Assembly: GCA_031270465.1 (NCBI GenBank) | Contig: JAISXP010000130.1 | Span: forward strand, 1 to 38,882 | Direction of reading: 5' to 3' | Length of the DNA: 38,882 nucleotides | Source of the DNA: Tannerella sp. | GTDB taxonomy: Bacteria; Bacteroidota; Bacteroidia; Bacteroidales; Tannerellaceae | Shown here: piece by piece, positions 1-38,882 of the stretch | Layout of the letters: every line of letters begins with the position of its first letter | Position numbering within the stretch: position 1 is the stretch's first letter | The notes under the pieces: generated by a model | The model's input: the letters and a program-made list of their open reading frames with translations, nothing else | What the model was told of the DNA's origin: nothing | Database searches by the model: none | Translations under genes and position numbers: made by a program

Positions 1-70
1 CCATTATAAAAGCCGGCGCTACTAAGCCCATAAAACTCCATAGAAGGAATGTGTTGATTACTTTTTTCAT
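1..70 (-). CDS. N-terminus of a secreted protein (partial, runs off the left edge)
   Basis: An ATG at 70 on the minus strand opens a frame that stays open to the window edge and gives 23 residues beginning MKKVINTFLLWSFMG. A KK pair followed by a hydrophobic stretch and small residues (VAPA) is a typical signal peptide, so the product is probably exported. A good Bacteroidota promoter lies just upstream (103-133), which supports the start. Too little is present to name the protein. Confidence 0.6.
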   Translation of the reverse strand, partial: MKKVINTFLLWSFMGLVAPAFIM

Positions 71-102
71 ATTCTCAATGTATTTAATGTATATTCAAAG
101 TG

Positions 103-133
103 CAAAAATACAAAAAAAAATGGTTTAGCAAAA
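103..133 (-). promoter_or_regulatory. Bacteroidota-type promoter for the leftmost gene
   Basis: Read on the minus strand, TTTTG (133-129) is followed after 18 bases by TATTTTTG (110-103). This matches the TTTG / TAnnTTTG consensus of the Bacteroidota housekeeping sigma factor. The expected transcription start is about 25-30 nt ahead of the ATG at 70. Confidence 0.6.
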
Positions 134-643
134 GTTTTTTCACTATTGTCCGATAAAAATAGAGAAAAAAAAAAATAATAAATCAGTTTAATATCAATTA
201 GTTACCAAAAAGTTTTTTGTTTTTTTGGGTGTCTCATTGAGAAAAACAGCAAAGAAACGATAGCTAAGACAATGCTAATTACTCCAAAACACAAGTCTAT
301 TGCGGTGCTTTTTGACCAAAATTTTTGGAAAATGACGTAGGGTGTCGCATTGTCAAAGTCAGGAGTGAAGCATTACCGCAGGTTGACATCAAAACTTCTG
401 TTCCGAGCACTGGTCATCGCAGTCTTTTTCCGACATGACAGTATCCGGCAATCTTAAACATTTTGGAGAAAATCGGGAGAAGACAGGGGATTTTTCAGTA
501 AGGATAACATTTAAATGATGAAAGACGAACATTTATCATATATCATTCCGTTACACCGGAATAACTCGCTGATTGACTTTTCGCCACTGCAGCGTCCCAA
601 TTTTAAGAAAGAAAACTCCAGTTTCCCAAAAAGAAAGAAAAAA
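134..643. other. Gene-free AT-rich intergenic region
   Basis: No coding frame here looks real. The only structure seen is a pair of imperfect 15-base direct repeats, GGGTGTCTCATTGAG (227-241) and GGGTGTCGCATTGTC (340-354), 113 bp apart. They could be the ends of a decayed small mobile element, but no transposase remnant or target duplication was recognised. A frame at 515-721 runs through the terminator of the neighbouring gene and is not credible. Confidence 0.4.
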
Positions 644-672
644 AACGGAGGGTCTGTGAAAAACCCTCCGTT
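644..672 (-). terminator. Rho-independent terminator of the 707-1420 gene
   Basis: A 10-bp perfect stem (AACGGAGGGT / ACCCTCCGTT at 644-653 and 663-672) with a 9-nt loop is followed, on the minus strand, by a T-rich run. It lies 35 nt past the stop codon of the minus-strand gene, which sets that gene's 3' end. Confidence 0.8.
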
Positions 673-706
673 CAAAATAAATAACGCACTCGTTCAGGGT
701 CCCTTA

Positions 707-1420
707 TCAGTTAGGCTTTGAATGGTTGCTCCGGTCGGACTTTCTTTCGTCCGACGAGCGTACTTTTTCCTTTCGTTTGCTGCGGTCGTTTCCGGATGTC
801 GACGCCTTGCTTTTGTCTGTGCGTCCGGTAGACAAATTCTGATCCCGGCTATTTCGATTGTTTTCGACAGTGTTTTTTTCCTTTTCCCTGCCTGAATCGC
901 GAACAACCGGTTTTCTGTCGTTGCGACTGTTATTCGGCCGAACGGCCGGATGCCTGTCCGTCTTCGAATTGCGATGTTCTACCCACGCCCGCGTGTTGTT
1001 TTTCGCCTTATGATAGCGATGGTCGTTCATCTGGCAGATAAGTTCTTGCGTTCTGATGCGCTTGAAGTGCGCATACGAGTGTCTGTGTGCTTTGTTGTGA
1101 AGCCATGGGTAGGGCAAATCGTTCAGCACCACTTTATACATGGTGTAAAAGTCGTATCTGTAATATTTTGCAGGAAGATAATAACTCGCAACCCATCGCC
1201 CCAACTTCCGGTAGCAGAACAACTCGTTGTTTACATCGTAATATACGTTGATTGCAGGAAGATAATAGAAAGCGGCATAATGGTAACCCGAAGGCCCCCA
1301 TGCCGGCTGGCGATCGAGATTGATGTTTACGTTCATCGACACATTTTGTGCACTCAAGGCTGAGACCTCGCATATTCCGATTGTCAGCCCCAATCCTAAA
1401 ACGACAATTAAACTTCTCAT
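707..1420 (-). CDS. Secreted protein with a conserved aromatic N-terminal half and a basic low-complexity tail
   Basis: The 237-residue product starts with a signal peptide (MRSLIVVLGLGLTIGICEVSALSAQ). Residues of about 28-130 are rich in Tyr, Trp and His and contain the blocks QPAWGPSGY, YYLPAINVYYDV and GRW..SYYLP. This resembles hypothetical exported proteins I recall from Bacteroidales genomes, none with a known function. From about residue 145 the sequence is almost only R, K, S, N and D, probably disordered and possibly binding an anionic polymer (inference). The frame continues upstream to a non-standard start near 1462, but the ATG at 1420 places the signal peptide correctly. It is a single gene ending in its own terminator, divergent from gltB. 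Confidence 0.75.
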   Translation of the reverse strand: MRSLIVVLGLGLTIGICEVSALSAQNVSMNVNINLDRQPAWGPSGYHYAAFYYLPAINVYYDVNNELFCYRKLGRWVASYYLPAKYYRYDFYTMYKVVLNDLPYPWLHNKAHRHSYAHFKRIRTQELICQMNDHRYHKAKNNTRAWVEHRNSKTDRHPAVRPNNSRNDRKPVVRDSGREKEKNTVENNRNSRDQNLSTGRTDKSKASTSGNDRSKRKEKVRSSDERKSDRSNHSKPN

Positions 1421-1672
1421 AATCTTTACGTTTTTATGAATTAATACTCTGTTACCATCCAAATATTACTCCTTAGACTGCATATCAATCGCCAAGTTTA
1501 ATCCCTGTATGTAAAATATTTTCGCGTATTATTTCCCTGTTGTCGTAATTGCTACAAACACAATGTTTTATTATTGAATATGGTCGACGGCACATTAGTT
1601 ATTTTTAAATGTAATTTACGTACAATTTGCATAATTCAGCCAAGCGATGGTGTTATTTAGAAATATAATTGC

Positions 1673-1680
1673 TATCTTTG
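1673..1680 (+). promoter_or_regulatory. -7 box of the gltB promoter
   Basis: TATCTTTG matches the Bacteroidota TAnnTTTG -7 element. A clear TTTG -33 box is not seen at the right distance. Transcription would start near 1687, so the ATGs at 1721 and 1736 are the plausible gltB starts. Confidence 0.55.
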
Positions 1681-1720
1681 CAGCCACAAAAGAATAAATA
1701 CATTGACTGATAACGGCAAA

Positions 1721-4700
1721 ATGTCAATCAAAAAAATGAATAAAACAAATAACTTTAACGATACAAGAGGTTTATATGATGTATCAAACGAGCATGATGC
1801 GTGCGGAGTGGGGATGATTGTGCAAGTTCACGGCGAAAAATCGCATGAAATAGTGGAATCAGCCCTGAAAGTACTTGAAAACCTGCGACATCGAGGTGCA
1901 GAAGGAGCAGACAACAAGACGGGTGACGGTGCAGGCATTATGTTGCAGATACCACACGAATTTATTTTGTTGCAAGGAATTCCCGTTCCCGAAAAGGGAA
2001 AATACGGTACGGGGCTGATTTTCCTTCCCCGGGACGAAAAACAGCAATCCGAAATTTTGAGTATCATGATTGATGAAGTTGAAAAAGAAGGCCTCTCAAT
2101 GATGCACATGCGAAAAGTCCCAACCAACCCGTCGATTCTCGGAAAAGATGCACTTGCAACGGAACCTGATATAAAACAGGTGTTTATCACCGGATGCAGC
2201 GACCAGAAAAAGTTGGAACTGAAGTTATATATCATACGCCGGCGAATCGAGAAGCGTGTCGCATGCAGCAACCTGCCGGAGAAAGACGATTTTTACGTGG
2301 CATCGCTGTCGACGCGCAACATTGTATATAAAGGTATGCTGGAGACAATGCAGTTGCGCCACTATTACCCGGATTTGATGAACAGCTATTTCACGTCGGG
2401 GCTGGCGCTGGTACATTCGCGTTTCAGTACGAATACTTTTCCGCGATGGAGTCTTGCCCAGCCATTTCGCCTGCTGGCGCACAACGGCGAAATCAACACC
2501 ATCCGCGGCAACCGGGGATGGATGGGCGCACGCGAAAGCGTCCTGACATTGCCCTCATTAGACAACATTGACGATATTCGTCCGATTGTACAGCAGGGGA
2601 TGAGCGACAGTGCCTCACTCGACAATGTGCTGGAATTTCTGATTGCTTCGGGAATGAGCCTGCCCCATGCCATGGCCATGCTTATCCCCGAAAGTTTCAA
2701 CGACAAAAATCCCATTACGGAAGACCTGAAAGCGTTCTACGAATATCATTCCATCCTGATGGAACCGTGGGACGGTCCGGCGGCTCTGCTTTTCAGCGAC
2801 GGTCGCTATGCCGGTGGAATGCTCGACCGCAACGGTTTGCGTCCCGCACGCTATTTAGTGACGGCCAACGACATCATGGTCGTGTCGTCCGAAGTGGGCG
2901 TCATCGATTTCGAGCCGGGCGAAATCAAGGCCAAAGGCAGGTTGCAGCCCGGTAAAATCATCCTGGTAGATACTGAAACAGGAGTCATATACTTCGACCA
3001 CGAACTCAAAAAACAGCTGTCGGATGACAAACCGTATCGCAAATGGCTGACAAATAATAGAGTAGAATTGGACGAACTGAGGTCGGGACGTCATGTGGCG
3101 AGCACGGTCGAACGATACGAACAACTGCTCCGCCTGTTTGACTACAGTCGCGAAGACATCGAACGCATCATCATTCCAATGTGTACAAGCGGAGCCGAAC
3201 CCGTCGGATCAATGGGAAACGACACGCCGCTTGCCGTGCTCTCGTCGCACCCGCAACTACTGTACAATTATTTCCGTCAGCAGTTCGCCCAGGTTACCAA
3301 TCCGCCTATCGATCCTATCCGCGAGGAGCTTGTGATGAGTCTGGCGGAATACATCGGTACGGTAGGCGACAATATACTCATTCCCAACGAGTCGCACTGT
3401 AAAATGGTACGCCTGCCACATCCCATTCTGAGCAATACGCAATTAGACATCCTGTGTAACATTGGCTACAAAGGATTCAAATGCGTCAAACTGTCGATGC
3501 TCTACGAAGTAAGCAAGGGAAGTACGGGAATGGAGCGTGCACTTGACCAGCTTTGCAGGCAGGCGGAACACTCCGTCAGGGAAGGCAAAAACTATATCAT
3601 CCTGAGCGACCGGAATGCGGACGAAAAATACGCCTCCATACCTTCGCTGCTGGCAGTCAGCGCCGTTCATCACTATCTCATTTCCGTACAGAAACGTGTA
3701 CAGACGGCTCTCATCGTGGAAACGGGCGAGATGCGCGAGGTAATGCATGCCGCTCTGCTGCTGGGCTTTGGCGCCAGCGCCCTGAATCCGTATATGGCGT
3801 TTGCCGTCATGGATGAACTGGTCAAAAACAATGAGATACAGCTTGATTACGGCACAGCTGAAAAAAATTACATCAAAGCGCTCTGCAAAGGGCTGTTCAA
3901 AGTGCTCAGTAAAATGGGAATAAGCACGATACGCAGCTATCGCGGCGCAAAACTGTTTGAATCTATAGGACTTGGTTCGGAATTGGTCGACAAGTATTTC
4001 GGGAATACGGTAAGCAAAGTGGGCGGCATCCGTTTGGAAGAAATTGCCGACGATTCCCGCAGGCTTCATGAAGCGGCATTCAAAAAGACATTGGGCAATG
4101 TGCTTTCGTACAAGGGCATACTCAGTTACCGCAAAGACGGAGAACGGCATGCATGGAATCCCGAAACGATTTCGACCCTGCAATTGGCTACCCGTCTGGG
4201 CAGTTACAAGAAATTCAAGGAATATTCGCGTCTGGTCGACGAAAAGGATGAACCGGTCTTCTTGCGTGATTTCCTGACATATAAAAGACGAACCCCCATC
4301 CCGGTAGAAGACGTCGAACCTGCAAGCGAAATCATGAAACGCTTCGTGACAGGTGCAATGAGCTATGGATCAATAAGTCAGGAGGCACACGAGACAATTG
4401 CGGCGGCATTGAACAAAATCAGAGGGCGCAGCAATACAGGCGAAGGAGGAGAAGATCCGGCACGATTCAAACCGCGCGAAGACGGCTTGTCGCTCCGTTC
4501 GGCAATCAAGCAAGTCGCTTCCGGGCGATTTGGCGTCACGACCGAATATTTGGTGAACGCCGACGAGATACAAATCAAAATAGCGCAAGGCGCAAAGCCG
4601 GGCGAAGGAGGACAGCTGCCGGGGCATAAGGTAAACGTAATTATCGCACGAACAAGACATTCCATTCCCGGCATATCTTTGATTTCGCCGCCGCCTCATC

Positions 4701-6250
4701 ACGACATCTACTCGATTGAAGACTTGGCACAGTTGATTTTCGACCTGAAAAATGTGAATCCCAATGCCGAAATCAGCGTAAAGCTCGTCTCCGAGAGCGG
4801 TGTGGGCACCATTGCGGCAGGCGTTGCAAAAGCAAAGGCCGACCGTATCATCATTTCGGGAGCCGACGGCGGAACAGGCGCATCACCAGTCAGTTCAATT
4901 CGCTATGCAGGCACTCCTCCCGAATTTGGCCTGTCTGAAACGCAACAGACACTGGTGATTAACGGACTTCGCGGGCAAGTCCGCCTGCAAACGGACGGAC
5001 AGTTGAAGACCGGTCGCGACATCATCCTGATGGCCATGCTGGGTGCCGAAGAATTTGGGTTTGCCACATCGGCGCTGATCGTGCTGGGCTGCGTGATGAT
5101 GCGCAAATGTCACATGAATACCTGCCCCGTAGGCGTGGCCACGCAAGACGAAAATCTGCGCAAGCGCTTTCACGGCAAGCACGAATATTTGGTGAACTTT
5201 TTCACCTTCCTCGCCGAAGAAGTGCGTGAACATCTGGCGGAAATGGGCTTTACGAAAATGGAAGACATCATCGGCCGGACGGATTTGCTGGAACGCAAGC
5301 CATTGACGGGCGTCAGAAAACATGATCTGCTGGATTTCTCCGACCTGCTGTATTTCCCCGAAGAAGGTCATAATATGCCTGTCCGTCAGACCACGAAACA
5401 GATACACCGCACTACGGAAGTAAAAGACCGCGACATCATCCGCCAGGCGAAAGAGGCCATCGAGAATCAGCAAACCGTGTCGATCGACTATGCCATCGCC
5501 AATACCGACCGCGCCGTGGGATCCATGCTTTCGGGCATAATAGCCCAGAAATACGGACACGCAGGATTGCCTGACAACACGCTGAATGTGAAATTCAAAG
5601 GTTCTGCCGGACAAAGTTTCGGCGCATTTCTGGCACACGGTGTTCATTTCCGTCTCGAAGGCGAAGCGAACGATTATCTCGGCAAAGGGTTGAGCGGAGG
5701 CTGCATCAGCGTGATGCCGCCGATTCGTTCCACTTTTGCAGCGACCGAAAATACCATTGCCGGCAATACATTATTATATGGTGCTACGAGCGGAGAGGTA
5801 TACATCAGCGGGCGCGTGGGCGAACGTTTCTGCGTCCGTAACAGCGGCGCCATTGCCGTGGTGGAAGGCGTGGGAGATCATTGTTGCGAATACATGACGG
5901 GCGGACGCGTCGTCGTGCTGGGTGAAACGGGACGTAATTTTGCGGCCGGAATGAGCGGCGGCGTGGCGTATGTGTGGAACAAAAAAGGGAACTTCGACTT
6001 TTACTGCAACATGGAAATGGTGGAATTGTCGTTGATTGAAGACAATATAACACGAAAGGAATTATACGGCCTGATAACCAGACATCACCAGTATACGGGC
6101 AGTCAACTGGCATGGAAGATGATAGGACAGTGGGATAATTACGTGGAAGAGTTTATCAAAATTGTTCCGATTGAATACAAAAAAGTGTTGCAGGAAGAGC
6201 AAATGAAAAAACTGCAACAGAAAATAGCTGAAATGCAGCATGATTATTAA
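1721..6250 (+). CDS. gltB: Glutamate synthase, large (alpha) subunit
   Basis: Makes glutamate from glutamine and 2-oxoglutarate, with reducing power from GltD. The order of domains is complete for the family (about 1,510 residues). A class II glutamine amidotransferase domain has its nucleophile Cys28 in DACGVGM, exposed after removal of a short propeptide. Then come a central domain, the FMN-binding synthase domain, and a GXGXG beta-helix domain at the C-terminus. The 3Fe-4S cysteines are in CVMMRKC...TC, near residues 1124, 1130 and 1135. The frame is also open to a TTG at 1703, but that lies very close to the predicted transcription start. ATG 1721 is chosen, and ATG 1736 is equally possible. 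It is the first gene of gltB-gltD-asnB, 15 nt before gltD. Confidence 0.97.
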   Translation: MSIKKMNKTNNFNDTRGLYDVSNEHDACGVGMIVQVHGEKSHEIVESALKVLENLRHRGAEGADNKTGDGAGIMLQIPHEFILLQGIPVPEKGKYGTGLIFLPRDEKQQSEILSIMIDEVEKEGLSMMHMRKVPTNPSILGKDALATEPDIKQVFITGCSDQKKLELKLYIIRRRIEKRVACSNLPEKDDFYVASLSTRNIVYKGMLETMQLRHYYPDLMNSYFTSGLALVHSRFSTNTFPRWSLAQPFRLLAHNGEINTIRGNRGWMGARESVLTLPSLDNIDDIRPIVQQGMSDSASLDNVLEFLIASGMSLPHAMAMLIPESFNDKNPITEDLKAFYEYHSILMEPWDGPAALLFSDGRYAGGMLDRNGLRPARYLVTANDIMVVSSEVGVIDFEPGEIKAKGRLQPGKIILVDTETGVIYFDHELKKQLSDDKPYRKWLTNNRVELDELRSGRHVASTVERYEQLLRLFDYSREDIERIIIPMCTSGAEPVGSMGNDTPLAVLSSHPQLLYNYFRQQFAQVTNPPIDPIREELVMSLAEYIGTVGDNILIPNESHCKMVRLPHPILSNTQLDILCNIGYKGFKCVKLSMLYEVSKGSTGMERALDQLCRQAEHSVREGKNYIILSDRNADEKYASIPSLLAVSAVHHYLISVQKRVQTALIVETGEMREVMHAALLLGFGASALNPYMAFAVMDELVKNNEIQLDYGTAEKNYIKALCKGLFKVLSKMGISTIRSYRGAKLFESIGLGSELVDKYFGNTVSKVGGIRLEEIADDSRRLHEAAFKKTLGNVLSYKGILSYRKDGERHAWNPETISTLQLATRLGSYKKFKEYSRLVDEKDEPVFLRDFLTYKRRTPIPVEDVEPASEIMKRFVTGAMSYGSISQEAHETIAAALNKIRGRSNTGEGGEDPARFKPREDGLSLRSAIKQVASGRFGVTTEYLVNADEIQIKIAQGAKPGEGGQLPGHKVNVIIARTRHSIPGISLISPPPHHDIYSIEDLAQLIFDLKNVNPNAEISVKLVSESGVGTIAAGVAKAKADRIIISGADGGTGASPVSSIRYAGTPPEFGLSETQQTLVINGLRGQVRLQTDGQLKTGRDIILMAMLGAEEFGFATSALIVLGCVMMRKCHMNTCPVGVATQDENLRKRFHGKHEYLVNFFTFLAEEVREHLAEMGFTKMEDIIGRTDLLERKPLTGVRKHDLLDFSDLLYFPEEGHNMPVRQTTKQIHRTTEVKDRDIIRQAKEAIENQQTVSIDYAIANTDRAVGSMLSGIIAQKYGHAGLPDNTLNVKFKGSAGQSFGAFLAHGVHFRLEGEANDYLGKGLSGGCISVMPPIRSTFAATENTIAGNTLLYGATSGEVYISGRVGERFCVRNSGAIAVVEGVGDHCCEYMTGGRVVVLGETGRNFAAGMSGGVAYVWNKKGNFDFYCNMEMVELSLIEDNITRKELYGLITRHHQYTGSQLAWKMIGQWDNYVEEFIKIVPIEYKKVLQEEQMKKLQQKIAEMQHDY

Positions 6251-6265
6251 TTAAAAGACAGACAA

Positions 6266-7708
6266 ATGGGTAATCCAAAGGCATTTTTAACCATACCGAG
6301 ACAGGAAGCCGGCTATCGTCCTGTAAACGACAGGATTCACGATTACGGCGAAGTGGAACAGACACTGAACAACAGCGACCGCCGTACACAGGCATCCCGC
6401 TGCATGGATTGCGGTGTGCCGTTTTGTCACTGGGCGTGTCCGATTGGCAATAAACAGCCCGAATGGCAGGATATGCTGTACCGCGGACGGTGGAAAGACG
6501 CATATTATGTTCTGGAACAGACCTGTGATTTTCCGGAATTTACAGGTCGGATATGTCCGGCGCTCTGTGAAAAAAGCTGCGTATTGTCGCTCAGCATTCA
6601 TGAGCCTGTGACAATCCGCGAAAATGAAGTCGCCATTGCCGAAATGGCGTTCAGAGAAGGATATGTCCAGCCGGCAAACCCTGTCCGCAACGGGGTGAAA
6701 GTAGCGGTTGTCGGCAGCGGTCCTGCGGGACTGACCGTAGCAAACCGGTTGAACCGGAAAGGATTTGAAGTAACTGTTTTCGAAAAAGACGAACGGCCGG
6801 GCGGACTGCTTCGCTACGGGATTCCGAATTTCAAACTTGGAAAAACCGTCGTAGACCGCCGTATCAACCTGATGGAATCCGAAGGCATCAGGTTCAGGAC
6901 GAAAACAAAAGTGGGAAAAGACATTTCCGCAAAGGAAATAGTCGATTCCTATGATGCGGTGTGTATTGCCATCGGGTGCGAAGTGCCGCGCGATTTGCCG
7001 GTCGAGGGGCGCAACCTGAAAGGCATCTATTTTGCCATGGATTTGCTGTCGCAGCAGATCCGTATTTTGCAGCAGATGAACGTGTCAAAAAAAGACCTTA
7101 TCCTTGCGAAAGACAAGCGCGTGCTGGTCATCGGCGGCGGAGACACGGGCAGCGATTGCGTCGGTACGTCGAATCGCCACGGCGCAGCAAGCGTCATGCA
7201 GATAGAAATCCTGCCGAAGCCGCCCGCCGAGTTCAATCCTCAGACGCCCTGGCCGATGTATCCGCAGATATTGAAGACAAGCAGCAGTCACGAAGAAGGA
7301 TGCGTGCGCCGCTGGAATCTGACGACGAACAGGTTTATCGGCGAAAAAGGCGTATTGAAAGGTGTGGAAGCAGAAGAAGTGGAATGGATACCGGCAAAAG
7401 ACGGCGGGCGGCCGACGATGCGGCCGACGGGAAAAAAGGAAATATTGGAAGCCGACCTCGCATTCCTGTCCATGGGCTTTGTAAATCCCGTGCAGGATGA
7501 TCTGCTGAAAGAACTGGCGCTGCAAACAACCGAACGCAAGACCGTCGCAGCCGATACCGACGGCCGTACTTCCTGCCCGAACGTTTTTGCCTGCGGCGAT
7601 GCGGTGTCGGGCGCAAGCCTTGTCGTTCGCGCCATGGCGTCGGGACGCAGGACAGCCGGAGCTATCGAAAAATATTTATCAGGAAAACAGGGGACTAACA
7701 GGTTATAA
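6266..7708 (+). CDS. gltD: Glutamate synthase, small (beta) subunit, NAD(P)H-dependent
   Basis: The 480-residue flavoprotein passes electrons from NAD(P)H through FAD and 4Fe-4S clusters to GltB. Cluster ligands are visible in the N-terminus (C46, C49, C54, C58 in RCMDCGVPFCHWACP, and C97, C101, C105). The FAD-binding motif GSGPAG is at 150-155 and the nucleotide-binding GGGDTGSD at 290-297. Length and motifs match the GltD family fully. It sits between gltB and asnB on one strand with short gaps (15 and 23 nt), so all three are probably one transcript. A related fold occurs in PreT/NfnB-type oxidoreductases, but the adjacent gltB settles the assignment. Confidence 0.96.
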   Translation: MGNPKAFLTIPRQEAGYRPVNDRIHDYGEVEQTLNNSDRRTQASRCMDCGVPFCHWACPIGNKQPEWQDMLYRGRWKDAYYVLEQTCDFPEFTGRICPALCEKSCVLSLSIHEPVTIRENEVAIAEMAFREGYVQPANPVRNGVKVAVVGSGPAGLTVANRLNRKGFEVTVFEKDERPGGLLRYGIPNFKLGKTVVDRRINLMESEGIRFRTKTKVGKDISAKEIVDSYDAVCIAIGCEVPRDLPVEGRNLKGIYFAMDLLSQQIRILQQMNVSKKDLILAKDKRVLVIGGGDTGSDCVGTSNRHGAASVMQIEILPKPPAEFNPQTPWPMYPQILKTSSSHEEGCVRRWNLTTNRFIGEKGVLKGVEAEEVEWIPAKDGGRPTMRPTGKKEILEADLAFLSMGFVNPVQDDLLKELALQTTERKTVAADTDGRTSCPNVFACGDAVSGASLVVRAMASGRRTAGAIEKYLSGKQGTNRL

Positions 7709-7731
7709 AATAAAAAACAAAATCAATTCTT

Positions 7732-9402
7732 ATGTGCGGAATAACAGCAATATTCAATATTAGCAAGGAAGAATCTCTGGACGACCTCAGAACGCAGGCG
7801 TTGCGGATGAGCAAACGTATCCGTCATCGCGGTCCGGACTGGAGCGGAATTTATACGGGCGACAAAGCCATTCTGGTGCACGAACGTCTCTCGATCGTAG
7901 ACCCGGCCTCGGGCAAACAGCCGCTGTTCAGTCCCGACGGCAAAATAATCCTTTGTGTCAACGGCGAGATTTACAATCATCTGGAAATCCGCGAACGAAT
8001 GAAAGGCAAGTACGATTTCCGGACAGGTTCCGACTGCGAAGTGATTCTCGCCCTCTATCAGGAAAAAGGTATCGACTTTCTGGAGGATTTGAACGGCATT
8101 TTCGCCTTCGCACTCTACGACGAGACGAACGATACGTTCCTGATTGCCCGCGACCCGATAGGCGTCATCCCACTTTATGTCGGGACGGACGGCAGAGGCC
8201 ATGTGCTGGTCTCGTCCGAACTGAAAGGGATGGAAGGATTTGCCACTCAATACGACCAGTTCATGCCCGGATATTACCGGTACAGCAAGGACCCGGCGCC
8301 CGTCCGGTGGTATAAACGCGACTGGATGGATTACGAAAATGTACGCAACAACACGAGCGACAAAGCCGTTTTGCGCACAGCGCTGGAAAACGCCGTTTAC
8401 CGCCAGCTGATGAGCGACGTGCCGTACGGCGTCTTGCTTTCGGGCGGGCTTGACTCGTCCGTCATCTCGGCGATAGCCAAAAGATTTGCACCCAAACGAA
8501 TCGAGTGTGGCCAGAAATCGGATGCATGGTGGCCTCAGTTGCACTCGTTTGCCATCGGACTGGAAGGCTCGCCCGACCTGATCGCCGCAAAAAAAGTGGC
8601 CGACCACATCGGCACCATCCATCATGAGATACATTACACGATACAGGAAGGCCTCGACGCCATCCGCGACGTGATTTACCATATCGAGACGTATGACGTG
8701 ACAACCGTCCGCGCTTCGACGCCGATGTATATGCTGGCGCGCGTTATCAAAAGCATGGGTATCAAGATGGTACTTAGCGGTGAAGGCGCCGACGAAGTGT
8801 TTGGAGGATACCTGTATTTCCACAAGGCGCCGGATGCGGAATCTTTTCACAACGAGACGCTTCGCAAAATCGGCAAGTTGTATTTGTACGACTGTCTGAG
8901 AGCAAACAAGAGTTTGGCAGCATGGGGAGTGGAAGGCCGCGTACCATTTCTGGACAAGGAATTTCTGGACGTGGCCATGACGCTTAATCCCGAATCGAAA
9001 ATGGCTCCCGGCAAGGTAATAGAAAAGAAAATTCTCCGCGAAGCATTCGAGGATTTGCTGCCCGCAAGCGTGGCATGGCGGCAGAAGGAACAATTCTCCG
9101 ACGGTGTCGGTTACAACTGGATTGACACACTGCGACAAGTGGCGGCAGAACAGGTCAGTGACGAACAAATGGCACAAGCGGCCGAACGTTTTCCCGTCAA
9201 CACTCCGCTGAACAGGGAAGAATACCATTACCGTACTATCTTCGAGGAATACTTTCCGAGCGAAAGCGCCATACGTTCGGTGCCGTCCGTCCCCAGCGTG
9301 GCATGTTCGACAGCCGAAGCGCTTGCCTGGGACAAATCGTTCCAAAACATGAACGAACCCAGCGGACGCGCCGTGAAAGACGTGCACGTGGACGGGTACT
9401 GA
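7732..9402 (+). CDS. asnB: Asparagine synthase (glutamine-hydrolysing), type B
   Basis: Converts aspartate, glutamine and ATP to asparagine. The protein of 556 residues starts MCGITAIF, so Cys2 becomes the N-terminal nucleophile of the class II glutaminase domain. RHRGPDWSG and CVNGEIYNH are the usual substrate-loop motifs. The C-terminal synthetase domain has the pyrophosphate loop SGGLDSS at 237-243 and the motif SGEGADEVFGGY. Length and start match bacterial AsnB. It is the last gene of the gltB-gltD-asnB operon, which joins glutamate and asparagine synthesis. No clear hairpin terminator was found downstream. Confidence 0.97.
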   Translation: MCGITAIFNISKEESLDDLRTQALRMSKRIRHRGPDWSGIYTGDKAILVHERLSIVDPASGKQPLFSPDGKIILCVNGEIYNHLEIRERMKGKYDFRTGSDCEVILALYQEKGIDFLEDLNGIFAFALYDETNDTFLIARDPIGVIPLYVGTDGRGHVLVSSELKGMEGFATQYDQFMPGYYRYSKDPAPVRWYKRDWMDYENVRNNTSDKAVLRTALENAVYRQLMSDVPYGVLLSGGLDSSVISAIAKRFAPKRIECGQKSDAWWPQLHSFAIGLEGSPDLIAAKKVADHIGTIHHEIHYTIQEGLDAIRDVIYHIETYDVTTVRASTPMYMLARVIKSMGIKMVLSGEGADEVFGGYLYFHKAPDAESFHNETLRKIGKLYLYDCLRANKSLAAWGVEGRVPFLDKEFLDVAMTLNPESKMAPGKVIEKKILREAFEDLLPASVAWRQKEQFSDGVGYNWIDTLRQVAAEQVSDEQMAQAAERFPVNTPLNREEYHYRTIFEEYFPSESAIRSVPSVPSVACSTAEALAWDKSFQNMNEPSGRAVKDVHVDGY

Positions 9403-9880
9403 TGAATCTGGGGCATAGATAATATCCTGATTATAAGTATTCAAGATCCGCCGTGAAATATCAGTTCTTTCTCACACTCCCGGTTATGCAGTAGAAGCAA
9501 ACCGCTGAAGGCATCGCGTCCGGTCGTCTTCGGAAGGATACTCTCCGTCGAATAAAATGGCATGTCGCAACATGTGCCGGACGGACTTGCAGTGTCGGGG
9601 TGACTGAGACTGTGCCTCAGGGTATCCGATATTACAGGGTGTGTCGGACGTATGCTGTGCGCGGCACAAACATGTTCATTGCCACATGCGGAGTTTCCGC
9701 CGGAAACCCTTGAATCTTTGATTTTTTGAATATTTGAACGGTTCATTCAACGCACAAAACCGTGCAGCGCGCAGTATAAGTTCGAATGCGACAATTCAAA
9801 TCGCATCCCTCTGTCACAGATAATTCAGACAGTTATTTGCTTTGCATCTATCTCTTTTTCAGGCGTTTGCCTTCAATTTG
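9403..9880. other. Intergenic region between asnB and ssrA
   Basis: 478 nt with no recognised gene. A minus-strand frame (9441-9746) is open for 101 codons, but its product is rich in Ser, Thr, Pro and His and has no signal peptide, recognised domain or -7 box, so it is not called. Small inverted repeats exist (for example GTTTCC/GGAAAC near 9695-9710) without a T-run. A structured RNA or the ssrA 3' processing region could lie here, but nothing shows it. Confidence 0.3.
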
Positions 9881-10278
9881 TGGAGCTGGAGAGATTCGAA
9901 CTCTCGTCCAAACGAGGAACCGATTTGCTTTCTACATGCTTATCTTCGCCTTGATTTTCGAGCGGCAGCAAGACCGAAGCCACCAACTGCAGCCTTATTC
10001 CCCTGGTTTCGCCTGAAGAACCGGGATATTTCTTCAAACTATCTTCGATATTGCCGTACCACCGGCTCGGATAGCTTCGAAGCCAGAGCATCCGGGTGAT
10101 ATCTCGTCCAAACACCTTGTGTAAGGATTAAGCGTTGATCTACTATACTTCAATCACGCAGCGAGAGCGTAGTTGTTTTCGCCAGTTAATTGTTTGTCGT
10201 CCGTGATTATAGTGCTGGGCAACGAGGCACTGCATGCTTACAAACCCTTTCTACCCGCTGTCAAAACCGGTCAGCCCC
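9881..10278 (-). ncRNA. ssrA: tmRNA (transfer-messenger RNA)
   Basis: tmRNA with SmpB rescues stalled ribosomes and adds a degradation tag. On the minus strand the 5' end GGGGCTGACCGG (from 10278) pairs with the 3' end CAGCTCC (9888-9882) to form the acceptor stem, with one G-U pair and A at 9881 as discriminator. The T-arm GTTCGAATC lies just before the 3' end. The three bases after the discriminator read CAA, so CCA is not encoded and must be added. The tag frame is at 10183-10154. The total of 398 nt is normal for a one-piece tmRNA. The gene has its own promoter box and stands apart from its neighbours. Confidence 0.95.
10154..10183 (-). other. tmRNA tag reading frame, GENNYALAA then stop
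   Basis: Starting at the GGC resume codon (10183), the frame reads G-E-N-N-Y-A-L-A-A followed by TGA. The C-terminal YALAA is the protease-recognised end seen in most bacterial tags, and the full peptide is the one I know from Porphyromonas gingivalis tmRNA. Confidence 0.93.
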
Positions 10279-10308
10279 TTTGTTTCTGCAACAGATTGAA
10301 ATCTGCCG

Positions 10309-10316
10309 CAAAGGTA
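10309..10316 (-). promoter_or_regulatory. -7 box of the ssrA promoter
   Basis: The minus strand reads TACCTTTG, matching TAnnTTTG. It lies about 30 nt before the mature tmRNA 5' end. Between the two is a short inverted repeat, CAGATT/AATCTG, which would be in the 5' leader removed by RNase P. Confidence 0.6.
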
Positions 10317-10433
10317 TGAAATGTTTTTGAAAAAACAGGCATTCTGCCGGTAAAATTCGACTCCAAAATCAGGCACAGCAAAAATGTCATCTTTTCTTTA
10401 TATGTTTTTCACAACTCCGTAACAACCATCTCC

Positions 10434-10441
10434 TACTTTTG
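10434..10441 (+). promoter_or_regulatory. -7 box of the TonB-dependent receptor operon
   Basis: TACTTTTG matches the consensus. It implies a transcript start near 10447, so the ATG at 10473 is the start. The GTG at 10446, in the same frame, would lie at the very end of the transcript. Confidence 0.6.
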
Positions 10442-10472
10442 CGGCGTGAATCAAAAAAAGAAATTGACGAAT

Positions 10473-13400
10473 ATGAACAAATTAAATGGATTTTACCCAA
10501 AACTGTTTGCCAGGATTTTATTGTCCTGCATGTTGTTAAGCGTTTCAGTGACCGCTGTTCGGTCTCAGGGAACAAATGCATCCGTCACGGGAAAAGTAAC
10601 GGACGAAAACAAGGAGGCGGTTATCGGAGCGACGATTATCGTCAAAAACGAATCTACCGGCTTCGTGGCCGGGACGGCTACCGACCAGGCCGGCGAATAC
10701 GCCATCCGCCAGCTTCCGCTCGGTTCGCCCTATACGGTAAGCGTATCCTATATCGGGTATGGCACTCAGCAGCAAACCGGCTTCACGCTGGGACAGGGAG
10801 ACTTGATACGGGTCGATTTCAGGTTGAGAGAGGAAAATACGGAAATAACAGAGGTTCAAGTACTGGCCAGCAGCCTGCGCAAGGGGATAGACAGGCTGGG
10901 CGAGTCGACGTCCATATCTCCGAAAGACATACAGACGCTTCCCGTGAACGGGCGCAATTTTTATTCGCTGGCAGACCTTTCGCCGGTGAGCAACGGCAGC
11001 AACCTGGCCGGACAGCTGTCGTCATCCACTTCGTACATGATAGACGGAATGACGGCCAGAGGCCCGCTGTCGGGCAGCATGTCGAACAGAGGCCCCTACC
11101 TCCTGTCGATGGAAGCCATTCGCGAATTTGAGGTGGTAACGAACAACTACGACGTGACGCTCGGACGGGCAGGAGGCGGCGCCATCAGTTCGGTAACCAA
11201 GTCGGGCACAAACCGGCTGACAGGCTCGGCTTTCGTCTATCATCGCGCCGATGAGCTGTCGAGCCGCTACGACACGCGCGGCAACAAGCGCAGCGACACA
11301 TATTCCATCACGCAGGCAGGCTTTTCGCTGGGCGGACCCCTGATCAAGGACAAGCTGCACTACTTCGTTTCGTGGGATCACCAGACGGACAAACGTCCGC
11401 TGTATATCGCCGACATTCAGAATCAGGAAGACGAAATACGGTACAGGATATCGCAGGAAAATCTGAATCAGTTCCTGTCTATTGCCCGCTCGCAGTATGG
11501 CGTAGCCGATTCGCCGCAGACCGGCTCGTTCGACAAAACCCACCCTACGAACAGCGTATTCGCCCGGCTCGACTGGCAGCTCAACGCCACCAACCTGCTG
11601 ACCATCCGCAACAACTACAACAGAGACGTGAACAGCCAGGGCGTCGGCGACAATACGACCATCAATCTCTACGAAGTCTACGGCACGCACGTCAGTCAGG
11701 ACAACAGCCTGCTCGCTTCGTTGCGTTCGGTGCTTGGACCGAGGCTGATGAACGAACTGAAATTTCAGCATCTTTATACCAAAGACCACGGACGTCCCAG
11801 CGATCAGCTTCCGGCCGACAATATTCCCCGCGCCATCGTGGAGAATATCTCGTCCACGATCGACGGGCAGGAGTACAGAACCAACATCCAACTCGGCGGA
11901 CAGCGCTATTTGCCCGAACTGTTCATTAATAATGTATACCAGTTTGTAGACAATCTTTACTATTCGACAAACAGGATAAACTATACCTTTGGCGCCGACA
12001 TCATGTATACTCATCTCAATTCGAAGGCTACCAGCGAAATGAACGGGCGTTTCTACTACAGCGGGATGGAGGCCTTCCTGGCGAACAAGCCGTATCGCTA
12101 CGCACGCGAGGTGCCGGTGGGCGATCCTGCCGTCAAGCAGGGCGTACTCAATTCGGCCGTCTACGGACAGATGCAGACGAAATTCGCCGGCGGATTCGAA
12201 CTGGTAGCCGGCATACGTGTCGACCATACGGTCTACTTTTCCAATCCCGCCGACAATCCCCTGCTCACCTCCGAACTGGGATTGAAAACGAACAATAAAC
12301 TCAGCGCCTTCCAGATACAGCCCCGCGCCCAACTGACGTGGGATATCGGCAGCAGGCAGACGGATATTGTCCGCCTCGGCGCCGGAATCTTCGGGTCGAA
12401 CATGAACAATTACGCAATGGTCAACAATCTTGAATTTGACGGGCTGCGTGTCGTCGCCTTCGACCGTTCGGCGTCCAACAACAGCGAACTGGGTATTACA
12501 CCCGACTTCCCCAGCTACCGCGCCAATCCGGCTTTCGCCCCCGGCGCGGAACTGTTCGACCGTTTCGGGGTCGAGAAAGTAGCGACCTTCAACGTCAACG
12601 GGGAAAACACGAAAATGCCCACCGTCTACAAATTCAGCCTCTCCTACAGCAGATTTTTCTCCGATCGCCTGCGCGCCGGAATCAACTTCTACGGCACGTA
12701 TGGCCGCAACAACTACATGTATGTAGACCGGAATATGGTGGATGCGCCCTACTTCACGCTCGCCAACGAAGCCAACCGTGGCGTATACGTGCCGGCATCG
12801 ACCATCAGCACCAGCCGGGGCACGACGGACTGGACGCAAAGCAAGAAGTCGAACAGGATCGGCCGGGTGCTCGAACTGAACAGCGACGGCAGGATCAATT
12901 CCTATACTGCCGTGCTCGACATGACGTGGCGCTACTTCAGGGACGGACAGTTCAGCGCAAGCTACACATGGAACGATATCCACGACAATACGTCGTACAA
13001 CGGGAACGTGGCCAATTCCGCTACGCTCTACCAGATGATTAAAGACGATCCGCGCGAACTGGGCATAATGAGCTATTCGGACATGCAGTTTCGCCACAAG
13101 GCTGTCGTATTCGGTACACTGCCTTCGTTCTACGGCATCACGGCGGGAATACGCTTTTCGGGGATAGGCGGCTCGCGCTACTCGATGGTGGTGAACGGAA
13201 ATATCAACGGCGATTTCGTAAGCGGCAACGACCTGGCATACGTCTTCGACCCGAACGATGCGAATACGCCGCAGGATATCAAGGACGGCATCAACAGTCT
13301 TTTAAACAACGACGATGTAGCCGAAAGCTTCAAGGACTACCTCCGCAAAAACTTCGGAAAAATAGCCGAACGCAATGGCGGCGTCAACGGATTCTACGGC

Positions 13401-13664
13401 GTGTGGGACCTGCGCGTGACAAAACTCTTCAAGCTTTACCGCACGCACGGCATCGAACTGTCGGCCGACATCTTCAACGTGGCTAACCTCATAAACAGAG
13501 AAAAGGGTTTGAGCCATAATCTGTCCAAACAGAGCCTCTACAACGTGAGCGGATTCGACCCTGACAAGAAACAGTATGTCTACAGCGTCAACAATTCGGC
13601 GGGACAAGTCACGCCGGGCGGCAGTCCGTGGCAGATACAACTCGGGGTGAAATACGTTTTTTGA
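10473..13664 (+). CDS. Oar-like TonB-dependent outer-membrane receptor
   Basis: The 1,063-residue protein begins with a signal peptide ending near residue 31 (VRSQ). A carboxypeptidase-regulatory-like beta domain follows (about 36-115, with GKVTDENKEAVIGATIIV and DQAGEY). Then come a plug domain (about 130-230) and a long beta-barrel ending in the aromatic-terminal QLGVKYVF, as needed for outer-membrane assembly. It lacks the SusC-type plug signature and has no SusD gene beside it, so it resembles Oar-type receptors rather than a glycan-uptake pair. The substrate cannot be read from sequence. It is followed by a secreted phosphoesterase gene 39 nt downstream, which suggests a link to organophosphate use (inference). 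Confidence 0.88.
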   Translation: MNKLNGFYPKLFARILLSCMLLSVSVTAVRSQGTNASVTGKVTDENKEAVIGATIIVKNESTGFVAGTATDQAGEYAIRQLPLGSPYTVSVSYIGYGTQQQTGFTLGQGDLIRVDFRLREENTEITEVQVLASSLRKGIDRLGESTSISPKDIQTLPVNGRNFYSLADLSPVSNGSNLAGQLSSSTSYMIDGMTARGPLSGSMSNRGPYLLSMEAIREFEVVTNNYDVTLGRAGGGAISSVTKSGTNRLTGSAFVYHRADELSSRYDTRGNKRSDTYSITQAGFSLGGPLIKDKLHYFVSWDHQTDKRPLYIADIQNQEDEIRYRISQENLNQFLSIARSQYGVADSPQTGSFDKTHPTNSVFARLDWQLNATNLLTIRNNYNRDVNSQGVGDNTTINLYEVYGTHVSQDNSLLASLRSVLGPRLMNELKFQHLYTKDHGRPSDQLPADNIPRAIVENISSTIDGQEYRTNIQLGGQRYLPELFINNVYQFVDNLYYSTNRINYTFGADIMYTHLNSKATSEMNGRFYYSGMEAFLANKPYRYAREVPVGDPAVKQGVLNSAVYGQMQTKFAGGFELVAGIRVDHTVYFSNPADNPLLTSELGLKTNNKLSAFQIQPRAQLTWDIGSRQTDIVRLGAGIFGSNMNNYAMVNNLEFDGLRVVAFDRSASNNSELGITPDFPSYRANPAFAPGAELFDRFGVEKVATFNVNGENTKMPTVYKFSLSYSRFFSDRLRAGINFYGTYGRNNYMYVDRNMVDAPYFTLANEANRGVYVPASTISTSRGTTDWTQSKKSNRIGRVLELNSDGRINSYTAVLDMTWRYFRDGQFSASYTWNDIHDNTSYNGNVANSATLYQMIKDDPRELGIMSYSDMQFRHKAVVFGTLPSFYGITAGIRFSGIGGSRYSMVVNGNINGDFVSGNDLAYVFDPNDANTPQDIKDGINSLLNNDDVAESFKDYLRKNFGKIAERNGGVNGFYGVWDLRVTKLFKLYRTHGIELSADIFNVANLINREKGLSHNLSKQSLYNVSGFDPDKKQYVYSVNNSAGQVTPGGSPWQIQLGVKYVF

Positions 13665-13703
13665 ATTCAAACAGCAAATAAATCATATTAATAACAACGA
13701 AAC

Positions 13704-14828
13704 ATGAAAATGCTTGTCTTATTCGCACTGTCGCTCCTCATCCTCATGCAGGTCGACGCAGTATATGCACAAATACGCAAAGCGCCTTTTATCTTTCCGG
13801 CTACCGATCAGTATCTGGTACTAAAAGCCGATTTTCATCAGCACACCGTATTTTCGGACGGTTCTGTCTGGCCGGCAACCCGTGTAGAAGAAGCTTACGG
13901 AGAAGACCTCGACGTGATCGCCCTGACGGAGCATATCGAGTATCGTCCTCATCTGGACGAGATGACCGCACGCAGCCACAGCCATTCCTTCGAACTGGCT
14001 GTGAATGCGGCGGAACGGTTCGGTATCATCTTGATTCGCGGCACGGAAATTACCCGTATGATGCCGCCCGGACATTTGAACGCCATCAATATTACCGATG
14101 CCGATGTCTTTGAAAAATTTGTCAATCCAAACAATTCCAGTGATTCGGCGCATGTCGTCGAAGCCTTGGCCGAAGCGCGCAGACAGGGAGGATTTGTCTT
14201 TTGGAATCATACGGCCTTTCCGACTCCGGACAACAAGTCGACCTGGCATCCCATACATCAGCATCTGTTGGAACAGGGTCTGATGATGGGAATTGAAGTA
14301 GTAAACGGGGAACGTTACGAACCCATTGCCTTTCAATGGTGTCTTGATCATAACCTGACGATTTTTTCCAATACGGATGTACATTCAACAATGGCACAGA
14401 AACGTTCGGCCGACGATTCGAAAGTCATGACGTTGGTGCTGGCTAAAGAGCGTACGCAAGACGGCGTAATGGAAGCTCTGCGCGACCGTCGCACCATTGC
14501 TTTGTGGAACAATCAACTGATGGGGAGGGAACAGCACGTAGCCCCCGTTGTCGCAGGCGCTGTGAAAGCCCGGCTGCATGAACGGAACAATCTCTATCTC
14601 TTCGAATTGGAAAATGCGTCCGGATTTCCTTTCATCTTCGAATTTACAGATTTGCCGCAAGGTTTCCGCATTCGCAACGATGTACCCTGGAGCGTCAAGC
14701 CCTACGAAACGACAGCTTTTACCGCTTCCGTACGCGGTGATGCACCGCAGAGCGTCAAGGTGCGCGTACTGAATGTATTTGTCACACCGGAAAACAATCT
14801 GGAAATGGAACTTCCGGTCATTAAATAA
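13704..14828 (+). CDS. Secreted PHP-domain phosphoesterase (Sb-PDE-like)
   Basis: A 374-residue protein with a signal peptide (MKMLVLFALSLLILMQVDAVYAQ). The metal-binding PHP motifs are complete: DFHQHTVFSDG (D43, H45, H47, D52), TEH (E76, H77), GTEIT (E115), NHT (H169) and SNTDVH (D225, H227). The PHP fold uses up to three metals for phosphoester hydrolysis. An exported member with a C-terminal beta-rich extension (about 290-374) resembles the Sb-PDE phosphodiesterases that act on organophosphate diesters. It is co-transcribed with the TonB-dependent receptor upstream and an unknown secreted protein 8 nt downstream. The natural substrate is unknown. Confidence 0.85.
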   Translation: MKMLVLFALSLLILMQVDAVYAQIRKAPFIFPATDQYLVLKADFHQHTVFSDGSVWPATRVEEAYGEDLDVIALTEHIEYRPHLDEMTARSHSHSFELAVNAAERFGIILIRGTEITRMMPPGHLNAINITDADVFEKFVNPNNSSDSAHVVEALAEARRQGGFVFWNHTAFPTPDNKSTWHPIHQHLLEQGLMMGIEVVNGERYEPIAFQWCLDHNLTIFSNTDVHSTMAQKRSADDSKVMTLVLAKERTQDGVMEALRDRRTIALWNNQLMGREQHVAPVVAGAVKARLHERNNLYLFELENASGFPFIFEFTDLPQGFRIRNDVPWSVKPYETTAFTASVRGDAPQSVKVRVLNVFVTPENNLEMELPVIK

Positions 14829-14836
14829 ATAATGAT

Positions 14837-15442
14837 ATGAAAAAGAAGGTATTTGCTCTCATCATTGCAACTGTTTTTGGCGCATCGAACATGTATGCCG
14901 GAAACGATGCCGTTCCCGCCGTACGCAAGATTCTGTTTGTTGGTCTGAAAAATGGCTATTTTTCGTCCGATTACTATACAGGCGACCAGATAGCAGAAAA
15001 TTTCGACGTACCGCCCGACGCAATGGACGAGTTTATAAATGGCGAATTTTACGGAGCGTTTGAAGATGTCGCCATGAAAAAAAATCTCCGCCTGACCGTA
15101 TGTGATGAAAAGGCGAGGGTCGTGATTTCCGACCTCCAGTACGATTACGACGGAGATGTGCTGTACAGTAATCTTTCGAAAATAGACGAAAAGGAATACC
15201 GGGACGTACTGCAACAGGCGCAAGCCGAATATTTGCTGGTGTTCGATCAGTATTACATCAAGAAAGAAGTATACCCGTACGACAATTTTGCACACATATT
15301 CCATTATTCGGTATACGATGCTTCCAAAAACAAAGTATACGACGGACATTATCGTTTCTCCGCATTTGATCTCGGAACACTGTCCATGCTCCAGAAACAG
15401 ATAAAGAAGGCGGCGGATAAATGTATCCGAAGCATACAATAA
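14837..15442 (+). CDS. Exported protein of unknown function
   Basis: 201 residues with a signal peptide (MKKKVFALIIATVFGASNMYAG); the mature part is about 180 residues. I do not recognise a domain. It has alternating hydrophobic and acidic stretches, a short block KILFVGLKNGYFSSDYYTGD and a helical C-terminus with basic residues. One cysteine is near the middle and one close to the end. It starts 8 nt after the phosphoesterase gene, so it belongs to the receptor operon and probably works in the periplasm. The operon ends at a GC-rich hairpin about 40 nt downstream. Confidence 0.75.
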   Translation: MKKKVFALIIATVFGASNMYAGNDAVPAVRKILFVGLKNGYFSSDYYTGDQIAENFDVPPDAMDEFINGEFYGAFEDVAMKKNLRLTVCDEKARVVISDLQYDYDGDVLYSNLSKIDEKEYRDVLQQAQAEYLLVFDQYYIKKEVYPYDNFAHIFHYSVYDASKNKVYDGHYRFSAFDLGTLSMLQKQIKKAADKCIRSIQ

Positions 15443-15470
15443 ATCATTGTACGCTAAAGATTTCACATGC

Positions 15471-15536
15471 AAAATTCAATAGATTCAGGCCGGCGCGCCC
15501 GTGTGTCATAACCGGGCGCGCCGAATTTTGAATCTT
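15471..15536. terminator. Bidirectional terminator between convergent genes
   Basis: An 11-bp GC stem (CGGCGCGCCCG at 15491-15501 with CGGGCGCGCCG at 15513-15523) is extended outside by the complementary AGATTCA (15481-15487) and TGAATCT (15529-15535). It lies between the ends of the unknown exported protein gene (plus) and the dehydrogenase gene (minus), and the flanks are A/T-rich on both sides. Confidence 0.75.
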
Positions 15537-16260
15537 ACATTTTAATCCGTTCCCACACCCATCCCGGCAACAATCGCCAAAAAAAGACGGTCAGCGCATA
15601 TCGCCAGTCGATGATGGCTATCCGCTTCCGTTTTTTCAATGCCCGGACGATGCGCCGGGCAACATATTCGACATCCATCAGCATGGGATAGCGTCTGTTT
15701 TTGTCCAGCAACGATGTTGCCACAAAACCGGGACGGATGTCGGTAAAGCGGATGGGCAGTTTCCGCATACGGGAAAGCTGAGACAATGCTTCGATATAAG
15801 TATTTTGGAAACGCTTCGACGCCGAATACGACGGTGCGCCGCCCATCCCCTTCGTGCCCGCAACAGAACTGACGACGGCAATATGCCCACTGTTTTGTTC
15901 ACTGAAAAAATGGAACGCCGTCGTGACCATGCGCACGAATCCCTCAACATTCGTACCAACCGTTTTAATCTCAATATCAGGCTGTAATTCCACATTGTGA
16001 AACCCGATGCCCGACGTCAGCAAAAACAAATCCATGCCGCCAGTCTGCCGGATCAGCCGAAGTAAACTCTGCGGCGCATCGGCTGCCGTAACGTCCAACA
16101 CCTCAGTTGATATGCGTTCGGGAGCAAGCGTTTTTAACACATTCAGTTCTTCCTCGCGCCGTCCGGCGACGCCCAGCTGCCAGCCGTCTTCCAGCAGCAT
16201 TTTAGCCACTTCGCGCCCGATACCCGACGTGGCGCCCACAATAATCACTTTCTTCATCAT
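15535..16260 (-). CDS. Short-chain dehydrogenase/reductase
   Basis: A 241-residue NAD(P)-dependent oxidoreductase of the classical SDR family. The cofactor loop GATSGIG is at 9-15, the catalytic Ser is in VVSSVAG (131/132), and YSASK supplies Tyr145 and Lys149. The basic residues GRR after beta-2 suggest NADP preference. The tail has a hydrophobic and aromatic segment (YALTVFFWRLLPGWVWERIKM) that could attach it to the membrane. The frame is open upstream to 16368, but a perfect promoter (16281-16312) lies inside that extension, so the ATG at 16260 (or the adjacent one at 16257) is the start. The substrate is unknown. It is divergent from rplM. Confidence 0.88.
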   Translation of the reverse strand: MMKKVIIVGATSGIGREVAKMLLEDGWQLGVAGRREEELNVLKTLAPERISTEVLDVTAADAPQSLLRLIRQTGGMDLFLLTSGIGFHNVELQPDIEIKTVGTNVEGFVRMVTTAFHFFSEQNSGHIAVVSSVAGTKGMGGAPSYSASKRFQNTYIEALSQLSRMRKLPIRFTDIRPGFVATSLLDKNRRYPMLMDVEYVARRIVRALKKRKRIAIIDWRYALTVFFWRLLPGWVWERIKM

Positions 16261-16280
16261 ATACCGTTTTAAAATCTTTC

Positions 16281-16312
16281 CAAATATAGGCACAATCATG
16301 CGAAAAACCAAA
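16281..16312 (-). promoter_or_regulatory. Promoter of the short-chain dehydrogenase gene
   Basis: On the minus strand TTTG (16312-16309), a 20-nt gap and TATATTTG (16288-16281) match both boxes of the Bacteroidota promoter. The 5' leader would be only about 10-15 nt. Confidence 0.7.
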
Positions 16313-16382
16313 TAAAACGCCTTGAAGCGATTTTTTTTCACAAAAAAACGCCGATATATTTTTTTCAAAAGAAAAAATAGCG

Positions 16383-16390
16383 TACCTTTG
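16383..16390 (+). promoter_or_regulatory. -7 box of the rplM-rpsI promoter
   Basis: TACCTTTG fits the consensus and lies 116 nt before the rplM start. This leaves a leader of roughly 110 nt, long enough for regulation. Confidence 0.65.
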
Positions 16391-16425
16391 CAAGCCGATT
16401 ATTATCAAAATGTATTAAATTGTTA

Positions 16426-16478
16426 GTTTTCAGCATATTGTTGTTTTCGCTTGTTCGAAGAAACATGAAAGCTGAAAC
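16426..16478 (+). ncRNA. Structured leader RNA upstream of rplM (candidate L13 autoregulatory leader)
   Basis: GTTTTCAGC (16426-16434) pairs with GCTGAAAC (16471-16478), leaving one base bulged. Inside it GTTTTCG (16443-16449) pairs with CGAAGAAAC (16456-16464) across a two-base bulge. This two-tier hairpin sits between the promoter and the GTG start of rplM. From memory, a leader motif for L13 has been proposed in Bacteroidia. The fit to it was not tested here. Confidence 0.5.
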
Positions 16479-16506
16479 GTATTATTAATTAAAAAAATTT
16501 TTAGTA

Positions 16507-16962
16507 GTGGATACTTTGAGTTATAAGACCATTTCTGCAAATAAAGCAACCGTAAACAAAGAGTGGGTTGTTGTAGACGCAACAGACCAGTCTCTGGGAC
16601 GTATTTGTTCGAAAGTAGCCAAACTTTTGCGAGGCAAATACAAGCCGAATTTTACGCCCCATGTCGACTGTGGTGATAATGTGATCGTTATTAATGCAGA
16701 CAAAGTCGTTCTGACAGGAAAGAAGTGGAACGACCGTATTTATTTGAGATTTACCGGTTACCCCGGCGGGCAACGTGAATATACCCCTGCAAGTTTGAAA
16801 GCCAAAGGGGAAGACCGCCTGTTCCGCAAAGCGGTAAAAGGCATGTTGCCTAAAAACCGTTTAGGAAGCAAGTTGCTCAATAACCTGCACGTGTTTGCGG
16901 GAAGCGAGCACAACAAAGCATCTGTAATCCCCAAACTGATAGATATAAATTCACTTAAATAG
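16507..16962 (+). CDS. rplM: 50S ribosomal protein L13
   Basis: 151 residues, with family motifs WVVVDATDQSLGRICSKVAK, CGDNVIVINADKVVLTGKK and GMLPKNRLG. It binds 23S rRNA early in large-subunit assembly. The start codon is GTG at 16507. It is accepted because Bacteroidales L13 proteins begin MDTLSYKT, as this one does. It is followed 3 nt later by rpsI, the usual pairing in bacteria. Confidence 0.97.
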   Translation: MDTLSYKTISANKATVNKEWVVVDATDQSLGRICSKVAKLLRGKYKPNFTPHVDCGDNVIVINADKVVLTGKKWNDRIYLRFTGYPGGQREYTPASLKAKGEDRLFRKAVKGMLPKNRLGSKLLNNLHVFAGSEHNKASVIPKLIDINSLK

Positions 16963-16965
16963 TTT

Positions 16966-17352
16966 ATGGAAGTAGTTAATGCAATAGGGCGGCGCAAGGC
17001 AGCCGTAGCCCGTGTATACGTTAGCGAAGGTAACGGGAAAATCACCGTCAACCGTCGCGATCTGACGGAATATTTCCCTTCGCCCATTCTGCAGTTTGTT
17101 GTCAGGCAACCGCTCTCGACCCTGAATGCAACAGAACAGTACGACGTCAAGGTGAACCTTTTCGGCGGAGGATTCAAAGGACAGTCCGAAGCTGTGCGTC
17201 TGGCCATCACGCGTGCGTTGATTAAAATCAACCCCGAATCAAAACCGGCGCTGAAGGCCGAAGGCTTCGTCACGCGCGACCCGCGCTCCGTTGAACGGAA
17301 AAAACCGGGTAGACCGAAAGCTCGCAAGAGATTCCAGTTCAGCAAACGTTAA
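16966..17352 (+). CDS. rpsI: 30S ribosomal protein S9
   Basis: A 128-residue protein with the S9 core IGRRKAAVARVYVSEGNGKITVN and the conserved basic tail ending KRFQFSKR, whose last Arg reaches the P-site tRNA in known ribosomes. It directly follows rplM and is surely co-transcribed with it. The next gene, rpsB, comes after a 141-nt gap with hairpins. Confidence 0.97.
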   Translation: MEVVNAIGRRKAAVARVYVSEGNGKITVNRRDLTEYFPSPILQFVVRQPLSTLNATEQYDVKVNLFGGGFKGQSEAVRLAITRALIKINPESKPALKAEGFVTRDPRSVERKKPGRPKARKRFQFSKR

Positions 17353-17390
17353 TCTTTATTTGTGAGTCTATACCTTGCAAGTAAAAAAAA

Positions 17391-17443
17391 GGCGTTTAGT
17401 ATCTAAACCGCCCGGATTCTATCGTAACAGGCAGACTACCGGG
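17391..17443 (+). promoter_or_regulatory. Two mutually exclusive hairpins in the rpsB 5' leader
   Basis: GGCGTTTAG (17391-17399) pairs with CTAAACCGCC (17403-17412) with one bulged C. CCCGG (17411-17415) pairs with CCGGG (17439-17443). The two stems share bases 17411-17412, so they compete at that point. This could be an S2-responsive leader or an attenuator, but no clear promoter or T-run was seen. Confidence 0.35.
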
Positions 17444-17493
17444 AGGCTGTATTTCATTTAAAAGAAAGAATGTAAACGAAAACAAACAAACAA

Positions 17494-18354
17494 ATGTCAA
17501 GAGTAAATTTTGAACAATTATTGGAAGCAGGCGTCCATTTCGGACATCTGAAACGCAAATGGAACCCGGGAATGGCTCCATACATTTTTATGGAACGTAA
17601 TGGTATCCATATTATTGATCTGCACAAGACGGTGGTCAAAGTAAACGAAGCGGCGGAAGCGTTGAAAAACCTGACGCGCATGGGACGAAAAATCCTCTTT
17701 GTAGCAACGAAAAAGCAGGCCAAGCAAATAGTGGCAGACAAAGCTACTGCCGTCGGCATGCCCTACGTCATCGAACGCTGGCCGGGCGGGATGCTGACCA
17801 ATTTCCCCACCATCCGCAAGGCTGTAAAGAAAATGGCGAACATCGACAAAATGAGCAAAGACGGAACGTTCGACAACCTCTCCAAAAGAGAAAAACTTCA
17901 GATTACGCGCCAGCGGGCAAAATTGGAAAAAACACTCGGCTCGATTGTGGACATGAGTCGCCCGCCGGCTGCCCTGTTTGTCGTTGACGTACTGAAAGAG
18001 CACATCGCCGTCAGCGAAGCCAACAGACTGGGGATTCCCATATTTGCAATGGTCGACACCAATTCCGACCCGTCCGGCATCGACTTTGTCATCCCGGCGA
18101 ACGACGACGCCAGCAAATCAATCGAACTGATTCTGAGCGTCATCAGCGAAGCCATCCACGAAGGCATTCTCGAAGCTAAAGCAGCAGGCAAGGATAACCG
18201 CCGTGAGGAAGGCGACGAGGAAGATACCGAAGAAACGCCCGGAAGGGAACGCAGAACGAGGTCGGCCGCAAAAAAACGCAACGTCAAAGAAGAAGAAGAC
18301 GCGCTCAACGCAGCCGTTATCTCAAAAGTCGCAAAAGATCTGGACGAAGATTAA
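17494..18354 (+). CDS. rpsB: 30S ribosomal protein S2
   Basis: The 286-residue protein has the S2 motifs LLEAGVHFGHLKRKWNPGM, FVATKKQA, ERWPGGMLTNF and GIPIFAMVDTNSDP. Residues beyond about 230 form a charged tail (REEGDEEDTEETPGRERRTRSAAKK...) that E. coli S2 lacks. Extended S2 tails occur in Bacteroidota. It is followed after 40 nt by tsf, the standard rpsB-tsf pair. Confidence 0.97.
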   Translation: MSRVNFEQLLEAGVHFGHLKRKWNPGMAPYIFMERNGIHIIDLHKTVVKVNEAAEALKNLTRMGRKILFVATKKQAKQIVADKATAVGMPYVIERWPGGMLTNFPTIRKAVKKMANIDKMSKDGTFDNLSKREKLQITRQRAKLEKTLGSIVDMSRPPAALFVVDVLKEHIAVSEANRLGIPIFAMVDTNSDPSGIDFVIPANDDASKSIELILSVISEAIHEGILEAKAAGKDNRREEGDEEDTEETPGRERRTRSAAKKRNVKEEEDALNAAVISKVAKDLDED

Positions 18355-18394
18355 TAACAACATAATAAATTAAAACTCTAAAAATATTGAATAT

Positions 18395-19219
18395 ATGGCA
18401 GTTACAATGGCTGATATCACTCATCTGAGGAAGATGAGCGGAGCAGGAATGATGGATTGCAAAAACGCACTGGAAGAATCGGGCAACGATTTCGAAAAAG
18501 CGATGGAAATTATCCGCAAAAAAGGACAGGCGGTCTCTGTGATACGTTCCGACCGTGAAGCGTCCGAAGGCTGCGTGCTGGCAGCGCACAGCGACGGTTA
18601 TGCCGCCTCCGTGGCGCTCAAGTGCGAAACCGATTTCGTGGCTAAAAACGGCGAATTTATTGCCTTAACACAAAGTATTCTGGACGTGGCAATGGAGAAA
18701 AAACCGGCTACGCTTCAGGATTTGCTGGCCGCGCCGCTGAGCGATGGCCGCGCTATCGGTGACCACATTACCGATCGCATCGGCATAACCGGCGAGAAGA
18801 TGGAACTTGGATTCTATGAATTTGTGAACGGCGCTTCGACAATGTCTTATATCCATCATGGCAACAGACTGGCTACCATAGTGGCATTCAACGGAGCAAT
18901 CGAATATCAGGTTGCACGCGATGTGGCAATGCAGGTTGCCTCCATGAATCCCGTAGCCGTGACACCGGACGAAGTGTCGCAAAAGGTCATCGACACCGAA
19001 AAAGAAATAGCCCGCGACAAAGCGCGTCAGGCAGGGAAACCCGAAAACCTGCTCGACCGTATTGCCGAAGGCGCCCTGCAGAAGTTCTACAAGGAAAGTA
19101 CCTTGCTGGAACAGAATTTTATCAAAGATGACAAGCTTACCATCCGGCAATATCTACAACAACAGGATAAAACGCTCACGGTAACGGCATTCAGACGCAT
19201 TGCGCTGAATGTGGACTAA
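18395..19219 (+). CDS. tsf: Elongation factor Ts
   Basis: Guanine-nucleotide exchange factor for EF-Tu. The 274 residues include the N-terminal UBA-like domain with LRKMSGAGMMDCKNAL and the core motif CETDFVAKNGEF. The length is normal for Bacteroidota. It forms an operon with rpsB and is closed by a strong terminator 21 nt after the stop. Confidence 0.97.
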   Translation: MAVTMADITHLRKMSGAGMMDCKNALEESGNDFEKAMEIIRKKGQAVSVIRSDREASEGCVLAAHSDGYAASVALKCETDFVAKNGEFIALTQSILDVAMEKKPATLQDLLAAPLSDGRAIGDHITDRIGITGEKMELGFYEFVNGASTMSYIHHGNRLATIVAFNGAIEYQVARDVAMQVASMNPVAVTPDEVSQKVIDTEKEIARDKARQAGKPENLLDRIAEGALQKFYKESTLLEQNFIKDDKLTIRQYLQQQDKTLTVTAFRRIALNVD

Positions 19220-19240
19220 GTGACTTTTTGTTTTTATAAC

Positions 19241-19280
19241 AAAAAAAGGTTGTCTGCTTTTTTGCAGTCAACCTTTTTTT
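19241..19280 (+). terminator. Rho-independent terminator after tsf
   Basis: An A-run plus GGTTGTCTGC pairs with GCAGTCAACC and a T-run (stem of about 17 bp including the A/T arms, with one mismatch and a 6-nt T loop). The T-run runs straight into the -7 box of the next gene. Confidence 0.9.
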
Positions 19281-19282
19281 AT

Positions 19283-19290
19283 TATTTTTG
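19283..19290 (+). promoter_or_regulatory. -7 box of the ECF sigma factor operon
   Basis: TATTTTTG ends 12 nt before the ATG at 19303, so the mRNA would be nearly leaderless. The region that would hold the -33 box overlaps the terminator stem of tsf. Confidence 0.5.
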
Positions 19291-19302
19291 CCGGAAAAAT
19301 CT

Positions 19303-19872
19303 ATGATCTTTCTTAGAACAAAACCCGTCAGCGAGACGGACGACGAATTGCTGTACCGCTACAGGACAACAATGCGGATGGACTGCCTGGGTAGCCTGTA
19401 CGACCGGTATATTCCACTCGTATATGGTCTGTGCCTGAAGTATCTGCAGGACGAAGAGGATGCGCGGGACGCCGTAATGCAACTGTTTGAAGAACTGGTT
19501 TCGAAAGTGATGCAACACGACGTGCGGGATTTTCGCGCATGGCTCTACAGCGTGGCGCGCAACCATTGCCTGCAAATATTGCGCAGCCAGGCAAATTCCA
19601 TTCAGACAGAATTGTATCCCAACCTTATGGAATCGGATGAAAGTTTGCATCTCTTTGACGACGAGGAGGACAGCGAACGTATTCCCGCACTGCAGAAATG
19701 CATGGAAAAGCTGCCCGAAACACAGCGGAAAGCCATACAACTCTTCTTTATGGAGGAAAAATCGTATGCCGACATTACAGACGTCACCGGATATTCATTG
19801 AAAAGCGTAAAAAGTTATATCCAGAACGGGAAAAGAAATTTGAAAATATGTATAGAACAAGCAATAAAATAG
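19303..19872 (+). CDS. ECF-type RNA polymerase sigma factor
   Basis: A 189-residue sigma-70 family protein. Region 2 (about 25-90) contains LYDRYIPLVYGLCLKYLQDEEDARDAVMQLF and FRAWLYSVARNHCLQILR. Region 4 (about 130-185) contains LPETQRKAIQLFFMEEKSYADITDVTGYSLKSVKSYIQNGKRNLK. The ATG at 19303 is used rather than the in-frame TTG at 19288, which overlaps the -7 box. The stop is 2 nt before the next gene, a membrane protein that looks like its regulator. The target regulon is unknown. Confidence 0.9.
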   Translation: MIFLRTKPVSETDDELLYRYRTTMRMDCLGSLYDRYIPLVYGLCLKYLQDEEDARDAVMQLFEELVSKVMQHDVRDFRAWLYSVARNHCLQILRSQANSIQTELYPNLMESDESLHLFDDEEDSERIPALQKCMEKLPETQRKAIQLFFMEEKSYADITDVTGYSLKSVKSYIQNGKRNLKICIEQAIK

Positions 19873-19874
19873 CA

Positions 19875-20849
19875 ATGAACCTGCTGGAATACATACAGGG
19901 AAACCGGAAAGGGAAAGCAGCTCACCGACTCGAACGCGAAGCGATGCGTGACGTTTTCTTGGCTGAAGCACTGGAAGGATATGATACGGTCGAGGGCGAC
20001 CATATCCGGCAGATTGCCTTGCTGCGCACGCAACTGTCGGCAAAGACACGGCGCGTCAACAGGCTTGCCGTCGCAGGCATTGCTGCCGGGCTGCTGTTTT
20101 TTCTTGCCGTCGGCAGCTATTTCATGTTGAACCGCGAGAATGAAAACTTCGTAGCCCGGTACGACAGTCTGTCAGAGAATGTAAGCGCACAGAAGACGGA
20201 AGACGCACCCGTGCCGGCAGCGCCCGATACCGCACAGACGGAAATCCCGTCGGCCGTACGCGAACAGAAAACGCCGGCAATGCCCCCGCCTCCCGCCGCT
20301 TCGACGACGGAAAACGTGATTGCGGAAACAGTCGAACCACCAAGCAATGAGATTGTTGCCGTGGAAGAGCTGCAGGAGACGCCGGTTCTAACGGACACTC
20401 TGCTGTTAGCCCGGCAAACGCAAATTGAAGAGATGGAAGCAGCCGTCGCGGCCGAAGCGCAGAAACCGGAAGTTGACACCCTGACGTTAGCCCGGCAAAC
20501 GCGCCCGGCGCTGAAAACGGGAGACGGCACACTGTTTGACGGTCTTACGGCCGAAAATGACACCGAGCGCCGCAGGACCTCGCAGAAGCCGTATCCCAAA
20601 ATCGGAATGGCGGAATACAGAAAGTATCTGAAAGAATCGCTAATCCGTCCGGCGACGGGCGATTGCACCGGGGCGAAAGGCATCGTCAGAGTAGAGTTTA
20701 ACATCGACCACGAGGGTAAACCGCATAACTTCCGCATCCGGAAAAAACTTTGCGACGAAGCCGACAGAGAAGCCATCCGCCTGATAGAAAACGGCAGCCT
20801 GTGGGTTGGCGACAAAAACAAAAAGATAACCGTCGACGTGTCATTCTGA
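19875..20849 (+). CDS. Membrane protein with an anti-sigma-like N-terminus and a TonB-type C-terminal domain
   Basis: 324 residues. The cytoplasmic N-terminus (MNLLEYIQGNRKGKAAHRLE) is a type found in Bacteroidales proteins encoded next to ECF sigma genes. One membrane segment lies at about 64-85. A Pro/Ala/Glu-rich periplasmic linker (about 95-230) holds two copies of LARQT 27 codons apart, with 17 identical bases. The C-terminus (about 245-324: Y...GIVRVEFNIDHEGKPHNFRI) matches the TonB C-terminal fold. It may sense the envelope and hold the adjacent sigma factor, or be an energy transducer, or both (inference). ATG 19848 inside the sigma gene is an alternative start. Confidence 0.78.
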   Translation: MNLLEYIQGNRKGKAAHRLEREAMRDVFLAEALEGYDTVEGDHIRQIALLRTQLSAKTRRVNRLAVAGIAAGLLFFLAVGSYFMLNRENENFVARYDSLSENVSAQKTEDAPVPAAPDTAQTEIPSAVREQKTPAMPPPPAASTTENVIAETVEPPSNEIVAVEELQETPVLTDTLLLARQTQIEEMEAAVAAEAQKPEVDTLTLARQTRPALKTGDGTLFDGLTAENDTERRRTSQKPYPKIGMAEYRKYLKESLIRPATGDCTGAKGIVRVEFNIDHEGKPHNFRIRKKLCDEADREAIRLIENGSLWVGDKNKKITVDVSF

Positions 20850-20872
20850 GCGCGACACAAAAGCATTGCAGC

Positions 20873-21817
20873 ATGAATTTAAAAATTCACAGATTCGAAG
20901 AACCGAACAGCCGCGATCCGAGAGATTCACGGCATTCTGGCCTGAAAGCGGCGCTAAAACTCACGGCATACGGCGTTTGTCTCCTGATAGCCGTCTGCTG
21001 CCGTTCGGGCGCCGGGCGCGACGACGCAGCCATACCCGCGGCCGCGACGGAAACACCGGCCGTGACCGAACGCGACAGTGTGGAGGAAATGAAGACACTG
21101 TCTGCCGGAATATTCGAAAATTTCCCGTGCGGAACGATCGATTCGGCCGGATACGTGGATGTATCTGCCGGCGTGGCGCGTTTCAGGATAAAGGGGCGCG
21201 CTGCAGAAAAGGTCGCAGCACGCACCATGCACGTGCAGTCCGACAGCACGAAGGCCGATGCCCGGTCGTACATCTTCCTGCACGGGATGGAGAAAGACAA
21301 GTCCTTCGCCTTCGATGCGCTTTGTATCCCGTCGGCAGGAACAATGATTGTCTGTCCCGACCGGCATGACGGCAGCGGAAGAGACGAAATCGACCTTATC
21401 CTCGTCTCCAAGCGCGACCACCGGCTGCGAGCGCTCGACTGCGAAAACGGCCTCCTGATCGACGTCCCGGCTGCCACCGGCCGCAATCCCGGCAACAAAA
21501 AACGGTACGGCGACAAGAAAACGCCCGAAGGCATCTTCTCCATCTACGCCATTCACGACGCTTCGGAATGGGACTACGATTTTCACGACGGAAAAGGGCC
21601 GGTAAAAGGCTGCTACGGAAAATATTTCGTCCGGTTCAAGGAATACTGGCACATCGGAATACACGGTACGCACCTGCCCGGAACGGTAGGTTCGCGCGCC
21701 ACGGAAGCCTGTATACGCCTGCAAAACGACGACATCGAGCGCATCGTCCCGATGATTTCCGTCTCGGAAACGCTCATTGCCGTCACTCCGGCGTATGAGG
21801 ACATGACTGTGCAGTGA
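20873..21817 (+). CDS. L,D-transpeptidase (YkuD)-like envelope protein
   Basis: A 314-residue protein with a hydrophobic N-terminal segment (about 29-44) that is either a signal anchor or an atypical lipoprotein signal; CC follows it, but the lipobox is poor. The C-terminal half has the YkuD pattern: TGRNPGNKKRYGDKKTPEGIFSI, then IHGT with His264, and a catalytic-type Cys280 in EACIRL. Most family members have HGC or EGC where this has EAC. The family cross-links peptidoglycan or attaches proteins to it. It follows the sigma/TonB-like pair by 23 nt, which suggests an envelope-maintenance operon. Activity is inferred from the motif only. Confidence 0.78.
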   Translation: MNLKIHRFEEPNSRDPRDSRHSGLKAALKLTAYGVCLLIAVCCRSGAGRDDAAIPAAATETPAVTERDSVEEMKTLSAGIFENFPCGTIDSAGYVDVSAGVARFRIKGRAAEKVAARTMHVQSDSTKADARSYIFLHGMEKDKSFAFDALCIPSAGTMIVCPDRHDGSGRDEIDLILVSKRDHRLRALDCENGLLIDVPAATGRNPGNKKRYGDKKTPEGIFSIYAIHDASEWDYDFHDGKGPVKGCYGKYFVRFKEYWHIGIHGTHLPGTVGSRATEACIRLQNDDIERIVPMISVSETLIAVTPAYEDMTVQ

Positions 21818-21857
21818 AGCGGATAGATATTGAAAAAACATGCGTTGGCAAAACCAT

Positions 21858-21993
21858 AATGCGCGTGATGAAAACCGTCTCGCGCGAGGATGATTTCATC
21901 TCGCGCGAAGATATTTTCATCTCGCGCGAGGATGATTTCATCTCGCGCGAGGATATTTTCATCTCGCGCGAGACAGTTTTCATCTCGCGCGAG
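21858..21993. repeat. Array of palindromes with exact 21-bp spacing
   Basis: The core CTCGCGCGAG, a perfect 10-bp palindrome, begins at 21879, 21900, 21921, 21942, 21963 and 21984. Each step is exactly 21 bp. The second copy has one change (CTCGCGCGAA), and a decayed copy precedes the set at 21858. AT-rich spacers alternate between two types (containing TGATTTCA or TATTTTCA). The array lies 62 nt after the transpeptidase stop codon and ahead of the M16 promoter. Because 21 is a multiple of three, frames stay open on both strands, but no coding role is evident. Confidence 0.9.
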
Positions 21994-22165
21994 ATGGGAT
22001 TCACTTTTCGTTGGCCAAATTTAACATTCGACGAAGCAGCTTCGCTTTCCGCACGAAACACCGTAAACCGCACCGTCCGTCCCTCGCCGGGTAGCCTGCT
22101 GAATGACAGTACGGAAAAATACAAAAAAAAACAGCCCCATGTTTTTTTTACTCGCCATTAATTGC

Positions 22166-22173
22166 TACTTTTG
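22166..22173 (+). promoter_or_regulatory. -7 box of the M16 peptidase gene
   Basis: TACTTTTG fits the consensus. The ATG at 22176 is only 2 nt after it and so would lie upstream of the transcript start. This argues for a later start codon. Confidence 0.6.
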
Positions 22174-22226
22174 CAATGCAGAAAAAAAACGATAACAGGG
22201 AATGCCCGACTGTTTGCAGACGGAAA

Positions 22227-25085
22227 ATGTTTTACACCCCGCGTTATCCTGACACGCAGACGATGATGATGACTACTGAAGTAAATGAATATACGCTGGA
22301 TAACGGCCTTACCGTCTGGCTGAACGAAGACCACAGCCAGCCGAAAGTCTTCGGAGCGGTAGTCGTCAAAGCCGGTTCGAAAGACAGCCCCAATACCGGC
22401 ATTGCCCACTACTTCGAGCACATGATGTTCAAGGGTACGGACAAAATCGGCACGGTCGACTACGAAAGCGAACGCCTGTATCTCGACATGATTGCCCGCA
22501 AATACGACGAACTCGCCGCAACGGCCGACGAAACCCTGCGACGCGAAATACAGCAGGAAATCAACACCCTGAGCGTACAGGCCGCACAATATGTCATCCC
22601 CAACGAATTCGACAAGCTGATAACAAAATACGGCGGAAGCAAACTCAACGCCGGCACATCGTACGACTACACGGTCTATCACAACATCTTCACCCCACAA
22701 TACATGAAACACTGGGCTGAAATCAACAGCGAACGCCTCCTGAACCCCGTCTTCCGCATGTTTCAGAACGAACTCGAAACTGTCTACGAAGAAAAAAACC
22801 GGCACGACGACATGATGCTCAACCGCGCCATCGAACGAATCATGACCATCTTCTTCCATCCGCACCCCTACGCCTGGCCCATCATCGGAAGCACCGAAAA
22901 CCTCAAAAACCCGCGCCTGTCCGAAATGCAGAAATTCTTCAAAAAATACTACGTAGCAGCAAACATGGGGCTGATTCTGAGCGGCGACTTCGATACGGCA
23001 GACACACTGCCCGTCATCGAACGAACCTTCGCACGCATCCCGAAAGGCGTCGTAATACACTCCCCGAAAACAGAAATACCCCCACTGCGTGGACGCGAAA
23101 AAGCCATCATCAAAATACCCATCCCGCTGATGAAAGCCGTAGCGCTGGGATTCCGGGGCACTCCTTCGAACCATCCCGACCAGACAGCTCTCGACATCGC
23201 CGCCGGCATACTGAACAACGCCAACGGAACGGGATACCTCGACAAACTCATGGTCGAACGGCGGGTGATCGGAGCCATGGTCGGCGGCGAATCGTTCAAC
23301 GAAGCCGGGTTCATCGGCATCGTAGTCGTACCAAAACTCATGCTCCAGTCGTGCCGCAAAGCCGAAAAAATGATATGGAAACAGATCGAACGGCTGAAAA
23401 ACGGCGACTTTACGGACGAAATCTTCAACAGCCTCAAGCGCGAACGGCTGAGGACTCACCTCGCCAATCTCGAAAACATCGACTCCAAAAGCCAGATACT
23501 GGTACGCCTCTTCGCACAGGAAAAAAAATGGACCGACTACCTGGACGAAATGGAACGGATCGACATGCTGACAAAAAACGACATCGTCCGCACGGCAAAA
23601 AAATACTTCGGCGACAACTACCTCTTCGTAAAGAAAAAAACGGGACAGTACCGCAAAGAAAACCTCGCCAAACCCGATTTCGCACCCATCCTGCCCGGAC
23701 ACACGGACGCATCGTCGGCCTACGCCCGGCAGCTCGAACTCATCCCCGTGAAAGACGCCGGCATACGCTTCCTGGATTTCGAAAACGACGTCCGCACACG
23801 CATGTTGACGCCCAAAGTGACGCTGTATACCACCCCGAACCGGCAGAACCGGATCTTTACGCTCAAAATGTCGTACGGCATCGGACTGCTGCAGGAACCC
23901 CGCCTGAAGTTTCTCGCCGCATACCTGCCGCTGCTCGGAACCGAAAGCCTCTCGTTCGAACACTTCCGCACACGGCTGCAGTCGCTCGGAAGCACGCTCG
24001 AAGAAGACGTAGACAGAAACTCGTTCTCCCTTAAAATAAGCGGATTCGACAACGCCTTTGTCGAGACGCTGACCATCGTGGATGATTTTCTGCGGCACGC
24101 CAAAGCCGACGACCGGAAACTGAAAACACTCGTGGACGACGCTAAAGTGATGGAAAAAGCCTTCTTTCAGTCCAACAGCGAAGTCGCAGAAGCACTCTTC
24201 GAATACGTACAGTTCGGAAAACTGTCGCAGTACATGACCAAACTTTCGCTCCGTGAAGTGAAATGGCTCAAGGGACGGGAACTGGTGAAACTGTTTCACC
24301 GCGTGCAGCGGATAGAATGTTCGCTGCACTATTGCGGCGCACTCGACGAAGACGAAGCAGCACGCCATATCCGTGCGTTTCTGCCTCTTGACGAGATTTG
24401 CGAAACATCGACTTCGCCCCTCTACCGCGAATTTGTCAAATACGACCGCCCGCTGGTATTCTTCTACGACATGCCCGACGTGTTTCAGAACATCATCTAC
24501 GCCTACATGTCGTGCGAACCGCTCGATACGCTCCGTAAACGGCACGAGGCCGAACTCTTTTCAAAATACTTCGGCGAAGGCATGTCGTCGCTCATGTTTC
24601 AGGAAATACGTGAATTCCGTTCACTGGCATATTATACTTCAGGCGCATACCGTATGCCGCCCTTCTGCCACGCCGGAATGCCCGCCCGATTCGTTACCTA
24701 CCTCTCGACACAGTGCGACAAGACAACCGACGCCCTCAAGGTGCTAAACATGCTGATACAGGACATGCCCGAACGGCCCGAAAGAATCGCCGAAGTGATA
24801 CAGACAACCGTCAACCAGACAAACAACGACTACCCCTCGTTTCGCGACCTCTCTGCACGGATCGCCATGCACAAGCGCAACGGACACGACACAGACCCGA
24901 ACCGCCAGCTGATCGAAGACATCAAAACAATGAACATGAGCGACATCACGCGCTTCTACCGCTCGAACGTGAAAGGACGAACGCTTGTATACGTCGTGGT
25001 CGGAAACTCACGGCTGATGGACATGCAGCAGCTCGCCACGTTTGGCGACATCGTGCGGATGAAGAAATACGACTTTTATCACTGA
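22227..25085 (+). CDS. M16 family zinc metallopeptidase
   Basis: About 952 residues, made of tandem M16 units. The active inverted zinc motif is HYFEH (H61, E64, H65), followed by the distal glutamate region ELETVYEEKNR. The second half (from about residue 510) lacks the zinc motif, as usual for the inactive partner half. No signal peptide is seen, so it is probably cytoplasmic and may degrade peptides. The frame is open to 22176, but the promoter position excludes that start. 22227 (MFYTPRYPD) is chosen, and the MMM run at 22263-22271 just before TTEVNEYTLDNGLTVWL is also possible. A hairpin repeat lies 17 nt downstream. Confidence 0.88.
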   Translation: MFYTPRYPDTQTMMMTTEVNEYTLDNGLTVWLNEDHSQPKVFGAVVVKAGSKDSPNTGIAHYFEHMMFKGTDKIGTVDYESERLYLDMIARKYDELAATADETLRREIQQEINTLSVQAAQYVIPNEFDKLITKYGGSKLNAGTSYDYTVYHNIFTPQYMKHWAEINSERLLNPVFRMFQNELETVYEEKNRHDDMMLNRAIERIMTIFFHPHPYAWPIIGSTENLKNPRLSEMQKFFKKYYVAANMGLILSGDFDTADTLPVIERTFARIPKGVVIHSPKTEIPPLRGREKAIIKIPIPLMKAVALGFRGTPSNHPDQTALDIAAGILNNANGTGYLDKLMVERRVIGAMVGGESFNEAGFIGIVVVPKLMLQSCRKAEKMIWKQIERLKNGDFTDEIFNSLKRERLRTHLANLENIDSKSQILVRLFAQEKKWTDYLDEMERIDMLTKNDIVRTAKKYFGDNYLFVKKKTGQYRKENLAKPDFAPILPGHTDASSAYARQLELIPVKDAGIRFLDFENDVRTRMLTPKVTLYTTPNRQNRIFTLKMSYGIGLLQEPRLKFLAAYLPLLGTESLSFEHFRTRLQSLGSTLEEDVDRNSFSLKISGFDNAFVETLTIVDDFLRHAKADDRKLKTLVDDAKVMEKAFFQSNSEVAEALFEYVQFGKLSQYMTKLSLREVKWLKGRELVKLFHRVQRIECSLHYCGALDEDEAARHIRAFLPLDEICETSTSPLYREFVKYDRPLVFFYDMPDVFQNIIYAYMSCEPLDTLRKRHEAELFSKYFGEGMSSLMFQEIREFRSLAYYTSGAYRMPPFCHAGMPARFVTYLSTQCDKTTDALKVLNMLIQDMPERPERIAEVIQTTVNQTNNDYPSFRDLSARIAMHKRNGHDTDPNRQLIEDIKTMNMSDITRFYRSNVKGRTLVYVVVGNSRLMDMQQLATFGDIVRMKKYDFYH

Positions 25086-25102
25086 CAGCGGTAGAGCGGG
25101 TC

Positions 25103-25130
25103 GTAGAGACGCAAAATTTTGTGTCTCTAC
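25103..25130. repeat. 28-bp inverted repeat, probable bidirectional terminator
   Basis: GTAGAGAC (25103-25110) and GTCTCTAC (25123-25130) enclose GCAAAATTTTGT, making one long hairpin that is perfect except for one wobble pair. It lies between the convergent M16 and MurU-like genes. From memory, almost the same hairpin is dispersed in many Bacteroidota genomes, so it may be a mobile repeat used as a terminator. Confidence 0.75.
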
Positions 25131-25135
25131 TACGA

Positions 25136-25882
25136 CTAAAACCCATGTTTTTTCAACCACATTTCAGCGTCGTGCAGCGTCTCGTGGCTTCCCGCGTCGA
25201 TGATTTCGACGCCGTCGTTCGCCGGACATGCAAGAATCCGCATCACGGGAGCGACGGACAGATAGAAGTCGATGATGGAGAATTTGCCCGTCCACTCCTC
25301 CATCATCCGGAAAATGGAAGGCGAGATAACGTGCACGCCACCGAACGCAGATTCCAGATGTTTCGACGGATCGAAGCCAGGATAAAACGACTTCACGGCG
25401 CCCGTATCCCGGTTGCGCCAGCCGCAGAGACGGTTGTCGCCGTCGAACAGTATCTGGCGCGACGACGGGCGGCGGCTGACAAGCAGTGTCGCAAGCGTAT
25501 CGCCGGATGCGGCGTGCGCATTGTACAGCGCTTTCAGGTCGACACTGGAAAAAACATCGACATTGCATACCAGAAACGGCTCCGCGCCGTCCAGAAAAAC
25601 GCGCGCGCGCTTGATACCTCCGCCGGTATCGAACAGGTAGTCGCTCTCGTCCGAAATATCTATTTTCAGGCCGAAATCGTTGTTTGCTGCAAGAAAATCC
25701 ACAATCTGCCGTCCGAAATGATGGACGTTGACGACGATACGCGAAAACCCCGCCGCTTTCAGGCGGAGTATGGCATGTTCGAGCATGGGACGTCCGCCGA
25801 CACACACAAGCGCTTTGGGCATATTGTCGGTAATGGGTTTAAGACGGCTTCCAAGACCTGCCGCAAGAATCATTGCTTTCAT
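25136..25882 (-). CDS. Sugar-1-phosphate nucleotidyltransferase, MurU-like
   Basis: A 248-residue protein of the NTP-transferase family. The signature AAGLGSRLKPITDNMPKAL at the N-terminus carries the nucleotide-binding loop and catalytic Lys. DTGGGIKRA and CNVDVFSS hold sugar and metal contacts. The size matches MurU, which couples MurNAc-1-phosphate with UTP in peptidoglycan recycling, rather than the longer glucose- or mannose-type enzymes. The partner kinase gene ends 11 nt upstream on the same strand, the AmgK-MurU arrangement known from Pseudomonas. That pairing is the main ground for the function. The exact sugar is not proven. Confidence 0.82.
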   Translation of the reverse strand: MKAMILAAGLGSRLKPITDNMPKALVCVGGRPMLEHAILRLKAAGFSRIVVNVHHFGRQIVDFLAANNDFGLKIDISDESDYLFDTGGGIKRARVFLDGAEPFLVCNVDVFSSVDLKALYNAHAASGDTLATLLVSRRPSSRQILFDGDNRLCGWRNRDTGAVKSFYPGFDPSKHLESAFGGVHVISPSIFRMMEEWTGKFSIIDFYLSVAPVMRILACPANDGVEIIDAGSHETLHDAEMWLKKHGF

Positions 25883-25893
25883 AATTTCTTTAT

Positions 25894-27336
25894 TCAGTAT
25901 GTATGTGACGCGGGTTCAAAATCGTGTTCGATATTCTGTTCCCGGTGAATCAGGTTTATTTTCACACCGTAGCGTGCATGAAGATGTTCCGCAAGCCGCT
26001 GCGCGCAGTAGACCGAGCGGTGTTGTCCGCCCGTACAGCCGAAGCAGACCGTCAAATGCGTAAATCTCCGTTCGACATAGCGTTTGACCGAGGCTTCCAC
26101 CAGCGAGTAAATATGATTCATGAAGACGGCAACCTCTCCGTCGTCTTCCAGAAAGCGGATGACAGGCTCGTCCAGTCCCGTAAAAGCATTGTAGCGTTCA
26201 TATTTACCAGGATTGTTGATGGCGCGGCAGTCGAAAACGAATCCTCCGCCGTTGCCGCTCGGATCGCCGGGGATACCTTTTTTATATGCAAAGCTGACGA
26301 TTTTGACCGTCAGTATCCGTTTCCTGCGCTCGTCGGAAAACTGTTTCAGTTCCGTCAGCCGGCGCAGGATGCCGTTCAGGTACGGATATTCGCGATAATC
26401 CTCAGCCAGCAGTTCGCGCAGGTTGTCAAGTGCGTAGGGAATGCTTTGGATGAAGTGCGGTTTTTTCTCGAAATATCCCCTGAAACCGTACGCTCCCAGA
26501 GTCTGCAACGTGCGGAAGAGCACGAAGTGTCGCAGACGACGTCTGAAATCCGCCCCGTCGACCGGCATGTATTGCTGCAGAGCGCCGATATAGTCGTCCA
26601 GCAGCGATTCGCGAAGCGCTTTCGGATAATTAGCCTTCGCCTGCCAGAGAAACGAGGCCACGTCGTAGCAGACCGGTCCGCGCCGGCCGCCCTGAAAGTC
26701 GATGAAATACGGTTCGCCATCGCGGATGATGACGTTGCGCGACTGGAAATCGCGATAGAGAAACGTCGACGGATCATCTTCGAGCAGCATTTCGCATATC
26801 CGTCCGAAATCGTCTTCGAGCAGATTTTCCTGAAAATCCATGCCTGTCGCTTTCAGAAAGCAGTATTTGAAGTAGTTCAGATCCCAGAGAATCGAACGGC
26901 TGTCGAAAGCCGGCTGCGGATAGCACCGTGCGAAATCGAACCCCTCCGCCCCCGCGACCTGCAGGCGCGGCAGCGTGGTGATGGTCCTGCGCAGCAGGAG
27001 ACGCTCGTCTTCGTCGAAAACGCAACTCAGGCGGCCTTTTTCGATGGCATGAAAAAGCAGCATGTCGCCAAGGTCTTCCTGAAGATAGAACAGGCGGTCG
27101 GCCGAATGGCAGTACACCTCGGGCACAGGCAACCCCCTGCTCCGGAAATGAGCGGCCATATACATGAAAGCGTTATTCTCTCTTACCGAAGTTCCGCTCA
27201 CTCCAATCAGGCTTTCCTTTCCTGTCAGACGGAAATAGCGTCTGTTCGAACCCGACGAGGGCAGTTCCGTAACGGTTTCCGGCGGAAATCCGGTGCGGGC
27301 GGCATACAGCCGGCCAAGTGTTTCAAGAGGATTCAT
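25894..27336 (-). CDS. AmgK-like sugar kinase fused to a RapZ C-terminal domain
   Basis: 480 residues. The N-terminal part (to about 325) is an aminoglycoside-phosphotransferase-like kinase, with LYRDFQSRNVIIRDGEPYFIDFQ as the catalytic and metal-binding segment. This is the AmgK type, which phosphorylates MurNAc or GlcNAc at C1. The C-terminal part (from about 335) is a RapZ-like domain: VKIVSFAYKKGIP, FDCRAINNP, LTGLDEPV-like FTGLDEPVIRFL, and the loop GCTGGQHRSV. In E. coli RapZ this domain binds glucosamine-6-phosphate and small RNA. The RapZ P-loop ATPase domain is absent. The frame is open to a TTG at 27348, but ATG 27336 is preferred. It is in an operon with the MurU-like gene. Confidence 0.87.
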   Translation of the reverse strand: MNPLETLGRLYAARTGFPPETVTELPSSGSNRRYFRLTGKESLIGVSGTSVRENNAFMYMAAHFRSRGLPVPEVYCHSADRLFYLQEDLGDMLLFHAIEKGRLSCVFDEDERLLLRRTITTLPRLQVAGAEGFDFARCYPQPAFDSRSILWDLNYFKYCFLKATGMDFQENLLEDDFGRICEMLLEDDPSTFLYRDFQSRNVIIRDGEPYFIDFQGGRRGPVCYDVASFLWQAKANYPKALRESLLDDYIGALQQYMPVDGADFRRRLRHFVLFRTLQTLGAYGFRGYFEKKPHFIQSIPYALDNLRELLAEDYREYPYLNGILRRLTELKQFSDERRKRILTVKIVSFAYKKGIPGDPSGNGGGFVFDCRAINNPGKYERYNAFTGLDEPVIRFLEDDGEVAVFMNHIYSLVEASVKRYVERRFTHLTVCFGCTGGQHRSVYCAQRLAEHLHARYGVKINLIHREQNIEHDFEPASHTY

Positions 27337-27463
27337 ACATTCAATCAAAGTTCATTTTTATCCGTGCGTCCTGAAGGAAACGTGCCGCCGCAAAACGAGG
27401 CAAAGTAATGAAGAAAATCGCTTCAGAAGGTACTGTAAATACTCATGTATCATATTGTCGTGG

Positions 27464-27471
27464 CAAAGATA
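27464..27471 (-). promoter_or_regulatory. Candidate -7 box of the AmgK-RapZ/MurU operon
   Basis: The minus strand reads TATCTTTG, a full match to TAnnTTTG. It would give a leader of about 120 nt before ATG 27336. A poorer box nearer the gene cannot be excluded. Confidence 0.45.
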
Positions 27472-27515
27472 CAAATTTTATGCGACAGAAAATATGTTTT
27501 CTTAACGGAATATTC

Positions 27516-27523
27516 TATATTTG
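27516..27523 (+). promoter_or_regulatory. -7 box of the tricorn-like protease gene
   Basis: TATATTTG is a full consensus match, about 85 nt before ATG 27609. It is divergent from the box at 27464-27471, so the two operons share this intergenic region. Confidence 0.55.
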
Positions 27524-27608
27524 CCCGGTGATACGGCAGCGCCGGTTATCGTAATCTCCGTACTGCTGCTTTTCATGTCGAATGATTATTTTTTTAAATG
27601 TTTAAGCT

Positions 27609-30600
27609 ATGAATAAAAAGATTTTATTTCCATTGTTTATCACAGCTTTGTCTGCGCAAATGCTATGTGCGGCAGACGAGGCCAGGTTGCTGCGTTTCCC
27701 TGCGACGAACGGCAGCGAAATAGTTTTCACCTATGCAGGTGATCTGTACAGAGTGCCCGTCTCGGGCGGCGAAGCGGCACGGCTGACTTCGCACGTGGGG
27801 TACGAAATGTTTCCCCGCTTCTCGCCCGACGGCCGGACAATCGCCTTCACCGGACAGTACGACGGCAATACGGAAGTGTACACCATCCCTTCGAAAGGCG
27901 GCGAGCCGCTGCGCCTGACGTATACTTCCACGAACGCGCGCGACGATCTCGGCGACCGCATGGGGCCGAACAACATCGTCATGACATGGACGACCGACGG
28001 ACAGCGCGTCGTCTATCGCAACCGCATCAGCGGCAGTTTCAGCGGCAAACTTCTCACGGTCGACAGGGAGGGCGGCCTTTCGCAACCAATCCCGCTGCCC
28101 GAAGGCGGGTTCTGCAGCTATTCGCCCGACGGCAAACGGCTCGCTTACAACCGCGTGATGCGCGAATTTCGCACGTGGAAATACTACAGAGGCGGAATGG
28201 CGGACGACATCTGGATTTACGACACGGTGAAAAAATCGGTCGAAAACATCACGAACAACGATGCGCAGGACATCTTCCCGATGTGGGTGGGCGACGAGAT
28301 TTATTTCCTCTCCGACCGCGACCGGACAATGAACGTGTTCGTCTACAATACAAAGACACGGGAGACGGGCAAGGTGACGCAGTTCGGTGAATACGACGTG
28401 AAATTCCCCAGCACAAACGGTAAACTCATCGTTTTCGAAAACGGAGGGTACATCTACAAGCTCGACCCGTCGACCAAAAAGGCCGAAAAGGTAACCATCT
28501 CGCTGGCGTCGGACAATATCTATGCCCGGAGCGAAATCAAGGACGGCAAGGGCTACGTGACACACGCCAGCCTCTCGCCCGACGGTGAACGCCTGACCGT
28601 CACGGCACGCGGCGAAGTATTCAACCTGCCGGCAGGCAAGGGCGTCACGAAGAACATCACCCGCACGCCGGGTGCGCACGAACGCAACGCGCAGTGGTCG
28701 CCCGACGGAAAAAGCATCGCCTTCATCTCGGACGAAAGCGGCGAAACGGAACTCTGCCTCCATTCTCCCGAAACGGGCAGGACGGAACAGCTGACACGCA
28801 ACAGCGACACGTATATCCGCAGTTTCGAATGGAGTCCCGACAGCAAGACAATCGCGTATACCGACCGCAAAAACCGCCTCAACCTGCTCACCGTCGAGAC
28901 GAAACAGCGCGCGACGCTCTTCCAGGAACCGTACGGCGAACCACGCGGCACGACGTTTTCGCCCGACGGCAAATGGCTGGCATACACGCGGCAGGAAACA
29001 AATACATACAACGTGGTATACCTCTATCACATTGCGGAGAAGAAACAGTACGCAGTGACAGACCGCTGGTACGAATCGTCGTCGCCCGCCTTCAGTACGG
29101 ACGGGAAATACCTCGTCTTCCGGTCGATGCGCGACTTCATGCCCATCTACGGCTCGATGGAATGGAATCACGTCTTCAGGAATGAAGGCGGGATATATAT
29201 GGCGCTGCTGTCGAAAGATACGCCTTCGCCCTTCCTCGCCAAAGATGGAAAAACACCGCCCGCCAAACCCGAAGAACCGAAAAAAGATGACTCGCAACCG
29301 AAAAAGGACGAAAAGAAAACCGAACCCGTCGCCGTGCGCATCGACACGGACGGACTGGCTGACCGCATTGTGAAAATACCGGTAGCGGCCGGAAACTATT
29401 TCAGTTTCTATTCCGACGGGAAGAAAGTGTACTACGTGCGCGGGAACTCGACATACGGATACGATCTCGACACACAGAAGGAAGACCTCGTTGCCGACGG
29501 CGCTTCGATGACGGTCGGGACGGGGCGCAAGAAAGCTCTCTTCAGCAAGGGGCGCGGCAGATATTATGTGGCAAACATCCCGTCGGGCAAGGCCGATTTG
29601 AAAGAGGAGGTCGACCTGTCGAACATGAAAATCACGACAGACTACGCGAAGGAGTGGGCGCAGGTCTTCGGCGAGGCGTGGCGCGCCTTCCGCGACGGTT
29701 TTTACGTGGACAACATGCACGGCGTGGACTGGGCGGCCATGAAGGCCAAATACGCCGTGCTGCTGCCATACGTGAGGAACAGACTCGACCTGAACTACGT
29801 CGTCGGGGAAATGATTTCCGAACTGAACTGCGGCCATGCCTACATCACCACCGGCGAGATGGATCGCCCGGAACGCATCCGTACGGGACTGCTGGGTGCG
29901 GAAATCTCGCGCGACGGAAGCGGATTCTTCCGCATCGAGCGGATTCTGCCCGGAGTGTCATGGAATCCGTCGCTACGTTCGCCGCTAACCGAGCCGGGAG
30001 TAGATGCGAATGAAGGCGACTTCATCGTAGCAGTCGACGGCATTCCGGCCAACAGCGTCAACGACCTCTACGCCCTTCTGGTGGGAAAAGCCAATGTGCC
30101 CGTCGAACTTTCACTCAACAGCAAGCCTCAGACGAATGGTGCACGCAGGCAAATCATCCTCCCGCTGGCCGACGAATATCCACTCTATCACCACCAGTGG
30201 GTTCAGAAGAATCTGGAAAAGGTAGACAGGGCTTCGAACGGAAGGATAGGATATATCTACATCCCTGACATGGGCGTGGAAGGGTTGGTCGAGTTTTCGC
30301 GCTATTTTTATCCACAGTTAGACAAGGAGGGGCTGATTATTGACGAACGTGCCAACGGCGGCGGCAATGTGTCGCCGATGATTCTTGAACGCCTGGCGCG
30401 CGAACCGTATCGGCTGACGATGTCGCGCGGTTCGACTCACATCGGCACTATCCCCGATGCCGTGCAGGTTGGCCCAAAGGTATGCCTCATCAACAAATAC
30501 TCCGCCTCTGACGGCGACCTGTTTCCCTGGGGATTCCGCGCCCTGGGTCTGGGTAAACTTATCGGGACGCGCACGTGGGGAGGCATCGTTGGCATCAGCG

Positions 30601-30848
30601 GCTCACTGCCATTCATTGACGGAACGGATCTGCGCGTGCCCTTCTTCACCAACTACGACGTGAAGACGGGCGAATGGATCATCGAAAACCACGGCGTAGA
30701 CCCCGACATCCTGATCGACAACGACCCCGTCAGGGAATGGAACGGCGAAGACGAACAACTCGACCGCGCCATCGAAGAAGTCATGAAGGAATTGAAAAAC
30801 CGCAAACCCCTGCCCAAGACGCCCGCGCCGAGGGTATGGAACAAGTGA
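27609..30848 (+). CDS. Exported tricorn-like S41 protease
   Basis: 1,079 residues with a signal peptide (MNKKILFPLFITALSAQMLCAAD). The first 550 residues or so contain repeated beta-propeller blades with FSPDG, YSPDG and WSPDG motifs. A Lys/Pro/Glu-rich linker (about 553-580) leads to the C-terminal half: helical core, PDZ domain (about 770-845) and S41 protease domain. By comparison with archaeal tricorn (His746, Ser965, Glu1023), the matching residues are His743 in CGHAY, Ser967 in YSASDGD and Glu1026 in ENHGVDPD, so it should be active. Unlike archaeal tricorn it is exported, so it probably degrades peptides in the periplasm. It is a single-gene unit. Confidence 0.93.
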   Translation: MNKKILFPLFITALSAQMLCAADEARLLRFPATNGSEIVFTYAGDLYRVPVSGGEAARLTSHVGYEMFPRFSPDGRTIAFTGQYDGNTEVYTIPSKGGEPLRLTYTSTNARDDLGDRMGPNNIVMTWTTDGQRVVYRNRISGSFSGKLLTVDREGGLSQPIPLPEGGFCSYSPDGKRLAYNRVMREFRTWKYYRGGMADDIWIYDTVKKSVENITNNDAQDIFPMWVGDEIYFLSDRDRTMNVFVYNTKTRETGKVTQFGEYDVKFPSTNGKLIVFENGGYIYKLDPSTKKAEKVTISLASDNIYARSEIKDGKGYVTHASLSPDGERLTVTARGEVFNLPAGKGVTKNITRTPGAHERNAQWSPDGKSIAFISDESGETELCLHSPETGRTEQLTRNSDTYIRSFEWSPDSKTIAYTDRKNRLNLLTVETKQRATLFQEPYGEPRGTTFSPDGKWLAYTRQETNTYNVVYLYHIAEKKQYAVTDRWYESSSPAFSTDGKYLVFRSMRDFMPIYGSMEWNHVFRNEGGIYMALLSKDTPSPFLAKDGKTPPAKPEEPKKDDSQPKKDEKKTEPVAVRIDTDGLADRIVKIPVAAGNYFSFYSDGKKVYYVRGNSTYGYDLDTQKEDLVADGASMTVGTGRKKALFSKGRGRYYVANIPSGKADLKEEVDLSNMKITTDYAKEWAQVFGEAWRAFRDGFYVDNMHGVDWAAMKAKYAVLLPYVRNRLDLNYVVGEMISELNCGHAYITTGEMDRPERIRTGLLGAEISRDGSGFFRIERILPGVSWNPSLRSPLTEPGVDANEGDFIVAVDGIPANSVNDLYALLVGKANVPVELSLNSKPQTNGARRQIILPLADEYPLYHHQWVQKNLEKVDRASNGRIGYIYIPDMGVEGLVEFSRYFYPQLDKEGLIIDERANGGGNVSPMILERLAREPYRLTMSRGSTHIGTIPDAVQVGPKVCLINKYSASDGDLFPWGFRALGLGKLIGTRTWGGIVGISGSLPFIDGTDLRVPFFTNYDVKTGEWIIENHGVDPDILIDNDPVREWNGEDEQLDRAIEEVMKELKNRKPLPKTPAPRVWNK

Positions 30849-30859
30849 TTTGCAGAAAT

Positions 30860-30957
30860 CCCGACCCGGTCGGAGATGAGAAAAACACGTTTTTTTCTTT
30901 CCCGGAACGTCCGGAGACAGAGAAAACGTGTTTTTTTTCTCTCCCGGAACGTCCGGG
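30860..30957. repeat. Three-unit repeat, about 42-bp period, with long inverted-repeat arms
   Basis: CCCGGAACGTCCGG occurs at 30901-30914 and 30943-30956, and a diverged copy starts at 30860. The units are 41 and 42 bp apart. Between them, AAAACACGTTTT (30882-30893 region) and AAAACGTGTTTT (30923-30934 region) are reverse complements, so the first two units can fold into a hairpin with a stem of about 20 bp and T-runs. It begins 12 nt after the protease stop and may also terminate transcription. Confidence 0.75.
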
Positions 30958-31053
30958 AAAGAATCCGAAACGTCGTAATCCATGTTTTTTCAACATTCGC
31001 CATATTTTTCCGCATTTCGCTTTTCCGGTTTGCGCAAAAAAGCTTTCCTTTGC

Positions 31054-32328
31054 ATGAAGATGAACGAAACGATATTGGAAAAACTCAAAGTCCTGGCCGA
31101 GTCGGCAAAGTATGACGTCTCGTGCGCCTCCAGCGGTACGGTACGGCGGAATCAGTCCGGCGGAATCGGCAATACGGTTGGAGGGATGGGTATATGTCAC
31201 AGTTTTACGGACGACGGGCGATGTGTCTCGCTGCTCAAAATCATGCTCACCAACCACTGCATCTACGACTGCGCCTACTGCATCAACCGCCGTAGCAACG
31301 ACATCCGGCGCGCTACCTTTTCCGTCGGCGAACTGGTCGAACTGACGGTTGAGTTTTACCGCCGGAACTACATCGAAGGGCTTTTTCTCAGTTCGGGCGT
31401 CGTCCGCAATCCCGACTACACGATGGAACGGATGGTGCGCGCCGTCAAGGACCTGCGCATGCAATACCGCTTCAACGGATACATCCACCTGAAAAGCATC
31501 CCCGGATGCAGCCGCGAACTCATCGCCGAAGCCGGACAGTATGCCGACCGCATGAGCGTGAACCTCGAAATACCGAGCGAACCGAACCTCAAGCTGCTCG
31601 CACCTGAAAAAGACTATCAGAGCGTTTTTGCCCCCATGCGGTATATTCAGCAGGGCATGATGCAAAGCATCGAAGACCGGCGCAGGTTTCGCCACGCGCC
31701 ACGCTTCGTCCCCGCCGGGCAAAGCACGCAGGTGATTGTCGGCGCCACTCCCGAAACAGACAGAGACATTCTCCGCGTCTCGTCGGCCCTCTACCGCCGC
31801 CCCAGTATGAAGCGCGTGTACTATTCGGGATACATTCCCGTCAACACCGGCGACGCACGTTTGCCCGCCGTCAAACAGGCGCCCCTGGTACGCGAAAACA
31901 GACTCTACCAGGCCGACTGGCTGATGCGTTTCTATGAATTTGACGCGGACGAACTCACCGACGACCGGCATCCGGACCTCGAAACGGACATCGATCCCAA
32001 ACTGGCATGGGCGCTGAGGCATCCCGAATTTTTTCCCGTAGATGTCAACACCGCCGACTGCGCCGTGCTCCTGCGCGTACCGGGTATCGGCGTCAAGTCC
32101 GCCAAACTCATCCTTGCTTCAAGGCGCTACGGACAACTCTCCTCCGCACAGTTGAAAAAAATCGGAATAGTGATGAAGAAAGCCCAATACTTCATCACTT
32201 GCCGCGAACTGCCCCTCCACACCATTCAGGAAGCATCGCCCGAATACGTCCGCCGCGCGCTGACCGAACCGGGAAAACGCAAGATGATGCATGACGATCA
32301 ACAACTGTCCATCCTTTTCTCCGACTGA
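31054..32328 (+). CDS. Putative DNA modification/repair radical SAM protein
   Basis: A 424-residue protein of the family annotated TIGR03916. The radical SAM cysteines are C69, C73 and C76 in CIYDCAYC. The N-terminus (ETILEKLKVLAESAKYDVSCASSGT) and the block RFVPAGQSTQVIVGATPETDRDI are typical of it. Near residues 340-395 a helix-hairpin-helix segment (VLLRVPGIGVKSAKLIL) suggests DNA contact. The reaction is not known. A two-nt gap to the next gene makes them one unit. The frame is open to 30982, but similarity begins near the chosen ATG; 31060 is an alternative. TTCCTTTG just before the start is an imperfect -7 box. Confidence 0.9.
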   Translation: MKMNETILEKLKVLAESAKYDVSCASSGTVRRNQSGGIGNTVGGMGICHSFTDDGRCVSLLKIMLTNHCIYDCAYCINRRSNDIRRATFSVGELVELTVEFYRRNYIEGLFLSSGVVRNPDYTMERMVRAVKDLRMQYRFNGYIHLKSIPGCSRELIAEAGQYADRMSVNLEIPSEPNLKLLAPEKDYQSVFAPMRYIQQGMMQSIEDRRRFRHAPRFVPAGQSTQVIVGATPETDRDILRVSSALYRRPSMKRVYYSGYIPVNTGDARLPAVKQAPLVRENRLYQADWLMRFYEFDADELTDDRHPDLETDIDPKLAWALRHPEFFPVDVNTADCAVLLRVPGIGVKSAKLILASRRYGQLSSAQLKKIGIVMKKAQYFITCRELPLHTIQEASPEYVRRALTEPGKRKMMHDDQQLSILFSD

Positions 32329-32330
32329 AA

Positions 32331-33092
32331 ATGACGGTATTTTTCTACGACAAAACATTCGAAGGACTGCTTTCCGCCGTTTTCGAAGCCTACGACGGCC
32401 GGATTTTTCCCGACAAACTGCTCAGGACGGGAAGCATCGCGCCGCTCTTCGTCGACAACTGTCATACGGTCGTCACTGACGGCGAACATGCCGGGCGTGT
32501 CTGGGCAGGACTCCTGAAGAAACTCGGGAAAAACGTCTGTCACATGCTCATGTATGTCTGGCTGTCGGAAGAAGACGGCAGCGACGAACTTCTGTTCCGT
32601 TATATCTGCAAAGCCTTCGACCATACGCACGCCATTGCACTGAATTTCGGCGACAGGGACGTGCTCGAAGTCGACAAACTCGCCCGCAAAGTGGCGCACG
32701 AGGTACAGTACATCAAGCAGTTTGTCCGTTTTCAGAAAGCGGCGGACGACATCTTTTTCGCACCCGTGTATCCCGCATACAATGCCCTGCCCCTGGCTGT
32801 CGGTCATTTTACCGACCGTTTTGCCGACCAGCAATGGGTCGTGTACGACCTGAAACGAAAATACGGCTACTACTACAATCTGCATGAAACGTGCGAGATA
32901 ACTTTTACGGACGACGATCATCTGCTGAGCGGCAAACTGGATGAATCGCTGATGGCGGACGACGAAAAACTCTTTCAAGACCTCTGGAAAGGTTATTTCA
33001 CGTCGATAGCCATCAGGGAACGTATCAATCCGCGCCTGCAACGCCGTAACATGCCGGCACGATTCTGGCGGCATCTTACTGAAAAGCAGTAA
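32331..33092 (+). CDS. TIGR03915/DUF4130 family putative DNA metabolism protein
   Basis: 253 residues beginning MTVFFYDKTFEGLLSAVFEAYDG, the family signature, with the DUF4130 block KVAHEVQYIKQFVRFQKA and FAPVYPAYNALPLAVGHFTDRFADQQW in the middle. Genes of this family almost always accompany the radical SAM gene found here. In other bacteria the same domain is fused to a uracil-DNA glycosylase-like domain. This supports a DNA repair or modification role, with no known reaction. Start 32331 is 2 nt after the preceding stop. The last 17 nt overlap the 3' end of the convergent comEC gene. Confidence 0.9.
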   Translation: MTVFFYDKTFEGLLSAVFEAYDGRIFPDKLLRTGSIAPLFVDNCHTVVTDGEHAGRVWAGLLKKLGKNVCHMLMYVWLSEEDGSDELLFRYICKAFDHTHAIALNFGDRDVLEVDKLARKVAHEVQYIKQFVRFQKAADDIFFAPVYPAYNALPLAVGHFTDRFADQQWVVYDLKRKYGYYYNLHETCEITFTDDDHLLSGKLDESLMADDEKLFQDLWKGYFTSIAIRERINPRLQRRNMPARFWRHLTEKQ

Positions 33093-34359
33093 AACGCATG
33101 TACAAGTGCCAGCAAATCACCATCAGTACGGAACAGAGCGACGTATTCAGCATCCATGTCCTCCGGTAGCGAAAATAGATCAGCAGAAAGCAAAGAGCAG
33201 CGTAGGAACAAACCAGCGTGACAAAATCGAAAGGCAGCGACTGCACGGCACCGGGCACCATGCTGAACCGTTCGACAAACATAACGAAACAGTGCATCAA
33301 CTGCTCAATAACCCACTGCAATATTCCGAGCCAGGACATGATTCCGTCCGGCAATAACATCCATATCAGCGCCAGCGGAATAGTCGCCGTAGCCAGCAGC
33401 GACAAAAACAGGTTCGACATCAGGAAGACGGTAGAAAACCGCTCGAAATAATAACAGCACAGAAACGTGGTTCCAATCTGCGCCGCCACAGTGATGGTCA
33501 GTACATCCCACGGTACGGCCAGCAGCGGATTGCGCACTTTTGCCAGCCGCGACAGCGACGGCTGAAGCCAGAAAATAAACAAAACGGCGATGAAGGAGAG
33601 CTGAAAGCCAATGTCGAAAAGAAAGAACGGATTGTAGGCCAGCAAAATAAATGCCGCTACTGCCAGTGAGTTGTAGCGTTCGGAGGGGCGATGGAAAATT
33701 TGTCCGAATACAAATATGGACGACATCAGCGTTGCGCGTACCGTCGCAACACACAACCCCGTAATAAAGGCGAACGTCCACAACGACAGCAGCATCAGTA
33801 TGGATCTGAGCCATCTGAACAGGTTTTTCTTTGGAAAGAAGGAAAACAGAAATGACAGGAAACCGTACAGAATTCCGACGTGAAAACCGCTGACCGCGAG
33901 TATATGAGAGACGCCTATGGTAGAAAACTGCTGCTTTATTTCGCGGGACAGCATCCGTCGATAGCTTATTGTAATTGTGGCAAGTATTGCTTTCTCGTCG
34001 TCCGACAACCGAAGATCGTCCAGCTTGTGCGCCATCCGTACCTGCGCGGCCTGTGCCTGACGCTGCAGCCAGCCGGCCTCGCGAAGGTCGGACAGGTGCT
34101 GTTCGGCATAGGCCGTTGCCTGTATGGACATAAAAATCATGATACAGGAAAACAGTACGCCCCACATCCAGCGGGAATGATACGATGGCGCCGCGTTTTT
34201 CGGGGAAAAACAAAACGACAACGCCAGTACTGCCGAGACGGGCAGCAACAGCCATACCGAAAGGCGTTGAAGAGGAAAACAGACCTGCAGCAGAATACCT
34301 GTTATCCACAGAAACAGTGGTCTTGCAAAAGGCCGTTTCTGTAATTCCTCTGCAATCAT
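33076..34359 (-). CDS. comEC: Shortened ComEC/Rec2-type membrane channel protein
   Basis: 427 residues with about ten hydrophobic segments. The core of the competence domain is present: ISHILAVSGFHVG-like GVSHILAVSGFHVGILYG, the segment TGLCVATVRATLMSSIF, and LLAYNPFFLFDIGFQLSF. ComEC carries single-stranded DNA across the inner membrane during transformation. Full-length homologues are usually 650-800 residues. This protein lacks the extracellular OB-fold region between the N-terminal helices and the core, and also has no C-terminal metallo-beta-lactamase domain. No frameshift is visible, so the gene is intact but reduced. It follows rpe by 21 nt and overlaps the convergent DUF4130 gene. Confidence 0.87.
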   Translation of the reverse strand: MIAEELQKRPFARPLFLWITGILLQVCFPLQRLSVWLLLPVSAVLALSFCFSPKNAAPSYHSRWMWGVLFSCIMIFMSIQATAYAEQHLSDLREAGWLQRQAQAAQVRMAHKLDDLRLSDDEKAILATITISYRRMLSREIKQQFSTIGVSHILAVSGFHVGILYGFLSFLFSFFPKKNLFRWLRSILMLLSLWTFAFITGLCVATVRATLMSSIFVFGQIFHRPSERYNSLAVAAFILLAYNPFFLFDIGFQLSFIAVLFIFWLQPSLSRLAKVRNPLLAVPWDVLTITVAAQIGTTFLCCYYFERFSTVFLMSNLFLSLLATATIPLALIWMLLPDGIMSWLGILQWVIEQLMHCFVMFVERFSMVPGAVQSLPFDFVTLVCSYAALCFLLIYFRYRRTWMLNTSLCSVLMVICWHLYMRFTAFQ

Positions 34360-34380
34360 AAAAGGCGTTTTTTTAGTGCA

Positions 34381-35031
34381 TTACAAAGCTTTCAGCATTT
34401 GGATTGTCGCAACGGGGTCAGCCGAATTAAACACAAAATTCCCTGCCACCAGTACGTCGGCGCCGGCATCCAGCAGACGTTTCGCAGTTTCCATATTCAC
34501 TCCTCCGTCGATTTCGATGAGCGTCGGCAATCCTTTCCCGGCAATCATCTGTTTCAGTTTCCGCGTCTTCTCTACCGAATGTTCGATAAACTTTTGCGCG
34601 CCGTATCCCGGGTTAACCGACATCAGCAACACCATATCCAACTCATGGATAATATCTTCGAGCAGCGATACCGGCGTATGGGGGTTCAGCGTCACACCTG
34701 CTTTCATTCCCATGTCCTTAATTGCCGCAACCGTCCGGTTCAGATGCAGGCAGGCTTCATAATGCACGTTCATCATATAAGCTCCTGTTTCAGCTACTTC
34801 GCGGATAAATTTCTGCGGTTCGACAATCATCAGATGGACGTCCATCGGTTTCGTCAGTACGCCTTTCAGCGCGCCCAGCACCGGAAAGCCGAACGATATG
34901 TTGGGCACGAACACACCATCCATTATATCCAGATGCAGCCAGTCGGCCTCGCTCGCGTTAATCATCTCGATATCGCGCTGCAGATTCATGAAGTCCGCTG
35001 ACAGTAAAGAAGGTGCAATCTTGTGATTCAT
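34381..35031 (-). CDS. rpe: Ribulose-phosphate 3-epimerase
   Basis: Interconverts ribulose-5-phosphate and xylulose-5-phosphate in the pentose phosphate pathway. The 216 residues include IAPSLLSADF, HLDIMDGVFVPNISFG, VHLMI, MSVNPGYGAQKF, IEIDGGVN and the phosphate-binding VLVAGNFVF. Metal and catalytic Asp residues are in LDIMDG and EIDGG. The frame is open to 35055, but ATG 35031 begins at the conserved MNHKIAPSLL and lies about 24 nt after a -7 box. comEC follows it closely, and they are probably co-transcribed. Confidence 0.96.
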   Translation of the reverse strand: MNHKIAPSLLSADFMNLQRDIEMINASEADWLHLDIMDGVFVPNISFGFPVLGALKGVLTKPMDVHLMIVEPQKFIREVAETGAYMMNVHYEACLHLNRTVAAIKDMGMKAGVTLNPHTPVSLLEDIIHELDMVLLMSVNPGYGAQKFIEHSVEKTRKLKQMIAGKGLPTLIEIDGGVNMETAKRLLDAGADVLVAGNFVFNSADPVATIQMLKAL

Positions 35032-35054
35032 TGTTTTGATTTTTTTGTTTGGCA

Positions 35055-35062
35055 CAAAGATA
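35055..35062 (-). promoter_or_regulatory. -7 box of the rpe-comEC operon
   Basis: TATCTTTG on the minus strand, 24 nt before the rpe ATG. It is a full match to the consensus, with no clear TTTG partner at the -33 position. Confidence 0.6.
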
Positions 35063-35167
35063 ATGAAAATGAAATATAAAACCTGTTTATGCCTCTTTTT
35101 TTGCTTTGTTTTTTTGCGGTTTTACCGACGAATCTTGAAGATTCAGTCATACAGTCAAAAGAATACA

Positions 35168-35201
35168 TATCAATCAACAGCATTTTCGCCATTGATTGAT
35201 A
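35168..35201. repeat. Inverted repeat downstream of the 59-aa ORF
   Basis: TATCAATCAA (35168-35177) and TTGATTGATA (35192-35201) form a 10-bp perfect stem with a 14-nt loop. It lies 24 nt past the small gene's stop on the minus strand. A second palindrome (GAATCTTGAAGATTC near 35130-35145) is close by. Neither has a T-run, so a role in ending transcription is only possible. Confidence 0.4.
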
Positions 35202-35224
35202 CGTACTCTTCTTCCATTCTCAAT

Positions 35225-35404
35225 TTAGTTCAGGATATAACTCCCGAAAGGCTCTTTCAGTCCGGTTTCGTACCGGTAAACCCTTGCAAATTGGCGGATA
35301 AATTCCAGCGTCTCTGTACGAGGCTTCGGAACCGCCTTTTTCATAACCGGGTTTTTGTCCAAATTTTCATTCGTAATACACAGGGTAAAAATGTTCATAG
35401 GCAT
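35225..35404 (-). CDS. Small conserved-looking protein of 59 residues, unknown function
   Basis: On the minus strand ATG 35404 (or the second ATG at 35398, or an internal Met near 35344) opens a 59-codon frame ending in TAA at 35225. The second half, RTETLEFIRQFARVYRYE followed by a C-terminal SYILN, resembles short Bacteroidales proteins I recall that end in a similar way, often near a regulatory gene. It has no signal peptide or membrane segment and is weakly basic. It lies 92 nt after the ECF sigma gene on the same strand and could share its transcript. It is too short to assign a domain. Confidence 0.55.
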   Translation of the reverse strand: MPMNIFTLCITNENLDKNPVMKKAVPKPRTETLEFIRQFARVYRYETGLKEPFGSYILN

Positions 35405-35496
35405 CTTTTTTTATACTTACATAAAAAAAACGATACCTTGGAAAAATTATTGTTTACCCCTCCGTCTTTTTACAAAATTTATATTTTGCAGGAAAA

Positions 35497-36090
35497 TCAG
35501 GCGTAAGAAAGTTCGATTTTATATTCTTCCGCCATGCGGCGCATGTTCATGATTGCATAGCGCATCCGTCCCAGCGCCGTGTTGATACTCACACCTGTTG
35601 CATCTGCTATTTCCTTGAAACTCATGTCGTGATAATAACGCATTTCCAGCACTTCGCGTTGGCTGTCGGGCAGGTGTTTGATCATTTTGCGGATGTCGGC
35701 AAGCACCTGATTCTTAACCATACGGTCTTCAACCGTTCCTTCGCACAGACGAACGTCGTTAAGCAGATCAACATCCAGTTCGTCGTTCGAAATGGCATTC
35801 TCGTTGCGCTCCTGACGGAAATTGTCTATAATCAGGTTGTGGGCTATACGCATAATCCAGGCTTTAAATTTGCCGTTTTCCGTATAACGTCCCTGTTTGA
35901 TCGTCGTGATAACTTTCAGAAAAGTTTCCTGAAAGATATCGTCGGTCAAGTCGCTGTCGTGTACAGTATAATATATATACGCATAGACACTGCTCTTATG
36001 GCGACTCAATAAAACATCGAATGCAGGATTACTGCCTTGCACATAAAGGACAACCAATTCTTCATCAGTCATCGTCTTCAAATTATTCAT
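35497..36090 (-). CDS. ECF-type RNA polymerase sigma factor
   Basis: 197 residues. Region 2 (about 20-90) contains FDVLLSRHKSSVYAYIYYTV, DLTDDIFQETFLKV and FKAWIMRIAHNLIIDNFRQ. Region 4 (about 130-185) contains LPDSQREVLEMRYYHDMSFKEIADATGVSINTALGRMRYAIMNMR. This closely fits a sigma-70 protein widely kept in Bacteroidales. No anti-sigma gene is adjacent, in contrast to the sigma gene at 19303. Upstream, AATTTGCC- and CCTTTGCG-like segments could be promoter parts, but no full -7 box is clear. Confidence 0.9.
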   Translation of the reverse strand: MNNLKTMTDEELVVLYVQGSNPAFDVLLSRHKSSVYAYIYYTVHDSDLTDDIFQETFLKVITTIKQGRYTENGKFKAWIMRIAHNLIIDNFRQERNENAISNDELDVDLLNDVRLCEGTVEDRMVKNQVLADIRKMIKHLPDSQREVLEMRYYHDMSFKEIADATGVSINTALGRMRYAIMNMRRMAEEYKIELSYA

Positions 36091-36315
36091 TACATCTCAA
36101 TTTATTTGGTTACGTGTAATGTTATGCAATAGGCAAATTAATTTAGTTCGTTATACAATATATTTTTATCAACCGCAAAGGAATGAAAAGTCTTTTAATT
36201 GACCAAACGTTTCTTTGAAAAAATATCCCCAATCATGCGTTTTATGTACAAAACAGCGAGTTTTAAGGACGAAATCTCTGTCCGGGCAGTGGAATTAACT
36301 GTTTGCCGAAGGGTT

Positions 36316-36672
36316 CTAAAGACTTTGAAAGGCCATGAAAAGGGATCTTATCTCGGACTTCACCTGATTGATGCCAATCAGGCCACCCGACATTCCCGAC
36401 GACAGGCTGCGTACTTCGCATTTCAGTTCGTCCGGCCCGGTGGCGATTACACAGACGGATATTTTCGAATACTTCACAAATGCGCCAAGCAATATCCGCA
36501 CCGTGTGATTTCCTTTTTCAAAAATTGCCCGCTCGTGCTCGCTGCCTTTCAGTTTGTAGCCCCAGGTTGTTAATAACTCTTTGATTTTTTGTTCCAATCC
36601 TTCTTTGGATACACCGTTGTAGACATGCAGAAACATGTCCGAGGTTGTCGTTTCATTTCTTGTAAAACTCAT
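36316..36672 (-). CDS. Small conserved hypothetical protein downstream of guaA
   Basis: 118 residues, beginning MSFTRNETTTSDMFLHVYNGVSKEGLEQKIKELL. It has an alpha/beta pattern with a central strand-rich block (HTVRILLGAFVKYSKISVCVIA) and a glycine-rich segment SSGMSGGLIGINQVK, then a helical end. It has no signal peptide. I recognise it only as a short Bacteroidales protein of unknown function. It starts 30 nt after the guaA stop on the same strand and is probably co-transcribed. The plus-strand frame over the same bases is a shadow. Confidence 0.72.
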   Translation of the reverse strand: MSFTRNETTTSDMFLHVYNGVSKEGLEQKIKELLTTWGYKLKGSEHERAIFEKGNHTVRILLGAFVKYSKISVCVIATGPDELKCEVRSLSSGMSGGLIGINQVKSEIRSLFMAFQSL

Positions 36673-36702
36673 TGTAGTATATATTTATGTGATTAAAAAA
36701 AA

Positions 36703-38223
36703 TTATTCCCATTCGATTGTGGCAGGAGGTTTGGAACTGATGTCGTAGACCACACGGTTGACGCCTTTCACCCTGTTAATGATTTCGTTCGACACTTTGG
36801 CAAGGAAATCGTACGGCAATTGCGCCCAGTCGGCCGTCATCGCATCGGTCGAAGTTACGGCGCGCAGGGCGATGGTATTTTCGTAAGTCCGTTCGTCGCC
36901 CATCACGCCGACCGACTGCACCGGCAGCAAGATGGCGCCTGCCTGCCAGACGGTGTCATACAGCCCCCATTCACGCATCAGCGAGATGTAGATGTCGTCT
37001 GCATCCTGCAAGATGCGAACTTTCTTTTCCGTGATGTCGCCGAGTATGCGAATGCCCAGTCCGGGACCGGGGAAGGGATGGCGTTTAATCAGGTGCGGCA
37101 TCATGCCCAGTTCCGTACCGACGCGGCGCACCTCGTCCTTGAAAAGCAGGCGCAACGGCTCTACCAGCTTGAGTTTCATCCTGTCCGGCAGCCCTCCCAC
37201 ATTGTGGTGACTCTTGATGACCATGCCGGTGATGGAGAGCGACTCGATTACGTCGGGGTAGATCGTTCCCTGTCCCAGCCATTTGATGTCTTTCAGTTTT
37301 TGCGCTTCTTCCTCGAAGATGTCAATAAATCCCTTGCCGATGATTTTGCGTTTTTGTTCGGGTTCCGTCACTCCGGCCAGACGACTGTAAAACCTTTCAC
37401 CGGCGTTTATCCCGACAACATTCAGCCCCAGATGCCCGTAGTCGCGCAGGACGTGTTCAAATTCGTGCTTGCGCAGCAGTCCGTGGTCTACAAAGATGCA
37501 GGTGAGGTTTTTGCCGATAGCCCTGTTCAGCAGAACGGCCGTCACGGACGAATCTACGCCGCCGGACAGCGCCAGAATCACCTTGTCGTTTCCCAACTGC
37601 GCTTTCAGTGTGGCAACCGTCGATTCGATGAACGATGCGGGTGTCCAGTCTTTCGTGCAGCCGCATACGTGGAGGAAATTGTCCAAAATGCGCATTCCGT
37701 CTTCCGTGTGAAACACTTCGGGATGGAACTGCACACCCCACGCCGGTTTGCCGTCGATGCGGTATGCGGCAATCTTCACATCGTCTGTACTTGCGATAGT
37801 CCTGAACGGCGAAGGCAACTGCGTGATGGTATCGCCATGAGACATCCAGACTTGCGAGCCACCCTTTACGCCTTTCAGTAGCGGGTCGTTGTCGTCGATG
37901 TGCGAGAGATGCGCCCTGCCATATTCGCGCACGGCGGCCGATTCGACTTTCCCGCCCGAATCGCTTGCCATCAACTGAGCGCCGTAGCATATACCCAGTA
38001 CTGGATATTTTTTTAGAATAGCGGTCAAATTCGTCCTGAACGCATTGCTGTCGCTCGTCGAATAGGGACTGCCCGAAAAGATGACGCCTTTGATGCGGTC
38101 GTCGCCTTCCGGGAAACGGTTGTAGGGCAATATTTCGCAGTATGTATTTAATTCTCTAACTCTTCGAGCAATCAGTTGAGTAGTCTGCGACCCGAAATCA
38201 AGAATAATAATCTTCTCACGCAT
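36703..38223 (-). CDS. guaA: GMP synthase (glutamine-hydrolysing)
   Basis: Makes GMP from XMP, glutamine and ATP in purine synthesis. The 506 residues contain a class I glutamine amidotransferase domain with the triad Cys79 (GICYGAQ), His167 and Glu169 (QFHPEV). The ATP pyrophosphatase domain has the PP-loop SGGVDSS at 220-226. The C-terminal dimerisation domain ends with the conserved PPATIEWE. Length and motifs are full, and the start [13 protein letters not shown] is the family's normal N-terminus. It is the first gene of a two-gene unit with the 36316 gene. Confidence 0.97.
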
Positions 38224-38246
38224 GAACGACTTGTTTTTTTAGTGCA

Positions 38247-38254
38247 CAAAGATA
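38247..38254 (-). promoter_or_regulatory. -7 box of the guaA promoter
   Basis: TATCTTTG on the minus strand, 24 nt upstream of the guaA ATG. Full match to the consensus. No purine riboswitch or other leader fits in so short a 5' region. Confidence 0.6.
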
Positions 38255-38400
38255 GAAATAATCTTTTAATTTTAGTAGAAAAACAATCCCGTCGGGTGCA
38301 ATTTAAATTGTCACGTTCCCAAAAGTCCCTATAAGACCGGCAGATGGTGATGTAATACGCAGTCTTGTTTGCCTCATGCTGCGCTTGTCGAATTTTTTCC

Positions 38401-38408
38401 TACCTTTG
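38401..38408 (+). promoter_or_regulatory. -7 box with no recognised gene downstream
   Basis: TACCTTTG matches the consensus and is directed into the region that holds only a 43-codon frame and the repeat array. It could drive that frame or an RNA reading into the array. Confidence 0.4.
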
Positions 38409-38439
38409 CTTCAGTTTTAAAATCAAACAGATTCTAAAT

Positions 38440-38571
38440 ATGGACAGTCTCTTAAACAAAATTCGGGTTATTAAAAAAACAGCATTGCTACTGCGTGGAG
38501 TTGATAACCGTCATTGCGACGGCGCAATCGGAAGCAATCCGGGCATTCATTTCCTCTGCTTTAAATCATAA
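38440..38571 (+). CDS. Doubtful 43-codon frame after an orphan promoter box
   Basis: ATG 38440 lies 31 nt after the -7 box and an AAATA-rich stretch, normal for a Bacteroidota start. The product begins MDSLLNKIRVIKKTALLLRG and ends with TAA at 38571. No family was recognised. It may be a small protein, the 5' remnant of a lost gene, or chance. The array begins 17 nt after its stop. Confidence 0.25.
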   Translation: MDSLLNKIRVIKKTALLLRGVDNRHCDGAIGSNPGIHFLCFKS

Positions 38572-38587
38572 ATTTGAATCATATTCC

Positions 38588-38757
38588 TTTCGTTTTCGCG
38601 AGATGCCCGTCTCGTTTTCGTGAGACGGCGATCTCGTTGTTGTGAGATGACCGTCTCGTCGTCGTGAGACGGTGATCTCGCCATCGTGAGATGCCCGTCT
38701 CGCGCGATCGAGATGGCCGTCTCACGAGATCGAGATGCCCGTCTCGCGAGACGGGCG
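38588..38757. repeat. Array of TCTC...GAGA inverted repeats with exact 22-bp spacing
   Basis: Units begin at 38588, 38610, 38632, 38654, 38676, 38698, 38720 and 38742, each step exactly 22 bp. Most consist of TCTCG, about 7 variable bases and GAGA (16 bp), then a 6-bp spacer such as TGCCCG or CGGTGA. The first unit has TTTCG, the seventh TCTCA, and the last is the perfect palindrome TCTCGCGAGA. The 22-bp step breaks any reading frame. The array ends 40 nt downstream of the stop of the minus-strand gene at the right edge. Confidence 0.9.
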
Positions 38758-38796
38758 CCTGGTATATCCCGAACGCCCGCGTCGCAACAGACGACT

Positions 38797-38882
38797 TTAC
38801 TTTTTCGACATCGAGGCAACATCCATAAATACAGCTTTCGCAATCGCTTCCTTCAGTTCCTCCGATTCGGCAAAACGAACTA
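38797..38882 (-). CDS. C-terminal end of a gene running off the right edge
   Basis: The minus-strand frame enters at 38882 and ends at a TAA (38799-38797). Its 27 visible residues are mostly charged and helical (FAESEELKEAIAKAVFMDVAS) and finish with MSKK. This looks like a genuine protein tail and fits an intergenic gap beginning at the array. The protein cannot be identified. Confidence 0.55.
   Translation of the reverse strand, partial: VRFAESEELKEAIAKAVFMDVASMSKK

Follow-up and report, generated by a model that had tools for sequence, protein, structure and literature searches.

A phased palindrome array at the contig edge

The window, by which we mean the whole stretch of 38,882 nucleotides that was analysed, is one entire contig (C116) of a 3.03-Mb assembly in 183 contigs; in the labels used below, G stands for a genome (G000 being the window's own), C for a contig and L for a locus. 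Near its right-hand end, two genes on the minus strand flank a row of palindromes. The first (36703..38223) was assigned from its translation and its relatives as guaA (GMP synthase); its nearest relatives lie in Bacteroidales assemblies, the best at 79% identity among the 80 loci kept. The second is cut by the contig edge, leaving its 3' end (38797..38882, stop codon TTA at 38797-38799). The 27 visible residues end in VRFAESEELKEAIAKAVFMDVASMSKK, and this C-terminus resembles that of HU-HIG DNA-binding proteins, which are paralogues of the HU/IHF fold that have expanded in Bacteroidales.

The array, a proposed row of binding sites, occupies 38588..38757 with no strand assigned, 39 bp from the stop of the truncated gene. 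It comprises seven exact GAGA-N6-TCTC dyads (starting at 38600, 38622, 38644, 38666, 38688, 38710 and 38732) interleaved with six exact TCTC-N8-GAGA dyads, and imperfect edge units, the left one starting with TTTC (38588) and the right one reading TCTC-N2-GAGA (38742). The dyad can be read in either form. In the whole window all exact GAGA-N6-TCTC matches (n = 7) fall within 38600-38745 (shuffle mean 0.48; at least seven in 0 of 100 shuffles), and all exact TCTC-N8-GAGA matches (n = 6) within 38610-38735 (shuffle mean 0.37; at least six in 0 of 100). The preliminary description had counted eight TCTC...GAGA repeats every 22 bp; the 22-bp step is indeed exact, while the count is six or seven, depending on the dyad chosen, plus the two imperfect edge units. 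Autocorrelation over 38581-38760 gave z = 12.1 at lag 22 and z = –3.9 at lag 23, and the palindrome chain reached 9.0 over seven centres, so that the array passes the criterion given in the next section by far.

Within the dyads the middle positions are imperfectly palindromic. TGnCCG and its near reverse complement take turns in the first four N6 spacers (TGCCCG, CGGCGA, TGACCG, CGGTGA), which is why TRF also reports a 44-bp period. Similarity from unit to unit is blocky and partly alternating, some units being tandem copies of one another. Past 38223 there is no closed ORF of at least 100 aa, and the array is intergenic and non-coding, as the suggestion of a non-protein function requires, though shorter frames do cross it. 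At the gathering score, Rfam gave no match at the array, its sole match in the window being a tmRNA.

Two boxes of the form TAnnTTTG, the Bacteroidetes promoter motif, were read from the sequence, one before guaA (TATCTTTG, 38247..38254, minus strand) and one pointing at the array (TACCTTTG, 38401..38408, plus strand). Continuing in the direction of the truncated gene, the first long gene reached is guaA; since it lies 365 bp from the array and has a promoter-like box of its own, we do not claim it as a target. Behind the TACCTTTG box, at 38431-38494 (plus strand), is the start of a short frame, MDSLLNKIRVIKKTALL; over these 64 bases, 52 agree with a stretch of G002 (L151). An interspersed element around GTCATTGCGACGG..GAAGCAATCC lies at 38508-38545, and like stretches occur in 10 of 41 genomes of the genus.

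A DNA search of the genus recovered the same gene end and array in G049, with 194 of 299 alignment columns identical. There the HU-HIG gene is complete, and behind it, at the position corresponding to the window array, is a 22-bp array of diverged sequence. The G049 protein matches PF18291 (HU-HIG) at 55.9 bits (cut-off 26.2) and TIGR01201 at 71.8 (cut-off 68.6), and the window fragment shares 58% identity with it over 26 residues (E = 6.2e-4). A Pfam scan of the 27-residue fragment by itself gave no match. By this comparison the truncated gene is probably the end of a full HU-HIG gene. At the G008 locus, one unit accompanies a piece of the gene's 3' end; it was considered as a clean empty site and rejected, being a mere gene fragment with one unit.

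These comparisons also bear on the remaining geometrical points of the preliminary description. It held that spacing is better preserved than sequence, and palindromes and 22-bp phase are retained while the sequences diverge. The contrary outcome that it had named, a single recent tandem duplication lacking equivalents in relatives, does not fit the blocky, alternating units or the diverged array in G049.

Arrays accompany HU-HIG genes

From the genomes of the genus, 69 distinct HU-HIG-like frames were collected, starting from the G049 protein. Lag autocorrelation was first applied to the 66 genes whose downstream sequence extended for 200 bp or more. Downstream of 44% of them, z at lag 22 exceeded 3 (mean z 2.6 at lag 22 and 1.64 at lag 23), compared with 0.6% of 694 control genes, or 1.5% of the 264 controls with at least 150 bp of intergenic DNA; the controls peak at lag 42. 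Chains of palindrome centres (best chain per gene, n = 63) exceeded the 99th percentile of controls at step 22 in 37% of genes and, weakly, at step 23 in 10%; the figures were 0-5% for steps 18-21 and 24-26, and 8% for 33 bp, or 1.5 steps.

A further set was drawn from 119 genomes searched with PF18291, 83 of them giving a match at 1e-8. Seventeen high-scoring loci and 40 picked from the match list before their flanks were seen gave 53 usable genes, mostly from outside the genus. L338 is the one gene contributed by the window's genome; five come from G145, which belongs to a different genus of the same family. A common criterion was then applied to 300 bp on both flanks: z above 3 at lag 22 or 23, or a palindrome chain above 6.5. 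In the genus it was run on genes of at least 90 bits, 66 of the 69. There, arrays were found downstream of 38/64 genes and upstream of 15/65, on either flank in 51/66 and on both in 2. In the further set, arrays were found downstream of 11/53 and upstream of 18/51, on either flank in 29/53 and on both in none. Other genes passed in 13/305 cases downstream and 10/345 upstream, and ordinary HU genes in 0/13 and 2/12. An upstream z of 108 at L392, an artefact of a run of N, was excluded from these counts. By the same criterion, 15 of the 66 genus genes and 24 of the 53 further ones have no array on either flank. The best lag was 22 in 63 of the 82 positive flanks and 23 in 11.

All five other HU-HIG genes found in the window's own genome have a passing array, with differing units. 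Relatives of HU-HIG proteins are also found in the records of plasmids and phages. Of seven plasmid records, the six other than that of Treponema were examined; among their six HU-family genes, from named Bacteroidales, weak upstream arrays passed twice in Parabacteroides distasonis and once in Segatella hominis, and the other three genes failed. Taken together, these sequence comparisons make it probable that the window array belongs to the 22-bp palindrome rows adjoining HU-HIG genes and is the cognate DNA-binding array of the neighbouring HU paralogue.

Array sequence follows protein sequence

The palindromes differ from gene to gene, and include the AAAAGGTATATACC type (L267), CCGGTACGTACCGG (L312), TATCACN4GTGATA (L338) and others. 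Across 80 arrays, 5-mer similarity correlated with protein identity (rho 0.257, reached in 0 of 300 permutations), whereas the opposite flank of the same genes gave rho 0.035; the relatedness of proteins and of flanks is controlled only in part in these comparisons. The correlation persisted when the two genes of a pair came from different genomes and had their arrays on opposite sides (rho 0.242, 0 of 1000 permutations), as well as for pairs between the genus and the further set (rho 0.188, 0 of 1000), and plain linkage is therefore an unlikely cause. At 75% protein identity, L267 (G011) and L344 (G081, from another family) have a common palindrome. The trend fades below 30% identity (51 of 300 permutations).

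A scan of 117 protein columns against array similarity, with overall identity regressed out, placed position 82 first (numbering of the L259 protein; z = 6.6), followed by 64, 6 and 4. Position 82 is the residue after the GxF motif, which we place, by eye alignment to the HU topology, at the presumed start of the beta-arm. Among pairs below 35% identity, positions 82, 6 and 4 hold signal (0, 1 and 0 of 500 permutations); column 64, second in the regressed scan, was discarded on failing there (210 of 500). Below 30% identity the three positions are weaker (18, 10 and 6 of 500). A ranking by raw difference among pairs below 35% identity gave column 4, then 122, then 82 and 6.

Arms of the form AAA..TTT were found with 12 of 19 proteins having Q82 and with 2 of 27 having R82; TTTC..GAAA arms were found with 15 of 27 R82 proteins and with none of the 19 Q82 proteins. 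The corresponding Fisher values (8e-5 and 5e-5) are a guide only, because the arm patterns were set after seeing the table and the proteins are related. With H82 (n = 15) the arrays are GC-rich, at 0.57 compared with 0.41 for the opposite flank.

Proposed mechanism

We hypothesize that each HU-HIG protein forms a two-fold symmetric dimer that binds its own palindrome. With about 3-10 copies at 22-bp steps, close to two helical turns, the dimers would be set on one face of the DNA, and such phased dimers could form a cooperative, bent nucleoprotein array. Placed just before or after the gene, the array would allow the protein to control transcription of both its own gene and the neighbouring one; in some genomes it might also control one distant locus bearing a second array of the same palindrome. 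Binding, dimer stoichiometry, bending and regulation by HU-HIG proteins are what we infer from these patterns.

A broader proposal, which we regard as evenly balanced, is that Bacteroidales genomes hold several distinct pairs of HU paralogue and palindrome array, each a private local chromatin switch. An unspecific nucleoid fold would then have evolved a recognition code, in which a beta-arm residue and the N-terminal strand read the palindrome arm, and some pairs would be tied to a second chromosomal array. Gene and array are paired in all five other HU-HIG genes of G000 and in nine of G049, some of the latter being alike.

Second arrays and neighbouring genes

In the window's genome, TATCACN4GTGATA has seven sites in the whole assembly, four beside an HU-HIG gene on C172 and three on C125 at 22-bp steps. 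By our own reading of the translations, the C125 array appears to be flanked by a gene for a TonB-type receptor and one for a TPR protein. The same pattern, in which the palindrome recurs with its phase in another array elsewhere, was found in G021 (C166 and C138) and G081 (C5 and C16), and the 9-12-kb stretches holding the distant arrays in these three genomes contain no HU-HIG frame. The G011 palindrome occurs in its own array only, that of G049 in its own array and one isolated match with three mismatches, and a search of G000 with the window's unit found no second array and one isolated match on C178. Second arrays thus exist for three of six palindromes tested, with one further array per such palindrome.

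The two TATCAC arrays of G000 (L415:2793-2900 and L414:3937-4050) have similar inverted ends, GCAAACT and AGTTTGC-like, and look as if array and ends had moved as one unit. Such ends, the occurrence of second arrays away from HU-HIG genes in three genomes and the plasmid and phage relatives noted above would all suit another reading, in which the arrays are partition-, transposition- or genome-defence-like sites for an HU-HIG complex and the second arrays are spread copies. A study of HU clades, published in Cell Cycle in 2017, reportedly ties the Bacteroidetes HU expansion to mobile elements, which also counts in its favour. Most arrays, however, remain beside their own gene, as self-control predicts; the second array of G021 lies just ahead of a TAnnTTTG box and a gene start; and no recombinase or partition family is prominent among the 25 families listed for 49 next genes. 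We regard this reading as unlikely, and return to regulatory sites as the preferred one.

The next-gene scan covered 49 of 51 frames of at least 100 aa, pooling HU-HIG genes with and without arrays. The domains found include CarboxypepD_reg-like (7), TonB plug (5), Big_2 (3), BACON (2) and leucine-rich repeats (2). That HU-HIG arrays precede genes for secreted proteins seemed likely by eye and was rejected, as signal-like next genes numbered 15/32 and 5/16 against 252/752, with no clear enrichment. Upstream arrays show no single promoter layout, the TAnnTTTG boxes lying before the array in 10 cases, inside it in 4 and after it in 8. Four genes next to HU-HIG genes start alike, with MFYVRINRIKVFDNREGFLGLFN (L306:2118-2840, L316:529-1251, L273:669-1373 and L284:859-2085), and a similar gene start is found in G008 (L148).

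Less likely readings: slippage products and RNA hairpins

The arrays could also be neutral minisatellites, slippage products that tolerate a 22-bp unit and are otherwise like the remaining tandem repeats of the genus. In favour are the abundance of such arrays in the genus, chiefly of 40-42 bp in G042, the fact that the units of an array are in part tandem copies of one another, and the single unit of the G008 fragment. Against this, arrays of the 22/23-bp class cluster beside HU-HIG genes, the peak for other genes being at 42 bp; palindromes and phase are retained despite differing sequences, and array sequence tracks the protein when the opposite flank does not. We consider neutral slippage improbable, and binding sites for the neighbouring protein remain our preferred interpretation.

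The preliminary description had also supposed that each unit could form a small hairpin as RNA. When folded as RNA, the window array gives –114.2 kcal/mol on the plus strand (z = –11.45) and –93.6 on the minus strand (z = –8.85), both far below shuffles, as is expected of any row of palindromes. Among 80 arrays, the gene-sense strand folds better in 39 and the other strand in 40 (p = 0.76). Complementarity at the two innermost positions is 0.71 and 0.70 in the 203 even-centred palindromes of 49 arrays, which leaves no room for a hairpin loop; 47 odd-centred palindromes gave 0.57 and 0.47. G.T mismatches on the sense strand (105 observed, 75.1 expected) and the mirror A.C mismatches (111 observed, 90.6 expected) are both raised. 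No intrinsic terminator was found at the array, the sole terminator-like site in 38200-38882 being at 38528-38542, outside it. The lack of a favoured strand and of a loop, and the fact that arrays occur both before and after genes, suggest sites in the DNA for a protein with two-fold symmetry.

It is thus very unlikely that the array works as RNA, in the form of a row of UTR hairpins that ends transcription or stabilises or marks the transcript: the stable folds, the position of many arrays downstream of a gene and the excess of G.T mismatches would agree with it, but neither strand is preferred, A.C is raised as well, even-centred palindromes pair to the centre, arrays also lie upstream of genes and away from the gene, and the array is without a terminator-like T run.

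Relation to known systems

The gene beside the window array is provisionally assigned to the HU-HIG family (PF18291; TIGR01201 HU_rel) through the complete G049 protein; the family descriptions consulted mention no array. HU-fold proteins are largely unspecific DNA benders, with IHF as the main exception. Plasmid iterons, which are direct repeats bound by replication initiators, likewise combine the gene of a DNA-binding protein with a helically phased row of sites of about 22 bp. The HU-HIG arrays differ from them in consisting of palindromes and in lying next to HU-fold genes, for the most part on chromosomal contigs and with no initiator seen; the neighbours read beside the window array are the HU-HIG-like gene end and guaA. 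In REPIN/RAYT systems, too, a single gene has palindromic repeats beside it and elsewhere. RAYT is a transposase, whereas the protein here has an HU fold and whole phased arrays recur, with one further array per palindrome.

Two systems of Porphyromonas gingivalis are the nearest precedents among those considered. The HU protein PG0121, described as closely similar to E. coli HU, affects transcription at the capsule locus, which has a 77-bp inverted repeat (PMC3969353). An HU-fold gene is there linked to an inverted repeat, but as described it is one large repeat and no row phased at 22 bp (PMC3969353). BrickBuilt, a minisatellite MITE, has a 23-nt repeat of one sequence in 19 copies between MITE ends (PMC4596501). 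It resembles the present arrays as an intergenic tandem repeat in a Bacteroidales genome, with varying copy number (PMC4596501). It is set apart by its single repeat sequence, HU-HIG arrays having a different palindrome for each gene, and the window unit is 22 bp.

The HU-HIG protein family is already known, and its pairing with private arrays appears to be new, a novelty that is unproven. In the literature searched, which left most subscription papers out of reach, no title or abstract dealt with arrays beside HU paralogues, and none had the HU-HIG protein family as its topic. If the preferred interpretation holds, a common but functionally dark family of paralogues in gut Bacteroidales would have a predicted target, located beside its own gene, together with a 22-bp phase and candidate specificity residues. 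Intergenic repeats of a class otherwise read as junk minisatellites would be accounted for as well.

The 21-bp array and other tandem repeats

A 21-bp array lies about 17 kb from the 22-bp array, at 21878-21994 (TRF). It belongs to a family, TCTCGCGCGAG..TTTTCA, that is dispersed in G000, with further copies at C12:72-230, C35:13946-14188 and C87:25069-25285; the 20-kb stretches around these three copies contain no HU-HIG frame. The preliminary description had joined the two arrays of the window in one related class. They part in step, neighbours and spread, and the one word that they share, TCTCGCGCGA, occurs once, in a single unit of the 22-bp array. With that and its step of 22, the 22-bp array falls outside the TCTCGCGCGAG family, and the 21-bp array looks like a different class. 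In the sampled genomes, 22/23-bp arrays accompany HU-HIG genes, and 21- and 40-42-bp arrays form a commoner background.

The 21-bp array of the window is preceded by an L,D-transpeptidase gene. TRF found no 21-bp array behind this gene at the loci of seven relatives, that of G005 ending at the gene. The related genomes G022/G007, G010, G016 and G024 have 21-bp arrays with other units. In G019 (L292:2300-2478), 8.5 copies of a 21-bp repeat, a length that leaves the reading frame intact, overlap with the L,D-transpeptidase relative, and in G016 (L230:8690-8990) a 21-bp array of 14 units has the promoter-like TACCTTTGC in its unit. A 400-kb sample of G042, a single-contig 3.0-Mb genome of the same genus (L177-L196), contains about 50 tandem arrays with a period of 40-42 (5, 21 and 24 by TRF). 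Each has a unit of its own, many with an internal palindrome, and their period corresponds to four helical turns rather than two.
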